Below are positions 1-64,000 of a stretch of 64,000 bases of DNA, in pieces. The stretch covers positions 1 through 64,000 of the forward strand of contig JARFNK010000013.1 of the NCBI GenBank assembly GCA_029167225.1, written 5' to 3'. Made by a program: the position numbers and the translations under genes. Numbering within the stretch: the stretch's first letter is position 1; every line of letters starts with the position of its first letter. Source of the stretch: Sphingobium arseniciresistens. Lineage in GTDB: Bacteria; Pseudomonadota; Alphaproteobacteria; Sphingomonadales; Sphingomonadaceae. A model generated the notes under the pieces. It saw only the letters and a program-made list of their open reading frames with translations. It did not search any database and was not told the origin of the DNA.

Positions 1-141
1 ATCCCAGCCCGCAGCTTGAATCAGATTATCGGCCGCTTGGGAATCCCCCGATTCAATCTGATCGGGTTCGGGTCTAGGTTCAGGATGTACCTTGGGCTCC
101 TGTCTATGCCACCTCGATAGATCGAATGCGGTTGGTGCCGC
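1..141. other. Left-edge stretch without a recognisable gene
   Basis: No convincing coding frame was seen here. The stretch lies upstream of the broken methyltransferase and presumably belongs to the same decayed element, whose left end is outside the window. Confidence 0.4.
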
Positions 142-192
142 ATGAGGGGTATCATAGTAGACAACTTCGCCGGCGGCGGCGGAGCATCCACC

Positions 193-224
193 GGCATCGT
201 GGCATCGCGGCATCGCGGCATCGC
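193..224 (+). repeat. 8-bp tandem repeat, four copies
   Basis: Four consecutive units of GGCATCG(T/C) lie inside the 5' end of the methyltransferase remnant. Removing two units (16 bp) joins the upstream frame to a normal-looking continuation, STGIVASLGREVDVAINHD. The expansion is therefore the cause of the first frameshift. Confidence 0.85.
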
Positions 225-938
225 TCGGGCGCGAGGTCGATGTTGCGATCAACCATGACGAGGCGGCGGTTGCGGTCCACACCGCCAACCATCCCTCGAC
301 CCAGCACTATTGCCAGTCGATCTTCTCGGTCGATCCGCACGACGCGACCGGTGGACGTCCGGTCATGCTCGCGTGGTTCTCGCTCGACTGCAAGCATCAC
401 AGCAAGGCGAAGGGCCGGCAGCCGCGACAAGAACATCCGCGATATGGCGTGGGTCGTTCCCTACTGGATCGAGCGCCTGCAGAAGAGCACGCGCGGTGCG
501 GGTGTGCCACAGGTCATCATGCTCGAAAACGTCGAGGAGTTCCGCGAATGGGGGCCGCTCGACGATGAGGGCAAGCCCATCAAGGAGCGGAAGGGCGAAG
601 AGTTCCAGCTTTGGGTCCGCCGGATCCGCAAGCTGGGCTACAAGGTCGAGCATCAGGAACTGCGGGCATGCGACTATGGCGCGCCGACCAGCCGCAAGCG
701 CCTGTTCCTGATCGCGCGTCGGGACGGCCATCCCATCGTGTGGCCGAAGCCTACACATGGGCGTCGAGGTTCGCACCGGCAAGCTGCTACCCTGGCGCAC
801 GGCGGCCGAGTGCATTGACTGGTCGATCCCGTGCCCGTCCATCTTCGAACGGTCCCGGCCGCTCAAGGACGCGACGTGCCGGCGGATCGCGGCGGGCGTC
901 ATGCGCTATGTCGTGAACAGCGCGAAGCCGTTCATTGT

Positions 939-972
939 CTCCGTTGCCCATGGAGCTCCGTTGCCCATGGAG
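939..972 (+). repeat. 17-bp perfect tandem duplication
   Basis: The unit CTCCGTTGCCCATGGAG occurs twice in direct succession inside the methyltransferase remnant. Deleting one copy restores a continuous frame (FIVSVAHGDSGG then DEPLGTVS), so the duplication is the frameshift lesion at this point. Confidence 0.9.
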
Positions 973-2046
973 ACAGCGGCGGCAGGGGGACATACGCGGC
1001 TGATGAGCCACTTGGCACAGTCAGCGCTGGCGGCAACGCTCACGCCGTAGCCGCGCCTGGCATCGTACCAATCACCCACACGTCCAGCGATTGGCCCGCC
1101 CATAGCGTTGAGGAACCGCTTCGCACGGTCACGACGGCCAAGGGCGGCGAACTGGCGACGACTGCCGCCAGCCTCGTCAAGCTGCGCAATCACAGCGATG
1201 GCGAAGATCCGACCGCGCCCCTGGGCACGGTGACGTGGGGCGGACTGCATCATGGCGTCGCGGAAGCGATTATGGTTCCGCACATCAACACAAACCGGAA
1301 CGCTCAGAAGCCATATACGGCGGCCGACGAGCCGACGCACACGATCACGGCGGAAGGTGCCTATCAGAACGTCGTTTCGGCCTTCCTCCACAGATACCGC
1401 CAGAATAGCACGGGCGCACCGATGGACTGCCCGGCGCCGACCGTCACCGCAAACAGCTTCGTGAAGAAGAGCGGCGGCGCGGCACCTATCTCGCTGGTCT
1501 CGGCGCATCTTGAGCAGGCGAACGGCGGCGGTGTCATCGGGCACGACGCGCACGAGCCGTGTCTACCATCACGCAGACAGGTTCGCAGCAGCGCGTCATC
1601 GAGACGACGTTGATCAAGGAAGACGCACTGCCGGCGGAGATGATGGACCTGGCCGTCAAGGTCGCTACTTTCCTCGTCAAATATTACGGGACTGACGGCG
1701 AGAACGAGGCGGCCCAGATCCAGCAGGTTGATAGGCCGCCCGACACGATAACGGTCAAGGCGCGCTTCGCCGTCGTCACCGTCACGATCGACGCCATCAC
1801 CTATGTCCTCGTCGATATCGGCATGCGGATGCTCACGCCGCGCGAACTGGCGAACGCGCAGGGCTTCCCGCGCAGCTACATTCTCGATCCGGTGTGCTGG
1901 TACAAGACGGACGGCGGCGCGATGAAATATGGCCCGCTGCCCAAGGCGCACCAGATCGCGAAGATCGGCAATAGCGTGTGCCCCGACATGAGCGAGGCGC
2001 TGGTGCGCGCGAACCTGCCTGAGCATTGCGTGGAAAGGTTGGCGGC

Positions 2047-2487
2047 ATGAGCAAAGGCCTCCCATGCCCAGCCTGCGGCAACCCACAATCCAGCACCGTA
2101 GACAGCCGCCTCTCCCCGGAACCGCTACCACACATCCGGCGGGGCCGGAAATGCGAGTGCGGCCATCGCTACACCACGTGGGAATATATCGAGGATCACA
2201 CGCAGCCTGAATGCCTGCGGACGTTTCTCGAATATGCGCGATCGCCAGCGCATGGCGCGCTTATCACCAGCGATAAGCCGGCCTTGTTCGCAACTCATAA
2301 GGGCAAGCGAGTCCGCGTGGTCATGGCCTCACGCTTCGGCGATGTTGGCATAACCTCAGTGCTGCACGCTGAATATGGCTATGAGAAACGCATTGCGCGG
2401 GACTTGCTGTCCGAGTTCAGCACCAAGTGCAAGCGTCCGGTTTCAGCCACCCCTGCAACCGAAGGGCGCAAGGAACCCAACTCATGA
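2047..2487 (+). CDS. NrdR-like zinc-ribbon phage protein
   Basis: A 146-residue protein that opens with a zinc-ribbon pattern: CPACGNPQSSTVDSR followed by RRGRKCECGHRYTTWE. This closely resembles the N-terminal zinc finger of the ribonucleotide reductase repressor NrdR. The ATP-cone domain that follows in true NrdR is not recognisable; the remaining 100 residues match no family I know. It starts within the last codons of the methyltransferase remnant (ATGA-type overlap) and overlaps the next small gene by 4 bp, so the three were probably one phage operon. DNA binding is likely from the fold; the target is unknown. Confidence 0.65.
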   Translation: MSKGLPCPACGNPQSSTVDSRLSPEPLPHIRRGRKCECGHRYTTWEYIEDHTQPECLRTFLEYARSPAHGALITSDKPALFATHKGKRVRVVMASRFGDVGITSVLHAEYGYEKRIARDLLSEFSTKCKRPVSATPATEGRKEPNS

Positions 2488-2681
2488 CCGACACCATCGG
2501 CTCGCACTTTGGGAACGGTGGGCAGTTCGACCCGGATGGTGCTGCCGCGCTGATCGATCGCTACAAGCGATGGCTCCAGAACATCCGATACTATGGCGAC
2601 TTGAACAGCCCGCCGATGCTTATGCTCGACTTGGTGGAGCGGCAGGCGGCGGAGATTGGGTTGTGGCGCGGTTCAGTATAG
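2484..2681 (+). CDS. Small phage-like hypothetical protein
   Basis: A 65-residue acidic ORF (starts MTDTIGSHFGNGGQFDPDG) whose ATG overlaps the stop of the zinc-ribbon gene as ATGA. I do not recognise the family. Translational coupling with the upstream gene and sensible codon use support it being real. It probably belongs to the early-region cassette of the decayed prophage. Confidence 0.5.
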   Translation: MTDTIGSHFGNGGQFDPDGAAALIDRYKRWLQNIRYYGDLNSPPMLMLDLVERQAAEIGLWRGSV

Positions 2682-2860
2682 CGCGTGAGGAGGTGCTGCC
2701 ATGAGCAGCGAACTCAGATCACAGAGACCCACATTGCGGCGCCAGTCACGAAAAACATTAGCGCGGCAGCGCAGGTGACCGGCCCGAAGTACCTATATAG
2801 ATCGTGGCAGGCTCTGTATTCTGCCGCATATATGGGGGTGGGATTGACCCGCTTGCCTTC

Positions 2861-3109
2861 TCAGATAATGAACCGCAGCGCTTTTATCGGCACAGGCATA
2901 CTTATCAGAAACATGCCCGCGCAGCCTGAGGTCAGGCCTGCCACGAACCATAACGTGGCAGCCAAAAAAACGACCTCCCCGAGACTTGTTTCCAAGCTTG
3001 CGCCGAGCGCGAGCACATTGAAGCCAATAGCCATGCTAGCGACGATCTGATGTGCGCTTAAGCTTTCTGATGTTTCAAATGGCTGTTCGGGAGCATGGGA
3101 GCCTGTCAT
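2861..3109 (-). CDS. Possible small membrane protein
   Basis: An 82-residue ORF on the minus strand with two hydrophobic stretches, roughly residues 24-40 and 46-74, and a hydrophilic N-terminus. The composition looks more like a genuine membrane protein than the opposite-strand reading over the same bases. No family is recognised and no strong ribosome binding site is visible. It lies between the phage-like genes and the GH5 cargo gene. Confidence 0.35.
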   Translation of the reverse strand: MTGSHAPEQPFETSESLSAHQIVASMAIGFNVLALGASLETSLGEVVFLAATLWFVAGLTSGCAGMFLISMPVPIKALRFII

Positions 3110-3194
3110 ATTTTTGGCTCGATTCGTCTAAAAGACTCAGATATCCTGAACAAGCAGAATAACTTATATTGTTTAATGCCATCATCTGTGCAGC

Positions 3195-3211
3195 GCAAAT
3201 GCTGCATTTGC
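3195..3211. promoter_or_regulatory. 17-bp inverted repeat upstream of the GH5 gene
   Basis: GCAAATGC-T-GCATTTGC is a perfect dyad with a single central base, 48 bp before the GH5 start codon in an otherwise AT-rich leader. The shape fits an operator for a dimeric regulator. No regulator gene is adjacent, so the role is inferred. Confidence 0.35.
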
Positions 3212-3259
3212 TCACAACGAGGCATTCAAGGTAGGAGAGGCGAAACCGGAGGATTCGCC

Positions 3260-4243
3260 ATGTTCCAAGGAATTCGTCTAGCGCTTGTTTGTGTAGGCCT
3301 CGTCGCGGCCGGCGCTGATGCGCAGCCGGTAATGCACAAAGGTTTCAATGTCCTCGGCTATGATCCGGTCTGGAAAGGCCAGCCCCCGAAATTTACTGCC
3401 GCAGATTTCACCAAGATAAAGGCCGCTGGATTCGATACGGTCCGCATCAATCTCAGGCCGCAGCCCGAGACCTTGGATGCCGCTACCACCATATCAGATC
3501 GCTGGCTTTCGCTCGTTGATGGCTATGTTAACGCCGGGCTGAACGCGGGCCTCACAGTCATAATCGAATATCATGGCAACGAGGATCAGTGCAGCAATCA
3601 TTTCGCGAAATGCGGGCCGTTCCTGGAATCCTTCTGGCGTCAGATGGCGGAGCACTACCAGACATATCCCGATCGGCTTGTTTTTGAACTGCTCAACGAG
3701 CCCCATACGCCGCTGACCGATGCGCAATGGAATGACGCGATCCCTAAGCTCCTTGCAGCCATCCGTCCTTCGAACCCGACGCGGACCGTCATCATCAGCC
3801 CGACCATGTTTTCCTCTCTGGCCAAGCTTCCGGCCCTCAACGTGCCGAACGACCCTAACGTCATGACCACGATCCACTATTACTGGCCGCGCGACTTCGC
3901 ACTTCAGTTCAAGCTGACCCCAGACAAAAGGGGGAGGATGAAGTTCCGCGGCTGGGGAACGGCAAGCGATCGCGCCAGGCTGGAATCGGATTTTGATATG
4001 GTCGCCGCATGGGCAAAGTCTCACAATCAGAAAATTGTGCTGGGAGAGTTCGGTGTTTGGGATGATGTTCCACTGAAGGAACGCGCGAAATATTCCAGGG
4101 CAGTTGCAAGAGCCGCTGAAAAGCGTGGATTCCCATGGGTATATTGGCAATATCAAGTGAATTTCAGTGCCACGGACCAGAAAACAGGCGCATGGATTCC
4201 AGAGATTAAATCAGCACTGCAGGGGCGGGCATATGGCAAATGA
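3260..4243 (+). CDS. Secreted glycoside hydrolase family 5 (cellulase-type)
   Basis: A 327-residue protein with an N-terminal signal peptide (hydrophobic to about residue 20, ending GADAQ). It has the GH5 pattern: the acid/base glutamate in ELLNEP (E147), the IHYYW segment, and the nucleophile glutamate in GEFGVWDD (E263). It should cleave beta-glucan-type polysaccharides by the retaining mechanism outside the cytoplasm or in the periplasm. The start at 3260 was chosen because a GGAGG site lies 7 bp upstream and a signal peptide follows directly; the frame is open further upstream but has neither. The last 11 bp overlap the next gene, a Wzy-like membrane protein, so the two are probably co-translated and act on the same polysaccharide. 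Substrate is not determined. Confidence 0.85.
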   Translation: MFQGIRLALVCVGLVAAGADAQPVMHKGFNVLGYDPVWKGQPPKFTAADFTKIKAAGFDTVRINLRPQPETLDAATTISDRWLSLVDGYVNAGLNAGLTVIIEYHGNEDQCSNHFAKCGPFLESFWRQMAEHYQTYPDRLVFELLNEPHTPLTDAQWNDAIPKLLAAIRPSNPTRTVIISPTMFSSLAKLPALNVPNDPNVMTTIHYYWPRDFALQFKLTPDKRGRMKFRGWGTASDRARLESDFDMVAAWAKSHNQKIVLGEFGVWDDVPLKERAKYSRAVARAAEKRGFPWVYWQYQVNFSATDQKTGAWIPEIKSALQGRAYGK

Positions 4244-5528
4244 TCCGAATAATCTGGCAATATTCAATCGCCCAAAGCTTGAGCGGGAACGATACAGGAG
4301 GGCTATTCTAGCGTCCGCTGTATTGGGATTCACCTTTCACTTGTTGTTGGTCTCTCGCCTTACTGAGCTGTTCCCGTTTTTAGGATTTTTGCGCCCATTG
4401 GCCTTGGCGGTGATTATCCTTACGTCAGTGTTTGGCGTAGCGATGTGCCTCGACCCGAAACGGATCGGGGCAGGCATCGCCGGCATCGCTTTTCTGCTGG
4501 CCGTACCACTCGCAGTCTACAACTTCGATGTACGGACCGCACAGCCGTTCGTCCTGTCATCGGGGGGGTATTATTATGGGATCGGCCTGGTTGGACTGTT
4601 CGTCGCCGTGGCCCGTTTGGAAGGCGGCCTAGAACGGTTCCTGCGCATCGCCTTCTGGATATGCGTGGCCTACATCCTAATTTACGTCGTTGTCGCGCCA
4701 TTGCTGGCCGGCGGCTATCTCACCCTGCCAGAAGATAGCGCACTCCTCGTCGCCGAAGACAAGACAAGCGGCCGATCCGCGCGTGTCGTTCTGGCTTCAA
4801 CTCATGCCGCCTTCGTTCTCGGCGTTGCCTTGGCTTCTTTGATGCAGCGGTTCGAGTGGAAACACCTAATGGTCGTTGCTCTCGCGCTAGTTGCGCTTTT
4901 GCTGGCGCAATCGCGGCTAATAACTGTCATTATTTTGCTGATCTTGATCGCATATTTTGTGTCTCGCCGAATTACACTTTTGGGGATTTTGAGTTTTATA
5001 TTTTTTCTGGCTGCGCTTTCGGTGTCGATGGTCATAGCGTTCTCAGACATGAACCCTTTCGAGAACTTTGCTTCAGATCAGAGTGGTTGGGCACGATGGC
5101 AGGATGTTGAGATCGTACACAGGACAATCGCGAACTACTGGATCCTAGGTGCGGGTGTGGCTGCTGGCGAGGACGGCTATATGCCATTTACAAAGGTGGA
5201 TTACTTTTTCCCCGGAGATATCGGACTGATAGGGCAGCACTTCAATTTCGGCGTCCTCGGTATGATCGTGTACACCGCGCAGGCCTATGGCGCGTGCTTC
5301 AGCAAGGCGACACTGTCAGCTATCGGAGTAGATACGCGGCTTTCCACCGGACTCGCATTGGCTGGGATTATTTCGGTCTGCTACAGCATCCTTGCTCCGG
5401 TATTTGCGGGCGGCAGTGCGACCGTGTTCGGATCCATCTTCCTGGCAATCCTGCCTTATGCCCCGGCAATTGGTTTCTGGCGACGTAGGGATATGGGACG
5501 TTTCGGGGTAGCTGTGGCGAGGCGATGA
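4233..5528 (+). CDS. O-antigen ligase/polymerase-like (Wzy-type) membrane protein
   Basis: A 431-residue integral membrane protein with about ten hydrophobic helices and a larger loop after residue 275 (around DQSGWARWQDVEIVHRTI), the usual layout of O-antigen ligases and exopolysaccharide polymerases (Wzy/WaaL). Such proteins join sugar repeats on a lipid carrier at the periplasmic face of the inner membrane. The start at 4233 overlaps the end of the GH5 gene, which fits a paired polymerase and endoglycosidase controlling chain length. The middle of the gene (about 4900-5050) is notably richer in AT than the chromosome on the right, in line with transfer. Family assignment rests on topology, not on a diagnostic motif. 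Confidence 0.6.
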   Translation: MANDPNNLAIFNRPKLERERYRRAILASAVLGFTFHLLLVSRLTELFPFLGFLRPLALAVIILTSVFGVAMCLDPKRIGAGIAGIAFLLAVPLAVYNFDVRTAQPFVLSSGGYYYGIGLVGLFVAVARLEGGLERFLRIAFWICVAYILIYVVVAPLLAGGYLTLPEDSALLVAEDKTSGRSARVVLASTHAAFVLGVALASLMQRFEWKHLMVVALALVALLLAQSRLITVIILLILIAYFVSRRITLLGILSFIFFLAALSVSMVIAFSDMNPFENFASDQSGWARWQDVEIVHRTIANYWILGAGVAAGEDGYMPFTKVDYFFPGDIGLIGQHFNFGVLGMIVYTAQAYGACFSKATLSAIGVDTRLSTGLALAGIISVCYSILAPVFAGGSATVFGSIFLAILPYAPAIGFWRRRDMGRFGVAVARR

Positions 5529-5625
5529 TGGTGAGCCAGAAATCTGATCGCATCAATATTTTGGGCTGCTGAGGCAATAGGGACTATCTTCCACTGGATA
5601 AAACGAGTGGCGCAGAGGCATCAGT

Positions 5626-5652
5626 AGGCGAGGGGGGGCTTGCTCCTCGCCT
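5626..5652. terminator. Inverted repeat, possible terminator
   Basis: AGGCGAGG and CCTCGCCT form a perfect 8-bp stem with an 11-base loop, about 100 bp after the polymerase-like gene. There is no T tract, so factor-independent termination is uncertain. Confidence 0.3.
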
Positions 5653-5657
5653 GCCGA

Positions 5658-5810
5658 TCACACATTGGCCATCACCGTCTTAGTTGGGCAGGCTTTATTA
5701 ATCGGTCCGGTCGTATAATCACCGCCGACCTGCCCGATCATGGTCTTCGTTGTCGTGCTGTCAACGTTGAGAACATAAGTCGACTTCGCGGCGGTCTCGC
5801 GGTTCGAAAG
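5658..5810 (-). pseudogene. Possible C-terminal remnant of a secreted protein
   Basis: The last 45 or so residues of a minus-strand frame (ending GDYTTGPINKACPTKTVMANV when read in two parts) look like ordinary protein, while everything upstream in the frame is arginine-rich and out of character. This suggests the tail of a gene whose front has been lost. No family is assigned. The rest of the 5529-6008 gap shows nothing further. Confidence 0.2.
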
Positions 5811-6114
5811 CGTTAATCTCCGGCTACTTGCGTGCCTGCATGTACGGCGCAGAGCAGCACCTTCGGGAAAATGGGTGGCTGAAGGTTGACGCTTGTAGTT
5901 GCCAATCCCCTCCAACGCACATGTCGAATGACTGCCCGATTCATGGGCTTGATGACGGGATGCCCTTCTGATGGCTGGCGGGCACAACGGGAAGCCTGGG
6001 GTGACGCAATGACGGCACTTCCTGAAGATGACAGGCCACCATACTCTGTCGCCCGGCTTGCCGAGCGCTGGGAATGCAGCCCCAGCATGATTCGCAAGCT
6101 AATCGATCGGGGCA

Positions 6115-7411
6115 AGCTGGACGGCTCGAAAAACGTCAGGATTTTGCGCTGTCATGGAGGCGCTGGCGTGGGACGGCCTGACTGGCCGCCTTGTGGGCTT
6201 GTTTCCCTGGTTTTGCGGGCTGATCTGCTCCTTGGTGGACCGTTTCGGTATCAAGCAGACGCAGTTCGGCCTTCGAGCCATGCGAGGCGCTGGAAATTAT
6301 AGATCAGGTTGGCCATGCCGATCTTGATCCTGGCTCGGGCGATACCGATGGTGCGGACGACCAGGCCCATGCGGTGCTTTTGCCCGGCAAAGACATGTTC
6401 GACGGCAGCGCGGACCTTTGACCGCTTTGCATTGGCTCTGGCTATCCGCTCGGGCAGCGGCCGCCGGGGCAACCGCTTCTGGTGGATGTTGCTGGTGAAC
6501 ATGCCCCTGGCGAGGAACGCCTCGTTCTTCTTCGATCGATAGGCGGTATCGGCCCAAACGCCCGAGGCAGTGTTCTCCTTGCTGATCAGATCGGGTAGTC
6601 GCGCCCCATCATGGGCATGAGCGGCGCTCGCATCCCAGGTGCGGATCAGCCCATGAGTCCGATCGATGCCGATATGGTTTTTATAGCCGAACATCGGAAT
6701 GGCCAGATCGACCGGCTTTGCCGCCGTCGGATCGGCGCCTTCCCTGACCTTGGCCTTGGTATATTTGATCGACCAGCGCGCATCGCGGTCTTTCTGCCGG
6801 ACCTTGGCGGGCGTCCAGTCCTGGGGAATACGACCCTCCTTGATGGCGGTCTTCTCCTCCTGGGTGTTGCGCTGCTTGGGCGCGGGCACGACGGTGGCGT
6901 CGATGATCTGCCCGCCCATGGCCAGATAGCCTCGATCCTTGAGCGCGGCATCGAAGCGCGCGAATAGCCGGTCGATCGCCTTGGCCTTTACCAGCCGTTC
7001 GCGGAACAACCAGACCGTGGTGGCATCGGGCACGGTGCCCTCCAGCCCGACGCCCAGGAAGCGCTGGAACGAAAGCCGGTCCTTGATCTGGAACTCCGTC
7101 GCCTCGTCGGACAGCGAATACAGCGCCTGCAGAACGAGGATCTTGAACATGAGCAACGGATCGAACGGCGGGCGCCCGCCCTTATTGCGGGGTCCGCGTC
7201 GCAATGCGGCCACCAGCGGTCCCCGGAATAGCTCGAAATCCACCACAGCCGATAGCCGTTCCAACGGATCACCCGCCGCGCTCAGCGCCTCGTAACGGTC
7301 CGAAAGATCAAAAAAACCAGGCTGCCCTGCCATCACCGCCTCCGCTCGTCGCGAAAGCCAATGAATCATGCAGCGCAGCTAATCACCAGCGGTTTTTCGA
7401 GGCGTCCAGCT
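6115..7411. mobile_element. IS5-family insertion sequence with AGCT target duplication
   Basis: The element itself spans 6119-7407 (1,289 bp). Its ends are imperfect terminal inverted repeats: GGACGGCTCGAAAAAC on the left and GGACGCCTCGAAAAAC read inwards from the right, differing at one of 16 positions. It is flanked by AGCT at 6115-6118 and 7408-7411, a 4-bp target duplication as expected for IS5-type elements. Removing the IS plus one AGCT restores the interrupted reading frame, which fixes the boundaries to the base. One transposase gene fills it, reading leftwards. Confidence 0.92.
6251..7333 (-). CDS. IS5-family DDE transposase
   Basis: A 360-residue transposase with the IS5 N-terminal domain (opens MAGQPGFFDLSDRYEAL, later GGRPPFDPLLMFKILVLQAL) and a DDE catalytic core: first aspartate in GQIIDATVVPAP, second in GVWADTAYRSK, and the glutamate in the RAAVEHVFAGQKHRMG helix. 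It catalyses excision and insertion of its own element. The start at 7333 was preferred to 7369 because GGAGG lies a few bases upstream. The frame is intact, so the IS may still be active and other copies are expected elsewhere in the genome. Confidence 0.9.
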   Translation of the reverse strand: MAGQPGFFDLSDRYEALSAAGDPLERLSAVVDFELFRGPLVAALRRGPRNKGGRPPFDPLLMFKILVLQALYSLSDEATEFQIKDRLSFQRFLGVGLEGTVPDATTVWLFRERLVKAKAIDRLFARFDAALKDRGYLAMGGQIIDATVVPAPKQRNTQEEKTAIKEGRIPQDWTPAKVRQKDRDARWSIKYTKAKVREGADPTAAKPVDLAIPMFGYKNHIGIDRTHGLIRTWDASAAHAHDGARLPDLISKENTASGVWADTAYRSKKNEAFLARGMFTSNIHQKRLPRRPLPERIARANAKRSKVRAAVEHVFAGQKHRMGLVVRTIGIARARIKIGMANLIYNFQRLAWLEGRTASA

Positions 7412-7471
7412 TGAGACATTCCGTCTCGGCATCCTGATCCGCATCAGTGCTGCAGAAGTGGAGCGTTACGA

Positions 7472-8496
7472 ATGTCAGCCAGTGGCGAATACAACGTCCA
7501 GAAATTCCGAGGCGGCTATGCCCTCGTCTGGTGGGAGTCCGGTGGATCAGCCGAACTCAAAAGGCGCCGCCGTCAACTCGCCGCGAAAGATCGGGAGAGC
7601 GCCAAGTCGGAGGCTCGCTTCATTTGGGATGGAGCAGACAATAGTCCGTGGACCCTGGAGAGGCTGATGACAGCCTACCTTGCCTCGATCGAAGGAAAGC
7701 CGTCGCACAGCCGCCGACAGGACGCCTGGAAGGCCATGTGGCCCTATTGGGAGAACATCGAGCCTGCCGCCGTTGATGAGATCATGTGCAAGCAGTCCCG
7801 GCTGACCAGAAGCGTAAGCGATTCGACAGCCCGATATGAGCTGATGCAGTTGTCCACGGCCATGAATTGAGGCGTCGACGAGAAAAAGATAAGTGCGCGC
7901 GGGGTGACGTGGCTTCCTCTCGCCCCAGAGCACGAAATCAAGCACCTTTCCCGGCCGCAGTTCGAACAGTTCTTTTCTCAGGTTCGGGCCGAGCATGCCC
8001 GGCTTTAAGTGCTGTTGGGGCTATACATGGTGGCGCGGCCGACCGCGATTTTGCAACTGACATGGGATCAGATCGATTTCATGCGGCGGCTCATCAATTT
8101 CACACCACCCGGCCATGTTCGCACCGCAAAGCGGAGAACGGTGGTTTCGATTGGCGATTCGGTGCTTGAGGCGCTGCAGGAAGCATATCGGGCGCGGACG
8201 TCCGTCTATGTCATCGAGCACGGCGGCGCATCGGCGCAGTGGTCAAATCGGTGAAGAAGGCCTTCCAGGCAGCATCAGAATGGAGCGGTGTCCATGCGAC
8301 GCCGTACACGCTTCGCCATACCGGCGCAGTGTGGGCTGCGGAAGGTGCCGTTTCGATACCGGAATTGGCCCAAATGATGGGCCATGACGACGATCGAACG
8401 ACCCAGAAACACTATGCTCGTTTCAGTCCTGAGCACCTCCGCAGCGTGGTCAGCGCGATCGAGGGAACTGACTCAAGGTTCAAAATGAAGGCGTAA
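7472..8496 (+). pseudogene. Tyrosine recombinase (phage integrase), inactivated
   Basis: The translation shows an integrase: an N-terminal SAM-like core-binding region (near WTLERLMTAYLASIEGK), then the catalytic domain with the first arginine in MVARPTAILQLTWDQID, the HxLRH box in TPYTLRHTGAVWA, and the final histidine and nucleophile tyrosine in MMGHDDDRTTQKHYARF. The frame is broken by TGA at 7868-7870, TAA at 8006-8008 and a frameshift near 8232 that a single inserted base would mend (GGRIGAVVKSVKK). All catalytic residues remain readable, so decay is recent enough to recognise. The gene ends 48 bp from the 3' end of tRNA-Pro, the likely attachment site. Confidence 0.85.
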
Positions 8497-8543
8497 CCCC
8501 TGTCCATATAGGTGGCATTAATGGCTCAAAACTGCGAAAAATG

Positions 8544-8620
8544 TGGTCGGGGAGAGAGGATTCGAACCTCCGGCCCCTGCCTCCCGAAGACAGTGCTCTA
8601 CCAGGCTGAGCTACTCCCCG
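8544..8620 (-). tRNA. tRNA-Pro, anticodon CGG
   Basis: Read on the minus strand, the sequence starts CGGGGAGTAGCTCAG, forms a 7-bp acceptor stem with CTCCCCG, and has an anticodon arm CTGTC-TTCGGGA-GGCAG that places CGG at positions 34-36. The T arm GGTTCGAATCC is standard and CCA is encoded (8544-8546). The decayed integrase ends just beyond its 3' end, so this gene is the probable integration target and has been kept intact by the element. Confidence 0.95.
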
Positions 8621-8745
8621 ACCGAGACGGATTCGCATGGCTGCGGTCCGTCAGGCAGGCGGCGGTCTATAGAGTCGGGTTTTCGATGTTGCAAGCGACC
8701 TTTCACGGCTTTTTTCATGGTCCGCTTTTCCGGGGGAGCGTGGAG
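8621..8745. other. Spacer between tRNA-Pro and the JAB gene
   Basis: No gene is seen. The tRNA promoter should lie in the part nearest 8621; no strong boxes stand out. Confidence 0.3.
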
Positions 8746-9213
8746 TCACATCAGGCCGTTTGCGCGGAAGCTGTAATGCCTGTCTCCGGCCCAGATGACA
8801 TGGTCGATCAACCGCAAACGTAGGGGGCGGAGCATGGCGCAGAGTGATCGCGTGACGACGATGTCGGTCTGGCTGGGGCGCGGATCGCCTGAGGGGTGGC
8901 TGTGCTGGAGGATCAAGAAACGCGCACCGAACACCAGCATGTCGCCCATCACAAGGCTCCAGTCAGGCGCCACGCCGTCCTCGCCGCCGGTGAACTGTCG
9001 GGACCCCAATGGCTGGAAATTGCCATCGAAATAGAGGGTCGCCGCATTTTCATATGCGCCATCGTGCCAAGGGTGATCGAGGCATGTCATGCCGGAAATC
9101 TGGTCATGTTCCCCAGATTCAGGCCAGCGGAGCCTGCGCCATTCCGCTTTGTAGTTTGGTCGAAAATGGATGAAGGGCGCGCTTCTCCGGATATTGAGGT
9201 CGAGTGGCAGCAT
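8746..9213 (-). CDS. RadC-like JAB (JAMM/MPN) domain protein
   Basis: Up to 155 residues with a JAMM motif, HSHPSGDPRPSQTD, fitting the pattern HxHx7SxxD that binds zinc in JAB isopeptidases and RadC proteins. The protein is a single-domain form without the helix-hairpin-helix region of classical RadC. The biochemical role of bacterial RadC-type proteins is unsettled. The start is uncertain: 9213 gives the longest form and 9090 is an in-frame alternative. It is divergent from thyA with about 150 bp between them. Confidence 0.75.
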   Translation of the reverse strand: MLPLDLNIRRSAPFIHFRPNYKAEWRRLRWPESGEHDQISGMTCLDHPWHDGAYENAATLYFDGNFQPLGSRQFTGGEDGVAPDWSLVMGDMLVFGARFLILQHSHPSGDPRPSQTDIVVTRSLCAMLRPLRLRLIDHVIWAGDRHYSFRANGLM

Positions 9214-9361
9214 CCGCAGCCTTGAATCTCGCTCAGGTGGCGCTAACGCTGAACCGGAGGATATGCCGGCGCCGTTCGTGACCGGCGGGGGGTGTCGCTG
9301 CCAGAAGGGCGGAATGCCTCCATCGGTTCTGCACCGAGAAACCAGACTGAGAGACCAGAAT

Positions 9362-10258
9362 ATGCGGCACCCGGAATATCAGTATCTCGATCTGCTTTCC
9401 CAGGTGATCGAGCATGGCGACGAGCGGCTCGATCGCACCGGTGTCGGAACGCGGTCCATTTTCGGGGCGATGGTACGCTTCAACATGTCGGACGGCACCG
9501 CCCCGATCCTCACGACAAAGCGCGTCTACTGGAAGACGGCGGTGAAAGAGATGCTGTGGTTCCTGACGGGCGGGACCAATATCCAGCCGCTGCTGCAGGA
9601 GAATGTCCGCATCTGGACGGACTGGCCACTTGCCGCCTATCGCCGCGAAACCGGCGAGGACATCGCTCAGGAGGATTTCGAGCAGCGGATCGTCGAGGAT
9701 GACGGCTTTGCCCGCAAATGGGGCGAACTGGGGCCGGTCTATGGCAAGCAGTGGCGCCGCTGGCTCGGCACGGACGGCCGCGAGCATGACCAGATCGCGA
9801 CGCTGATCGAGACGCTGCGCAACAATCCGGCGAGCCGGCGGATGCTCTTCCATGGCTGGAATGTCGCGGAACTGGGCGGCATGGCGCTGCCACCCTGCCA
9901 CATGGTCTATCAATATCATGTGACGTCGGACGGGCGCCTGAACTGCCTGCTGTTCCAGAGGTCGGTGGACCTGCTGCTGGGCGCGCCGTTCAATTTCACC
10001 GGCGCTGCGGCGCTTCTGCTCATGCTCGCGCAACAGGCGGACCTGCAGCCGGGCGAACTCATCTGGGTCGCCGGCGACGCGCATCTTTACCTCAATCACC
10101 TCGATCAGGCGCGCGAGCAGGTCCAGCGCGAGCCAAGGCCGTTCCCCAAGATACGGCTGACACGGCGCCCCGCGAGCATCGACGACTACCGGATCGAGGA
10201 TTTCGAGGTCGAAGGCTATGCGCCGCACGCCGCGATAAAGGCCGACGTGGCCGTCTGA
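9362..10258 (+). CDS. thyA: Thymidylate synthase
   Basis: A 298-residue ThyA that methylates dUMP to dTMP using 5,10-methylene-tetrahydrofolate in the cytoplasm. Visible landmarks are the N-terminal DRTGVGTRSIFG, the phosphate-binding arginines in PASRRMLFHGWN, the nucleophile cysteine in LPPCHMVYQYHV (about residue 178) and the GDAHLYLNHLDQ segment. The loop between residues 80 and 120 is somewhat longer than in E. coli. The start at 9362 matches the usual MRHPEYQYLDLL opening; the frame is open upstream but lacks ThyA-like sequence. It converges on ccoS with 16 bp between stops. Confidence 0.95.
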   Translation: MRHPEYQYLDLLSQVIEHGDERLDRTGVGTRSIFGAMVRFNMSDGTAPILTTKRVYWKTAVKEMLWFLTGGTNIQPLLQENVRIWTDWPLAAYRRETGEDIAQEDFEQRIVEDDGFARKWGELGPVYGKQWRRWLGTDGREHDQIATLIETLRNNPASRRMLFHGWNVAELGGMALPPCHMVYQYHVTSDGRLNCLLFQRSVDLLLGAPFNFTGAAALLLMLAQQADLQPGELIWVAGDAHLYLNHLDQAREQVQREPRPFPKIRLTRRPASIDDYRIEDFEVEGYAPHAAIKADVAV

Positions 10259-10274
10259 GGCAGGCTTCGGCGCG

Positions 10275-10445
10275 TCAGTCTGGTCGCTTGGCCGTACTCT
10301 GTGGCGCGTCCTCCTCGATGAGAATACGGAGCGCTGCGCCCTCCATGTCGTCGAACTGCCCCGCACGCAGAGCCCAGAAGAAGGCCGCGAGCCCCAGCAG
10401 GCCGAGGAAGAGGGCAATGGGGATCAGGAAGCTGAGGCCAATCAT
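10275..10445 (-). CDS. ccoS: cbb3 oxidase maturation protein CcoS
   Basis: A 56-residue single-span membrane protein beginning MIGLSFLIPIALFLGLLG and containing the family's GQFDDMEG motif. CcoS is needed for cofactor insertion into CcoN during cbb3 oxidase assembly. Its ATG overlaps the stop of ccoI as ATGA, placing it last in the ccoGHIS part of the operon. It was found by reading the frame directly. Confidence 0.9.
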   Translation of the reverse strand: MIGLSFLIPIALFLGLLGLAAFFWALRAGQFDDMEGAALRILIEEDAPQSTAKRPD

Positions 10446-12598
10446 TGTGCGGCACTCCGAAGGCGCAGAGCGTTGGCGACGACGATCAGGGAGGATCCTG
10501 ACATAGCGAGCGCCGCGACCAGCGGTGTGACCAGTCCGCCCAGGGCGAGCGGCACGGCCAGCACATTATAGCCGATCGCCAGCCCGAAATTCTGCTTCAC
10601 GATCCGCAGCGTCCGCCGCGCCGCGCGGATGGCGGCGGGGACGGGGGCAAGGCCGTCGCCCAGGAACACTGCGTCGGCCGCAAGCTGGCTGACGTCGCTC
10701 GCCGAGGACGGCGCCATGCTGGCATGGCCGGCAGCCAGCGCAGGGCCGTCGTTCAGGCCGTCACCCACCATCAGCACGTGCTCGCCGCTGTCTGTCAGGC
10801 GTTCGATCAGGGCCAGCTTGTCTTGCGGAAGCATGTTGCCGGTGGCGAGCAGGCGGGTTTCCCTGGCGACCGGTAGCAGCGCTTCGGGTCGATCGCCGCT
10901 GGCGATCATGGCTTTCAGGCCCATGGCCTTGAGTTCAGCGACCGCGGCAGAGGCGTCGGCGCGCAGGGCGTCTTCGAAGGTCAGCAGCACGGGGCGCACG
11001 CCCTCGCGCGAATATTCAGCGCACAGGCCGTGCCAGGCGACCGGATGAGCCGGGCGGCCCAGCCGCACCCAGTCGCGGCTGCAACAGGCATTGACACCAC
11101 TGCCGGGCGTTTCGCTGACGTCCCTGAGCGGAGCGGGCTGAATGCCGCGGGCCTGTAGCGCCCGGGTGAGTGCTGCGCTCAGCGGATGGCGGCTCGCCTG
11201 CGCAAGCGCGAGCACGATGGCTGCGTCCTTGTCATCCAGCAAATCGAGATTGCCGGGCTCGGGCCGGCCCAGCGTCAGCGTGCCGGTCTTGTCGAAGACG
11301 ATGGTGGTGGCTTCGGCTAAGCGCTCCAGCGCGGAACCGTCCTTCACCAGAACGCCGCGCCGCATCAACGCGCCGCAGGCCACCACCTGCGCGGCCGGAA
11401 CTGCCAGCCCAAGCGCGCATGGGCAGGTGATGAGGAGGACGGCGGTAGCGATCAGCAGCGACTGATGGATGCCGGCCCCGGCGATCATCCAGCCGATGAA
11501 ACCGAGCAGGGCGAGGGTGTGGACGGCGGGGGCATAGAGCCGTGCCGCGCGGTCGGCGATGCGGACATAGCGGGATTTGCCCTGTCCGGCCTCCTCCATC
11601 ATGCGCGCAATGTCGGCGATCAGCGTATCGCGCCCTGCGGCGGTCACGCGGACGGTGAGCGGCGCATCGATATTGAGCGCGCCGGCATGGACGGTCTGGC
11701 CCTGTGCAACCCGCCGCGGTGCGGCTTCCCCGGTCAGGAAGGACAGGTCGATGCTGCTGTCGCCGGTCAGGATCGTGCCGTCGGCGGCGAAGCGTTCCCC
11801 GGCGGCGACCTGCATCTCCATGCCGGGGCACAGGCCACGCGCTTCCACCCAGCGCCGGTGGCCGGCCTCGATCACCCATGCGCCCGGCGCGGTCTGCTTG
11901 AGCAGGGCGGCAACGCCCTCTCGCGCCTTGCCGCGCATCGCGCCGTCCATCCAGCGTCCGGCGAGCAGGAAGAAGAGTAGCATCACTGCGCCGTCGAACC
12001 AGGCATGGTGGCCGCGCGTGATGGTCTCATACAGGCTCATGCCCGTCGCCAGTAGCACGCCGATGCTGATCGGCACGTCCATATTGGTGCGCCCCTGCCG
12101 GAGCGCCGCGAAGGCGGAACGGAAGAAGGGCTGGCCGGCATAGGCGACCGTGGGCAGGGCGATCAGCGCCGAGAGCCAGTGGAACAACTCGCGCGTCGCG
12201 CCCGATGCGCCGGACCAGATGGCGACCGACAGTAGCATGATGTTCATCGCGGCAAAGCCCGCGACCGCGAGCGCGCGCAACAGCGTGCGGTTTTCGGCCG
12301 CCCCGGCGTCGATGCCGGGATCGGCCAGCAATTCCGCCTCGAATCCGATCCGCGCGATCGCGGCCTTGATGTCGGGGACGATCATCGCCGGATCATGGTC
12401 AATGCCGACGCGCTTTGCGGAAAAATTGACCCGCGCCGACATGACGCCGGGCACGGTCGCCAGGCCGTTTTCCAGCTTGGAAATACATCCCGCGCAATGC
12501 AGGCCGGGCACGGCGAACTCGCTATGGCCAAATGGGGGCGGTGCGTGGGTGTTGGAGGTGGGCATGGCCCCGCCGACCGTTGCGGTCATCATACCCAT
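10442..12598 (-). CDS. ccoI: Copper-exporting P1B ATPase CcoI/FixI
   Basis: A 718-residue P-type ATPase. It has an N-terminal heavy-metal domain with GLHCAGC (C35 and C38), eight hydrophobic helices, the membrane metal site TCPCALGLAVP (about residue 393), the phosphorylation motif FDKTGTLTLG (about 433) and the hinge GDGLNDGPAL. FixI-type pumps move copper towards the periplasm for insertion into the cbb3 oxidase rather than for general detoxification. Start and stop both overlap neighbours: ccoH upstream as TGATG and ccoS downstream as ATGA. Confidence 0.93.
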   Translation of the reverse strand: MGMMTATVGGAMPTSNTHAPPPFGHSEFAVPGLHCAGCISKLENGLATVPGVMSARVNFSAKRVGIDHDPAMIVPDIKAAIARIGFEAELLADPGIDAGAAENRTLLRALAVAGFAAMNIMLLSVAIWSGASGATRELFHWLSALIALPTVAYAGQPFFRSAFAALRQGRTNMDVPISIGVLLATGMSLYETITRGHHAWFDGAVMLLFFLLAGRWMDGAMRGKAREGVAALLKQTAPGAWVIEAGHRRWVEARGLCPGMEMQVAAGERFAADGTILTGDSSIDLSFLTGEAAPRRVAQGQTVHAGALNIDAPLTVRVTAAGRDTLIADIARMMEEAGQGKSRYVRIADRAARLYAPAVHTLALLGFIGWMIAGAGIHQSLLIATAVLLITCPCALGLAVPAAQVVACGALMRRGVLVKDGSALERLAEATTIVFDKTGTLTLGRPEPGNLDLLDDKDAAIVLALAQASRHPLSAALTRALQARGIQPAPLRDVSETPGSGVNACCSRDWVRLGRPAHPVAWHGLCAEYSREGVRPVLLTFEDALRADASAAVAELKAMGLKAMIASGDRPEALLPVARETRLLATGNMLPQDKLALIERLTDSGEHVLMVGDGLNDGPALAAGHASMAPSSASDVSQLAADAVFLGDGLAPVPAAIRAARRTLRIVKQNFGLAIGYNVLAVPLALGGLVTPLVAALAMSGSSLIVVANALRLRSAAQ

Positions 12599-13119
12599 CA
12601 GCGGACATCCTCGATCAAGCGCTTGTCATGGCCCTGCGCGGTGATCGTCCAGTGGACGGTCCAGCGGCCGGCGGGCAGCGCGACCGTGCTGCGGTAGATG
12701 CCCGGCGCCGTGGCGACGAAACGCAGCGCGATATTGTCGATCCGGCCAAGCGGATGGATCGCCGTGGCACTGACGATCCCACCGAGGATCGGGGCGCCCT
12801 TCTCGTCGTTCAGGGTCAGGCGGAGATGACCGTCATCCTCGCGGACGATGCGCTGGTGCCAGCCCAGCGCATCCTGATCGCGCGCCTGCTTCAGCCAGCC
12901 GTTGAATTCCTGGCTGGCGACATAGCTGTTATCGACCACGATGCCGCCAAAGCTCCCCACGGCGACGCTTGCCATATAGACGTTGACCGCGATCACCACG
13001 CCGAAGAAGGCGATGAAGATGCCGAGCACATGCCAGCCCTTCAGGCGAAAGGATGGCGGCGTCGAGGCGTCCGTCGCATGGGGCGCTTGAGGCATGGGGT
13101 GTTTCATGGCGTATTTCAT
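12598..13119 (-). CDS. ccoH: cbb3 oxidase assembly protein CcoH/FixH
   Basis: A 173-residue protein with one N-terminal membrane span (GWHVLGIFIAFFGVVIAVNV) and a periplasmic FixH domain (SYVASQEFNGWLKQA, later PLGRIDNIALRF). CcoH interacts with CcoN and the complex during assembly. The start at 13119 overlaps the ccoG stop as ATGA; a second in-frame ATG at 13107 is possible. Confidence 0.88.
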   Translation of the reverse strand: MKYAMKHPMPQAPHATDASTPPSFRLKGWHVLGIFIAFFGVVIAVNVYMASVAVGSFGGIVVDNSYVASQEFNGWLKQARDQDALGWHQRIVREDDGHLRLTLNDEKGAPILGGIVSATAIHPLGRIDNIALRFVATAPGIYRSTVALPAGRWTVHWTITAQGHDKRLIEDVR

Positions 13120-14549
13120 GGCTGGGGCCTTTCGAAACTGGCCGGCTCGCTGTCGGTGCCGCCCTCTTTGTCTTGCGCGCGGATGGTGAAGCTGAAGTCC
13201 TGCCGATGTGCGCCGGCGGCGGGCGCTGCCACGAAGACGCGCAGCTTGGCGACGCTGTCGGCGGGCACGGTGGTGTTGAGCGTCGGCGCGGCGCCTTCGC
13301 GCGTGCCCTCGTCGGTCCACATCTGCGCGCCCAGCAGGCCAGCGATGCCGATCTGCATCGGGCGCGGCCGGGCCTCCATGTTGCGCAGCTTCACCGTATA
13401 GGCGTTGCGGATATCGCCGTCGGAGAGGCGCACGAAAATGGGGTTCCTGTCCTGTTGTGCGGCAATGTCTATGCGGGTGCGCGAGCCCAGCGCGAACAGC
13501 ATCGCAAGCCCGATGGCGCTCCAGATGCTGAGATAGACGAGCGTGCGGACATGCAGCAGCGAACGGATGACGGAACGCGGCGGCTTGCCGGCCATCTCCG
13601 CCTTCGCGTCATCCTCCGTGCAATAGTCGATCAGCCCGCGGGCGCGGCCGACCTGGCCCATCACCCGGTCGCAGGCGTCGATGCACAGCGCGCAGGTGAT
13701 GCAGCCAATCTGCGGCCCTTCGCGGATGTCGATGCCGGTCGGGCAGACGGCGACGCACTGGTCGCAATCCACGCAGTCGCCGAACGTGCCTGGATTGGCT
13801 AGCGCCTTCTTCAGGCTGCCGCGCATTTCGCCGCGCCAGTGCTTGTAGGTGACGACCAGCGACTTCTCGTCGAGCATCGCGGTCTGGATGCGGGGCCATG
13901 GGCACATATAGATGCACACCTGTTCCCGCATGAAGCCGCCGAGGATGAAGGTGGTGGCGGTGAGTAGGGCGACGGTGCCATAGGCGACGGGCGCCGCGCC
14001 GCCGGTCCAGAAGGCGTGCTGGAGCGTCGGCGCATCGGCGAAGTAGAAGATCCAAGCGCCGCCGGTGCAGAAGGCGATCAGCAGCCAGACGGCCCATTTC
14101 GCGAGGCGCCGGCTGATCTTGGCGGCGCCCCATGGCGCCTTGGCGAGGCGGATCTGGGCGTTGCGGTCGCCGTCGATGAAGCGCTCTACATGCTGGTAAA
14201 GGTCGGTCCACACCGTCTGCGGGCAGGCATAGCCGCACCACGCCCGGCCCACCGCCGAGGTGACGAGGAACAGCCCGATGCCCGCCATGATGAGCAGGCC
14301 AGCCACATAGTAGAATTCTTGCGGCCAGATCTCGATCGCGAACATGTAGAAGCGGCGATGGGCAAGATCGATGAGCACCGCTTGATCGGGGGCATAGGGG
14401 CCGCGATCCCACCGGATCCACGGCGTCACCCAGTAGATGGCGAGGGTGATCGCCATGATCGCCCATTTCAGGCGACGATAGAAGCCGTCGATCGCCTTGG
14501 GATAAACGCCCTTGCGCTTTTCGTAGAGGGAGAGGGGAGGGGCGTTCAT
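13116..14549 (-). CDS. ccoG: cbb3 oxidase assembly ferredoxin-type protein CcoG/FixG
   Basis: A 477-residue membrane protein with several N-terminal helices, two [4Fe-4S] motifs (CVDCDQCVAVCPTGID and CITCALCIDACDRVMGQ, about residues 258-300), a further membrane span and a C-terminal immunoglobulin-like FixG domain. CcoG (RdxA/FixG) is proposed to reduce copper for delivery to the oxidase. It follows ccoP after a gap of about 125 bp and overlaps ccoH. Confidence 0.92.
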   Translation of the reverse strand: MNAPPLSLYEKRKGVYPKAIDGFYRRLKWAIMAITLAIYWVTPWIRWDRGPYAPDQAVLIDLAHRRFYMFAIEIWPQEFYYVAGLLIMAGIGLFLVTSAVGRAWCGYACPQTVWTDLYQHVERFIDGDRNAQIRLAKAPWGAAKISRRLAKWAVWLLIAFCTGGAWIFYFADAPTLQHAFWTGGAAPVAYGTVALLTATTFILGGFMREQVCIYMCPWPRIQTAMLDEKSLVVTYKHWRGEMRGSLKKALANPGTFGDCVDCDQCVAVCPTGIDIREGPQIGCITCALCIDACDRVMGQVGRARGLIDYCTEDDAKAEMAGKPPRSVIRSLLHVRTLVYLSIWSAIGLAMLFALGSRTRIDIAAQQDRNPIFVRLSDGDIRNAYTVKLRNMEARPRPMQIGIAGLLGAQMWTDEGTREGAAPTLNTTVPADSVAKLRVFVAAPAAGAHRQDFSFTIRAQDKEGGTDSEPASFERPQP

Positions 14550-14675
14550 GAGCGGGGCTCGTCCATGTTCGATCCGTTCCCGACCCCGTTCAGGCTGAGC
14601 GTGGCGAAGCTCCGCTCTTCTGCCTGCAGAAAGCGGCGGCCCTTCGACACGCTCGACCCGAATGGCGCTTGCGGA

Positions 14676-15617
14676 TCAGGGTTTGGCATTGTTGCCCGCC
14701 GCGGCGCTTGCGTCCGCCACCGCGACTGCCACCGGCGTAGCCTCGCCGCCGCCAAGGCCGTGGACATAGGCGGCCAGCATCCGGATGGTGGCTGTGTCCA
14801 GCTTGTCGTCCCAGCGCGGCATCACGCCCTGATGGCTGTTCCACACCGTCTGCCGGATGTTTTGCGCGTCGCCGCCATAGAGCCAGATGCCGTCGGTCAG
14901 CTTGGGTGCGCCCACGGTGCGGCCACCCATGCCTTGAGGGCCATGGCAGACCGCGCAATTGTCGGCGAAGACCTGCGCGCCCCGCCGCGCGGCGGCTCCG
15001 GCCTTGTCCTGATGGCTGATCGCGCGGACATAGGCGACGACATCGTCCACCTGCGCCCGCTGGAGCAGCTGGTCGCGGCCGAAGGCGGGCATCATGGACA
15101 CGCGCGTTTCGGCGTGGCCCGGGTTGCGGATGCCATGGGTGATGGTGGTCTCGATGGTCTTGAGGTCACCGCCCCACAGCCAGTCGTCGTCGTTGAGATT
15201 GGGATAGCCCGTCGATCCCGCCGCACCAGACCCGTGGCACTGCACGCAATGGACCTTGAAGGTCGCGCGACCGCCCTCGATCGCTGCCTGCATCAGCTGG
15301 GCATTGCCGGGCAGGGCCGTGATGTCGGTGGCGGCGATCGCCTTGCGGATCGGCGCCATGCGCGCTTCCTGCGCGGCCAGTTCCTTGTCCAGCGAGCCGC
15401 GGCTCGACCAGCCGAGCAGGCCGCGCGTATAGTCATGCATCATCGGGAGTGCCGGATAGGCCACGACATAGCCGATGGCGAAGACGATGGTCGCGTAGAA
15501 GGTCCATAGCCACCAGCGGGGCAGCGGTGTGTCGAGTTCCTCGATACCATCCCATTCATGGCCCATGGTGGAGGTGCCGGTGGCCTCGTCCACCTTCTTC
15601 TTGGTCGGATCAGCCAT
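14676..15617 (-). CDS. ccoP: cbb3 oxidase diheme cytochrome c subunit CcoP
   Basis: A 313-residue subunit III with one N-terminal membrane span (PRWWLWTFYATIVFAIGYVV) and two heme c sites, CVQCH and CAVCH, each followed downstream by an axial methionine region (MMPAFG and VMPRWDD). It passes electrons from the bc1 pool to CcoO and CcoN in the periplasm. The start at 15617 (MADPTKKK) lies just inside the end of ccoQ. The alanine-rich tail is variable. Confidence 0.94.
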   Translation of the reverse strand: MADPTKKKVDEATGTSTMGHEWDGIEELDTPLPRWWLWTFYATIVFAIGYVVAYPALPMMHDYTRGLLGWSSRGSLDKELAAQEARMAPIRKAIAATDITALPGNAQLMQAAIEGGRATFKVHCVQCHGSGAAGSTGYPNLNDDDWLWGGDLKTIETTITHGIRNPGHAETRVSMMPAFGRDQLLQRAQVDDVVAYVRAISHQDKAGAAARRGAQVFADNCAVCHGPQGMGGRTVGAPKLTDGIWLYGGDAQNIRQTVWNSHQGVMPRWDDKLDTATIRMLAAYVHGLGGGEATPVAVAVADASAAAGNNAKP

Positions 15618-15786
15618 GTTCGGCCTCCCTGTTCTCATGATCGGTGTCGAAGATCATCGTCGCGGCGCTGCCGCTGCGATGGCGGGCGCCGGGGCGGAAA
15701 TGCCAGCCGACGAGGACCGCATAGGATAGGCCCATGAAGACGAGCCCCCAGCTGTCGGCGAAATGCCTGAGCGCGTCGTAGCTCAT
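15610..15786 (-). CDS. ccoQ: cbb3 oxidase small subunit CcoQ
   Basis: A 58-residue single-span protein beginning [19 protein letters not shown]. It has the typical FixQ size and place between ccoO and ccoP. It overlaps the ccoO stop as ATGA and the ccoP start by 8 bp. CcoQ stabilises the complex. It was found by reading the frame directly. Confidence 0.9.
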
Positions 15787-16529
15787 TGCGGCTTCTCCTG
15801 TGCGGCGGCGGCGTTGGTATCGACCAGCGTGCCGAGCATCTGGAGATAGGCGACGAGCGCATCCATCTCGGTCAGCTTGCTGGGGTCGCCGTCGAAGTCC
15901 CGGACCTGCGCCTTGGGATAGCGCTTGAGGAGGGCGGCGGTGTCTGCGTTCGGGTCCGCCTGCGCCTTCAGGTCGTCATTGGCGGCGGCGATCTCTTCCT
16001 TGCTGTAGGGCACGCCGACGCGGGTCAGGGCGGTCAGGTGCTGCGTCATGTCGCCCGCCTTCAGCTCGCGCTCGGCGAGGAAGGGGTAGGTCGGCATGAT
16101 CGATTCCGGCACGACGGCGCGCGGATCCTTCAGATGCTGGACATGCCATTCGTCGGAATATTTGCCGCCGACGCGCGCGATGTCCGGCCCGGTGCGCTTG
16201 GATCCCCATTGGAATGGGTGGTCGTACATGCTCTCCGCTGCCAGGCTGTAATGGCCGTAGCGTTCCGTCTCGTCGCGGAAGGGGCGGATCATCTGGCTGT
16301 GGCAATTGTAGCAGCCCTCGCGGATGTAGATGTTCCGGCCCGCCAGTTCGAGCGGGGTATAGGGGCGCACGCCCTCCACCTTCTCGATGGTGCTGTCGAT
16401 CCAGAACAGCGGCGCGATCTCCACGATGCCGCCAATGGCCACGACGATCAGCGACGCGATGCCGAGCAGCGAGATATTCCGCTCCAGCTTGCCGTGATCG
16501 AAGAATTTGCCCTTTGATTGTTCAGTCAT
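15783..16529 (-). CDS. ccoO: cbb3 oxidase monoheme cytochrome c subunit CcoO
   Basis: A 248-residue subunit II with one membrane span near the N-terminus and a single heme c site, CYNCHSQM, followed by the conserved [16 protein letters not shown] and the axial methionine region MPTYPFL. It accepts electrons from CcoP for the catalytic subunit. It lies 78 bp after ccoN in the same operon. Confidence 0.95.
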
Positions 16530-16607
16530 TCTCTGGTCCTCGGAAGGAGGCCTGCCTTCCGTTCGGGGCCAGCGCGACAGGCTGGGTCCGAACGGAGAAG
16601 AGGCAGC

Positions 16608-18266
16608 TCATGCAGGCTGGGTTGCGATCAGCGGACGGTCGGCCGCTGGATCATAGGCGGCGTCCCGCATCGGCTTCTCCTCCCGGAGCCTGCCGGCGAT
16701 GGTCATGCCGATGTTGACCGCCATGATGATCGCACCGGCGAGGTAGAGCAGGCCGCCCGCCGCGCGGATCAGGTACATCGGGAACATCGCGCTCACGACT
16801 TCCGAGAAGGCGTAGACGAGGTAGCCGTCGCTCCCATATTCGCGCCACATCAGGCCCTGCATGATGCCAGCGACCCACATGGCGGCGGCGTAGAGCACGA
16901 TGCCCACGGTCGCGCACCAGAAATGCCAGTTCACCATCCGCAGCGAGTAGAGCCGCTGGCGGTTCCACAGGCGCGGCGTCAGATAATAGAGGCAGGCGAA
17001 GGTGATGAGCCCGTTCCAGCCAAGCGCGCCGCTATGGACGTGGCCGATGGTCCAGTCGGTATAGTGCGACAGGCTGTTGACCGACTTGATCGACATCATC
17101 GGCCCCTCGAAGGTGCTCATGCCGTAGAAGGCGAGCGCCATCACCATCATGCGGATGATCGGATCGGTGCGGATCTTGTCCCATGCGCCGTTCAGCGTCA
17201 TCAGGCCGTTGATCATGCCGCCCCAGCTGGGCATCCACAGCATGATCGAGAAGACCATGCCCAGCGTCTGCGCCCAGTCGGGCAGGGCGGTGTAGTGCAG
17301 ATGGTGCGGACCCGCCCAGATGTAGAGGAAGATCAGCGACCAGAAGTGGATGATCGACAGGCGATAGCTGTAGACCGGCCGTTCCGCCTGCTTGGGCACG
17401 AAATAATACATCATCGCCAGGAAGCCGGCGGTCAGGAAGAAACCCACGGCATTATGGCCGTACCACCACTGGGTCAGCGCATCCTGCACGCCGGCAAAGG
17501 CGCTGTAGCTCTTCGACCCCAGCAGGCTGACCGGCATCGACAGGTTGTTGACGATGTGCAGCATCGCGATGGTCAGGATGAAGCTCAAATAGAACCAGTT
17601 CGCCACATAGATATGCGGCTCGCTGCGCTTCAGGATGGTGCCGCCGAAGACGACGAGATAGGCGACCCAGACGATCGTCAGCCACAGGTCGACATACCAT
17701 TCGGGCTCGGCATATTCCTTGCCCTCGGTAATGCCCATCAGATAGCCGGTCGCCGCCAGCACGATGAACAGCTGATAGCCCCAGAAGACGAAGCGGGCGA
17801 GCGCGGGAAAGGCGAGCCGGGCGCGGCAGGTGCGCTGCACCACGTAGAAGCTGGTCGCGATCAGCGCGTTGCCGCCAAAGGCGAAGATCACCGCCGACGT
17901 GTGAAGAGGGCGCAAGCGGCCGAAGCTGGTATATTCAAAGCCCAGGTTCAGCGCCGGAAAGGCCAGCTGCAGCGCGATGTAGAGGCCGGCGAGAAACCCC
18001 GCGAGCCCCCAGAAGACGGTCGCGATCACGCCCCAGCGGATCGGATCGTCATCATATTGGCCTTGGTCGGCCGGCATCTGGAGCAGCCCGCGTGCCAGAC
18101 CCCGATAATCCGCGCCCCGCATCGCCACGATCGCTACCAGCATCGCCGCCGCGGCGACGATGCCCATATGCACCGCAAAACCGCTGTCGACGGCGAAGAC
18201 GGCGGCCAAGAACGCCGCCACCGCCAGGGCGAACCAACCGCCCGACTTCATCACCAGCTTTTCCAT
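16608..18266 (-). CDS. ccoN: cbb3 cytochrome c oxidase catalytic subunit CcoN
   Basis: A 552-residue heme-copper oxidase subunit I of the cbb3 class with about fourteen helices. Conserved segments include the low-spin heme histidine region [15 protein letters not shown], the [13 protein letters not shown] copper-B/tyrosine segment and [16 protein letters not shown]. It reduces oxygen with high affinity under microoxic conditions. It is the first gene of ccoNOQP-GHIS; the 58-107 bp upstream hold a perfect FNR box and a FixJ-like box. Confidence 0.97.
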
Positions 18267-18323
18267 AAATGTCCCCGCTTTGACCTTTGCGGCGGTTCAT
18301 GCTGTGCCCGCCCGGTCATGGCA

Positions 18324-18337
18324 TTGACCTCTGTCAA
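18324..18337. promoter_or_regulatory. FNR/FixK box upstream of ccoN
   Basis: TTGACCTCTGTCAA is a perfect match to the FNR-type consensus TTGA-N6-TCAA and extends to TTGAC-N4-GTCAA. It lies 58 bp before the ccoN start, suitable for class II activation by the adjacent FNR-type regulator, whose recognition helix carries the ETVSR residues that read TTGA. Confidence 0.88.
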
Positions 18338-18356
18338 AAGCGGCGAAACGGGTCTT

Positions 18357-18373
18357 TACGGAAATATCCCTAG
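18357..18373. promoter_or_regulatory. FixJ-like box upstream of ccoN
   Basis: TACGGAAATATCCCTAG followed by GAAATGGGC resembles the sequence before fnrL at 19319-19332 (GTAATTGTCCCTAA then ATGGGC) and the rhizobial FixJ target GTAATTTCCCTTA. Assignment is by similarity only. Confidence 0.4.
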
Positions 18374-18506
18374 GAAATGGGCCAGGATTTTCGCCGTCGG
18401 GATGGCGACGAGAAAGGCGCCGGAAAGGCCATGCCGGATAAGCAATTGTGCCGCCCGTTCGCCTTTCCGCCGCTCGTCTCCAGCGCTGTTTGCAGGCCTT
18501 CCGGAA

Positions 18507-19280
18507 TCAGGCGCCTTCCGCCAGCCCCTGGAGGCGCCCGGCGTCGTGGATCTCGACCCCGCGACGGCCGCACAGGACGATGATGCCCGCGCGTGCGAGC
18601 TGGGTCATCTGGCGCGAGACGGTTTCGATGGTCAGCCCCAGGACATCGGCCATCTGTTGCCGTGACAGGGGCAGGTCCAGCCGGATGCAGCCATCCGCAG
18701 CGGGATCTCCGGCAAGGCGCCGTGCAATGTCCAGCAGGAAGGTCGCGACCTTCTCCTGCGCGCTCTTGCGGCCGAGCAGCAGCATCCAGCTGCGTGCGCG
18801 ATCCAGTTCGTCGAGCGTGCGCTGCAGCAGCCGATGTTCCAGGTCGGGATGCTCGCGGGCAAAACCGTCGAAGGCGCCGCGCGTGAACAGGCACAGGCGC
18901 GCGTCGGTGAGCGCGGTGACGCTATGCGGTGTCGTGCGGCCGAAGGGACGACCGATGAAGTCGGAGGGATAAACGACGCCGACGATCTGCTCGCGCCCAT
19001 CGCCCGTAGCGGTCGAGAGCTTCAGCGTGCCTTCGATGACATTGGCGACGACGGTGGAATCGTCGCCCTCCCACATCACCGTCTGCCCGGCCTGTACGCT
19101 CACGCGGCGGCCGATGCGGTTCATCGCCGTGATGTCATCCTCGTCCAGCGTCGCGCAGATGGCGCGGGTCCGCACTGCGCAGCGCTCGCACCCGTTCTGG
19201 CCTGATGCTGGCGTGCGGCACATGTCCGCAACATTGCCGGGTGCGGGCGCGTTTTGCGCCATGTCAAAATACATGTCCAT
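18507..19280 (-). CDS. fnrL: FNR-type oxygen-responsive transcription regulator
   Basis: A 257-residue Crp/Fnr protein. Four N-terminal cysteines (C21, C31, C34, C42) in the spacing CxxCx7C can hold an oxygen-labile [4Fe-4S] cluster. A cyclic-nucleotide-binding-type beta barrel follows, then a dimer helix and a C-terminal winged helix with LGLTIETVSRQ, the E--SR signature for TTGA half sites. It should activate the cco operon and hemN when oxygen is low; boxes of the right sequence lie before both. A FixJ-like box 39 bp upstream suggests control by FixLJ. Confidence 0.9.
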   Translation of the reverse strand: MDMYFDMAQNAPAPGNVADMCRTPASGQNGCERCAVRTRAICATLDEDDITAMNRIGRRVSVQAGQTVMWEGDDSTVVANVIEGTLKLSTATGDGREQIVGVVYPSDFIGRPFGRTTPHSVTALTDARLCLFTRGAFDGFAREHPDLEHRLLQRTLDELDRARSWMLLLGRKSAQEKVATFLLDIARRLAGDPAADGCIRLDLPLSRQQMADVLGLTIETVSRQMTQLARAGIIVLCGRRGVEIHDAGRLQGLAEGA

Positions 19281-19318
19281 GGTCGCTGCTTGGCGTGATG
19301 CTGCGCTGCAACCTATCC

Positions 19319-19332
19319 GTAATTGTCCCTAA
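19319..19332. promoter_or_regulatory. FixJ-like box upstream of fnrL
   Basis: GTAATTGTCCCTAA lies in the 65-bp gap between fixJ and fnrL. It resembles the FixJ target described in rhizobia (GTAATTTCCCTTA) and the site before ccoN. This would allow FixJ to switch on fnrL. Confidence 0.4.
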
Positions 19333-19345
19333 ATGGGCACGCCGA

Positions 19346-19960
19346 TCATTCCATGCCGGACTGGAAGGCGATGCGCAGGGCCTCCGCCAGGCTGTGGACT
19401 TCCAGCTTGGTCATCAGGTTGGCGCGATGGATTTCCACGGTGCGCGGGCTGATGCCTAGGTCATAGGCGATGGTCTTGTTGGGGAGGCCCTGCACCAGCC
19501 CCTGGAGCACCTCATGCTCGCGTTCGGTCAGCACGTTCAGCCGATCGCGCGCTTCCTCGGCGCGGGCACCGGCGCCGCGCTGGGCGAAGGCCTGTTGCGT
19601 CGCCGCCTGGATGCAGGCGAGCAGCGCGGCTTTCTCAAAAGGCTTCTCGATGAAGTCGCTTGCCCCCGCCTTCATCGCGGCTACCGGCATGTCAACTTCG
19701 CCATGTCCGGTCATGATGACGACCGGGATCATGATGCCGCGCGCACGCAGTTCCTTCTGCACCTCCAGCCCGTCGATGTCGGGCATGCGCACGTCGAGCA
19801 GGACGCATCCGGGATCGAGCGTGCCGCATTCCTTGAGGAAAGCCAGGCCGCCTTCATAGGTTCGGACGGTAAAACCATTGGTCTTGAGCAGGAAACTCAA
19901 CGACCTGCGGATCGCCTCGTCATCATCGACGACATGGATGGTGCCCTTGGTTTCGCTCAT
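19346..19960 (-). CDS. fixJ: Two-component response regulator FixJ
   Basis: A 204-residue regulator with a receiver domain (acidic cluster DDDE at 12-15, phospho-acceptor D56 in LLDVRMPD, K in EKPFEK) and a C-terminal LuxR/FixJ helix-turn-helix (LTEREHEVLQGLVQG, then GISPRTVEIHRANLM). It receives phosphate from FixL and activates transcription at low oxygen. The start at 19960 lies 5 bp after the fixL stop. It is most likely the direct activator of fnrL next door. Confidence 0.94.
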   Translation of the reverse strand: MSETKGTIHVVDDDEAIRRSLSFLLKTNGFTVRTYEGGLAFLKECGTLDPGCVLLDVRMPDIDGLEVQKELRARGIMIPVVIMTGHGEVDMPVAAMKAGASDFIEKPFEKAALLACIQAATQQAFAQRGAGARAEEARDRLNVLTEREHEVLQGLVQGLPNKTIAYDLGISPRTVEIHRANLMTKLEVHSLAEALRIAFQSGME

Positions 19961-19965
19961 GCTTG

Positions 19966-21105
19966 TTACTCGGCATTGTCCAGAGTGAAGTGAAAGGCCG
20001 TGCCGCCCCATTGGGAGGGTTCGGCCCAGATGCGGCCGCCATGGCCCTCGACGATGGTATGGCTGATCGAGAGGCCTACGCCCATCCCCGCCGCCTTGGT
20101 CGTGCTGAAGGGGGTAAAGAGCCGCCGCGACATGTCCGGGTCGAGCCCAGGGCCACTGTCCGCCACGGTCACTTCTACGCGGCCATCGTCTGCCTTCGCG
20201 GCGGACACGCGCAGGATGCGGACTGGACGACCGGCCATGGCCTCCACGGCGTTGCGGACGAGATTGATGATGACCTGCTGCATCTGCACCCGGTTCACCA
20301 TCACCATGCCGATTTCGGCATCGACATGGATGTCCATGTCGATGCCCCGGCTCTCAATGCCGATGAAGGCGAGCGCCGCGCCCTCCGACAACAGGCTGCG
20401 AAGCGGCTCGGGTTGCCGGTCGGGCTCGCCCCGGCGGATGAATTCCCTTAAGGACCGGATGATCTCGCCCGCGCGCAACGCCTGCCCGGCGCTTTCGTCC
20501 AGCGCTTCGCCGAGCATTTCGCGATCCACCGGGCCATCCAGGGCGAGCAGGTCGCGGGCGGCTTCCATATAGTTGGCGATGGCGGTCAGCGGTTGGTTCA
20601 ACTCATGGGCGAGCGCCGAGGCCAGCGTGCCCATGGCGGTGACGCGCGATGTATGCGCGAGTTCGGCCTGAAGATCCTGCAGGCGTCGCTCGGTGCGTTG
20701 CCGTTCGGTAAGATCGCGGATGAACCCGGTAAAGAAGCGCTGGCCATGATCGCGGACTTCGCCCACCGAAAGTTCGATGGGGAATGTGGAGCCATCGCGC
20801 CGCCGCGCGGTCGTCAACCGGCCGATGCCGATAATCCGCCGTTCCCCGGTGTCCAGATAATGCCGCACATAGCCGTCATGCCGCTCGCGATCGGGCGAAG
20901 GCATCAGCATGGAGATATTCTCGCCCAGCACTTCGCTTTCGGCATAGGAAAACATCCGTTCCGCCGCCGCGCTGAACGAAACGATCGTCGCATGAGAGTC
21001 GATCACGATCAGGGCATCGGGCACTGTCGCCAATATGGAACCGAGGACGGCTTGCTCAAGCGTGCCGTCCTCGCTGTTCGTCTGCTGCTTTTCGCCCTCG
21101 ACCAT
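19966..21105 (-). CDS. fixL: Oxygen-sensor histidine kinase FixL
   Basis: A 379-residue soluble kinase. The PAS domain carries the FixL heme features: the proximal histidine in [11 protein letters not shown] (about residue 76) and the arginine in IIGIGR that contacts bound oxygen. A HisKA domain follows with the phospho-acceptor in [12 protein letters not shown], then an HATPase domain with [10 protein letters not shown] and DSGPGLD. Oxygen binding should turn the kinase off. There are no membrane spans, unlike S. meliloti FixL. The start at 21105 is the first ATG after the last in-frame ambiguity; the frame upstream overlaps the stress-protein gene and does not look like FixL. Confidence 0.92.
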
Positions 21106-21125
21106 GCTCAGACCATGGCGATGTT

Positions 21126-21941
21126 TCAGTGCGCCAGCAAGAGCGGAACCCGTGCGGCACCAAGGAGATAGCGGGTGACGCCGCCGAAGATGGTTTCGCG
21201 CAGGCGGCTGTGGCCAAAAGCGCCCATGACGATCCAGTCCGCCGCCAGCTCGTTGAACGCATTGCCAAGGGCTTCCTCGATCGTCCGGTCCTTGCGCGGC
21301 CATTCGTGCAGTTCGGAAGGGATGCCGTGGCGGGAGAGATATTCCGATGCATGCGTACCGGGAAAGGCCTTCTTGGCGCTTTCCTCCACGGTGACGAGAT
21401 TGACCTGCTCGGCCAGCTGTAGAAGCGGCAGGGCGGCGCGCAATGCCACCGCGGCTTCGGGCGAGCCGTCCCACGCCACGACGGCGCGGCCGGTGCATTC
21501 GAAAGACGTGACATCATGAGGCACGGCCAGCACGGGGCAGCGGCTGCTTACCGCCAGGTCGCCGACAATGGACAGCGGACCATTGTCCGCGCGCCGGCCG
21601 GGGGGCGGCAGGGTGGCGACGATGACGTCGGCGAGGCGCGCGCCGTACAGCAGGCAGCGCACGACGTCGCCATCCATGTTGCGCCAGTCCCAGCTTACGC
21701 CTTCGCGGGCCAGCCGGGCCTCGATTTCTGCCCTGCTGGTCGCTTCCTGATCGCGGATGAAGCCGATGTCGGTGGGCATCACATAGGAGCCGCCGAACAT
21801 GTCCATCGCAACATAATCTTGCAACGCCGTGACCTGGAGGCAGCTGATATGCCCCCCGGTCGCGCGGGCGAGATCGAACGCCGCCTGCAGGCGGCTTTCC
21901 TGGGCGGTGTCGTCATGGACGTGCAACAGGATCGTCTTCAT
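21126..21941 (-). CDS. Universal stress protein, two UspA domains
   Basis: A 271-residue cytoplasmic protein with two UspA folds in tandem. The first begins [12 protein letters not shown]; the second ends with the nucleotide-binding motif [16 protein letters not shown]. Such proteins are commonly induced with FixLJ/FnrL regulons in alphaproteobacteria. It is 20 bp upstream of fixL on the same strand and is probably co-transcribed with fixLJ. Confidence 0.88.
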
Positions 21942-22059
21942 GGCATGGCTCTCCTGAACCGGATAAAATCGCTTTCATCTGGCTACTGCGCGGGCGGTGG
22001 CGGCTCCATCCGTGAATGTCCGTATTTCGCCGGGCGGCGGAAATCGCGATCTCTGGGGG

Positions 22060-22410
22060 ATGACATGGAAGACGATTAGGCTTGAACTTGCGCGCACTGA
22101 TGATTTTCCGAAGGGGTCGGTGGCGCGCAGCTATGTGATGCGCCTGCCGCTGCAGCATGACGGCACGGTCGACGAGGCCGCGTTAAGCCAGAATCCTGAG
22201 CTTGCGACCGTGCGCAGGTTCTGGCCCAACGAACCCGACCGCCATGGCTATATGATCCACACCGTGGATGGCTGGATCCTTGCCCCCGTGCCGGACCGCC
22301 CCCGGCATCCTGCCTCATGTCCGCCCATCCGTCGCGGATCGGTCCTGTTGCTGACGGAACCCGGCGGCAATGTGATGCCCTATGAAGTGAAGGAATGCAG
22401 CGCGGGCTGA
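22060..22410 (+). CDS. Uncharacterised protein of a sphingomonad type
   Basis: A 116-residue soluble protein opening MTWKTIRLELARTDDFPKG with later VRRFWPNEPDRHGYMIH. I recall the pattern (beta-rich, with a VRRFW motif) from unnamed proteins of related bacteria, but no function is known to me. The start at 22060 gives the family-like opening; an in-frame ATG at 21997 adds sequence of poor character. It lies beside stress and oxygen-response genes. Confidence 0.6.
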   Translation: MTWKTIRLELARTDDFPKGSVARSYVMRLPLQHDGTVDEAALSQNPELATVRRFWPNEPDRHGYMIHTVDGWILAPVPDRPRHPASCPPIRRGSVLLLTEPGGNVMPYEVKECSAG

Positions 22411-22510
22411 ACCTGCTGCGGGTTGCCTAGTGCCAGGGTATCCGGTGCTTACGCAACACTACGGATGGTGACGGGAGCCACCGGAAGGCAAGAGGCCCCC
22501 GGCGCCCGGC

Positions 22511-23047
22511 ATGGGCGCAATGCAGGAGCTGCTTGCCATGGAAACCTTCCCCGCCACGCTTGAGACCCGCACGGGTTTTCGCTTTCTGGTCCGCCCGGTA
22601 GAGGAAAGCGATGCCCAGCCGCTCGCGCATTTCTTCGCCTCGGTTTCCGATGACGACCGCCGTTTCCGGTTTCTGAGCGCCGCGCCCGCCGTCACCAGCG
22701 CGCAACTGGAAGAGATGACCCATTGCGATCACCATCTGCGCGAAACCTTCCTTGCCTTCCCTATGGATGGCGGAGAGATCATCGCCGCCGCGACGCTGGG
22801 CGCCGATGCCTCGCTGGCGATCGGAGAGGTCGCGATCGCCATCGGTACCGGTTTCAAGGGGCGCGGCATCGGCTGGACGCTGCTGGATTTCGTCGCTGTC
22901 CAAGCGAAGGCGCGGGGCATCAGGCGGTTGCAGTCAATCGAGAGCCGGCAGAACCACGCGGCGATCGAACTGGAACGTGAGCAGGGGTTCAAGGCACGTT
23001 CGCTTGACGGCGACCCTTCGCTGATGCTGCTCGAACGCACGCTCTGA
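22511..23047 (+). CDS. GNAT-family acetyltransferase
   Basis: Up to 178 residues with a GNAT fold: N-terminal RPVEESDAQPLAHFFASVSDDDRRFRF, acyl-CoA-binding IGTGFKGRGIGWTLLDF and C-terminal IESRQNHAAIELEREQGF. The N-terminal pattern resembles stand-alone GNAT modules linked to acyl-CoA synthetases and protein acetylation. The substrate is not known. Starts at 22511, 22520 or 22541 are possible. Confidence 0.8.
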   Translation: MGAMQELLAMETFPATLETRTGFRFLVRPVEESDAQPLAHFFASVSDDDRRFRFLSAAPAVTSAQLEEMTHCDHHLRETFLAFPMDGGEIIAAATLGADASLAIGEVAIAIGTGFKGRGIGWTLLDFVAVQAKARGIRRLQSIESRQNHAAIELEREQGFKARSLDGDPSLMLLERTL

Positions 23048-23065
23048 GATAATTCCCCGAATAGA

Positions 23066-23102
23066 AAAGGGCGGTCGCGGAACAGGTTCCGGGCCGCCTT
23101 TC
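23066..23102. terminator. Terminator after the GNAT gene
   Basis: AAAGGGCGG and CCGCCTTT flank an inner stem CGGAAC/GTTCCG, with A-rich and T-rich edges on either side. It is a typical hairpin 20 bp after the stop and could stop transcription from both sides. Confidence 0.6.
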
Positions 23103-23128
23103 TCATGCGCCGGTCGCTGGCCGGGGAC

Positions 23129-23164
23129 AAAAAAAGGAAGGGGGCGACCTTCCGGGCCGCCCCC
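23129..23164 (-). terminator. Intrinsic terminator after ompW
   Basis: On the minus strand, a GGGGGCG/CGCCCCC stem (23140-23146 with 23158-23164) is followed by a run of seven T residues within ten bases. It lies about 25 bp beyond the ompW stop. Confidence 0.75.
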
Positions 23165-23187
23165 TCCGTCATTCTCCGGTCCCCGTA

Positions 23188-23850
23188 TCAGAAACGCATG
23201 CCGATGCCCACGCCGAAGACCAGCGGATCGAGGTTCAGCTTCACCCGCTGCACGCCGGCGGCTGTCGTGGACAGGCGGGCGGTCGTGTCGATGTCCAGAT
23301 ACTTCACGTCGAAGTTCAGGAACATCTTCTCGTTGAGGTCGATGTCCACGCCGGCCTGCGCGGCCCAGCCGACGCTGTCGGACATGTGGACGCTCGTCTT
23401 GCCGACCGCAGCCTGCAGGCCGCTCGATGCCTTTTCCGAATAGAACAGGGTGTAGTTGATGCCGGCGCCGACATAGGGGCGCACATGGCCGTCCACGATC
23501 GGGTGATATTGCACGGTCAGCGTCGGCGGCAGCACCCAGGTCGAGGCGAGCTTGCCGATGCCGCCGGTGGTGCCCGAGACACCGCTTGCCGTGTGCTTGG
23601 TGGTGGCCGCGATCAACTCGAAACCGATATGGTCGGTTGCCATATAGGTAACGTCCACTTCGGGCATCACCGAATTGTCGACCTTTGCCTTTTCGCCGGG
23701 AAAGGCGGGCAGGATGCTGCCGCTCTTTTCGTTGGGCGCCACCATGATGCCGCGCAGGCGCACCAATATGTCGCCCTGCTTGGCCTGAGCCGGGCTGGTC
23801 AGCCCAGCCGCCATGGCGGCGGTGGCGAGCAGGATCATCTTCATTTTCAT
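23188..23850 (-). CDS. OmpW-family outer membrane protein
   Basis: A 220-residue protein with a signal peptide (MKMKMILLATAAMAAGL, cleavage after AQA) and an OmpW beta-barrel: RLRGIMVAPNEKSG near the mature N-terminus, PTLTVQYH, RPYVGAGINYTLFY and a terminal phenylalanine (GVGIGMRF). OmpW forms a narrow hydrophobic channel. OmpW is a known low-oxygen-induced protein in several proteobacteria. The FNR-like box at 23917-23930 lies 67 bp upstream. Confidence 0.88.
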   Translation of the reverse strand: MKMKMILLATAAMAAGLTSPAQAKQGDILVRLRGIMVAPNEKSGSILPAFPGEKAKVDNSVMPEVDVTYMATDHIGFELIAATTKHTASGVSGTTGGIGKLASTWVLPPTLTVQYHPIVDGHVRPYVGAGINYTLFYSEKASSGLQAAVGKTSVHMSDSVGWAAQAGVDIDLNEKMFLNFDVKYLDIDTTARLSTTAAGVQRVKLNLDPLVFGVGIGMRF

Positions 23851-23916
23851 GGGTTTTCTCCATCCCTTTCATGAAATCAGTGAAGGGGGATGTGCGCTTG
23901 CCGCGCGGCGCCGTCA

Positions 23917-23930
23917 TTGATCCCGCGCAA
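23917..23930. promoter_or_regulatory. Near-consensus FNR box between ompW and hemN
   Basis: TTGATCCCGCGCAA matches TTGA-N6-TCAA except for one base in the second half site. It lies in the divergent region serving ompW (leftwards) and hemN (rightwards); hemN is a classical FNR target. Confidence 0.6.
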
Positions 23931-23975
23931 GGGCTTTTTTGACATGGCGCAATGCCGTCTGCGCGCTCGCGTGCG

Positions 23976-25292
23976 ATGACGCTGCCCATGAGAGACTATC
24001 ATCCCGACTTGCTGGAGGCATCGGTCCCGCGCTACACCAGCTATCCCACGGCGGCGCAGTTTTCCGGCGATGTGGGCGCGCCGGCGCTGGCGGAGCGGCT
24101 GGGCGGCGTCGCGGCGGACGCCGACCTGTCGCTCTACCTCCACATTCCCTATTGCCATGACATCTGCTGGTACTGCGGATGCAACACCGGTGCGGCCGGA
24201 CGGGCGAGCCGGCTGTCCGCCTATGTCGAGGCGCTGGAGCGGGAGATCGCGCTGGTGGCGGGAACGCTCGGCGGGCGCGGGATCGTGCGCCATGTCGCCT
24301 TTGGCGGCGGGAGCCCCAATGCCCTGCCACTGGTCGATTTCGTGCGGATCTTCCAGCAACTGACCCTGTGCTTCGCCATGAGCGAGGCGGATATCTCCGT
24401 CGAGATCGACCCACGCCGCTTCGACCGGCAATGGATCGCCGCCATGGGGTCGCTGGGTGTGCGACGGGTCAATCTGGGGGTGCAGACCTTTGCCCCGCAT
24501 GTGCAGCAGCGGATCGGCCGGGTGCAGCCGCGCGAAATGGTGGAAGCTGTGGTCGCAGGTCTCCGGGCGGAAGGCATCGCCGTGGGCTTCGACCTGATGT
24601 ACGGCCTGCCCGGACAGAGCCTTGCCGATCTGGAGGAGACTCTGGAGGCGACGATCGCCCTTCGCCCGGCACGCATCGCGTTGTTCGGCTATGCCCATAT
24701 GCCGCGCCTGCTGCCGCGTCAGCGCCGGATCAATGGGGACGAACTCCCGGCGAGCCCGCAGCGCTTCGACATGGCGGCGCTCGGCTATGACCGGCTGACG
24801 GCGGCCGGCTATCGCGCCATCGGCTTCGATCATTTCGCGCTGCCCGAGGATTCTCTGGCGATCGCTGCCGAAGGGGGCACGCTGCGCCGGAATTTCCAGG
24901 GCTTTACCGACGATGCGAGCAATCATCTGATCGGCCTTGGCGCCAGCGCCATCAGCATGTTTCCCGACCTGATCGTGCAGAATGAGAAGAATGCCGGGGC
25001 GTGGCGCGCACTGGTCTCCAGCGGCGCACTCTCGGCGGTGCGCGGGGTCGTGCGGACGCCGGCGGACCGGATGCGCGGGCGCATCATCGAAGACATATTG
25101 TGCCGGGGGCATGCGGAGATCGCCGATGTCGCCGTGTCAGGGCTCGATCGCTTCACCGGGCGCGGGCTTGCCGAACGCAGCGGCCAGGCGGTCCGCCTGT
25201 CGCCCGGTGGCCTGCCCTATGCGCGGGCGGTGGCGTCTGCCTTCGACGCTTATCTGCAGCCGGCTGAGAAGCGGTTCAGCAATGCCATCTAG
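23976..25292 (+). CDS. hemN: Oxygen-independent coproporphyrinogen III oxidase
   Basis: A radical SAM enzyme of about 438 residues that decarboxylates coproporphyrinogen III to protoporphyrinogen IX without oxygen in the heme pathway. It opens with DYHPDLLEASVPRYTSYPTA, carries the cluster motif CHDICWYC plus the extra cysteine of GCNT that is typical of true HemN, and has FGGGSPNALP and FDLMYGLPGQ downstream. Starts at 23952, 23976 and 23988 are all possible. Neighbouring cbb3 oxidase genes need heme at low oxygen, which explains the location. Confidence 0.94.
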   Translation: MTLPMRDYHPDLLEASVPRYTSYPTAAQFSGDVGAPALAERLGGVAADADLSLYLHIPYCHDICWYCGCNTGAAGRASRLSAYVEALEREIALVAGTLGGRGIVRHVAFGGGSPNALPLVDFVRIFQQLTLCFAMSEADISVEIDPRRFDRQWIAAMGSLGVRRVNLGVQTFAPHVQQRIGRVQPREMVEAVVAGLRAEGIAVGFDLMYGLPGQSLADLEETLEATIALRPARIALFGYAHMPRLLPRQRRINGDELPASPQRFDMAALGYDRLTAAGYRAIGFDHFALPEDSLAIAAEGGTLRRNFQGFTDDASNHLIGLGASAISMFPDLIVQNEKNAGAWRALVSSGALSAVRGVVRTPADRMRGRIIEDILCRGHAEIADVAVSGLDRFTGRGLAERSGQAVRLSPGGLPYARAVASAFDAYLQPAEKRFSNAI

Positions 25293-25506
25293 GGCTGGCG
25301 CCATCCTTGGCCTGATGGCCGCCGCGACGATGGGCAATGCGGCGCCCATGCCTGCGCCGCACGGCCTGCGGGTGCAGATGTGCGGCGGCGGCACCGTCGA
25401 ATTGCCCGTGCCCGGTGGCGGAGACAGGCAGGATCGTCACCCAACCGGCTGCCATGCCCTGTGCGAGCATCGCCGGACCTTGCGCCGCGGGTGCGGTGCA
25501 GCCTGA
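25282..25506 (+). CDS. Small cysteine-containing exported protein
   Basis: A 74-residue ORF whose ATG overlaps the end of hemN by 11 bp. It has a signal-peptide-like opening (MPSRAGAILGLMAAATMGNAA) and then MCGGGTVELPVP, GCHALCEHRR and a final cysteine near RRGCGAA. The CGG...CHAxC pattern is one I associate with small unnamed proteins of sphingomonads. The function is unknown; the overlap suggests coupling to hemN. Confidence 0.5.
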   Translation: MPSRAGAILGLMAAATMGNAAPMPAPHGLRVQMCGGGTVELPVPGGGDRQDRHPTGCHALCEHRRTLRRGCGAA

Positions 25507-25523
25507 TCTGGAAACTCCGCCTG

Positions 25524-28500
25524 TCAGGCGATGGTCATCAGGCTGGCATTGCCACCGGCGGCGGTCGTGTTGATCGAGGTGGAGACCTCCTCCAGCAGCC
25601 ACTGTGTCCGATAGGCCTGGTCGGAAGGAGCATCCCTGCGGGCGGCCTGCGTCAGGAGGATTGGCCCCGGCATTGAGGCGATTTCCGCCATGGCGGCGCG
25701 GAGATGGGCATCATCGCCCTCGATCAGCGCGCCCGCGAAATTGTCCTTCGCCCCCGAGATGCGCGTGACGACGCTGCGGGGCATGTCCGCGACCATCGCC
25801 TGCAAGACAGTGGCGGCGCGGAGCGTGGCGTGGTTGCCCGTGGAAAGCACGGCGGCGACCTGATCGAACAGTCCCCCGATCGTCTGCGGCATGAGCAGAA
25901 TCCGGCCTCGCGGATGCAAGGCATAGAGGTTGCGTTCGCCCACTGGCCCCGCCAGTTCGCTGTGCAGGCCCAGTAGCGATTGCGACCCCATTGCCCGTGC
26001 GGATCGGGCATGGTCAACGTCGCCGCGGGCATCCAGCCATGCAGCGAAATCGGCAAGCGCGGGGTCTGGCGATGCCACCGGCAACGGGATGTCCTGCGGC
26101 TCGTCCTTCACAAGACGCCGGATGTAGAGCGGCCCGCCCGCCTTCGGCCCGGTGCCGGAAAGGCAGCGCCCGCCAAAAGGCTGCACGCCCACGACCGCGC
26201 CGATGACATTGCGATTGATGTAGAGATTGCCGGCCTTGATCCGCGCGGTGACATGCGCAATCGTCTCGTCGAGCCGGGTGTGCAGGCCGAAGGTCAGGCC
26301 ATAGCCGGTGGCGTTGATCGCGTCGATCAGCCGGTCGAGATCGGCGCGGGCATAGCGGATGACATGCAGCACCGGGCCGAAGACCTCCTGGCGAAGGTCT
26401 GACAGCGTGTCCAGTTCGATGATCGTCGGCGGAACGAAGGTGCCATGCGCCGTCTCCCCGCTCAGCGCGATCTGTTCAACCGGACGGCCCAGCGCCCGCA
26501 TCCGCGCGATATGCGCCTCGATCATGTCGCGCGCTTCGGCGGTGATGACGGGGCCGATGTCGGTGCTCAACCGGTCGGTGCGGCCGATGCTGAGTTCGCG
26601 CAGTGCGCCCTTGAGCATCGAAAGGATGCGGTCGGCGACATCGTCCTGCAGGCAGAGGATCCGCAGCGCGGAGCAGCGCTGGCCGGCACTGTCGAAGGCG
26701 GAGGCGATCACATCGCCCACCACCTGCTCGGCGAGCGCGGACGAATCGACGATCATGGCGTTCTGGCCGCCCGTCTCGGCGATCAGCGGGATGGGCTGGC
26801 CTTCGGGTGAAAGTCGCCGCGCAAGCTGCCCCTGGATAAGGCGGGCCACCTGCGTCGATCCAGTGAACATCACGGCGACGCAATGGGGCTCCGCCACCAG
26901 CGCCGCGCCGACCGTTCCGTCACCGGGCAGAAGCGTCAGCACATCTTCGGGTACGCCGGCCGCGTGGAGGATATGAACGGCCTGCGCCGCGATCAGCGGG
27001 GTTTCCTCGGCGGGCTTGGCGAGTACGGCGTTGCCCGCAGCCAGGGCGGCGGCGACCTGTCCGGTGAAGATCGCCAGCGGGAAATTCCACGGGCTGATGC
27101 AGATGACGACGCCGAGTGGCGGGTGGGCGCCATCAAGCGTGCCCCGGGCCTGTTCCGCATAATAGCGCAGGAAGTCGATCGCCTCGCGAACCTCGGCAAT
27201 GGCATTGGGCAGGGATTTGCCCGCTTCCCGCATGATGAGCCCGAGCAGGTCCGGCATGCTGGCCTGAAGTGCATCGGCGGCACGATCCAGGCAAGCGGCA
27301 CGCTCCGTTGCCGATGTCGCGGCCCATGATGGCGCGGCATGGGCCGCGCGCAGGACTGCGGCACGGACATCGGCTTCCGTCGCGTCCGTCACCATGCCCA
27401 CGATGTCGCGATGATCGGCGGGGTTGAGGACGGTGCGCGCCGACGCGGCGGGTCCGGTGGGCGGGGCGGCCTCCCATGCGTGGCGGGCGCTGGCGGGGAG
27501 CCGTTCCGCCAGCATCGCCAGCACATGCTCGTCCGAAAGATCGAGCCCGGCCGAATTTCGGCGCTTGCCGAGAATATCTGCCGGCAGCGCGATCTGCGCG
27601 TGCTTCTCGCCGGGGACGGCCATGGCGCGCACCGCATCGACCGGGTCGGCCACCAGATCGGCGACAGGCACGTTCGGATCGGCGATGCGGTTGACGAAGG
27701 AGGAGTTGGCGCCATTTTCCAGCAGGCGCCGCACCAGATAGGCAAGCAGCGTCTCATGCGTGCCGACCGGCGCATAGATGCGGCAGGGACGGTCCAGCTT
27801 GTCCTTGCCGACCACCTCCTCATACAGCGGCTCGCCCATGCCGTGGAGGCACTGGAACTCATAGCGGCCGATAGCGAAATCCGGCCCGGCCATCTGGTAG
27901 ATCGTTGCGAGAGTCTGGGCATTATGCGTGGCGAATTGCGGGAAGACCGCATCCGTCGCGCCCAGCAGCTTGCGGGCGCAGGCGACATAGGAAATGTCCG
28001 TATGCGCCTTGCGCGTGAACACCGGGAAGTCGGGCAGGCCATCGACCTGCGCCCGCTTGATCTCCGCATCCCAATAGGCGCCCTTCACGAGCCGCACCAT
28101 GATCCGCCGGCCGGCGCGCCGCGCAAGGTCGATGATCCAGTCGATCACGAAGGGGCAGCGCTTGCCATAGGCCTGCACGACGAAGCCGAGGCCGTTCCAG
28201 CCAGCGAGCGCAGGATCGAGCGCCAGCGCCTCCAGCAGGTCGAGCGACAGTTCCAGCCGGTCGGCTTCCTCCGCGTCGATATTGAGGCCGATGTCGTACC
28301 GCTTGGCCAGCAGCGACAGCGTTTTCACGCGCGGCAGCAATTCTTGCATGACCCGCCCGCCCTGCGCCCGGCTGTAGCGGGGGTGGAGGGCGGAGAGCTT
28401 GATCGAGATGCCCGGCCCGGCATAGATGCCGCGCCCGGCCGAGGCCGCGCCGATGGCGTGGATCGCCGCCTCATAATCGGCATAATAGCGCTGCGCGTCC

Positions 28501-29168
28501 TCCGCCGTGGTCGCCGCTTCGCCCAGCATGTCATAGCTGTAGGTGAAGCCGCGTGCTTCCAGCGGGCGGGATCGCTTGAGCGCCTCCGATATGGTCTCGC
28601 CGGTGACGAACTGCTCGCCCATCATCCGCATCGCCATATCGACGCCGCGCCGGATCACCGGCTCGCCGCACCGGGCAATCAGGCGGGTAAGCGCGGCGCC
28701 AAGCCCCTTGTCGTTGACACTGGCGGACAGCTTGCCGGTGACGACAAGGCCCCAGGTCGCGGCATTGACGAACAGCGAGCGCCCACCGCCCAGATGCGCG
28801 CGCCAGTCCCCCTCCGCGATCTTGTCGCGGATCAACGCATCGCGGGTGGCATCGTCGGGAATGCGGAGCAACGCTTCGGCAAGGCACATCAGCGCCACGC
28901 CCTCCTGGCTGGAAAGCGCATATTCCTGCACCAGCCCTTCGACGCCGGTGCCCTTGTGCTTGGCGCGCAGGGCGGTGATCAGCGCCGTGGCCGTGTCTGC
29001 TGCGGCGGCGTGCAGGGCGTGGGGCAGGGTGGCGGCGTCCAGCAGGGCGCGGACGCATTCGGGTTCCGACCGGCGATAGGCGGCCGTGATCGCCTGGCGG
29101 CGCGACGTTGGCGCGCTGATCGGCGGTGCGAAGGCGGCAAAGGGAGCGGGCAGGTCAAGGTCAGCCAT
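25524..29168 (-). CDS. putA: Bifunctional proline dehydrogenase / P5C dehydrogenase PutA
   Basis: About 1,214 residues. The PRODH barrel (FAD) spans roughly residues 180-470 with segments such as [35 protein letters not shown] and the Y/R-rich [15 protein letters not shown]. The aldehyde dehydrogenase part follows with [32 protein letters not shown] and the catalytic cysteine in [10 protein letters not shown] (about residue 829). A C-terminal domain completes a long PutA. Proline is oxidised to glutamate with channelled intermediate. The N-terminal ribbon-helix-helix of E. coli PutA is absent, so regulation is left to the divergent AsnC-type gene. A start at 29183 is also possible. Confidence 0.95.
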
Positions 29169-29284
29169 TATAGCGCGTTCCATGGGCGTTGAGCCGAAAA
29201 GGCAGTGCCCATTTTAATCGAAATGATCGGAAAAAACCGTCCAAAGATCGCTATGAAACAGCCCATATGCACTTTTGATAAGCT

Positions 29285-29773
29285 ATGTTACAAATCACTA
29301 TGTCCAGAATATCTCCAGAAAATAGTGAAATTGATGCGATCGATCGGCGGATCATCGTCGCGCTGGTCGAAGACGGACGCATGACGATCACCGATCTCGC
29401 CGCGCAGGTCGGCCTTTCCAAGACGCCGTGCCAGATCAGGCTGAGACGATTGATGGAGCAGGGCTATATCCGGGGCTTTCGCGCGGTGGTGGACCCGGCA
29501 CGGCTGGGGCTCGACCATATCGCCTTTGCCGAGGTGAAGCTCTCCGACACGCGGGAGCAGGCGTTGGAGGATTTTCGCCGCGCGGTGCTGAGGATCAGGG
29601 AGGTGGAGGAATGCCACATGATCGCCAGCAGCTTCGATTATCTCCTGAAGGTCCGTACCTCAGACATCCGCAAATATCGCGAGGTGCTGGGCGAAAAAAT
29701 CTCCAGCCTGCCGCATGTCGCCAGCACATCGACCTTCGTCGCCATGGAGACGATCAAGGATGCGTCGATATGA
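29285..29773 (+). CDS. Lrp/AsnC-family regulator, probably PutR
   Basis: A 162-residue protein with an N-terminal helix-turn-helix (DAIDRRIIVALVEDGRMTIT, then LAAQVGLSKTPCQIRLRRL) and a C-terminal RAM ligand domain. It is divergent from putA with about 100 bp between starts. This is the standard position of PutR, which binds proline and activates putA in other alphaproteobacteria. A second start at 29300 (MSRISPEN) may be the real one. Confidence 0.85.
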   Translation: MLQITMSRISPENSEIDAIDRRIIVALVEDGRMTITDLAAQVGLSKTPCQIRLRRLMEQGYIRGFRAVVDPARLGLDHIAFAEVKLSDTREQALEDFRRAVLRIREVEECHMIASSFDYLLKVRTSDIRKYREVLGEKISSLPHVASTSTFVAMETIKDASI

Positions 29774-29923
29774 AGCCCTGGCGACAGCGAGAAAGAGATC
29801 AGGCTCGATAACATGACATGAGCAGATGTTGCGTTGCGGCAACAATGCCGCGCAATTCTGAACTCTTTACCTCCACATCTAAGGAATGCCCGTTGCCAGT
29901 GGAGACACATAAGCGCAACAAAC

Positions 29924-29940
29924 TGTCTCATATTGAGACA
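29924..29940. promoter_or_regulatory. 17-bp palindrome before the TonB-dependent receptor
   Basis: TGTCTCA-TAT-TGAGACA is a perfect inverted repeat ending 12 bp before the receptor start codon. It could be an operator or an RNA hairpin that limits access to the AAAGGGG ribosome site directly after it. Confidence 0.4.
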
Positions 29941-29952
29941 AAAGGGGTTCCC

Positions 29953-32837
29953 ATGGCCATCAAGACCTTGCTCCGTTGCAGCAGCGTGCTGTCCGCGCTC
30001 GCTCTCGCATCCGTCGCCGCCCATGCTCAGGACGCAGCAACCACCCCGCAGGCCGGTGCCGAGGAAGGCGAAGCCATCATCGTCACCGGATCGCGCATTC
30101 GCCAGGATCCGCTGAACCAGAGTTCGCCGGTGGTGACGGTCGATCAGAGCGCGCTGCAGCGCACCGGCCTCTCCTCCGTCGCGGACGTGCTGCAGCGGTT
30201 GCCCAGTGCCAGCGGCGGCCTGAACAGCAAGGTCAACAACAGCGGCAATATCGGCAATCCGCCAGATGGCGGCGGCGTGGGTGCCGGTTCGGCCGAAATC
30301 GACCTGCGTTATCTGAGCGCCAAGCGCACCCTCGTTCTGGTGGATGGCGTGCGCTATGTGAACGGCACGTCGGGCAGCGGCATTCCCTCGACCGTGGACA
30401 TCAACACGATCCCGGCAAACATGATCGAGCGGATCGAAGTCCTGCAGTCCGGCCAGTCGCCACTCTATGGTTCGGATGCGCTTGCGGGCGTCGTCAACAT
30501 CATCACCAAGGCGACGCAGAAGGGGCTGCAGGCGTCGGCGCAGTTCGGCACCTTCCGGGCGGGCGACGGCCACACCCAGGATTATAATGTCAGCTACGGC
30601 ATCAGCGCGCCGACGACCAACATCGTCATCGGCGGCAGCTATGTGAAGCAGGAAGCAGTGAGCACCCGCGACCGCGCAATCTCGCAGTTCCCCAATCCGG
30701 GCCAGACCAGCTGTACCGATGCGGTCGGCGGGTGCAGCAGCGCGACGCTCAACGGCTTCATTGATCTTGGTTCAGGTCCGGTACTGACGGTCAAGTCGCC
30801 GGTGCTTACCGGCCGTCCGCGCTATGATCCGCTCAATCCCACCGGCCCCAACAGCGATTTCAAGGCGCTGACGACCGCTGATCGTTCAACTTCTCGCCCT
30901 ACAACTATTTCCTGACGCCGTCCGAGCGCTATGGCGCGTTCATCAGCGCCAAGCAGGAACTGAACGACAGCGTCAACCTGCGCGTAAAGGCGGTCTATAA
31001 CCGCCGCAATTCACAGAACCAGGCGGCGTTCCTGCCGCTATTCATCGGTCCCGACGCCGGCAATGGCAACTTGCTCGATACCATCTCGATCGACGCGACC
31101 AACCCATATAACCCCTTTGGCTACACGCTGTCGGCTGGTGGCACAGGCAACCCGCCCGCCAATTATTCCAGCGTGCGCCGTCGTTTGATCGAAGCGGGCC
31201 AGCGTACCTACACCCAGCATGTTGACACCATGTCGTTCACGGCCGGGCTGGACGGCTCGTTCGAAATCGGCAGCCACAAATGGTATTGGGATGCGACCGC
31301 CGTTCTGGGCTGGAACGACGCGCATCAGAAGTTCACCGGCAACATCAATGCAGCCAGACTGGCCCAGGCGCTGGGGCCGGTGGCCAACTGCACCGGCGAC
31401 TGCGTGCCCTTCAACATCTTCGGCGGGGCGGGCTCCGTCACACCGGCGATGCTGGCCTTTGTCGGCTTTGACGAGAAGGACAAGAGCTCCCAGCAGCTGC
31501 AGGACTATACCGCGAACCTCAGCGGCGACCTGTTCGATCTGCCCGCCGGCCCGGTCGGCGTCGCCATCGGTTATGAGCATCGCTACCAGCGCGGCACGTT
31601 CGATCCCGATCCGATCATCGTCGCGGGTCTGGGCGCCGATATTCCGGCGCAGCCGGCGCGCGGCAAATATAATGCGGACGAAGTCTATGCCGAAGTCCGC
31701 GTGCCGCTGCTCAAGGACACGATGTTCTTCCACTCGCTCGATCTTGACGGCGCGGTGCGCCATTCCAACTATTCGACGGCAGGCAGCAACACGTCCTTCA
31801 CTGGCAGCGTCCTCTGGAAGCCCTTCGCCGACCTGCTGCTGCGCGGTTCCTATGCTGAGGGCTTCCGCGCCCCCAGCATCGGTGAACTCTTCGGAGCGGC
31901 TTCGCGCAGCGACGCACCGATCAACGATCCCTGCACCAGCGCTGCGGGTGGTCAGTTCCAGGGCAATGCGACGGTAAGGGCCAATTGTATCGCGAACGGT
32001 GTTCCGGCGAGCGGCAGCTATGCGGAACCGACCGGCGGCCAAATCGGCGTCCTGACGGGCGGCAATGAGAATCTCAGGCCGGAAACGTCGAAGACATGGC
32101 TGTTCGGCGGCGTCTACAGCCCGCGTTGGGCGCGGGACAGCGGCTTTGCCAGCCAGTTCAGCCTCGAGGCCAATTTCTACGACATCGTCGTGAGCAACGC
32201 GATTTCCAACATCGCGCCGCAGACGACACTGTCCCGCTGCGCCCTGAGCGGCGATGCCCTGTCCTGCTCTTCGGTCATCCGCGTCGCAAGCGGCAATATT
32301 TCGCGCATCAACGGCGTGCTGCAGAATATCGGCAGCATCAAGACGCGCGGCATCGACATGGCGATCAACTATCGCACGCCGGAAACCTCCGTCGGCATGT
32401 TCGGCCTGTCGGTAAACGGCAACTTCCTGCTGAAATATACCGAGACCTTCCCGAGCGCGACGGGCTTCGATACGACCAGCTACAAGGGCACGACGCGCGG
32501 CTTCCCCGACCAGTCCTACCCCAAGTTCAAGGGCAATGCGGTGGTCGACTGGTCGCTGGGCGACATCACCGCGTCCTTTACCGGCCGCTACATCCGGGGG
32601 GTGAGTGAAACGGGTGACTTCGACGGGTTCAAGCTGGGCAACCGCTTCTATGGCGACGTGCAGCTGATCCTCAATCCGGCATGGCTGGATCACAAGACGA
32701 CCCTGACCGTGGGCGTGAACAACGTCTTCAACCAGGATCCGCCGGCCTGCTTCTCCTGCACCGGCCCGAACTTCGACCCGACCACCTATGACGTGCCCGG
32801 CCAGTTCGGTTACGTCCGCCTGTCCTACAAGATGTAA
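29953..32837 (+). pseudogene. TonB-dependent receptor with a one-base frameshift
   Basis: The first frame has a signal peptide (MAIKTLLRCSSVLSALALAS), a TonB-box-like EAIIVTGSRI and the plug domain ([47 protein letters not shown]). Near 30885 the frame fails: GATCGTTCAAC lacks one T relative to a reading GATCGTTTCAAC that continues as FNFSPYNYFLTPSERYG. The barrel then runs in the next frame to a terminal methionine preceded by VRLSYK at 32837. The full product would be about 961 residues of the NEL/oar-like large-receptor kind. Whether this is a true mutation or an assembly error in a TTT run cannot be told here. The ligand is unknown; closeness to putA suggests peptide or amino-acid-linked uptake, which is weak inference. 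Confidence 0.88.
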
Positions 32838-32870
32838 GGACGCTGACAGGCAGGCATCGCCTTTCCAGAG

Positions 32871-32899
32871 ACGCCGCGGCCCAGTGTCGCGGCGTTTTT
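32871..32899 (+). terminator. Intrinsic terminator after the TonB-dependent receptor
   Basis: ACGCCGCG and CGCGGCGT form a perfect 8-bp stem with a 9-base loop, followed directly by TTTTT. It lies 34 bp past the receptor stop. Confidence 0.85.
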
Positions 32900-32976
32900 C
32901 TGTTCTGGAAGGACGCGCTTTGCTTCGCCGGCCGCTGGCCGACGACAGGGCGTATTCGTGGCGCTCGGCTGCTGCC

Positions 32977-33831
32977 CTAATGCATGACCTCTTCTAGGTG
33001 CCGCAGCTTGTCGGGATTGCGCATCACATAGATCGCCTTGACCAGCCCATCCTCGATCAGCAGTGCGGTCGTCTGCAACTGTCCGTCCGGCTCGCGCGTG
33101 ACGAACCCCGGCAGGCCGTTCACGAAGGCATAGCGTAGCAGCGCCGAAGGGCCGTGGCCCAGCCGCGCGATGGCGGCATGGGCGCGCACGACATCATGGG
33201 CGCCGTCCAAGATTCTTCCTGCAGCCGGCCGCTTGCCGCCGCCATCGGCATGGAAGCGCACGTCCTGCGCCAGCAACGCGCCCAGATTTGCAATCCCGTC
33301 GCCGCGCGAGGCCTGGAAGAAAGCGGCGGCGATCTCCAGCCCATGCTCCCGGTCGACGGTGTAGCGCGTCCGCTCCGCCCGGACATTGGTGCGCGCCCGA
33401 TTGGCGAGCTGGCGGCAGGCCGCCGCGTCGCGGCCGATGGAGGCGGCGACCTCCTCGAAACTCTCCCCGAACACGTCGTGCAGGAGGAACGCCGCCCGCT
33501 CCAGCGGGGACAAGCGTTCCAGCGCCAGCATCAGGGGCAGGGTGACGTCCTCCACCGGCTCCGCCTCGACGATCGGCTCAGGCAGCCAGGGGCCGGTATA
33601 GGTCTCCCGCCGCACCCGCGCGGATTTGAGCTGGTCGAGGCAGAGGCGCGTGACCACTCTCCTGAGAAAGGCAGCGGCGACCCGCACCGCCGCCCTGTCC
33701 GTCTCCGCCCAGCGAATATACGCTTCCTGCACCACATCCTCGGCATCCGCGAGCGAGCCAAGCATGCGGTAGGCGACACGCAGCAGTGCGGGACGATGCG
33801 CGTCGAATGTGGCGGCGACGTCGTCCATCAT
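32977..33831 (-). CDS. ECF41-type RNA polymerase sigma factor
   Basis: A 284-residue ECF sigma factor with sigma2 (RVAYRMLGSLADAEDVVQEAYIRW) and sigma4 (LSPLERAAFLLHDVFGESFEEVAASIGR, then AACRQLANRARTNV) domains. A C-terminal SnoaL-like extension carries the DGGGK (in HADGGGKRPAAG) and NPDKL signatures. These mark group ECF41, whose C-terminal domain regulates activity in place of an anti-sigma factor. The ATG overlaps the stop of the carboxymuconolactone decarboxylase gene as ATGA, the diagnostic partner of this group. Confidence 0.92.
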   Translation of the reverse strand: MMDDVAATFDAHRPALLRVAYRMLGSLADAEDVVQEAYIRWAETDRAAVRVAAAFLRRVVTRLCLDQLKSARVRRETYTGPWLPEPIVEAEPVEDVTLPLMLALERLSPLERAAFLLHDVFGESFEEVAASIGRDAAACRQLANRARTNVRAERTRYTVDREHGLEIAAAFFQASRGDGIANLGALLAQDVRFHADGGGKRPAAGRILDGAHDVVRAHAAIARLGHGPSALLRYAFVNGLPGFVTREPDGQLQTTALLIEDGLVKAIYVMRNPDKLRHLEEVMH

Positions 33832-34280
33832 TTCCAGCCCAGCTCTGGTGCATAGAGGTTGAAGCCGACCGCAAGGCGGTTCCAGCCATTGATGACATTG
33901 ATCATCATCGTCAGCTTCAGCTGCTCCTCCTTGCTGAACTGCCCGTCCAGCGCCGCGTAGACCGCATCGGGTGCGCGCCGGGTCGCGATTTCGGTCATAT
34001 GCTCTGTCCAAGCCAGCGCCGCGCGCTCGCGGTCTGTATAGCATGGCGCTTCCTGCCATGCCGCCAGCAAATGGATGCGCTGCTCTGTCTCGCCGGCGGC
34101 GCGGGCTTCGGCCGTGTGCATGTTCAGGCAGTTGGCGCAGCCGTTGATCTGCGACGCGCGGATCTTGACCAGTTCGAGCAGCGGCTTTTCCAGTCCGGTT
34201 TCGCCGACCAGCAAGGAGAAGCTGTACCAGGCTTTGAAGATGTCGGGCGAAACGGTGTAGATGTCGGCGCGGGGTGTCAT
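33828..34280 (-). CDS. Carboxymuconolactone decarboxylase-family (AhpD-like) protein
   Basis: A 150-residue protein of the CMD/AhpD fold with the redox pair and base in NGCANCLNMHTAEARAAG. Proteins of this kind linked to ECF41 are presumed to be peroxidase-like or redox enzymes; no substrate is known. It is the only non-regulatory gene in the unit and the likely main target of the sigma factor, with an ECF41-type promoter 36 bp upstream. Confidence 0.9.
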   Translation of the reverse strand: MTPRADIYTVSPDIFKAWYSFSLLVGETGLEKPLLELVKIRASQINGCANCLNMHTAEARAAGETEQRIHLLAAWQEAPCYTDRERAALAWTEHMTEIATRRAPDAVYAALDGQFSKEEQLKLTMMINVINGWNRLAVGFNLYAPELGWK

Positions 34281-34315
34281 GCTGATCTTCCTTTCATGCT
34301 GTGTGATGCAGGCAT

Positions 34316-34342
34316 GACGAGGCAGCGCGCGCGGCTGTGACA
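34316..34342 (-). promoter_or_regulatory. ECF41-type promoter
   Basis: On the minus strand the sequence reads TGTCACA, then 16 bases, then CGTC. This equals the -35/-10 pattern reported for ECF41 sigma factors. It is correctly oriented 36 bp before the carboxymuconolactone decarboxylase start, so the sigma factor probably controls its own operon. Confidence 0.85.
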
Positions 34343-34569
34343 TTGAACGCGAATTTTTTTGACGCGCCGCCGTCGCCTTTCGCTCGTGGGACAGTGGCAA
34401 GGGGGAGGCGAGCGCCGACATGCCCCCAAGAAACCACGGCATATCGTGCCATGACCCGGTCACAACGGCTTGACCTGCCCGCAACTTTTTACGATTGGCG
34501 GTGTGGCCCGTTGCCATGGCAAAGCGCCTGTCGCGCTTCCGGGATCCATTCTGACTTGGAAACTCCATA

Positions 34570-35688
34570 GTGAGCCCTGGGCTTCTGACATCGACCAGAC
34601 TGGCATTCATCGTGCCCGGCTATGCGATATCGTCCTGGGCGCCGCTCATTCCCCATGTCCAGAAGAATATCGGCCTCAGCCCCGGCCAGCTTGGCCTGAC
34701 GCTGCTGGCACTGGGCGCCGGGTCCATGTCGACCATGCCGCTTGCCGGCGGGTTGGTGGCCAAGGTCGGCTGCCGCCGGTTGTTCGCGGGCGCGGGCTAT
34801 GCGATCGCGTTCATTCTTCCGATGCTGGCCTTGGCGGGTTCAGCGTCCGCGCTTTCCTTTACGCTGTTTGCTCTCGGGGTCGCGCTGGGGCTCATCAGCT
34901 GCGCGCGCAACCTTCACGGCATCTATACGGAGCGCGCGCTGAACCGGCGCCTGATGTCGGGTTTTCACGGTTTCTACAGTGTCGGCTGCATCCTTGGCGC
35001 CGGCACGATGAGCGTGCTGATGGGCTTGGGCATCGCGCCTTCTATCGCAATCCTTGCCGTTTCGCTGTTGATCCTGATCGGAGTCGCCGTTTCCGCGCCG
35101 CAAATTACGGATGAGCGCAGCGCGTCGGGGCCTGCCTATGCCCGGCCGCATGGCGTGGTGCTGATGATCGGCATCCTGTGCTTCATCATTTTCATGGCCG
35201 AGGGTTCGGTACTGGACTGGAGCGCGATCCTGCTCTCCGCGCATTTCCATCTCGACGCGGCGCGAGCGGGCCTGGGCTATGTGGCGTTCGCGGTAACGAT
35301 GACCGGAGGACGATTGATCGGGGATCGACTGGTCCGGCGATTTGGAGATCGGCTGATGCTGACTTTCGGCCCACTGCTCGCCGCTTGCGGTTTCGCCATC
35401 GCCATCCTGCCCGTGCATTGGACGCTGGCGGTGGGCGGGTTCGCGCTGGTCGGCGCCGGATTGGCGAATGTCGTGCCGCTGCTCTACAGCGCCGTCGGCC
35501 GCCAGACGATCATGCCGCAAAATCTGGCACTCACCGCCGCCGGGTCGATCGGCTTCGCGGGCGTGCTCTCCGGGCCGGCCGCCATCGGATTCATCGCGCA
35601 ATGGACGAACATATCCACGTCCTTCCTCATCCTCGCGGCGTTGACGGCCCTCGTTGCACGCTATGCGCCGAGGACCGCGCCCCGCTAG
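34570..35688 (+). CDS. Major facilitator superfamily transporter
   Basis: A 372-residue membrane protein with about twelve helices and MFS loops (GGLVAKVGCRRLF between helices 2 and 3; GRLIGDRLVRRFGDRLM between 8 and 9). It resembles the fucose permease/YbjJ branch of sugar and drug transporters. The start is GTG at 34570 after a weak ribosome site. The substrate is unknown. It is divergent from the ECF41 unit and convergent with glmS. Confidence 0.8.
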   Translation: MSPGLLTSTRLAFIVPGYAISSWAPLIPHVQKNIGLSPGQLGLTLLALGAGSMSTMPLAGGLVAKVGCRRLFAGAGYAIAFILPMLALAGSASALSFTLFALGVALGLISCARNLHGIYTERALNRRLMSGFHGFYSVGCILGAGTMSVLMGLGIAPSIAILAVSLLILIGVAVSAPQITDERSASGPAYARPHGVVLMIGILCFIIFMAEGSVLDWSAILLSAHFHLDAARAGLGYVAFAVTMTGGRLIGDRLVRRFGDRLMLTFGPLLAACGFAIAILPVHWTLAVGGFALVGAGLANVVPLLYSAVGRQTIMPQNLALTAAGSIGFAGVLSGPAAIGFIAQWTNISTSFLILAALTALVARYAPRTAPR

Positions 35689-35725
35689 GGTCGTTCCGAT
35701 CCTCATTGAACCGGAACAGCCCTAG
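35685..35725. terminator. Long imperfect hairpin after the MFS gene
   Basis: CTAGGGTCGTTCCG pairs with CGGAACAGCCCTAG across a 13-base loop with one wobble and one mismatch. It overlaps the MFS stop and lies between convergent genes. Confidence 0.5.
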
Positions 35726-35740
35726 GAAAGTCCTTTTATT

Positions 35741-35784
35741 GTGATTTCCGAGTCGGCAGGTGATTCCACCTGTCTTGAAATCAC
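35741..35784. repeat. Nested palindrome before the glmS 3' end
   Basis: An outer 8-bp stem GTGATTTC/GAAATCAC encloses an inner stem CAGGTG-ATTC-CACCTG. The outer and inner stems are both perfect. It may be a bidirectional terminator or a dispersed intergenic repeat; a genome-wide copy count would tell. Confidence 0.5.
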
Positions 35785-35799
35785 TCTAGGCGGTGATGA

Positions 35800-37623
35800 T
35801 CACTCCACCGTTACGCTCTTCGCGAGGTTCCTTGGCTGGTCGACGTCTGTGCCCTTGGCCACGGCCACATGATAGGCGAGCAGCTGCACCGGCACCGCGT
35901 AGATCATCGGTGCGATCAGCGGGTGAACCTTGGGCATGGTGATCGTCGCCATGCAGCCTTCGCCGGCCGCCTGCACGCCGTCATAGTCGGAGATCAGCAC
36001 CACCTTGCCGCCGCGCGCCTGCACTTCCTGCATGTTGCTCACGGTCTTTTCGAACAGCGGCCCGGAGGGCGCGAGCACGATCACCGGCACCTTGTCGTCG
36101 ATCAGCGCGATCGGGCCATGCTTCATCTCGCCGGCGGCATAGCCTTCGGCGTGGATATAGCTGATTTCCTTGAGCTTGAGCGCACCTTCCAGCGCCAGCG
36201 GATAGTCCGGGCCGCGACCGAGATACAGCACGTCGCGAGCGGGGGCGATCAGATGCGCCATCGCCTCGATCGACTCGTCATAGGCGAGCGCGGCATTGAG
36301 CGCGGCGGGCGCTTCGGCCAGATGCCGCACCAGTTCCTTCTCCGCCTTTGCGTCCAGCCGGCCCTTGGCACGGGCGAGGTTCGCCGCCAGCGCCGCGAGC
36401 ACGGCAAGCTGGCAGGTGAAGGCCTTGGTCGAGGCGACGCCGATTTCCGGCCCGGCATGGGTGGGGAGCAGCAGGTCGGCTTCGCGCGCCATGGAACTGG
36501 TGGGCACGTTGACGACGACGGCGATCTTCTGGCCTTCGGCACGCGCATGGCGCAGCGCCGCCAGCGTATCGGCGGTCTCGCCCGACTGGCTGATGAAGAG
36601 GGCAAGGCCGCCATCCTCCATCACCGGCGATCGGTAACGGAACTCCGACGCGACATCGAGGTCGACGGGCACGCGCGCGAACTGCTCGAACCAGTATTTG
36701 GCGACCATGCCGGCATAGAAGCTGGTGCCGCACGCGACGATGGTCACGCGGCGGATGCTGCCGAGGTCGAAATCCGGGATCGGCAGCGACACCTGATCGT
36801 CCATGCGGCGGAGATAGGATTTCAGCGTCTGCGCCACGACCACCGGCTGCTCGTAGATTTCCTTGAGCATATAGTGGCGGTGATTGCCCTTGGAGACCAG
36901 CTCTCCGGTGATGCCCGAAATGGTGATCGGCCGCTCGACCGGGTTGTTGTCCTTGTCGAAAATCTCTGCGCCATCCTTGGTGATGACGACCCAGTCGCCT
37001 TCCTCCAGATAGCTGATCCGCTGCGTCAGTGGCGCGAGCGCCAGCGCGTCCGAACCAAGGAAGGTCTCGCCCTCGCCATAGCCCACGACCAGCGGCGAGC
37101 CCAGGCGCGCGCCGATCAGCAGGTCGGGATGGGCGCGGAACAGGATGGCAAGCGCGAAGGCGCCGTGCAGGCGCGGCAGCACCTTTGCCACCGCATCCTT
37201 CGGGGTCGCGCCTTGTTCCACCAGTTCGCTCACCAGATGGGCGACGACTTCGGTGTCGGTTTCGCTGTCGAAGGTCCGGCCGCGGCCGATCAGTTCCTCG
37301 CGCAGCGCCTTGAAATTCTCGATGATGCCATTGTGGACCAGCGCCACTTCGCGCGTGGCATGGGGATGGGCGTTGCTGGTGGTCGGCGCGCCATGTGTCG
37401 CCCAGCGGGTATGGGCGATGCCGGTGGTGCCTGGCAGCGGCTCGTCGCGCAGCTCGCGCTCCAGGTTGAGCAGCTTGCCCTCGGCCCGGCGGCGCTCGAT
37501 CACCCCATCGAAGATGGTGGCGACGCCCGCGCTGTCATAGCCGCGATACTCGAGGCGCTTGAGACCGTCGACCAACCGGCCGGAGACCTCTTCCTTCCCC
37601 ACGATTCCAATGATTCCGCACAT
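35800..37623 (-). CDS. glmS: Glutamine-fructose-6-phosphate aminotransferase (isomerizing)
   Basis: A 607-residue enzyme that makes glucosamine-6-phosphate, the first step towards UDP-GlcNAc. The N-terminal glutaminase domain has Cys2 as nucleophile (MCGIIGIVG) and HTRWATHG; two SIS sugar-isomerase domains follow (ACGTSFYAGMVAKYWFEQ, FISQSGETADTLAAL, and ALEGALKLKEISYIHAEGY). The C-terminal tail DQPRNLAKSVTVE is standard. It lies in the same block as glmU, two genes on, the later enzyme of the route. Confidence 0.97.
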   Translation of the reverse strand: MCGIIGIVGKEEVSGRLVDGLKRLEYRGYDSAGVATIFDGVIERRRAEGKLLNLERELRDEPLPGTTGIAHTRWATHGAPTTSNAHPHATREVALVHNGIIENFKALREELIGRGRTFDSETDTEVVAHLVSELVEQGATPKDAVAKVLPRLHGAFALAILFRAHPDLLIGARLGSPLVVGYGEGETFLGSDALALAPLTQRISYLEEGDWVVITKDGAEIFDKDNNPVERPITISGITGELVSKGNHRHYMLKEIYEQPVVVAQTLKSYLRRMDDQVSLPIPDFDLGSIRRVTIVACGTSFYAGMVAKYWFEQFARVPVDLDVASEFRYRSPVMEDGGLALFISQSGETADTLAALRHARAEGQKIAVVVNVPTSSMAREADLLLPTHAGPEIGVASTKAFTCQLAVLAALAANLARAKGRLDAKAEKELVRHLAEAPAALNAALAYDESIEAMAHLIAPARDVLYLGRGPDYPLALEGALKLKEISYIHAEGYAAGEMKHGPIALIDDKVPVIVLAPSGPLFEKTVSNMQEVQARGGKVVLISDYDGVQAAGEGCMATITMPKVHPLIAPMIYAVPVQLLAYHVAVAKGTDVDQPRNLAKSVTVE

Positions 37624-37726
37624 GGATGCCTAATGCCCCGCAGCCGCTAGCCAGATGATGAACGGCCTATGACATGTTCGTAACCATTGCGACAGGGGGC
37701 ATGGTGGAGATGCCATGGCAATGCGC

Positions 37727-38668
37727 TCAGCTGGACAGGGAAGGGGCGCCGCAGGGCTGGAAATCGCCGGGCTTCGCGCCGCACTGACGCATGGGCCAGT
37801 GTCGCAGGGCAGGATCGGGCGGGCGCACGGTGACGACCCAGATGTCGGGCGGCGCGAAGGCCCGCAGAGGAAAGGTGCTAGTTCCGACTCCGGCGGAGAC
37901 GATCAGGGTCCGCTCGCGTTCATGGTAGAGCCCACAATTGTAGCGCCGTGCCATGGGCGTCTGTACATGGATCGGCCCGCGCAGGGGCAGCGCGATCTGG
38001 CCGCAATGGACATGGCCCGCCAGCATCAGCGTGATGTCCTCCGGCACTTTGGGGAAGACTTCGGGGCTATGGCCCATCATGACCGGAGCGCCGCCCAGCG
38101 CCCGCATCTTTTCCGCCGTCCCTTCGACATTGGGCCAGCCGCGGCCACCATAGTCCAGCCCGCCGATCACCAGCGGCCCGCGCCGCACCGCCTCATTCTG
38201 CAGCACGGTGATGCCCAGCCTGTCGAGCGCACCGTGGAGCGGCGTGAAATCGATGTCGCCATACCAGCCCCAGTCATGATTGCCCGGCACGGCGATCACC
38301 CCCATCGGCGCGCGCAGACGGGAGAATGGGGCGACGGTTTCCTCCGGGCCATAGGTCTTGCTGCCCTTGTCGTCGCCCTCGAAATCGCCGCCCAGCATGA
38401 TGAGGTCGGGCTTCTGCGCGTTGATGAGATCGACGATGCGCGCCATCCGCTGCGGATCGTTATCCGGCCCGGACAGATGCTCGTCCGTGAGCAGCGCGAG
38501 CTTGAGCGGCCGGGTCGAGCTGCTGTCGGGCCAGGGCAGGACGACCTCGGCCGTCCGTACGATCGGCATGGCGCGCGCATTGGCGAACATCCACAGCAGG
38601 ATGCCAAGGATGATCGTAATCAGTATCGCAAACCTCGCCAGCCAGCGAAGGCCCGCCTGTACGATCAT
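37727..38668 (-). CDS. Metallophosphoesterase with N-terminal membrane anchor
   Basis: A 313-residue calcineurin-type phosphoesterase with one N-terminal hydrophobic span (residues 12-28). The metal-binding blocks are LLTDEHL (altered from the usual DxH), GGDFEG, GNHDWGWYG, MGHSPEVFP and GHVHCGQ. It resembles the YkuE/LpxG-like membrane group. The first motif reads TDEH in place of SDxH. The substrate is unknown. It overlaps glmU as ATGA, so the two are co-translated. Confidence 0.85.
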   Translation of the reverse strand: MIVQAGLRWLARFAILITIILGILLWMFANARAMPIVRTAEVVLPWPDSSSTRPLKLALLTDEHLSGPDNDPQRMARIVDLINAQKPDLIMLGGDFEGDDKGSKTYGPEETVAPFSRLRAPMGVIAVPGNHDWGWYGDIDFTPLHGALDRLGITVLQNEAVRRGPLVIGGLDYGGRGWPNVEGTAEKMRALGGAPVMMGHSPEVFPKVPEDITLMLAGHVHCGQIALPLRGPIHVQTPMARRYNCGLYHERERTLIVSAGVGTSTFPLRAFAPPDIWVVTVRPPDPALRHWPMRQCGAKPGDFQPCGAPSLSS

Positions 38669-40038
38669 CGGGGCGTGGCTTTCTTGGCGGCCATTGCGGC
38701 GCGGAATTTCGCGGCCCAGCCCGGCCTTGCCTCCTGCCTGCCGCGCGCGACCACCAGCGCGTCGGCCTCCACATCGCGCGTCACCACCGATCCCGCGCCG
38801 ACGATCGCGCCGTCGCCGATCGTTACGGGCGCGACCAGCGCGCTGTTTGATCCGATGAAGGTGCCGACGCCGATCACCGTCTTCGACTTGTTGTAGCCGT
38901 CATAATTGCAGGTGATGGTGCCCGCGCCGATATTGGCCCCGGCGCCCACGCTCGCGTCGCCGATATAGGAGAGGTGATTGGCCTTCGCGCCTTCGCCGAA
39001 GACGCCGTTCTTCACCTCGACGAAATTGCCGATCCGCGCCTTTGCGCCGATGTCCGCGCCGGGCCGCAGGCGCGCATAGGGGCCGATCGCCGCGCCCCGG
39101 CGGACGGTTGCGCCCTCCAGATGCGAGAAGGCATGGATGACGACGCCTTCCTCGACGCTGACGCCGGGGCCGAAGACGACATTGGGCTCGACCGTCACGT
39201 CGCGGGCGATCTGCGTATCATGGCTGAAGAAGACCGTTTCGGGCGCGATCAGGCTGACGCCGTCGGCCATTGCCTGCAGGCGGCGGCGTGCCTGCCATGC
39301 GGACTCCACGCCGGCCAGTTCGGCGCGACTGTTGACGCCGGCCACTTCCTGCGCGTCGGTCTCGATAACGGCGCTCGGGCGGCCATCGGCGGCGGCCAGC
39401 ATCACGATGTCGGGCAGATAATATTCACCCGCCGCATTGTCGTTCCCCACGCGCTCCAGCAGGGCGAAGAGGTCGACCGAACGCACAGCCATCAGGCCAC
39501 TGTTGCAAAGGGTTACGGCGCGTTCCTCAGGCGTGGCATCCTTATATTCGACCATCCGGCCGATCACGCCCGCTTCGTCGGCGATCACCCGTCCATAGGC
39601 GGCGGGATCGGCCGGACGGAAGCCCAGCACGACCGTCGCCGGCGCATCGGGTGCGTTCAGGCGGGCGATCATCGCCTGCATCGTCTGAGCGCTCACCAGC
39701 GGCACGTCGCCATAGAGGATCAGCACATCGCCCGCGAAACCGGCCAGCGCTTCCTGCGCCTGCGCCACCGCGTGGCCGGTGCCGAGCTGCTCAGCCTGCA
39801 CCGCGATACTCACGCCACAGCCGGAGACAGCCTTTTCCACCTGTTCCCGCCCGGCGCCAACCACCACAACCTGCCGGGCAGGTGCCAGTGGCTCCAGCCC
39901 CGCGAGCAGATGCAGCAACATCGGCCGCCCGGCGACCGGATGCAGCACCTTGTGCAGCGCGGATTTCATGCGGGTGCCTTGCCCGGCGGCAAGGACGATG
40001 GCGGCGAGCGGAGAGGAGGCGGCTGGCTGGTCAGTCAC
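38665..40038 (-). CDS. glmU: Bifunctional GlcN-1-P acetyltransferase / UDP-GlcNAc pyrophosphorylase
   Basis: A 457-residue GlmU. The N-terminal pyrophosphorylase domain begins LAAIVLAAGQGTRMKS with the GTGHA nucleotide segment. The C-terminal left-handed beta-helix carries GNFVEVKN, KANHLSYIGDASVGAGANIG and NYDGYNKSKT, ending at GSVVTRDV. It makes UDP-GlcNAc for peptidoglycan and lipid A. Confidence 0.97.
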   Translation of the reverse strand: MTDQPAASSPLAAIVLAAGQGTRMKSALHKVLHPVAGRPMLLHLLAGLEPLAPARQVVVVGAGREQVEKAVSGCGVSIAVQAEQLGTGHAVAQAQEALAGFAGDVLILYGDVPLVSAQTMQAMIARLNAPDAPATVVLGFRPADPAAYGRVIADEAGVIGRMVEYKDATPEERAVTLCNSGLMAVRSVDLFALLERVGNDNAAGEYYLPDIVMLAAADGRPSAVIETDAQEVAGVNSRAELAGVESAWQARRRLQAMADGVSLIAPETVFFSHDTQIARDVTVEPNVVFGPGVSVEEGVVIHAFSHLEGATVRRGAAIGPYARLRPGADIGAKARIGNFVEVKNGVFGEGAKANHLSYIGDASVGAGANIGAGTITCNYDGYNKSKTVIGVGTFIGSNSALVAPVTIGDGAIVGAGSVVTRDVEADALVVARGRQEARPGWAAKFRAAMAAKKATPR

Positions 40039-40132
40039 GGCTTGAATGAATCCTGCACTTTTAGGGGACTTGCGCTGTCATCTGCCATGTTTGGCTTGCT
40101 TATGCCACCGGGCAAAGGGCATTGGCACAGGC

Positions 40133-40798
40133 ATGGCATCCTTATCTTTCGACATTGTCGGATTCGACCTCGACGGTACGCTGCTCGACACCGGTGGAGA
40201 CCTTGGCGCAGCGGTCAATCATGCGCTTGCGCAGATCGACAGGCCGCCCTTTCCCATCGCCCAAATCCGGCCCTTCGTGGGCAAGGGCGCGCGGGTCATG
40301 CTGGAGCGGGCGCTTGAGGCATCGGGCGGGAGCAGCCCGGCCATGGTGGAAGAATGCCTGCCTGTGCTGCTCGATTATTATGAGCAGAACCTCGCCATCC
40401 ATACCGTGCCCTATCCGGGCCTTGTGGCGGCGCTCGACGGGCTGATGGCGCGCGGCGTGAAGCTCGCCATCTGCACCAACAAAGTGGAACGTTTTGCCGT
40501 GCCGCTGATGAAACAGATCGGCCTGGATGATCGCTTCGCCTGCATCATCGGCGGTGACACGGTGGGCGTCGCGAAGCCCGATCCGGCGCCGATCCATGCG
40601 ATGATCGCGCGCTGCGGCGGCGGCCGCACGGCCTTTGTGGGCGATACGATCAACGACATTGCCGGCGCGAAAAATGCGGGCGTCGCCAGCGTCGCCGTCA
40701 GCTTCGGTTTTGATCCCGATGTCGCGGAACTTGGCGCCGACGCGGTGATCCATCATTTCGATGAACTGGTGCCGCTGCTTGAGGGCTGGCCCGCATGA
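40133..40798 (+). CDS. gph: HAD-family phosphoglycolate phosphatase
   Basis: A 221-residue HAD hydrolase with the nucleophile in GFDLDGTLLDT, the threonine/lysine blocks ICTNKVERF and GVAKPDPAPI, and FVGDTINDIAGAKNAG. It best fits Gph, which dephosphorylates 2-phosphoglycolate from oxidative DNA damage or oxygenase reactions. The start at 40133 gives a conventional N-terminus. It overlaps the next gene as ATGA. Confidence 0.85.
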   Translation: MASLSFDIVGFDLDGTLLDTGGDLGAAVNHALAQIDRPPFPIAQIRPFVGKGARVMLERALEASGGSSPAMVEECLPVLLDYYEQNLAIHTVPYPGLVAALDGLMARGVKLAICTNKVERFAVPLMKQIGLDDRFACIIGGDTVGVAKPDPAPIHAMIARCGGGRTAFVGDTINDIAGAKNAGVASVAVSFGFDPDVAELGADAVIHHFDELVPLLEGWPA

Positions 40799-41556
40799 CA
40801 TTGCGGCTGGAGACGGACGGGGCAATCGCCCGCCTGCTGTTTGACCGTGCCGACAAGCGCAACGCCATGAGCCAGGCGATGTGGGAAGCACTGCCGCCGC
40901 TGGTGGAGCAGGCGATGGCAAGCCCGGACGTCAGCATCGTCATCCTTGCCTCCGCAGTTTCGGGAATGTTCTGTGCGGGCGCTGATATCGGCGAGTTTGC
41001 GGCGCACAGCGGGGAGGAGGCATGGCGGCGCAGGAATCAGGCCGCGATCCGCGCCTGCCAATATGCGCTGGCCCATGCCGAAAAGCCCGTGATTGCCGCG
41101 ATCGAGGGGGATTGCATCGGCGGGGGATGTGGCCTTGCCATGGCGTGCGACATGAGGATCGCGTCGCCATCGGCCCGGATCGGCATCACGCCGGCTAAGC
41201 TCGGTATCGTCTATTCGCTGTTCGATACCAAACTGCTGGTCGATCTCGTCGGCCCCGCCCGTGCCAAGCGCATCCTTTATTCGGCCGCCCTGATCGGTGC
41301 GGGTGAAGCGCTGGACATCGGCCTGATCGACGAGATTGCCGATGATCCACTGGACGCAGCGAACAGGCTGGCGGAGACGATCGCCGCCAATGCGCAGCAT
41401 AGCGTGCGCTCGTCCAAGGCGATCATCCGCCGCATCCTGGAAGGGCAGGCAGACGACGATGCGGAGACCCTGGCGATGTTCCGCGACGCCTTCACCCGCC
41501 CCGACTTCGCCGAGGGCGTCACGGCTTTTCGCGAAAAGCGCAAGCCGCGCTTCTAG
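40795..41556 (+). CDS. Enoyl-CoA hydratase/isomerase family protein
   Basis: A 253-residue crotonase-fold protein with the oxyanion-hole segments AVSGMFCAGADIGEFAAH and GDCIGGGCGLAMACDMRIAS. The usual catalytic glutamates of true hydratases are not both clear; the second segment reads TPAKLGIVYS. It may act on an unusual acyl-CoA. It is translationally coupled to gph, a link without an obvious metabolic reason. Confidence 0.85.
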   Translation: MTLRLETDGAIARLLFDRADKRNAMSQAMWEALPPLVEQAMASPDVSIVILASAVSGMFCAGADIGEFAAHSGEEAWRRRNQAAIRACQYALAHAEKPVIAAIEGDCIGGGCGLAMACDMRIASPSARIGITPAKLGIVYSLFDTKLLVDLVGPARAKRILYSAALIGAGEALDIGLIDEIADDPLDAANRLAETIAANAQHSVRSSKAIIRRILEGQADDDAETLAMFRDAFTRPDFAEGVTAFREKRKPRF

Positions 41557-41592
41557 AGTGTTCCCAGGTCGCGCGTCGGGAAAGGCAAGCGG

Positions 41593-42675
41593 TCAGGGCT
41601 GGGTCTGTGGCGCGGGGTCGGCCGTGGTCTGGGCGGGCGTATCGGGTGTTGAAGCGCTGTTGTCCTCGGGTATCGGCGCATCCGGCAGCTTGGCGGGCGC
41701 GTTGGCGGCCGGCGTCGCCTCCGGGGCAGGCGGAGCAACCTTGGGCGCGGCATTTCCGGCATCGGAGTGCTTGCCGTGCAGCGCATCGATCTCTGCCTGG
41801 CGGGTGCGCAGATAATTCTCGCGCAGGGTTGCGTAGGGATCGGGCGAATCGCGCAATATCTGCACTTCATCTTCCGCTTCGGCGCGCTCGTCGATCAGTC
41901 GGATAACTGTGGTGGGAATGGCGTAGGCCGGCTGGTTGAAAGGCTTGCCTACCGCCCATGGCATGACCGACAGGTCGACAAGGCGCCCCGCAAGGTCGCG
42001 CACGGTCGTCGGGCCGATGAGGGGCAGGTACAGGAAGGGCCCAGACTTCACGCCATAATAGCCCAGCGTGTAGCCGAAGCCATTGTTGCGGTGGGGCAGG
42101 TTGAACGGCTGTTTCTTCGCGACGTCGAACAGGCCGACGGCCCCGATGGTCGAGTTGATCGCAAAGCGTCCGACCGTCTCGGCCGCCTTGCCGGGCTTCA
42201 ATTGCAGCAGATAGTTCAGGAACACCACGGGTTCCTGAAGATTGCCGAGGAAGTTGCGCAAGCCGCTGCGGATCGGACCCGGCACGGATTTCTTGTAGGT
42301 CATCGCCACCGGGCCGGTGACGGCCTTGTCGACGGTCTGGATGGCCTTGAAGGACTGGACATTCACCTCGCTCAGGGGATCCGCCGGGGAACGGGGCCTG
42401 CCCGTCACGATGATCTCGCCGTCAGTCGCGGCGGGATTGGAGGCGGGCGGGGGCGTCGGCGTGGAGATGGCGGCCGCTGGAGGGAGGGTCGGCACGACCG
42501 GGGGCGGCTGCGTCGGGGCGACGCCAGGCTCTGCTTCATCGGCCTTTTGGGCTGGCACCTGCTCGGCGTCCGTGGCCGGCGCGACCATGGGCGCAGGCGC
42601 GACGGGCGGCGTGCTGCCAGGATTTGCCTGAGCGCTGGCCAGCAGCATCGCGGTGGTAAATACCGGAATAGTCAA
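41593..42675 (-). CDS. mlaA: MlaA/VacJ-family phospholipid-transport protein
   Basis: A 360-residue protein with an N-terminal hydrophobic signal, a long Pro/Ala-rich linker (residues 20-90), then the MlaA core: VNVQSFKAIQTVDKAV, PFNLPHRNNGFGYTLG, YYGVKSGPFLYLPLIGPTTV and RDLAGRLVD. The C-terminal third is again Pro/Ala-rich. MlaA removes misplaced phospholipids from the outer leaflet of the outer membrane. The signal region has no lipobox cysteine, so it may not be lipidated as in E. coli. Confidence 0.85.
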   Translation of the reverse strand: MTIPVFTTAMLLASAQANPGSTPPVAPAPMVAPATDAEQVPAQKADEAEPGVAPTQPPPVVPTLPPAAAISTPTPPPASNPAATDGEIIVTGRPRSPADPLSEVNVQSFKAIQTVDKAVTGPVAMTYKKSVPGPIRSGLRNFLGNLQEPVVFLNYLLQLKPGKAAETVGRFAINSTIGAVGLFDVAKKQPFNLPHRNNGFGYTLGYYGVKSGPFLYLPLIGPTTVRDLAGRLVDLSVMPWAVGKPFNQPAYAIPTTVIRLIDERAEAEDEVQILRDSPDPYATLRENYLRTRQAEIDALHGKHSDAGNAAPKVAPPAPEATPAANAPAKLPDAPIPEDNSASTPDTPAQTTADPAPQTQP

Positions 42676-42920
42676 TCGTTCCTACTTTCCATCAACCCTG
42701 TGGCCATGCGCAGCATCATAGCCCGCCGTTCATTGCCAACATCTTGATTGGCCATGGCGGAATTGAGACGGCAATGCGAGTGGCGAATGACTACGTAATA
42801 AAAAAACACAGTCATTTCATCTCATGTGATGCAGCATTCGTCATGTTGCATCGTAGGCGTCGGAGAAATCTGGGGTTGCGGCTATCTCTCAACCAGCGCT
42901 TTGTGGGGCGCTGGACGGGG
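42676..42920. other. Intergenic stretch between decarboxylase and mlaA
   Basis: An AT-richer leader for mlaA, with no gene seen. A plausible promoter region lies near 42790-42830 but no clear boxes can be assigned. Confidence 0.3.
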
Positions 42921-44333
42921 CTATGTCGGCAAGCAGCCCCGCACCTTTCGCCACGCGCTGAGCACGGCCTCAACGGTGATGTCGGCGTCGGCCATGGTGG
43001 TTGCGATCGACGAGACGGAGACCCGCATCACCCATTGTCCTTGCCACTGGGATGCGCCGACAAACGCCACGGCATCCTCCTGCACCTGCTTGACTACGGC
43101 CTGCGTCAGCGCGCCGGCCCGGTCTTCCGGCCCGAAGCGCAGCATGAACTGGTTGAGCCCCGGCGGGCAGACGAGGGTGATTCCCTCGGCAGCAGCAAGC
43201 CGGGCGGCCATATGCTGGGCGACGGCGCATCCGCGATCGACCATCTCGGCGATCCCCTGCCGCCCCAGAGCGCGGATCATCGCCCAGGTCGCGAGGCCTC
43301 TCGCGCGGCGCGAGAGTTCCGGGACATAGGCGGATGGTTCCCGCTCGGCACCCTCGGCGGGCGGCAGATAGCTGGCGCTGATCGCCATCGCCCGCCTGTG
43401 CGCCTCTGCATTCCGCACGATCGCGAAACCGCAATCATAGGGCGTCTGCAGCCATTTATGCCCGTCCGTTCCCCAGGAATCGGCCAGTTCCACGCCAGCG
43501 GTCAGATGCGCCTGCCCGGCGCTTGCCTGCGCCCACAGGCCGAAAGCACCATCGACATGCACCCATGCGCCGGCCGCCTTCGCCATGGGCATGATCTCCG
43601 CAAAGTGATCGCAGGCGCCGGTGTTGATCTGGCCGGCCTGCAGGATCGCGATCGTCGGCCCGGATGTCTGCTGCAACGCGACCCTGAAGGCGTCGACCAG
43701 CATCCTGCCACTGTCGTCGCAGGCGATGGAGCGGATGCGCGCGGCGCCCAGCCCGAGATATTTGAGTGCGGAGAAGATCGTCGCATGCGCCTCTGCGCCG
43801 ATCAGGACGGTGATCGGCGGCGCGCCGAACAGCCCGTCCGCCTCCACGTCCCAGTCCAGCTGTCGCAGCACTTCGCTGCGCGCGGCCGCAAGACAGACGA
43901 AATTGGCGATGGTCGCGCCCGTCACATATCCGACCGACGCCTCGCGGGGCAGGTCGAGCAGTTCGAGCAGCCAGCCCGCGGCGACCGTCTCGACGGCCGA
44001 GGCGGCGGGTGCCGCGACCAGATTGCCGGCATTCTGGCCCCAGGCGGCGGTCAGCCAGTCGGCCGCGACGCCGGTGGGATGGGAGTGGCCGATGACCCAT
44101 CCGAAGAAGCGCGATCCGGTGCTGGCGCGGATGCCCGGTGTCGCAAGTTCGACAAGCTGCTCGATGATGTCGCGCCCATGCTCGCCATGTTCGGGAAGGG
44201 GTGCATCGAACGCCGCGAGCATCTGCGCATAGCTGGCCACCGGCGTGGTATGCGCTTGTGCGATGCGGCGGCGATAATCGATGGCGTGGCGGGCCGCGGC
44301 ATCCATCGCGTCATAGGGTTCGTCCTGGATCAT
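42921..44333 (-). CDS. Group II PLP-dependent decarboxylase
   Basis: A 470-residue fold-type I enzyme of the aromatic amino acid/glutamate decarboxylase family. Key segments are GYVTGATIANFVCLAAAR, GAEAHATIFSALKYLG, HVDGAFGLWAQ (PLP-binding aspartate) and DGHKWLQTPYDCG, whose lysine (about residue 293) holds PLP. It decarboxylates an amino acid or related acid; the substrate is not evident. No amine-pathway genes are nearby. Confidence 0.85.
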   Translation of the reverse strand: MIQDEPYDAMDAAARHAIDYRRRIAQAHTTPVASYAQMLAAFDAPLPEHGEHGRDIIEQLVELATPGIRASTGSRFFGWVIGHSHPTGVAADWLTAAWGQNAGNLVAAPAASAVETVAAGWLLELLDLPREASVGYVTGATIANFVCLAAARSEVLRQLDWDVEADGLFGAPPITVLIGAEAHATIFSALKYLGLGAARIRSIACDDSGRMLVDAFRVALQQTSGPTIAILQAGQINTGACDHFAEIMPMAKAAGAWVHVDGAFGLWAQASAGQAHLTAGVELADSWGTDGHKWLQTPYDCGFAIVRNAEAHRRAMAISASYLPPAEGAEREPSAYVPELSRRARGLATWAMIRALGRQGIAEMVDRGCAVAQHMAARLAAAEGITLVCPPGLNQFMLRFGPEDRAGALTQAVVKQVQEDAVAFVGASQWQGQWVMRVSVSSIATTMADADITVEAVLSAWRKVRGCLPT

Positions 44334-44476
44334 GCCGTCACCTTACAATGTCCCTGCCGGCGGGCCAGCGTGGAATTGCGAGCAGAGAGCGCTTGCCAAT
44401 GATTTGAAAGCAATCGGCGGGAAGCCGACGTGACAGGCAGTCATTATCTGTCCATGACGCAATCAGGAGACCGGAC

Positions 44477-44968
44477 ATGACCTATGCCTGCAAGACTATG
44501 CCGTCGCCCGTGGGCGTGCTCACGCTCGTTGCCAGCGACAGGGGGCTCGCTGCCATTCTCTGGGAAAATGACGACCCGGACCGGGTTCGGCTCGCACCGC
44601 TCGTCGCGGATGAGGACCACCCTGTTCTGGTGGAAGCGGAAAACCAGCTGCGCGAATATTTCCGGGGCGATCGGCAGGCGTTCGATCTCCCCCTCGATTT
44701 CAACGGAACGACCTTTCAGAAACAGGTCTGGGCGGCGCTGCTTGCCATCCCCTTCGGCCAGACGCGCAGCTATGGCGATATCGCGCGGAGCATCGGCAGG
44801 CCGACGGCGAGCCGGGCGGTGGGGGCAGCCAATGGCAAGAACCCGATCTCGATCGTCGCGCCCTGCCACCGCGTGATCGGCACCAACGGTACGCTGACAG
44901 GCTTTGCCGGCGGGCTTGAGGCCAAGCGGCACCTGCTCGCGCTCGAAGGCGGCACGCTGCTGGTGTAA
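44477..44968 (+). CDS. ogt: Methylated-DNA-protein cysteine methyltransferase
   Basis: A 163-residue DNA repair protein that takes methyl groups from O6-methylguanine onto its own cysteine. The active site is in IVAPCHRVIGTNGTLTGFAGG, with the helix-turn-helix segment TRSYGDIARSIGRPTASRAVG before it. The length fits Ogt rather than Ada. It converges on bluB with 11 bp between stops. Confidence 0.95.
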   Translation: MTYACKTMPSPVGVLTLVASDRGLAAILWENDDPDRVRLAPLVADEDHPVLVEAENQLREYFRGDRQAFDLPLDFNGTTFQKQVWAALLAIPFGQTRSYGDIARSIGRPTASRAVGAANGKNPISIVAPCHRVIGTNGTLTGFAGGLEAKRHLLALEGGTLLV

Positions 44969-44979
44969 TGGGCCGGGGG

Positions 44980-45627
44980 CTATCGTTCGAACAGCCGGTC
45001 GGCGAGCGGCTCACGCCCTTGCCAGTCGCGCCGTTCCAGTTCCGGCGTGTCGAAATCCTCTTCCGGGTAGCCGATGCAGAGCAGGGCGACCAGGGTCCAG
45101 CTCATGGGCACATCCAGCAGGCCGCGCACATGCCGCGGATCGAGGATGGACACCCAGCCAAGCCCGATCCCGCGCGCCCGCGCCGCCAGCCAGAGGGTGT
45201 GGATCGCCATGACCGTCGAGTAGCGCAGCATCTCGGCCATGGTCGCGATGCCGAGGCCGAAGCCGGCCTGCGGCTGCTCGTCGCAGAACACCGCCATCAA
45301 CTCGGGCGCCTCGCGCACGCCGTGGAGTTTCAGCGACAGATATTTCTCCCGTTGGTCCTGCGACGTATATCTGGCTGCGGCCTGTGCATTTTGCGTGTCG
45401 ATATGCTCGGCAAGCTCCGCGCGAAGTGCAGGCGTCGTGATGCGGACGAAGCGCCAGGGCTGGGCATTGCCGACGGACGGCGCGCAGCATGCGCTCAGTA
45501 GTAGTGCCTGCATCTCCGCTTCCGGCACGGCGCGGCGCTGGAAATGGCGGACGTCGCGGCGCCAGTGCAGCAATGTTTCCAGCTGCGCGCCAAAGGCGGT
45601 GTCGAACAGGGGAGGGGGCTGGGTCAA
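44980..45627 (-). CDS. bluB: 5,6-dimethylbenzimidazole synthase BluB
   Basis: A 215-residue flavin destructase of the nitroreductase fold that cuts FMNH2 with oxygen to form the lower ligand of vitamin B12. It shows the family's RRDVRHFQRRAVPEAEM opening, SACCAPSVGNAQPWRFVR, and LGWVSILDPRHVRGLLDVP. It is the last gene of the cob operon and overlaps the cobO stop as ATGA. Its presence means the cell can make its own DMB aerobically. Confidence 0.95.
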   Translation of the reverse strand: MTQPPPLFDTAFGAQLETLLHWRRDVRHFQRRAVPEAEMQALLLSACCAPSVGNAQPWRFVRITTPALRAELAEHIDTQNAQAAARYTSQDQREKYLSLKLHGVREAPELMAVFCDEQPQAGFGLGIATMAEMLRYSTVMAIHTLWLAARARGIGLGWVSILDPRHVRGLLDVPMSWTLVALLCIGYPEEDFDTPELERRDWQGREPLADRLFER

Positions 45628-46289
45628 AAGTCGATTCCCCGTTGAGCGCTGACGCTCGTGCGGGAGGGGTGCTTGATCCTTTTCATGTCGGTGACGAGAT
45701 CGGCGGCCGCGATCAGCGCATCGGGCGCGTTGCGGCCGGTGATGATGATATGCTGCATCTCGTTCCTGGCGGTCAGTGCCGCCAGCACCTCATCCAGCGG
45801 AAGATAGGCGTGATGCAGAGCGATGTTCAGTTCATCGGCCAGGATCATGTGGCAGTTCGGATCGCGGAGCATGCGCTCGACCTCTGCCCACGCGGCGCGG
45901 GCAAGCGCGACGGCCGGTAGCCTGTTCGGCCGTTTCGTAGCGCTCTCTGCTCCGCTCGGCTGGCAATCTGTTCCGGTATCTGCCGCAACGTCGACCGGGA
46001 AATCTGCCCTGAAATCGATATGGTCGGGGAAGGCCTCGAAAATCCGTCTTTCTGCGGTCGCTGCCGTTCCACCCCTGCACTGGACCACGCCGACCTTCAT
46101 GCCATGGCCGACCGCGCGGACGACCATGCCCAGCGCGGCGCTGCTCTTTCCCTTGCCCTCGCCGGTGTGGACGATCAGCAGCCCTTTCTCGCGGGTCTTG
46201 TTCTCCATGATCCGGGCGCGCGAGGCCTGCTTCTTGCGCATGCGGTCGGTGTGGCGTTCTGCGAGCGCATTGTCATTCATGACTGGCAT
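45624..46289 (-). CDS. cobO: Cob(I)yrinic acid a,c-diamide adenosyltransferase CobO (variant)
   Basis: A 221-residue CobA/CobO-type adenosyltransferase with the ATP P-loop IVHTGEGKGKSSAALGM, LADELNIALHHAYL and the terminal KHPSRTSVSAQRGIDF. It adds the adenosyl group to the cobalt of corrinoids. After FPDHIDFRA, the usual segment with GEGFTW and QDR is missing and replaced by a longer, unrelated stretch (from VDVAADTGTDCQPSGAES on) that runs into LARAAWAEVERM. None of the three frames encodes the missing motif. The stretch VVQCRGGTAATAER also replaces the usual VVQFIKGxxxTGER. Starts at 46289 and 46280 are possible; the gene overlaps cobF. Confidence 0.85.
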   Translation of the reverse strand: MPVMNDNALAERHTDRMRKKQASRARIMENKTREKGLLIVHTGEGKGKSSAALGMVVRAVGHGMKVGVVQCRGGTAATAERRIFEAFPDHIDFRADFPVDVAADTGTDCQPSGAESATKRPNRLPAVALARAAWAEVERMLRDPNCHMILADELNIALHHAYLPLDEVLAALTARNEMQHIIITGRNAPDALIAAADLVTDMKRIKHPSRTSVSAQRGIDF

Positions 46290-47052
46290 CCGTTCCGCCC
46301 AATCTGCGCATCAGATAGACATCCATGATCCAACCATGCCGGGCGCGCAAGGCCGCGCGCGTCTCTCCAATCCGTGGCCCGACATCTGAGAGGCGCCCGT
46401 GGACTAGCGCCTCATGCGGCATGCCGAGATAGGCGCCCCACCAGATGTCGATGCCCTGCGGGTCGATGGCTTCGAAAGCGCAGCCACTGTCGAGCATGAC
46501 GACGGCGCTGTCGGCGCCGTGCGGCCAGCCATGTGCCCGCAGCTTCCGCCCAGTGGTGATGACGACCGGCTCCGCAAGCCTGTTGAGCGGGATCGCGTGC
46601 GCCGCCGTCAGCGCCTGAATGCTGGTAATGCCGGGAATGACGTGGATGTGCATGTCCATTCCATCCGCGCGCAGCCGGTCGGCGATCCGCAATGTGCTGT
46701 CGTAGAGCGAGGGATCGCCCCAGACGAGCAGGGCGAGCGTGCCGCCAAGGGGGAGATGAGCGGAGATCTCCCGCGCCCATGCCGCCGCGATCGCATCGTG
46801 CCAGTCGTTGACTGCATCCAGATAGCGGGTCGTGCCATCGCGCACCGGCAGGTCGAATTCCACGATCCGCGTCGCTGAATTGGCGTCGAGAACCGAATGA
46901 CATATGCCGCGCCGCAGATCGATCAGGTCCGACTTCGTGCTGCCCTTGCGCGGCAGCAGAATGAGGTCGGCGCGCTTCATCGCCTGAACCGCGGCGCCGG
47001 TCAGATGATCGGGATTGCCCGTGCCGATGCCGATGAGGTGGAGGTCGATCAT
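46273..47052 (-). CDS. cobF: Precorrin-6A synthase (deacetylating) CobF
   Basis: A 259-residue methyltransferase of the tetrapyrrole family that methylates C1 of precorrin-5 and releases acetate in the aerobic route. It begins MIDLHLIGIGTGNPDHLTG and has LLVWGDPSLYDSTLRIADRL and VIPGITSIQALTAAH. CobF is specific to the oxygen-dependent pathway. The start at 47052 lies 13 bp after the cobM stop; the longer frame upstream overlaps cobM and is not CobF-like. Confidence 0.93.
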   Translation of the reverse strand: MIDLHLIGIGTGNPDHLTGAAVQAMKRADLILLPRKGSTKSDLIDLRRGICHSVLDANSATRIVEFDLPVRDGTTRYLDAVNDWHDAIAAAWAREISAHLPLGGTLALLVWGDPSLYDSTLRIADRLRADGMDMHIHVIPGITSIQALTAAHAIPLNRLAEPVVITTGRKLRAHGWPHGADSAVVMLDSGCAFEAIDPQGIDIWWGAYLGMPHEALVHGRLSDVGPRIGETRAALRARHGWIMDVYLMRRLGGTDASHE

Positions 47053-47065
47053 GATCCGGGCGTGC

Positions 47066-47851
47066 TCATTCACTGGCGCCCGCGAAGCGCGAGGATGCTT
47101 CCTGCGGGCGGAAACGGCGATCATAGCTGGCGGCATAGAGGCTGCTTTCGCCGAAGTCCTCCGGGTCGAGCACCCGGCCGACCATGATGATCGCGGTGCG
47201 TTCCATGCTGCCAGCGACCGCCTGCTCGACATCCGCCAGCGTTGCCCGGATGATCCGCTGGTCCGGCCAGCTTGCGCGCCAGACGACGGCGACCGGGCAA
47301 TCTGCACCATAGGCGGGGACAAGATCGGCAACCACCTGCGCCAGATTGTGGATAGAGAGGTGGATGGCGAGCGTCGCCCCGGTCGCGGCGAAATTGGCAA
47401 GGCTCTCGGCGGGCGGCATCGCGCTCGCCCGGCCCGGCGTGCGGGTGAGGACGACCGACTGGGTCAGCCCCGGCAAGGTCAGTTCGGCTTCCAGCGCGGC
47501 GGCCGCGGCGGCAAAGGAGGGGACGCCGGGGGTGATGGTGAAGGGGATATCCATCGCGCGCAGCCGGCGAAGTTGCTCGCCCATGGCCGACCATACCGAG
47601 AGATCGCCCGAATGAAGGCGTGCGACATCCTGCCCGGCGGCGTGGGCGGCGGCGATCTCTGCCATGATGTCGTCGAGTGCCAGCGGCGCAGTATTCACGA
47701 TCCGCGCATCGGCTGGGCAATGGCCAAGCACCGCTCCGGGCACGAGCGATCCGGCATAGAGGCAGACCGAGGAGGCGGCGATCAGGTCGCGGCCGCGCAG
47801 GGTGAGCAGGTCGGGCGCGCCGGGGCCGGCGCCGATGAAATGGACGGTCAT
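47066..47851 (-). CDS. cobM: Precorrin-4 C11-methyltransferase CobM
   Basis: A 261-residue SAM-dependent methyltransferase: [20 protein letters not shown] at the N-terminus, [32 protein letters not shown] and [13 protein letters not shown] near the end. It converts precorrin-4 to precorrin-5. The start overlaps the cobE stop as ATGA. Confidence 0.95.
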
Positions 47852-48228
47852 TGCGGATGTCCTTTGGCAATGGCGCAGGTCGCCATGCGATCGATGGAGA
47901 TGTGGCGCGTTGCGATCAGCTGAGCGGCCGCTCCTGCAGCGGCCAGCGCCGATGCCTCGGCGACGCTGCCACTGTTGCGTTGGGCGAGGCTGGCGGGGGA
48001 TGTGGTGGACGTGGCCATGGCCTCCAGCGCTCCGGCGTCGATCCCGATCACGGGCAGGCCCATCAATGCTGCGAGCGGCGCCAGCGCCGGCGTCTTGTCC
48101 TGCGGCGCGGCGAGCATGGTCACGGGCGAATGCCCCTGTTGCGCGCGCATGAGCGCCGACTGCAGTGAGGCGAGGCTGGCCGCTCCCCGGAATCCGAAGC
48201 CAGCGACGATCACAGCACTACGCTCCAC
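47848..48228 (-). CDS. cobE: Cobalamin biosynthesis protein CobE (CbiG C-terminal type)
   Basis: A 126-residue protein corresponding to the C-terminal domain of Cbi[53 protein letters not shown] and KGHPQ at the end. The exact role in the aerobic route is unsettled; it may stabilise labile intermediates. It overlaps the end of cobL by 19 bp. Confidence 0.9.
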
Positions 48229-49418
48229 TGGACAACCGGATAGCTAGCCCGCCATCCCCGGCGAGTGCCGATCGGCGAGGCTTCGGAAAGTTCGATGCGC
48301 AGCAGGCTGCCGCCGCGTTGCGCGTGCCATTGCGCAAGCAGCGCTTCGGACTCGAGCGTCACGGCGTTCGCCACCAGCCGCGTGCCGGCGGGGACGCGAT
48401 CCCAGAGCGTGGTCAGTAGCGCATCCGACAGGCCGCCGCCGATGAAGATGGCATCGGGCGTGCCAGCGAGGGGCAAGGCATCCGGCGCGCGTCCCACGAT
48501 CATGTCAAGGCGATCGACACCCAGCCCGGCGGCATTGGTGCTGGCCCGCGCGGCGCGCACCGGATCGGCCTCGAACGCCACCGCGCGGTTGGCCGGGTGG
48601 GCGAGCAGCCATTCTATGCCGATCGATCCCGATCCCGCGCCAATGTCCCACAATATCTCGCCGGGGCGAGGTGCGAGGGCTGAGAGGGTCAGGGCGCGGA
48701 TCGGGCGCTTGCTGATCTGCCCGTCATGATCGAACCAGGTATCGGCAAGGCCGGATGTCGAGGGCAATGCAGCGCCATCGCCCGCGCATGTGATTGCGAC
48801 GGCAACCGGATGCACGATGTTCCGGAGGTCAAATGCTTCGGCGGTCGTCCGGGTGATCCGCTCGCGCGGTCCGCCCAGCGCCTCCAGCACATGCAGCGGC
48901 GAAGCGCCAAAACCCAGATCGACAAGATAACGGGCAAGCGCCGGAACCGCATCGCCATCGCGGAGCAGCGCGATGATACGCCGATCGGGCGCCAGATATG
49001 GCCGCAGGCGCGCGAACGGTGCGGCATGGAGACCGAGGCAGGCGGTGTCATGGATCGCCCAGCCCAGTCGCGCGGCGGCAAGTGCGAAGGTCGAGGGGGC
49101 GGGATGAGCCTCCCATTCCCCCGGATCGAGGTTGCGCGTGATCACTGCGCCCGCGCCGAACCAGAAGGGGTCGCCCGACGCCAGCATCGCGACGCGCTGC
49201 CCACGCAGCGCGAGCAGGCGCGCAATTCCTTCGCTGAACGGAACGGGCCATTCCACCGTGGGGCGGTCCCATGCGCCGAGCAGCGTGAGATGCCGCGCGG
49301 AGCCCATCACCACTTCCGCCTGCGCGAGCGCTTGACGGCTCGCAGGGGCCAGTCCATCCGGTCCGTCCTCGCCAATGCCAATGATCGTCAGCCATGCCGA
49401 TCCGGGAGTTTCAGCCAT
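48210..49418 (-). CDS. cobL: Precorrin-6Y C5,15-methyltransferase (decarboxylating) CobL
   Basis: A 402-residue fusion of two methyltransferases. The N-terminal CbiE-like half has [20 protein letters not shown] and [14 protein letters not shown]. The C-terminal CbiT-like half has [20 protein letters not shown] and [12 protein letters not shown]. It methylates C5 and C15 and decarboxylates precorrin-6B. Its start codon (49416-49418) overlaps the start codon of cobK on the other strand, so the cobL leader must lie inside cobK or the read must come through from cobJ. Confidence 0.95.
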
Positions 49419-50166
49419 GCCGAATATCCTCCTTCTGGGCGGCACCATGGAGGCAAGTGCGCTCGCCCGGTTGCTGGCGGCGCGCGGGATGCAGGCGACG
49501 CTGAGCTATGCCGGCCGGGTCGAGCAGCCCAGGCCACAACCCATTCCCGTTCGCGTCGGCGGTTTTGGCGGAGCGGAGGGGCTCGCCGGCTACCTGCGGG
49601 AACAGGGCGTCACGCATATCGTGGATGCCACCCATCCCTTTGCCGCGACCATGAGCGCGAACGCGGTGCAGGCCTCGGCGATGGCCTGCGTCGTGCATAT
49701 CGCGCTGACCCGTCCGGCATGGACGCCGGTCGCCGGGGACAGATGGACCCTTGTCGCCGATATCGATGGCGCCGTCGCGGCACTGGATGGCCCGCCGCGC
49801 CGGGTGATGCTGGCGATGGGGCGGATGCATGTGGAGGCATTCGCCGCCCGGCCGCAGCATCATTATCTGCTGCGCTTCATCGATGCGCCGAAGGCTCCGC
49901 CGACGCTGCCGCATCACCATGTTGTCGTCGATCGCGGCCCGTTCAGCGCTGAAGGCGACATCCGGCTGATACGGGCACATGAGATCGACCTGGTCCTCTG
50001 CAAGAATGCCGGGGGCAAGGGGGCGGAGGCCAAGCTGATCGCGGCGCGCGAACTGGGCCTGCCGGTCATCATGATCGACCGCCCCGCCATGCCGGCGCGC
50101 ACGGAGGTCCATGCCCCCGAAGATGTCATGCGCTGGCTGGATCATGGCGCCGACCGCGGCGTGTAG
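49417..50166 (+). CDS. cobK: Precorrin-6A reductase CobK, inverted within the cob operon
   Basis: A 249-residue NADPH-dependent reductase beginning [20 protein letters not shown], with THIVDATHPFAATMSANAVQA, MLAMGRMHVEAFA and VLCKNAGGKGAEAKLIAAREL. It reduces precorrin-6A to 6B, the step between CobF and CobL. It is the only cob gene on the plus strand in a run of minus-strand genes. Its ATG overlaps the cobL ATG head to head and its stop lies 25 bp inside the end of cobJ, so it has no free sequence on either side. It is antisense to any transcript that runs from cobJ into cobL. Confidence 0.95.
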   Translation: MPNILLLGGTMEASALARLLAARGMQATLSYAGRVEQPRPQPIPVRVGGFGGAEGLAGYLREQGVTHIVDATHPFAATMSANAVQASAMACVVHIALTRPAWTPVAGDRWTLVADIDGAVAALDGPPRRVMLAMGRMHVEAFAARPQHHYLLRFIDAPKAPPTLPHHHVVVDRGPFSAEGDIRLIRAHEIDLVLCKNAGGKGAEAKLIAARELGLPVIMIDRPAMPARTEVHAPEDVMRWLDHGADRGV

Positions 50167-50924
50167 AGGATCGGTCCCGCGGCCCGTTTGATCAGGCGCG
50201 TCTGGCTGGAACCGACGATGACCATCGTCCGCATGTCGGCCATCTCCGGGGTCGCCTGCGTCAACGGCACGATCTGCAACCGTTCCTCGGGGGTGGAGAC
50301 GGCGCGGGCGAACAGCATGGGGCGATCGTCCCGGCAGGCCTCGCGCAGCACCTCCAGCGCGCGGGCGAAGCCTTCGGGGCGCGCCTTCGATCGCGGGTTG
50401 TAGAAGGCCATGGCGAAGTCGGCCTCCGCCGCCAGCCGCAGCCGGCGCTCGATCAGCGGCCAGGGCTTGAGATTGTCGGAGAGGTTGATCGCGCAGAAAT
50501 CATGGCCCAGAGGCGCGCCGGCACGGGCACTGGCCGCTAGCATCGCGGTGATGCCGGGCAGCACGCGAATGTCGAGCTCGCGCCAATGATCGGGGCCTGC
50601 CTCCAGCGCCTCGAACACGGCGGCGGCCATCGCGAAGACGCCGGGGTCGCCCGAGGACACGACCACGACACGCCGCCCGGCCGCCGCGAGGTCCAGCGCA
50701 TGGACGGAACGGTCCAGCTCCACGCGGTTGTCCGACGGGTGCAGGGTCAGCCCTTCGCGCGGCGCCACGCGCGCGACATAGGGGATATAGCCGATGACGT
50801 CGGTGGCCTGCGCCAGCACGGCGGTCACTTCCGGCGTCACCATGGCTTCATCGCCCGGACCAAGTCCCGCGATGGCGATCCAGCCGCCGGTGCCGTTCAC
50901 GCTGCCTGCCCTGCCCACGCTCAT
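50142..50924 (-). CDS. cobJ: Precorrin-3B C17-methyltransferase CobJ
   Basis: A 260-residue methyltransferase that contracts the ring and methylates C17. Segments are IAGLGPGDEAMVTPEVTAVL, VVSSGDPGVFAMAAAVFEAL, VLPGITAMLAASARAGAPLG, AMAFYNPRSKARPEGFARAL and VIVGSSQTRLI. Its ATG overlaps the cobI stop; its 3' end overlaps the 3' end of cobK. Confidence 0.95.
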   Translation of the reverse strand: MSVGRAGSVNGTGGWIAIAGLGPGDEAMVTPEVTAVLAQATDVIGYIPYVARVAPREGLTLHPSDNRVELDRSVHALDLAAAGRRVVVVSSGDPGVFAMAAAVFEALEAGPDHWRELDIRVLPGITAMLAASARAGAPLGHDFCAINLSDNLKPWPLIERRLRLAAEADFAMAFYNPRSKARPEGFARALEVLREACRDDRPMLFARAVSTPEERLQIVPLTQATPEMADMRTMVIVGSSQTRLIKRAAGPILYTPRSAP

Positions 50925-51682
50925 GGCCTGCGCCCCTGGCCGTGGATCAGCAGGATCGAGAAATAGGGGGTGACGCTCTCCGCCTCGACCAGGCGGGTGA
51001 CGCGCTGGCTGGGCATGGCCGCATGTTCGACCAGCCAGGCGCTGTCCTCGCGGCCGGCAGCCGCCACCGCGCGGCGCAGCTTGGCGAGGTTGCGGCCGAT
51101 CTTCATCACGACCAGCGCATCGGTATCGCGGATGCGGCGGCCCAGATCGGCCTCAGGCAGGGTCGCCATCAGGACCGTGAGCACGTCGTCGCCCCAGGTG
51201 ATGGGGGCGCCCGTCGCGGTCCAGGCGCCCGCCATGCCGGTGATGCCGGGAACGACCTCTACCGGGACGATGCCCGACAGGCGGCTGTGCAAATGCATGA
51301 ACGAACCGTAGAAAAAGGGATCGCCCTCGCACAGCACCACCACATCCTCGCCGGCCTGCGCCAGCGCGGTCAGGCGTGCCGTGCAGTCCGCATAGAAGGC
51401 CGAGAGGCAGGCATTGTAGCGCGGGTCGGACAGCGGGATTTCCGTCGTCACCGGATATTCCATCGGGATTTCGACGGCGTCGGCCCGCAGCATCCCGTCG
51501 GCGATGCGCCGGGCTTGCCCGGGCCTTCCGGCCTTGCGGAAATAGGCGATATGGCGGGCGCCGCGCACCAGCCGGTCGGCACGGACGCTCAGAAGATCCT
51601 GCGCGCCGGGGCCAAGGCCCACGCCATGGATGGTGCCGAGCCTGTTTTCGGGCTTGGTCGCGGTCATCAGTGCGCTGCTCAT
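50921..51682 (-). CDS. cobI: Precorrin-2 C20-methyltransferase CobI
   Basis: A 253-residue methyltransferase with GVGLGPGAQDLLSVRADRLV, VVLCEGDPFFYGSFMHLHSR, EVVPGITGMAGAWTATG and VVMKIGRNLAKLRRAV. It converts precorrin-2 to precorrin-3A. The start at 51682 overlaps the cobH stop as ATGA. Confidence 0.95.
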   Translation of the reverse strand: MSSALMTATKPENRLGTIHGVGLGPGAQDLLSVRADRLVRGARHIAYFRKAGRPGQARRIADGMLRADAVEIPMEYPVTTEIPLSDPRYNACLSAFYADCTARLTALAQAGEDVVVLCEGDPFFYGSFMHLHSRLSGIVPVEVVPGITGMAGAWTATGAPITWGDDVLTVLMATLPEADLGRRIRDTDALVVMKIGRNLAKLRRAVAAAGREDSAWLVEHAAMPSQRVTRLVEAESVTPYFSILLIHGQGRRP

Positions 51683-52308
51683 TCGGCGCGGCTCGCAAGC
51701 GCGTTGATCGCCGCGACGGTGATGGCGCTGCCGCCCAGCCGCCCTTCCACGATGCAGCAGGGCACGGGCGGCGCTGCCCACAGCGCGGCCTTGGATTCCG
51801 CCGCGCCGACGAAGCCCACAGAGCAGCCGATGATCGCCGCCGGGCGCGGGCAGGCGGGGTCTTCCAGCATGTTGAGCAGGTGGAACAGTGCCGTCGGCGC
51901 ATTGCCGATCGCCACCAGCGCGCCCTTCAGATGCGGGCGCCACAGCTCCAGCGCGGCCGCCGACCGGGTATTGCCCATCGCCCGTGCCATGTCCGGCACT
52001 TGCGGCGCGTTGAGCGTGCAGATGACGGGATTGTCGGCCGGAAGGCGCGTGCGCGTCACGCCTTCGGAGACCATCCGGGCATCGCACAGGATGGGCGCGC
52101 CCCTCTCCAGCGCGGCGCGAGCCTCTACCGCGAACCGATCGGAAAAGCGGATGTCGCGGGCAAGCTCGACCATGCCGGCGGAGTGGATCATGCGGACGGC
52201 GACCGGCTCTTCCTCGCTAGAGAAACGGGCAAGGTCCGCTTCCGCGCGGATGGTGGCGAAGGATTGGCGATAGATCGCCGCCCCGTCTGTCTCATAGCTA
52301 TGCGGCAT
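51679..52308 (-). CDS. cobH: Precorrin-8X methylmutase CobH
   Basis: A 209-residue methylmutase that moves the C11 methyl to C12, giving hydrogenobyrinic acid. It has IRAEADLARFSSEEEPVAVR, the active-site histidine in RMIHSAGMVE, and IGNAPTALFHLLNMLED. It overlaps the cobG stop as TGATG and the cobI start as ATGA. Confidence 0.95.
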   Translation of the reverse strand: MPHSYETDGAAIYRQSFATIRAEADLARFSSEEEPVAVRMIHSAGMVELARDIRFSDRFAVEARAALERGAPILCDARMVSEGVTRTRLPADNPVICTLNAPQVPDMARAMGNTRSAAALELWRPHLKGALVAIGNAPTALFHLLNMLEDPACPRPAAIIGCSVGFVGAAESKAALWAAPPVPCCIVEGRLGGSAITVAAINALASRAE

Positions 52309-53438
52309 CAAACGGCTCCAAAATGATCGAGAACCTCTGCGCTGCTCAGCCCGGCGCGGATGGCGGGGCCGCCGGCTCGGGCATCGAGGGCAAGGTCGAA
52401 AAGGCCGTCGCGGCCGGTGAGGGTGACAGGGGCGGGGAGCACGCGGGCGCAGCCCTTGGCACAGCCCGAGACGTGCAGGCGTCCATCCACATGCGGCGCG
52501 AGGCGGCGGGCGAGATCGCGTGTCTCCACCGTGGCCTGCGGGCAGAGGGGCGCGCCGGGGCACGCATCGACACGCGCCAGTGGATCGCCGGGGGCCAGCA
52601 AGAAGCCGTCTGCCTCCCGGATGGGCGCACCTTCGACAAGCAGCATGCGCCACGGCGTGATCCGTAGCATCTGCAGGTGGTCAGAGCCCATCAGCGCGGA
52701 AAGCTTGTGTCCCTCGACCTGGCCGAAGGGCAGGCGATAGGCGACAGCATTCGGGCGCTGTCCCGGCAGGAGAGCAGGCGCAGGAGGGGCCGGGCGCCAG
52801 TCACCTTTCGCCCAAGCCGGAAGCACGGCCATGTGCCGTGCCATCCGCCCCGCGTCGCTGCCGCCAGTGTCGGCGAACCAATGTGCCAGCGCGATGAGGG
52901 CATCGACTTCAGCGCCCTGCTGAATCGCTCTCCCGGTCGGGCGTCCATCCGCACGCAGGATCAGGCCGCCTTGATCGCCGCGCTCGATACGGAAGTCACC
53001 CGGATCGCCGGTTAGCACGGGGGCAGAGCCCGCATCGATGGCGAAACCGACCTTTGGCGGCAGGTCGGGCAGTTCGTCGAGGCGTGCGGCCAGCCCGGTT
53101 GCAATCCGTGCGGTATCGTCGCCCGCCTGCCATTCCGGCGCGACAAGGATGTTGTGCCGCGCTTCCGCGACCGGATCGGGGGCGACCAGTCCCAGAGCGA
53201 TCAACCGTTCGAGCAGCACGGGCCAGCCATTGTCTTTGACGCCGCGAATCTGGAGGTTGGCGCGGCTCGTCATGTCGATCAGGCCGTTGCCATGCGCGAT
53301 CGCCGCCTCGCACAGCCCCAGCACCTGCGCACGCGTCAGTTGCCCCAGTCGAGGCCGCACGCGCACCAGCAGGCCGTCGCCTGCGGCCATTGGATGCCAT
53401 GCATCGGGGCACCAGCCCTTGATCGCGAAGCCGCTCAT
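52308..53438 (-). CDS. cobG: Precorrin-3B synthase CobG
   Basis: A 376-residue sulfite/nitrite reductase-like iron-sulfur monooxygenase that hydroxylates precorrin-3A with oxygen; it marks the aerobic pathway. The two ferredoxin-like halves are visible (SRANLQIRGV), and the cluster cysteines are in ACPGAPLCPQATVETRDLA and HVSGCAKGCARV. The start at 53438 overlaps the cobN stop as ATGA. Confidence 0.93.
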   Translation of the reverse strand: MSGFAIKGWCPDAWHPMAAGDGLLVRVRPRLGQLTRAQVLGLCEAAIAHGNGLIDMTSRANLQIRGVKDNGWPVLLERLIALGLVAPDPVAEARHNILVAPEWQAGDDTARIATGLAARLDELPDLPPKVGFAIDAGSAPVLTGDPGDFRIERGDQGGLILRADGRPTGRAIQQGAEVDALIALAHWFADTGGSDAGRMARHMAVLPAWAKGDWRPAPPAPALLPGQRPNAVAYRLPFGQVEGHKLSALMGSDHLQMLRITPWRMLLVEGAPIREADGFLLAPGDPLARVDACPGAPLCPQATVETRDLARRLAPHVDGRLHVSGCAKGCARVLPAPVTLTGRDGLFDLALDARAGGPAIRAGLSSAEVLDHFGAV

Positions 53439-56400
53439 GCACGTTCCTGCAGGCTGGCGATGATCGAGTTGCGCCGCGTCTGCCACAGCCCGGCGTCGTG
53501 CAACGCGGCGAAGCGCACCTCCATCGCGGCCAGCGCGGCGGGATTTGCCTGCGCAAGGAAATCCCGCACCTCGGGCTGGCCAAGTGTCGCATCATGATAG
53601 AGATCGATCAGCTGCGGCGGCAGGCCGCCGGCCAGATGCGCGAAGGCGCCCAGATGATCCAGCGTCGCGGCCAGTTCCGCGCCGCCGCGAAAGCCGTGGC
53701 GCATCATGCCCGCGACCCAGCCGGGATGCGCCGCGCGTGACCGCACGACGCGGGCGATTTCCTCGGTCAGGGTCCGCGCGGCGGGGTGATCGGGATCGCG
53801 ATTGTCGAGATGGTACAGCGTCGCGCTGCCCCCGGCGACGGACTGGGCGGCGGCAAAGCCGGCCTCATGTGCGGCATAGTCGGCGGCGAGCAGCAGGTCG
53901 GTTTCCGGCAGATCCTGCAGGTGGACGAAGGCGTCCGCGCCGGCGACGCGCAGCCGCAGGCCGTCCGGGTCGGCATGGTCGCTGTCGGTGTCCAGCGCAT
54001 GGTCGGATGCAGCGAGCCATGCCTCGCCCGCCGCCTGCCGGGCCTCGGCGGTGTAGACATCGGCGGCGTCCCCCATGCCCAGGCCGAAATGGCCGGGGCG
54101 CGGGCCATAGACGCGCGGGGAGGGGGGCTTGCCGACGAAAGGGTTCCACTCCGGCGGTTCGTCGCGGCTGTGCAGCGCGCGCACGGCCTGCCCGAAAAGC
54201 GCCGGAAGTGTCGGGAAGGCATCGCGGAACAGGCCCGAGACGCGCAGGGTCACGTCGATGCGCGGACGGTCGAACAGGACGAGCGGCAGGATCTCGATGC
54301 CCGTGACCCGTTCAGAGGCCATGTCCCATTCCGGCTTCGCGCCCAGCAGGTGCAGCGCCATCGCGAATTCCTCGCCCGCGGTCCGCATGGTCGCCGATCC
54401 CCACAGGTCGACGACAAGGCCGCGCGGATAATCGCCATGGTCCTGCAGGTGCCGCCGGACCAGCTCCTCTGCGAGCCTGACCCCCTGCGCATGGGCGGCG
54501 CGGGAGGGGACGGCGCGCGGATCGATCGTATAGAGGTTGCGCCCGGTCGGCAGCACGTCGGATCGCCCGCGATAGGGGGAGCCGGACGGGCCAGGGGCAA
54601 CGCGCCTGCCGTCGAGCGCGGCGAGCAGCCCCGCACGCTCGGCATCGCCTTGTTCGCCCCGGCCGAAGACATGCAGCCCGTCGCCGAACTGGCTCTCCTT
54701 CACGTCGCAGACAAAGCGGTCGATCCGGGTGATGACCTCGCCCAGCGACATGGCGGCGCCGATGCCGAGTTCGGCGTCCAGCCCCAGCGCCTCAGCCTCT
54801 TCGCGGATCGCGATGCAGAGGCGGTTGCGTCGTGCTGGATCGAGCCCGTCGGCATTGGAAAACTCGTCCAGCAGCGTTTCGATGCGGGCCAGTTCCGCGC
54901 TGCTGCCCGATGGTGCGAGCGGCGGCGGGGCGTGGCCGATCGTGACCGCGCCGATCCTGCGCTTGGCCTGTGCCGCCTCACCGGGATCGTTGACGATGAA
55001 GGGGTAGATGATCGGCATCGCGCCCGTCAGCGCTTCGGGCCAGCAGTCGCTGGACAGGGCGACGGATTTGCCCGGCAACCACTCCAGCGTCCCATGCGCG
55101 CCGACGTGGATGATGGCGTCCGCACCCTGCGCGCGCAGCCACAGGTAGAAGGCGACATAGGCGTGGCGCGGGCAGCGGGAGAGGTCATGATAGTCGGCCT
55201 CGCGCGTGGCGGGGATGCCGCGTTCCGGCTGGAGCGTGAGCGTGATGGCTCCCGCCTGCACGGCTGCGAAGGCGAAAGCCCCGTCCTGCAGCGCGGGATC
55301 GTCTTCCGGTCGCCCCCATGTCGAGAGAAGGTCCGCGCGCGCGGCGGCGGGAAGGGCATCCATGGCCTTGCGATATTCCGCCAGCGGCCAGGAGATACGC
55401 TTGGACAAGAGCGCGTCGGCAAGATCGGGGTGCTCCGCAGCAGCATAACCCGCCTCCGCCAGATCGCCCAGCATGGCCTGCATCGATGCCAGGGCGTCGA
55501 GACCCACGGCATGGGCCATCTGATAGGATTTGCCCGGATAGGTCGACAGGACCAGGGCGAGGCGTCGCTGGTCGCGTGGCTTGCTCCCCAGGCTGATCCA
55601 GCGCGCGACCCGGTCGGCAATGACATCGATGCGGACGGGGTCGGCCGCATGCGCCCCGCGTGCGAACTCAAGATCGGGATCGCGCGGGGCGGTATCCTTG
55701 AAGCTGGCGACGCCGGCGAAGATGCGCCCGTCCACTTCGGGCAGCACGACATGCATGGCAAGATCGGTGGGGGAGAGGCCGCGCGATGCCTCCTGCCACG
55801 CCGCGCGGCTAGAGGTCGCCATTGCCAGCTGGAACACCGGCACCTCCGCGCTGTCCAGAGGCGTGCGGCCATCCTCGCCGCGCGCAGAAAAGGCGGTGGC
55901 GTTGACGACGGCCTTGGGGCCCAGCACGCGCACCCAGCGCGCGATCCAGGCGCGCACGCCCTCTGCCTTGAGCGAAGGCGCGAACAGGCCCAGCACATCG
56001 AAGCCGCGCCGCGCGAACGCCGCATGCAGCGCCTCGAACGGATCGACATCGGCCGCCGTCAGATAGGAGCGATAGAAGATCAGCAGAATGCGGGGGCGGG
56101 TGGAGGTCAGCGCGAACGCCGCCGGGCAGGCCACGCCCACGGCTGGCTGCCATGCGGCCACGGTCGCAATCGCCAGAGCGCCTTCCGCCGCGCTGGCCTG
56201 AAACCCCGCCGCCTGCGCCAGAAGGGCAAGCGCCGCCTGCGCCGCCGCCGTGCCCCCGGCATCGCAAAGCCCGGCCAGTTCATGCAGCATCGGCTCACCC
56301 AGGGTCGAGACCGCGCTCAGCCGCCGGTCCGGGCGGCCATCGCCGGGGACGACGGCCAGCGCGATCCCGCGCGCCCGCGCCAGTGCCTCGACCTGCTGCA

Positions 56401-56698
56401 GGCCATAGGACCAATAGGATGCGCCACCGATCAGCCGGATGAGGATGGCCTTTGCCCCCGACAATGTCTGCTCGACATAGGTATCGACCGACAGCGGGTG
56501 GGCGAGCGCCGCCAGATTGGCGAGCCGAAGCGAGGGTAGGGCGCTCCCCGCCGCACGGGCGCGACGCCACCCTGCCGCGAAGGCCCCGAGGTCGCTGTCG
56601 GAAAAGGACAGCACCACAAGATCGGCGGGCGTCTGCCCCAGATCCTGCGGGACAGCCATTTCCTCGATCCCATGGCTTTCGCGGAAGAGGACGTGCAT
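53435..56698 (-). CDS. cobN: Cobaltochelatase large subunit CobN
   Basis: A 1,087-residue CobN/magnesium-chelatase H-type protein that holds hydrogenobyrinic diamide while CobST drive ATP-dependent cobalt insertion. Typical blocks are GGASYWSYGLQQVEALAR, NATAFSARGEDG, ADAIIHVGAHGTLEWLPGKS and LFRDAFPTLPALFGQAVRAL. It is on the short side for the family. CobS and CobT are not in the window. It follows cobW after 6 bp. Confidence 0.95.
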   Translation of the reverse strand: MHVLFRESHGIEEMAVPQDLGQTPADLVVLSFSDSDLGAFAAGWRRARAAGSALPSLRLANLAALAHPLSVDTYVEQTLSGAKAILIRLIGGASYWSYGLQQVEALARARGIALAVVPGDGRPDRRLSAVSTLGEPMLHELAGLCDAGGTAAAQAALALLAQAAGFQASAAEGALAIATVAAWQPAVGVACPAAFALTSTRPRILLIFYRSYLTAADVDPFEALHAAFARRGFDVLGLFAPSLKAEGVRAWIARWVRVLGPKAVVNATAFSARGEDGRTPLDSAEVPVFQLAMATSSRAAWQEASRGLSPTDLAMHVVLPEVDGRIFAGVASFKDTAPRDPDLEFARGAHAADPVRIDVIADRVARWISLGSKPRDQRRLALVLSTYPGKSYQMAHAVGLDALASMQAMLGDLAEAGYAAAEHPDLADALLSKRISWPLAEYRKAMDALPAAARADLLSTWGRPEDDPALQDGAFAFAAVQAGAITLTLQPERGIPATREADYHDLSRCPRHAYVAFYLWLRAQGADAIIHVGAHGTLEWLPGKSVALSSDCWPEALTGAMPIIYPFIVNDPGEAAQAKRRIGAVTIGHAPPPLAPSGSSAELARIETLLDEFSNADGLDPARRNRLCIAIREEAEALGLDAELGIGAAMSLGEVITRIDRFVCDVKESQFGDGLHVFGRGEQGDAERAGLLAALDGRRVAPGPSGSPYRGRSDVLPTGRNLYTIDPRAVPSRAAHAQGVRLAEELVRRHLQDHGDYPRGLVVDLWGSATMRTAGEEFAMALHLLGAKPEWDMASERVTGIEILPLVLFDRPRIDVTLRVSGLFRDAFPTLPALFGQAVRALHSRDEPPEWNPFVGKPPSPRVYGPRPGHFGLGMGDAADVYTAEARQAAGEAWLAASDHALDTDSDHADPDGLRLRVAGADAFVHLQDLPETDLLLAADYAAHEAGFAAAQSVAGGSATLYHLDNRDPDHPAARTLTEEIARVVRSRAAHPGWVAGMMRHGFRGGAELAATLDHLGAFAHLAGGLPPQLIDLYHDATLGQPEVRDFLAQANPAALAAMEVRFAALHDAGLWQTRRNSIIASLQERA

Positions 56699-56704
56699 GA
56701 GCGA

Positions 56705-57748
56705 TCAGCCCTGAAGCGCGACCCGGATCGTCTCGATGTCGAGGCGGTCATGCTCGGCGATGACGACGAGCGCGCTGGCGCGCGGCTCACCGGGGCGCCA
56801 CGGCCGGTCATATTGACTGCGCACGCGCGCGCCGACCGCCTGGACCAGCAGGCGCATGGGCTTGCCGGCCACCGCAGCATAGCCCTTCACGCGCAGAATG
56901 CCATGGTCGCGCGCCAATCCCTCGATCCGGTCGGTCAGATCGGCCGGATCGGTGATTTCCCCGATCGCGATCACCGCGCTGTCGAAATCCTCATGCTCAT
57001 GCTCATGCTCGTCCTCGCCATCATGATGGGAGGGGCGGGCGGCCAGATCGTCCTCTGCGGCGACACCAAGGCCGAGGATGACGGAGGGATCGATCACGCC
57101 CTCGACCAGTTCGACGATAGGCAGGGCGCGCACGGATTCCGCCGCGATCACGGCGCGGGCCGCAGCCACGCCTTCCGGCCCAGCCAGATCAGCCTTGGTC
57201 AGCAGCACCATGTCGGCGCAGGCCAGCTGGTCCTCGAACACTTCGGACAGCGGCGTCTCATGATCGACGCTCGGGTCGGCGAGGCGCTGGGCATCGAGCG
57301 CGGCAACATCCGGCGCGAAGCGGCCGGCCGCGACCGCTTCCGCGTCCGCCAGCGCGATGACACCGTCCACCGTGATGCGCGAGCGGATATCTGGCCAGTC
57401 GAACGCCTTGAGCAGGGGCTTGGGCAGGGCAAGGCCGGATGTCTCGATCAGGATATGGTCGGGGCGCGGCTCCAGCGCCAGAAGGGTCTCGACCGTAGGG
57501 ATGAAATCGTCCGCCACGGTGCAGCAGATGCAGCCATTGGCCAGCTCGACGATATTCTCGGCCGGGCAATCGGGGATGGCGCAGGATTTCAGGATGTCGC
57601 CGTCCACGCCCAGCGTGCCGAACTCGTTGACGACCACGGCCAGCTTCCGCCCGCCGGCGTTGCGGATCAGGTGGCTGATGAGCGTGGTCTTTCCGGCGCC
57701 CAGAAAGCCGGTGATGATGGTGACGGGCACCTTGGACAGGTCGGACAT
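56705..57748 (-). CDS. cobW: CobW-type metal-chaperone GTPase
   Basis: A 347-residue G3E GTPase with the P-loop TGFLGAGKTTLISHLIR, the metal-binding GCICC (in ELANGCICCTVADDF), LLTKADL and a histidine/acid-rich stretch (HHDGEDEHEHEHED, about residues 240-255). CobW supplies cobalt for chelation. It is the first gene of the cob operon, directly after a cobalamin riboswitch. Confidence 0.95.
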   Translation of the reverse strand: MSDLSKVPVTIITGFLGAGKTTLISHLIRNAGGRKLAVVVNEFGTLGVDGDILKSCAIPDCPAENIVELANGCICCTVADDFIPTVETLLALEPRPDHILIETSGLALPKPLLKAFDWPDIRSRITVDGVIALADAEAVAAGRFAPDVAALDAQRLADPSVDHETPLSEVFEDQLACADMVLLTKADLAGPEGVAAARAVIAAESVRALPIVELVEGVIDPSVILGLGVAAEDDLAARPSHHDGEDEHEHEHEDFDSAVIAIGEITDPADLTDRIEGLARDHGILRVKGYAAVAGKPMRLLVQAVGARVRSQYDRPWRPGEPRASALVVIAEHDRLDIETIRVALQG

Positions 57749-57790
57749 TCATATTCCCCGCACGCCGGAGCGACAGATGGCGGGGGATTA

Positions 57791-57806
57791 CCGACACGCA
57801 TGTCGG
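57791..57806. promoter_or_regulatory. Hairpin in the cobW leader
   Basis: CCGACA-CGCA-TGTCGG is a perfect 6-bp stem with a four-base loop, about 45 bp before the cobW start and downstream of the riboswitch. It could be part of the expression platform. Confidence 0.35.
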
Positions 57807-57944
57807 TCGGCGCGCGACGACGGGCGGGCGCGACGATGCACCCGTTACCACGCACCATGCAGCCCCAGCCGCAATGGTCGTCGCTCAGACGGAGAATTAC
57901 CGTGCCGTGACCATCCCCTGGACCAAGGCAAGAGCGACCGGTGC

Positions 57945-58160
57945 GCTGGCAGGTCTCCTGGCTCGCGGGTCACAGCTTGATGCACGCCTTCCCAGGCCCG
58001 GCATGCAGATGATGCGTCCGGCCCAGTGGCTGCCCTTTTCCGAAGAAAGGGCGATGTGCATCGCGCTATCCGCTTACAGTTGCAGGGACAGCCGCGGATT
58101 TGGAGGCCGGAAGCCCCCGCACCGCATTCCCATTCAAGCCCTTTCGGGCACCGGCGCGAT
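57945..58160 (-). promoter_or_regulatory. Cobalamin riboswitch of the cob operon
   Basis: Read on the minus strand the stretch shows the conserved order of a cobalamin riboswitch: GCCGGTGCCCGAAAGGGC, then GGGAATGCGGTG, a GGCTTCCGGCC-type stem, the strongly conserved GCGGCTGTCCCTGCAACTG with AGCGGATAG, then GCCACTGGGCC and the closing AGCCAGGAGACCTGCCAG. It lies about 200 bp upstream of cobW, so B12 binding should lower expression of the whole cob operon. A GTCGCTC/GAGCGAC pair downstream (57892-57938 region) is a likely part of the expression platform. Confidence 0.92.
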
Positions 58161-58263
58161 CATCGAAGGTCAGGTTGCCCCGGCCTTCGTTGATCGCCCT
58201 AGACCAAAATTCGGGCCAAGCCAATTGATGTCGTCGCGTCGCCGCGATCATCAGGCCGGCCGC

Positions 58264-59373
58264 TCAAGCCGCGACCCTCACCTCGATCTCGTCGAAGCGC
58301 TTCCAGCGGTATATCGCAAAGCTCACGATCCAGCAGAGAATGAACAGGCCGATGATGGTGAAGCCAAGGCTGTTGAAATGCTCGCCCAGGTCCGCGGCGA
58401 TCGTCCAGGGCGCGCCGGTGAGCGCAAGTTTGTCGCCGATCAGCGCCATCGTCTCGATGCCGCCGATGCCGATCGCGACGAGCGCGGAGATCAGCGTGAT
58501 GGTGATATTATAATAGAGCTTGCGGATCGGCTTGATGAACGCCCAGTCATAGGCGCCCAGCATCACCACGCCGTCTGCCGTGTCGATCAGCGCCATGCCC
58601 ACCGCGAACAGCGCTGGCAGGACGAGGATGGTGCCAAGCGAGAGGCCGTCCGCCGCCTGGCTCGCGGACATGCCGAGGATGGCGACCTCTGTGGCGGTAT
58701 CGAAGCCCAGGCCGAAGAGGAAACCGAGTGGCGCCATGTGCCAGCTGCGGTTGACCAGCCTGAACATCGGCCGGAAGATGCGCGAAAGCAGCCCGCGATT
58801 GCCGAGTAGCAGGTCCATGTCCTCCTCGACATAGGTGCCGCCGGCCCGGACATGGCTGAAGGTCTTCCAGACCGATCGCAGGATGGTGAGGTTCATCGCG
58901 GCAATGGTGAAGAGGAACAGCGCCGAGATCATCGTCGCCACCACGCCGCCGATTTGCTTGAACGCCTCGAACTGCGAAAGCGCGCTGGTGGTCAGCGCGA
59001 TCGTGATGGCGGCGATGGCGATGATGGCCGAATGGCCGATCGCGAACCAGAAGCCGACCGTGATGGGGCGCTGGCCATCCTGCATCAGCTTGCGGGTCAC
59101 ATTGTCGATCGCCGCGATATGATCGGCGTCGACCGCATGACGCAGGCCAAGGCCCCAGGCGAGCAGCGCCGTGCCCAGCATCAGGGGCTGGGCATGGAAC
59201 AGCGACCAGGCCCAAAGCCAGGCGCCGATGTTGGCGGCCAGCAGCAGCCCGAACAGCCCGCCGATCCGGCGGCGTAGACGGGGCGGGGAATAGGTTTGTG
59301 TGGCGGAGGCGGTAGAAATGGCCTGCGGCCTTGCAATGATATCGTCTCGATCGCGAACATGATCCACGAACAT
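58264..59373 (-). CDS. NiCoT-family cobalt/nickel transporter
   Basis: A 369-residue membrane protein with eight or so helices and the NiCoT signature RHAVDADHIAAIDN in the second helix, plus LFGLGFDTATEVAILG. It imports Co2+ (or Ni2+) using the membrane potential. The start at 59373 is preceded by GGAGG; the frame is open to 59544 but the extra part overlaps the riboswitch leader. A cobalamin riboswitch of its own indicates cobalt as the physiological substrate. Confidence 0.92.
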   Translation of the reverse strand: MFVDHVRDRDDIIARPQAISTASATQTYSPPRLRRRIGGLFGLLLAANIGAWLWAWSLFHAQPLMLGTALLAWGLGLRHAVDADHIAAIDNVTRKLMQDGQRPITVGFWFAIGHSAIIAIAAITIALTTSALSQFEAFKQIGGVVATMISALFLFTIAAMNLTILRSVWKTFSHVRAGGTYVEEDMDLLLGNRGLLSRIFRPMFRLVNRSWHMAPLGFLFGLGFDTATEVAILGMSASQAADGLSLGTILVLPALFAVGMALIDTADGVVMLGAYDWAFIKPIRKLYYNITITLISALVAIGIGGIETMALIGDKLALTGAPWTIAADLGEHFNSLGFTIIGLFILCWIVSFAIYRWKRFDEIEVRVAA

Positions 59374-59556
59374 GGTCCTCCGGCGTCTGGCGACGTGGCC
59401 GGGGCGTGCCGTTTGCGAACGGTCGGCACGCATGGCGGCCGGACGCGCTTTGCGGCCGACACACGTCACCGATGCGGCCCCCGCCGCTCGTTCGTCGCTC
59501 AGACGGAGTTCACCGTGCCATGGCCATCCCCTGGGCCAGGGCAAGAGCGACCAGAC

Positions 59557-59770
59557 GCCGGCAGGTCTCCTGGCTCGCGGGTCATCGCTTGATGCACGGC
59601 CTTCCCAGGCCTCGCAGGATTTAGCGTCCGGCCCAGTGGCTGCCCCTTCGAGAAGGAGCGATGTGCATCGCGCTATCCGCTTACAGTTGCAGGGACAGCC
59701 GCGGATTTGGGAGCCGAAAGCTCCCGCACCGCATTCCCATTCAAGCCCTTTCGGGCACCGGCGCGATCAG
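59557..59770 (-). promoter_or_regulatory. Cobalamin riboswitch of the cobalt transporter
   Basis: It has the same order of elements as the copy before cobW, including GCGGCTGTCCCTGCAACTG, GCCACTGGGCC and AGCCAGGAGACCTGCC. Long stretches are identical between the two copies, among them about 50 bp around the core. The peripheral stem reads GGGAGC..GCTCCC rather than the cobW version, so base pairing is kept while sequence differs. It ends about 185 bp before the transporter start. Confidence 0.92.
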
Positions 59771-60080
59771 TCAGGACCGGAGGGAAACCCCGGTCCTGCA
59801 AGCGGCATAGCTGGCTAGCGAATGGATGCCAAACAGAAGTTTGGGGCGCATATCATTCGTGGCAAATTGCAATGAAATATTGTCATTCAAGTGGATGAAA
59901 TTCAGTGGCAATTGTTAACTTCTATTAACATCTGCATCGCCACGGCGATAATGATATAATTTTTCGCATAAATACAACCTCTTGGAATTTTAGGCTTTGG
60001 CAAAAAACGAGGCCGTCTCTCCTTTTTCTATAATTCTTTTTGGGGGTGGCTGATGGCCATTGTTCAAGGGGTTAATTATA
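59771..60080. promoter_or_regulatory. AT-rich leader of the TonB-dependent receptor
   Basis: No gene is seen. The stretch is much richer in AT than its surroundings. A Fur-like sequence GATAATGATATAATTTTTC (59947-59965) matches the classical 19-bp iron box at about 14 positions, and a GTTAA-N6-TTAAC dyad lies near 59916. These are weak but suggest metal-dependent control of the receptor. Confidence 0.3.
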
Positions 60081-62591
60081 ATGAAGAAGTGCAGCCTGTT
60101 ATTTACTGTCGCGTCTTTCGCGATTATTTCGCCTGCGATGGCTGAAGCGCCGCCCGCGGCAGCTCCGCCTGAAGCCGGCGCGGATGGATCGGCGAGCAGC
60201 GGTCCGGCTAAGGAGGTTTTTTCCACCGGTGTCGCAAAGGGCCGTGATCGCCTGGACAGCGCGATCTCCACCAGCTCGCTCAAGGAATCCGAGATCGAGA
60301 AGCTCGGTGCCCGTTCGCTTGGCGAAATTTTCCGTAACATCCCTGGCATTCGCGCTGAAGCATCCAATGGAGAGGGCAATAATAGCTACTCCATCCGCGG
60401 CCTTCCGCTCGCATCGACCGGTTCCAAATATCTGCAGTTCCAGGAAGACGGCCTGCCGGTCCTCGAATTTGGTGATATGTTCGTTTCGGCCGACGCCTTC
60501 ATGCGCGCTGACCTGACCTTGTCGCAGATCGAGGCCATTCGCGGCGGTTCGGCATCGACCTTCGCGTCCAACTCGCCGGGTGGCGTGATCAACCTGATCT
60601 CCAAGACCGGCGAGGTCGAGGGCGGCACCGTTCAGCTCAGCTCAGGCATCAACTATGACGAAAAGCGCGCCGATTTCGATTACGGCGGCAAGATTTCCGA
60701 CACGCTGCGCTACAATATCGGCGGCTTCTATCGTACAGGCGAAGGCCCGCGCGAAATCGGCTATACCGGCTACAAGGGCGGGCAGGTCAAGCTCAACGTC
60801 ACCAAGACCTTTGATGGCGGCTATGTTCGCATCTCGGGCAAATATCTCGATGACCGCGCGCCGGCCTACCAGCCTTCGACGATGCGGGTCACCGGCACAA
60901 ATGCGAACCCCGACTATCAGAATATCGAGGGGTACAACATCAGCAAGGATGCCCCGCAATCTGCCTATGTCACCAACATCGTCACGCTGGATGGCAACAA
61001 CCAGCTGTATCGCGACGATCTGCGTGAAGGCATGCACCCGATCGTGAAGTCGATCGGCCTCGATACGCAGTTTGACCTGAGCGGCTGGACGATTAGCGAG
61101 AAGTTTCGCTTCGCCGACATTTCCGGTCAGATCACGCAATTCCAGCCGGTGTTCACCACGACCGCACCGACCATGGCCGGCATGTTCGGTGGCGCAGGTG
61201 CGACGCTGCGCTATGCTTCGGGCCCGAATCTGGGTCAGTTGATCGCCAGTCCCGCGACGCTGAACGGCAACGGACTGCTCACCATGGCATTGCTGCGCGA
61301 TACCAAGATCAACAGCCTCGATACCATGACGAACGACCTGCGTGCCACGCGTCAGTGGAACATCGGCGGCGGCGTACTCACCCTGACCGGCGGTTACTAC
61401 AGGTCGTCGCAGACGCTGGATACCGACTGGCTGTTCACCACCGCCATCGCCGATGTGCGTGGCGGGGGCGAGGCTGCGCTGGTGAATATCACGACCGCTG
61501 CGGGCGTGCCGCAGACCCAGAACGGCATCCTGGCCTACAGCTCGCAGCTCGGCAGTGGCTCTACCCGCCGCAAATATGACGTCGAGTTCGATGTGAACGC
61601 ACCCTATGGATCGGTGAACTATCATATCGGCAAGGTCGCGATCGGCGGCAGCCTCCGCTACGATACCGGCAAGGCCCGTGGGTGGCTTTATGGTTCGGAT
61701 CTGGGCGGTGGCCGTGGAGGCATCACCTCCTACGACATGAACGGCGATGGCGTGATCTCGGCGCCCGAAAGGAGCACTGCGATCCTGCCGCTCACCAATC
61801 CGGCACCGATCGATTTTGGCTATCATTATCTGAGCTATTCGACCGGTATCAACTATCGCGTCGCGGAGCCCTTTGCGGTCTTCGCTCGCTACAGCCGTGG
61901 TGGACGCGGCGCTGCCGACCGCTTTCTGTTCACGCCCGTCGTGAGCCCGCTGACCGGCAAGCTGGTCGATCCCAGGGCTGGCCATGATACCGTGAAGCAG
62001 GCGGAGATCGGCGCGAAATTCCGCCAGTCCGACGTTTCGCTCAACGTCACCGGCTTCTGGGCGGAAACCAGCGAGCTCAACCTGCAGACGGTCAGCCGTG
62101 CCGACGGTACGCTGGGGCTGGACATCATTGCCCGCACCTATCGGGCCTATGGTGCCGAACTGGAGGGCGGCATCCGTCGCGGTCCCTTCAGCCTGACGGC
62201 CGGCGCGACCCTGACCCATGCGGAAATCGCCCAGGATTCGCTCAACCCGGTGCTGGAGGGCAACGTCCCCCGCCACCAGGCGAAGCTGATCTTCCAGGCG
62301 ACGCCGCAGTTCGAGGTCGAGCAGTTCACTGCGGGCTTCAACGTGGTGGGCACCACCAGCAGCTACACGCAGGACACCAACCAGTTGAAGCTGCCCGCTT
62401 TCACTACCGTTGGCGCCTTCCTGCAATATCGTCCCGTGAGCCGGGTCGAGCTGTCGATGAACGTCAACAACCTGTTCGACGTGACGGGCCTGACCGACGT
62501 TGCCCAGCCTGCGATCCCCGCGAGCGGCTTCGTATCGGCGCGGGCCATCAATGGGCGGACGATCTCGACATCGCTGCGCTTCACCTTCTGA
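60081..62591 (+). CDS. TonB-dependent outer membrane receptor
   Basis: An 836-residue receptor with signal peptide (MKKCSLLFTVASFAIISPAM, cleavage near AMAEA), plug domain (LGEIFRNIPGIRAEASNGEG, YSIRGLPLASTG, GGSASTFASNSPGGVINLI) and a 22-strand-type barrel ending in SLRFTF. It imports a ligand such as a ferric siderophore using TonB. The frame is intact. It is not BtuB-like in length or leader, and has no riboswitch, so a B12 role is not supported despite the location. The start at 60081 is chosen because the signal peptide follows directly; an in-frame ATG at 60060 is possible. Confidence 0.9.
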   Translation: MKKCSLLFTVASFAIISPAMAEAPPAAAPPEAGADGSASSGPAKEVFSTGVAKGRDRLDSAISTSSLKESEIEKLGARSLGEIFRNIPGIRAEASNGEGNNSYSIRGLPLASTGSKYLQFQEDGLPVLEFGDMFVSADAFMRADLTLSQIEAIRGGSASTFASNSPGGVINLISKTGEVEGGTVQLSSGINYDEKRADFDYGGKISDTLRYNIGGFYRTGEGPREIGYTGYKGGQVKLNVTKTFDGGYVRISGKYLDDRAPAYQPSTMRVTGTNANPDYQNIEGYNISKDAPQSAYVTNIVTLDGNNQLYRDDLREGMHPIVKSIGLDTQFDLSGWTISEKFRFADISGQITQFQPVFTTTAPTMAGMFGGAGATLRYASGPNLGQLIASPATLNGNGLLTMALLRDTKINSLDTMTNDLRATRQWNIGGGVLTLTGGYYRSSQTLDTDWLFTTAIADVRGGGEAALVNITTAAGVPQTQNGILAYSSQLGSGSTRRKYDVEFDVNAPYGSVNYHIGKVAIGGSLRYDTGKARGWLYGSDLGGGRGGITSYDMNGDGVISAPERSTAILPLTNPAPIDFGYHYLSYSTGINYRVAEPFAVFARYSRGGRGAADRFLFTPVVSPLTGKLVDPRAGHDTVKQAEIGAKFRQSDVSLNVTGFWAETSELNLQTVSRADGTLGLDIIARTYRAYGAELEGGIRRGPFSLTAGATLTHAEIAQDSLNPVLEGNVPRHQAKLIFQATPQFEVEQFTAGFNVVGTTSSYTQDTNQLKLPAFTTVGAFLQYRPVSRVELSMNVNNLFDVTGLTDVAQPAIPASGFVSARAINGRTISTSLRFTF

Positions 62592-62605
62592 TTTCGCAAC
62601 CGGCA

Positions 62606-62629
62606 GCCGGGGTACTGAGGCGCCCCGGC
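62606..62629. terminator. GC-rich hairpin after the receptor
   Basis: GCCGGGG and CCCCGGC form a 7-bp stem with a 10-base loop, 15 bp past the stop. There is no T tract, so termination strength is uncertain. Confidence 0.4.
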
Positions 62630-62666
62630 TCGCCACCGCGAGCCCAAGGGAACTCAATCAAGAGTG

Positions 62667-64000
62667 ATGACCATGCTGAAATCAATGAAGATACCGAGGA
62701 AGCTTGGGCTGTCCTTCCTCCTGATATGCGCGTCGGCAGCGACGATGATGATCGTGTTCTTCATGAACATCTCGATGATCCGCACATCGACGGACAAGAA
62801 CAACCTCAGCCAGTCCATCCATGCCAAGACGCTGACGCTGGAGACGGCTCTGCTTCGACAGAACAGCCAGTTGCGCGGCTTCCTCGTCACCGCGGATGCT
62901 TCCTATCTGAAAAGCTATGATGAAGCGCGGGACGAATATGACCAGACTTCAGTCGAGCTGGAAGCGCAGCTGAGCGATCCGGCCCTGCATGATGCCCTGC
63001 TGAAATCGCGCGAGGAGACTCTCTCCTGGCGCAAGAACTGGGGTGATCGGCTGATCGGCCTCGTAAAGGCAGGTCAGCGGGATGCGGCCCAGGCCCAGAC
63101 ACGGAGCGCCGGCAAGGCCGTGCTCGTGAGCGCGGCGGTTCTGCCGTTGCGCGCCATTCGCGACGCACAGGCGACCCTGATCGCAGAGAATTCGGAGCGA
63201 CAGGAAAGCGCCATCCACACCGCCACCGTCGTCCTGATCGTGGGCGGGCTGGTGCTTATCGGCGTCGCCATCACCCTTGCGATCATGCTGAGCGGCATGA
63301 TTGCGCGCCCGATCTCGGGGCTCACCAAGACCATGGCCAGCCTGGCTGCGGGCCAGAACGATATCGCCGTGCCTGATACCGATCGTGGCGACGAACTGGG
63401 CGACATGGCGCGCGCGGTACTGGTCTTCCGCGATGCTGCGATCGCCAAGCAGGCGTCCGATGCGGCGAGCGCGGAGGCGGAGGCTGCACAGAGGCTGGTG
63501 GTCCAGACGATCTCGTCGCATCTTTCCGAAGTGGCCAACTGCAACCTGACGGCAGAGATCAGTCGGGAGTTTCCGGGGGAATATGCGGCGCTGAAGACCA
63601 ATTTCAACGACGCCGTGGCCGCGTTGCGCGGACTGATTTCCTCGGTCATGGAATCGACTGCGTCGATCCGTACGGGATCGGGCGAGATTGCGCAGGCATC
63701 GGAGGATCTCGCGCGCCGCACGGAAGCCAATGCCGCGAGCCTTGAGCAGACGTCGGCCGCAGTCATCCAGATGGATGGGCGGCTGAAGGCTACCGCCGAG
63801 GCGGCCAATCGCACGGTCGAGCGGGCGGACGACACGATGGCGACGGTGAATGGCGGCCGCGAGACCGCCGAGGAAGCCGTGCAGGCGATGACCCGCGTGG
63901 CCGACAGCGCCAAGGGCATCGACAGCGTCATCGAGGGGCTGGACAAGATCGCCTTCCAGACCCGCGTTCTTGCCATGAATGCGGCGGTGGAAGCGGGGCG
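62667..64000 (+). CDS. Methyl-accepting chemotaxis protein, 3' end outside window
   Basis: The first 444 codons of an MCP. An N-terminal membrane span (residues 13-35) is followed by a periplasmic four-helix-type sensor (about 40-185, with ETALLRQNSQLRGFLVTAD, a CHASE3-like pattern), a second span (VVLIVGGLVLIGVAITLAI), a HAMP domain (ARPISGLTKTMASLAAGQ) and the start of the signalling coiled coil up to the tip KIAFQTRVLAMNAAVEAGR. It relays ligand or redox state to CheA. The frame is open to the right edge. No other chemotaxis genes are in view. Confidence 0.92.
   Translation, partial: MTMLKSMKIPRKLGLSFLLICASAATMMIVFFMNISMIRTSTDKNNLSQSIHAKTLTLETALLRQNSQLRGFLVTADASYLKSYDEARDEYDQTSVELEAQLSDPALHDALLKSREETLSWRKNWGDRLIGLVKAGQRDAAQAQTRSAGKAVLVSAAVLPLRAIRDAQATLIAENSERQESAIHTATVVLIVGGLVLIGVAITLAIMLSGMIARPISGLTKTMASLAAGQNDIAVPDTDRGDELGDMARAVLVFRDAAIAKQASDAASAEAEAAQRLVVQTISSHLSEVANCNLTAEISREFPGEYAALKTNFNDAVAALRGLISSVMESTASIRTGSGEIAQASEDLARRTEANAASLEQTSAAVIQMDGRLKATAEAANRTVERADDTMATVNGGRETAEEAVQAMTRVADSAKGIDSVIEGLDKIAFQTRVLAMNAAVEAG

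Follow-up and report, generated by a model that had tools for sequence, protein, structure and literature searches.

The cob operon examined here raises the question of how an operon can be expressed across one of its own pathway genes when that gene lies in its midst on the opposite strand. The window analysed is the whole stretch of 64,000 nucleotides from contig JARFNK010000013.1 of Sphingobium arseniciresistens. The preliminary description of this DNA had placed cobK on the plus strand between cobJ and cobL, with the start codons of cobK and cobL sharing a CATG and the end of cobK running 25 bp into cobJ. This arrangement was confirmed: both flanking genes are on the minus strand, and the 3' ends of cobK and cobJ overlap at 50142-50166. 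The cobK protein matches CbiJ/CobK (Pfam PF02571, E 1.8e-70; NCBIfam NF005968, E 3.6e-98) and is predicted by AlphaFold2 with a pLDDT of 93.8. An additional minus-strand ORF at 49411-50145, here called antiK, was absent from the preliminary description. The features are as follows:

44980-57748, minus strand: cob operon, cobW-N-G-H-I-J-(antiK)-L-cbiG_C-M-F-O-nitroreductase
57931-58170, minus strand: cobalamin riboswitch upstream of cobW (Rfam RF00174, E 6.5e-23)
50142-50924, minus strand: cobJ, precorrin-3B C17-methyltransferase (family match)
49417-50166, plus strand: cobK, precorrin-6A reductase, lying opposite to the operon that surrounds it (PF02571, NF005968)
49411-50145, minus strand: antiK, 244-codon ORF in register antisense to cobK (ORF list; comparison across relatives)
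48210-49418, minus strand: cobL, precorrin-6B methyltransferase, a CbiE-CbiT fusion (family match)
49416-49419, both strands: CATG palindrome with the start codons of cobK (plus) and cobL (minus)
50142-50145, minus strand: ATGA, shared by the cobJ stop (TGA) and the antiK start (ATG)
49411-49418, minus strand: ATGGCTGA, 8-nt overlap of the antiK stop (TGA) with the cobL start (ATG)
49427-49434, minus strand: cobL Shine-Dalgarno site, core AAGGAGGA, antisense to cobK codons 4-6 (duplex energy -11.7)
49404-49408, plus strand: cobK Shine-Dalgarno site GGGAG, antisense to the first cobL codons (duplex energy -6.9)

The minus-strand genes had been described as gapless apart from cobK, and they are indeed tightly packed: neighbours overlap by 1-19 nt or lie no more than 13 nt apart. 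When antiK is counted, the operon is left without large gaps. Gene starts were set by N-terminal motif; for cobI, one of two possible starts was used. The last gene, a nitroreductase, had been labelled bluB. No riboswitch was found in or beside cobK in the window and nine relatives scanned. A scan of both strands of 47800-51000 found no terminator-like sites and no promoter-like sites, the latter with the sigma-70 consensus only; this outcome has little weight for GC-rich alphaproteobacteria.

The cobK-opposed layout is old. Its conservation in sphingomonads and rhodobacters, proposed at the outset as a check, was confirmed. Every one of the 61 Sphingomonadaceae loci fetched with a cobK has it opposite to cobL as well as cobJ, as do 80/80 named loci (a selected set, being the best 80 of at least 569 relatives) and 28/129 loci of a class-wide sample. 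The inversion is thus not confined to this one assembly, and a local inversion of cobK was rejected, since the layout recurs across Sphingomonadaceae and class-wide loci. From 275 loci, five were dropped as weak matches without a real cobK (L013-L017). cobL and cobJ were opposite to cobK in 169 loci, 166 of which passed distance and stop checks (126 representatives). Starts chosen blind to the ribosome site were available for both genes in 161/166 loci, including 123 representatives sharing less than 80% CobK identity; GC was at least 0.5 in 156 of these loci and 120 of these representatives. The CATG start register was found in 101/161 loci and 81/123 representatives. Left out of the class sample were partial matches of G295, G321, G419, G445, G477 and G588 and second copies in G400, G521, G535 and G611; left out of the genus sample were G670 and weak or extra matches of G646, G689, G709 and G711. 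The tree covers about half of the representatives.

In this window alone, the openness of the antiK frame proves nothing, because cobM, cobI, cobH and cobW are likewise free of in-register antisense stops. Among the 120 representatives with GC of at least 0.5, the composition of each locus outside cobK predicts a total of 124.3 antisense stops for the whole cobK genes, and 19 were counted. The remaining stops sit near the gene ends, and removing the first and last 10 codons left 3 against 109.9 expected. In the interior of cobK (without the first 28 and last 12 codons, bounds picked after the end position of the stops was known), 25,390 codons contained 0 antisense stops against 95.6 expected. 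Just three codons, TTA, CTA and TCA, were absent from this interior (expected counts 19.3, 35.9 and 32.2), and the lowest odds ratio among the others was 0.60. The same interior of control genes, counted only in loci holding the gene (cobL 119, cobJ 120, cobI 119, cobM 80, cobG 81, cobH 84), gave 255 stops against 223.7 expected for cobL and 117 against 119.7 for cobJ, and a milder depletion for cobI (55 against 88.3). cobK genes outside the layout (72 in the stop counts; 78 in another pass) showed no avoidance, with 163 stops against 118.7 expected. The contrast of cobK with cobL and cobJ is largest at moderate GC: at GC 0.60-0.65, cobK was wholly open in 20/23 loci, compared with 1/23 for cobJ and 2/23 for the first 250 codons of cobL. 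Stops in the sense+2 frame of cobK were likewise fewer than in a within-gene codon shuffle (ratio 0.70 vs 0.87 in other cobK genes), a procedure which tests other frames only and is unable to test the in-register frame. It is close to certain that selection acts on the open antiK frame.

The frame is also joined to its neighbours. antiK was in phase at the cobJ junction in 155/156 loci with GC of at least 0.5 and in 119/123 representatives, 93 of these 119 with ATGA and 18 with GTGA. The cobJ stop positions used in these counts are independent of start choice. Where a gap of 2-170 nt separates cobK from cobJ, the frame was in phase in 10/10 loci, started at ATGA or GTGA in 8/10 and continued through the non-coding gap in 9/10. 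At the other end, antiK and cobL overlap by exactly 8 nt in 92/156 loci. Both ends were coupled in 148/156 loci, by a stop/start overlap or a very short distance; a start was counted as coupled if it lay no more than 30 nt before or 15 nt after the cobJ stop, a stop if it overlapped the cobL start by up to 29 nt or left a gap of up to 25 nt. The cobL start site, tested with starts chosen blind to ribosome-site strength, was found to be under selection (-6.53 vs null -4.15, n=81, p 1e-9; both controls p 0.98). Selection was also found at the antiK start site (-4.23 vs null -2.57, n=111, p 5e-10). The antiK ribosome site is weak in this window, and the cobK Shine-Dalgarno site showed a weak sign of selection.

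With regard to the product of antiK, no sign of a conserved protein was observed. cobK third positions, which correspond to antiK first positions, vary about as much as in cobL and cobJ, and no amino-acid constraint on antiK was found. In four-fold codon identity, cobK is close to cobL and cobJ (e.g. 0.489, 0.485, 0.487). A synonymous-constraint profile of cobL, cobK and cobJ gave no window above threshold and located no hidden promoter patch, but it is blunt and missed even the cobL ribosome site. antiK had no Pfam match and no predicted fold (AlphaFold2 pLDDT 35.4, pTM 0.11), using an alignment of 38 sequences, in which that of the window was joined by 37 from the 68 antiK sequences listed. 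The peptide is probably a by-product.

Given these observations, we consider it likely that antiK is a relay by which ribosomes translating the operon mRNA are carried past cobK and on to cobL, and we infer that its function is ribosome passage and not its product. The cob operon mRNA would be transcribed antisense through the whole of cobK, as had been supposed; the selected cobL Shine-Dalgarno site inside cobK and the open frame coupled at both ends agree with this. That this antisense RNA would be translated is suggested by the same two features, which are otherwise hard to explain. Ribosomes coming off cobJ would re-initiate, traverse about 730 nt and pass to cobL. This could protect the mRNA from Rho-dependent termination and decay, maintain expression of cobL-cobM-cobF, and perhaps remove cobK mRNA from its complement. 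cobK would be made from its own plus-strand RNA, whose start would have to lie within the 5' end of cobL or ahead of it. No evidence was found for the earlier proposal that the cobK level gates flux. It is fairly likely that antiK represents a class-wide relay ORF, some 244 codons long, in which openness and coupling are under selection and the amino acids are not.

The alternatives differ in how much of this they can accommodate. Long antisense ORFs are usual in GC-rich genes and the overlaps could reflect mere packing, and four other cob genes of the window do lack all three antisense-stop codons. We nevertheless rejected a simple by-product, which is almost certainly not the explanation: the whole-gene deficit of stops was measured against each locus itself, no avoidance is seen in cobL, in cobJ or in cobK genes outside the layout, the contrast is greatest at moderate GC, and the frame extends through non-coding gaps. 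A true overlapping gene with a functional protein would have what antiK has, namely start and stop codons, an open frame and a ribosome site under selection. Some cobK codons with T-first antisense are also rarer than in control cobK genes (e.g. CAA 0.65 vs 1.08; GTA 0.66 vs 1.53), a rarity that resembles ordinary coding preference. However, the freely changing third positions, the lack of any cobK window passing the blunt constraint test, and the missing Pfam match and fold make a conserved antisense protein rather unlikely.

Two further possibilities concern the RNA. The preliminary description had invoked a noncontiguous operon. In an ordinary operon of this type, the antisense stretch would stay untranslated and would pair with the cobK mRNA, for mutual control by RNase III and polymerase collision. 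The anatomy, a gene opposite within an operon, is that of the S. aureus men operon (PMC7154746), and the lack of terminator-like sites in 47800-51000 is in its favour. The untranslated stretch does not fit the sequence signs, which suggest translation. Such a stretch would not stay stop-free, in phase and coupled at both ends, and an ordinary operon of this kind is therefore improbable. Regulation may exist in addition to the relay. Separate transcripts, with the cobJ mRNA stopping before cobK and a cobL promoter within cobK, would be in line with the strong ribosome site that cobL has of its own and with the AT-rich relatives that lack a bridge. Nevertheless, they would leave the cobJ-antiK junction and the open frame unexplained, and no riboswitch was found at cobK in the window or the nine relatives scanned; we regard them as very improbable.

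Such a relay would amount to a noncontiguous operon whose antisense stretch is translated, with ribosomes carried across the opposite-strand gene. In the S. aureus menE-menC-MW1733-ytkD operon (Saenz-Lahoya 2019, as described in PMC7154746), one inner gene is likewise opposite and two RNAs overlap along the whole gene. In contrast to the men stretch, which this review describes as an internal untranslated region, the stretch opposite cobK appears to be a selected, coupled ORF; cobK moreover belongs to the same pathway as its operon, and its layout is spread through a bacterial class. The cobJ-antiK overlap and the short antiK-cobL stop/start overlap resemble ATGA termination-reinitiation (PMC6728339 and PMC12548453), but antiK seems to be kept only as a passage and is wholly antisense to an enzyme gene. 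ano (186 bp) and laoB (short) of E. coli O157:H7 are also ORFs opposite annotated genes (PMC5960689 and PMC5810103); antiK differs in its 244 codons, conserved layout and lack of amino-acid constraint. Among the matches listed in the open-licence literature, no description of an ORF antisense to cobK or of a translated noncontiguous operon was found.

A stop-free antisense frame joined on both sides offers a sequence test, requiring no RNA data, for operon read-through of an opposite-strand gene. The results suggest that bacteria can keep an ORF solely for ribosome passage, and that translation of one strand can dictate the synonymous codon choice of an enzyme encoded on the other, here the avoidance of TTA, CTA and TCA. 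This is relevant to codon optimisation of cobK in B12 producers, to annotation rules that bar long antisense overlaps and to how operons escape Rho. Public Ribo-seq and RNA-seq data of S. meliloti 2011 (GSE206492; PMC10117765) make the relay idea directly testable.

Some loci depart from the pattern. Five AT-rich loci (GC below 0.5) keep the layout and have no bridge, with 57 stops against 44.7 expected and 0/5 in phase; the relay is therefore dispensable. In L132 no start is coupled and the gap contains a stop, the frame of L054 is out of phase, and Azospirillum B510 shares the layout, its cobJ being out of phase. Since cobL has a strong ribosome site of its own, re-initiation may count less than RNA protection. 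The cobF-cobM genes of P. denitrificans were reportedly the subject of work by Crouzet in 1990. Elsewhere among the Alphaproteobacteria, cobK comes after cbiD in the same orientation, and the lone cobK may thus be a remnant left after the loss of cbiD.

The preliminary description placed cobK on the plus strand between the minus-strand genes cobJ and cobL, with a CATG (49416-49419) containing the start codons of cobK and cobL and a 3' overlap of 25 bp with cobJ, and these coordinates were confirmed. Gene identities in the locus are based on NCBIfam and Pfam. The tight minus-strand packing that it reported from cobW to bluB also held: from cobW (57748) to the nitroreductase-family gene at 44980, which is the gene it had labelled bluB, neighbouring genes of the remaining operon overlap by 1-19 nt or lie at most 13 nt apart, assuming that cobI starts at 51682. 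It did not include a 244-codon ORF, here called antiK, which is the in-register antisense of cobK. The features concerned are as follows.

47848-48228, minus strand: stand-alone CbiG C-terminal domain gene (Pfam PF01890), between cobL and cobM
48210-49418, minus strand: cobL
49411-50145, minus strand: antiK
49417-50166, plus strand: cobK
50142-50924, minus strand: cobJ
57931-58170, minus strand: cobalamin riboswitch
58264-59544, minus strand: NicO nickel/cobalt transporter gene
59543-59777, minus strand: second cobalamin riboswitch, upstream of the NicO gene and adjoining the riboswitch of the cob operon

The sole annotation of the CbiG C-terminal domain gene in three plasmid relatives is "cobalamin biosynthesis protein".

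The ATG of antiK lies within an ATGA shared with the cobJ stop; at the other end, the TGA of antiK falls within ATGGCTGA, shared with the cobL start. Counting antiK, the cob operon is without a hole. In this register, antisense stops arise solely from the cobK codons TTA, CTA and TCA. As these codons are rare in GC-rich genes, and as cobM, cobI, cobH and cobW of the window are also free of them, the open frame proves nothing in this window alone.

Codon usage was therefore compared in 123 representative loci (less than 80% CobK identity), with the remaining cob genes of each locus as baseline. In cobK, the odds ratio was 0.24 for TTA and CTA among leucine codons and 0.44 for TCA among serine codons, versus 0.92 for other A-ending codons and 1.07 for CTT and TCT. 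For 78 cobK genes outside the opposed layout, in which cobK lies on the strand opposite both cobL and cobJ, the ratios were 1.57 and 0.94, respectively. Among the 120 representatives with a GC content of at least 0.5, whole cobK genes contain 19 antisense stops versus 124.3 expected, all in the first 27 or last 9 codons, which are the ends of antiK. Without 10 codons at each end, 3 stops remain (109.9 expected); with the excluded ends widened to the first 28 codons and the last 12, bounds that were set only after the positions of the terminal stops had been seen, there are none in 25,390 codons (95.6 expected), nor in all 156 loci of this GC range (122.5 expected). A codon-by-codon count gave zero for TTA, CTA and TCA only. 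With the same bounds, observed and expected stops were 255 and 223.7 in cobL, 117 and 119.7 in cobJ, 154 and 168.2 in cobM, 148 and 125.8 in cobG, 58 and 65.9 in cobH, and 163 and 118.7 in cobK of other layouts; cobI (55 and 88.3) is also depleted, far less than cobK. Of the 23 loci with a GC content of 0.60-0.65, 20 have a cobK without any in-register antisense stop, versus 1 for cobJ and 2 for the first 250 codons of cobL. Five AT-rich loci contain 57 interior stops versus 44.7 expected. The loci share ancestry, which the choice of representatives (mean four-fold codon identity below 0.5) reduces and does not remove.

With regard to the ends of antiK, the cobJ stop is in phase for an NTGA start in 155 of the 156 loci (the exception is L054, L numbers denoting fetched loci), and 146 have ATGA, GTGA or TTGA. 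The antiK stop overlaps the cobL start by 1-29 nt in 125 loci, by exactly 8 nt in 92. Both ends were counted as coupled when a start falls between 30 nt ahead of the cobJ stop and 15 nt past it, and the antiK stop between a 29-nt overlap and a 25-nt gap at cobL; 148 of the 156 loci qualify. Where cobK and cobJ overlap, the overlap itself could lock the phase. Yet all ten loci where 2-170 nt separate the two genes keep the frame in phase as well; it starts with ATGA or GTGA in eight of them and extends to the cobL start region in all except L132. In 67 of 76 CATG representatives the last base of the second cobL codon is T, versus 12% gene-wide, a requirement of the ATGNNTGA junction. Restricted to the class sample, the count is 25 of 27 loci in phase and 23 with ATGA or GTGA; 25 of the 27 have a GC content of at least 0.5. 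The AT-rich loci (L037, L112, L114, L115 and L176) keep an opposed cobK and have lost all parts of the bridge together, none being in phase; they form a natural comparison for bridge loss. Phase was scored from annotation in four of five plasmid loci (not Methylibium): Sinorhizobium meliloti (TTGA), R. johnstonii and M. extorquens (both GTGA) are in phase, and Azospirillum sp. B510 (L277) is not. Annotated cobK has one in-register stop in S. meliloti (codon 9) and one in M. extorquens (codon 24), and none in R. johnstonii, Azospirillum B510 or Methylibium. In L277, plus-strand cbiD and cobK both lie inside the minus-strand cob cluster.

With starts picked blind to the strength of the ribosome site, the cobL site, which lies antisense in cobK codons, scored -6.53 versus -4.15 kcal/mol for a null of synonymous cobK codons (66 of 81 loci better, p 1e-9, p-values here not to be taken literally because the loci are related). 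The same cobK position showed no effect where cobL starts at a distance above 15 nt (n = 21, p 0.98) or where cobL does not adjoin (n = 99, p 0.98). The antiK site within the 3' end of cobJ scored -4.23 versus -2.57 for its null (84 of 111 better, p 5e-10), and is weak in the window (-3.3). The effect for the cobK site within cobL codons was weaker: 56 of 78 loci were better (p 1e-5), no single locus was significant, and the control gave 14 of 21 (p 0.1).

If the antiK protein mattered, conservation would be expected at cobK third positions, which are the first positions of antiK codons. Throughout the four divergence bins (about 12,390 pairs), four-fold codon identity of cobK stays within 0.02 of the values for cobL and cobJ. 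A synonymous-constraint test found no stretch of cobK over threshold; it flagged nothing anywhere, the cobL site included. AlphaFold2 gave antiK a pLDDT of 35.4 and a pTM of 0.11 (38 sequences), and CobK 93.8 and 0.87 (18 sequences). By these comparisons and models, it is the open frame that is kept, and apparently not the peptide. This would be explained by a relay, in which ribosomes pass from cobJ through antiK to cobL on the operon mRNA. Bacterial polarity is attributed, in PMC12548453, to Rho loading onto untranslated RNA. We infer that a stretch of about 0.7 kb left untranslated before cobL-cobM-cobF would be exposed to Rho, and ribosomes crossing antiK would spare the operon RNA this exposure.

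The geometry is not new, since published work (PMC4070679) already notes overlaps between genes from cobH to cobL in Ensifer and P. denitrificans. The layout is of a known kind, the noncontiguous operon, whose paired stretch is described as untranslated in the review PMC7154746, whereas the stretch antisense to cobK bears apparent marks of translation, which would make it a variant. No description of an ORF antisense to cobK was found in the literature searched, and to that extent the putative relay is new.

CobK (PF02571) is patchy: the genus has it in 53 of 94 genomes (51 above the cut-off), versus 17 of 249 for the family sample (12 above it); the class sample gave 136 of 385. Cob genes were labelled in 275 fetched loci. 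Conservation of the orientation in other sphingomonads, proposed as a check in the preliminary description, was borne out by an opposed layout in 61 of 61 Sphingomonadaceae loci having a real cobK. This layout also occurs in 80 of 80 named loci, a selected set (the best 80 of at least 569 relatives), and in 28 of 129 class-sample loci. The exceptions include L018 and L024, in which a cobM-like gene shares the plus strand with cobK (L018 has a piece of cobL there as well), and L247, with cobH and cobL on the cobK strand, far downstream. On pSymB of S. meliloti and pRL11 of R. johnstonii, cobK is opposite all of cobM, cobL and cobJ; the cobL of S. meliloti Ak57 pSymB (L276:4766-5951) is without annotation, and its match is split into two pieces that lie in different frames.

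A quick tree built from 163 CobK rows requires 4 changes for the opposed layout, versus about 50 for shuffled labels. Beta- and gammaproteobacterial rows sit among those of Alphaproteobacteria, as if their cobK had been acquired by horizontal transfer. In Halomonadaceae and Burkholderiales, cobK is opposite cobL in L081, L095, L102, L131, L133, L135, L150, L153 and L279; those in the tree (L095, L131, L133, L135, L150 and L153) nest within alphaproteobacterial CobK. Ten ORFs flanking cobK in nine class loci without the opposed layout were scanned with Pfam: two were ABC transporter genes, three were unmatched, and five were cbiD, directly before cobK on the same strand (L159, L166, L188, L205 and L021, all from other Alphaproteobacteria). 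This position of cbiD suggests that the lone cobK is a remnant of a former cbiD-cobK pair.
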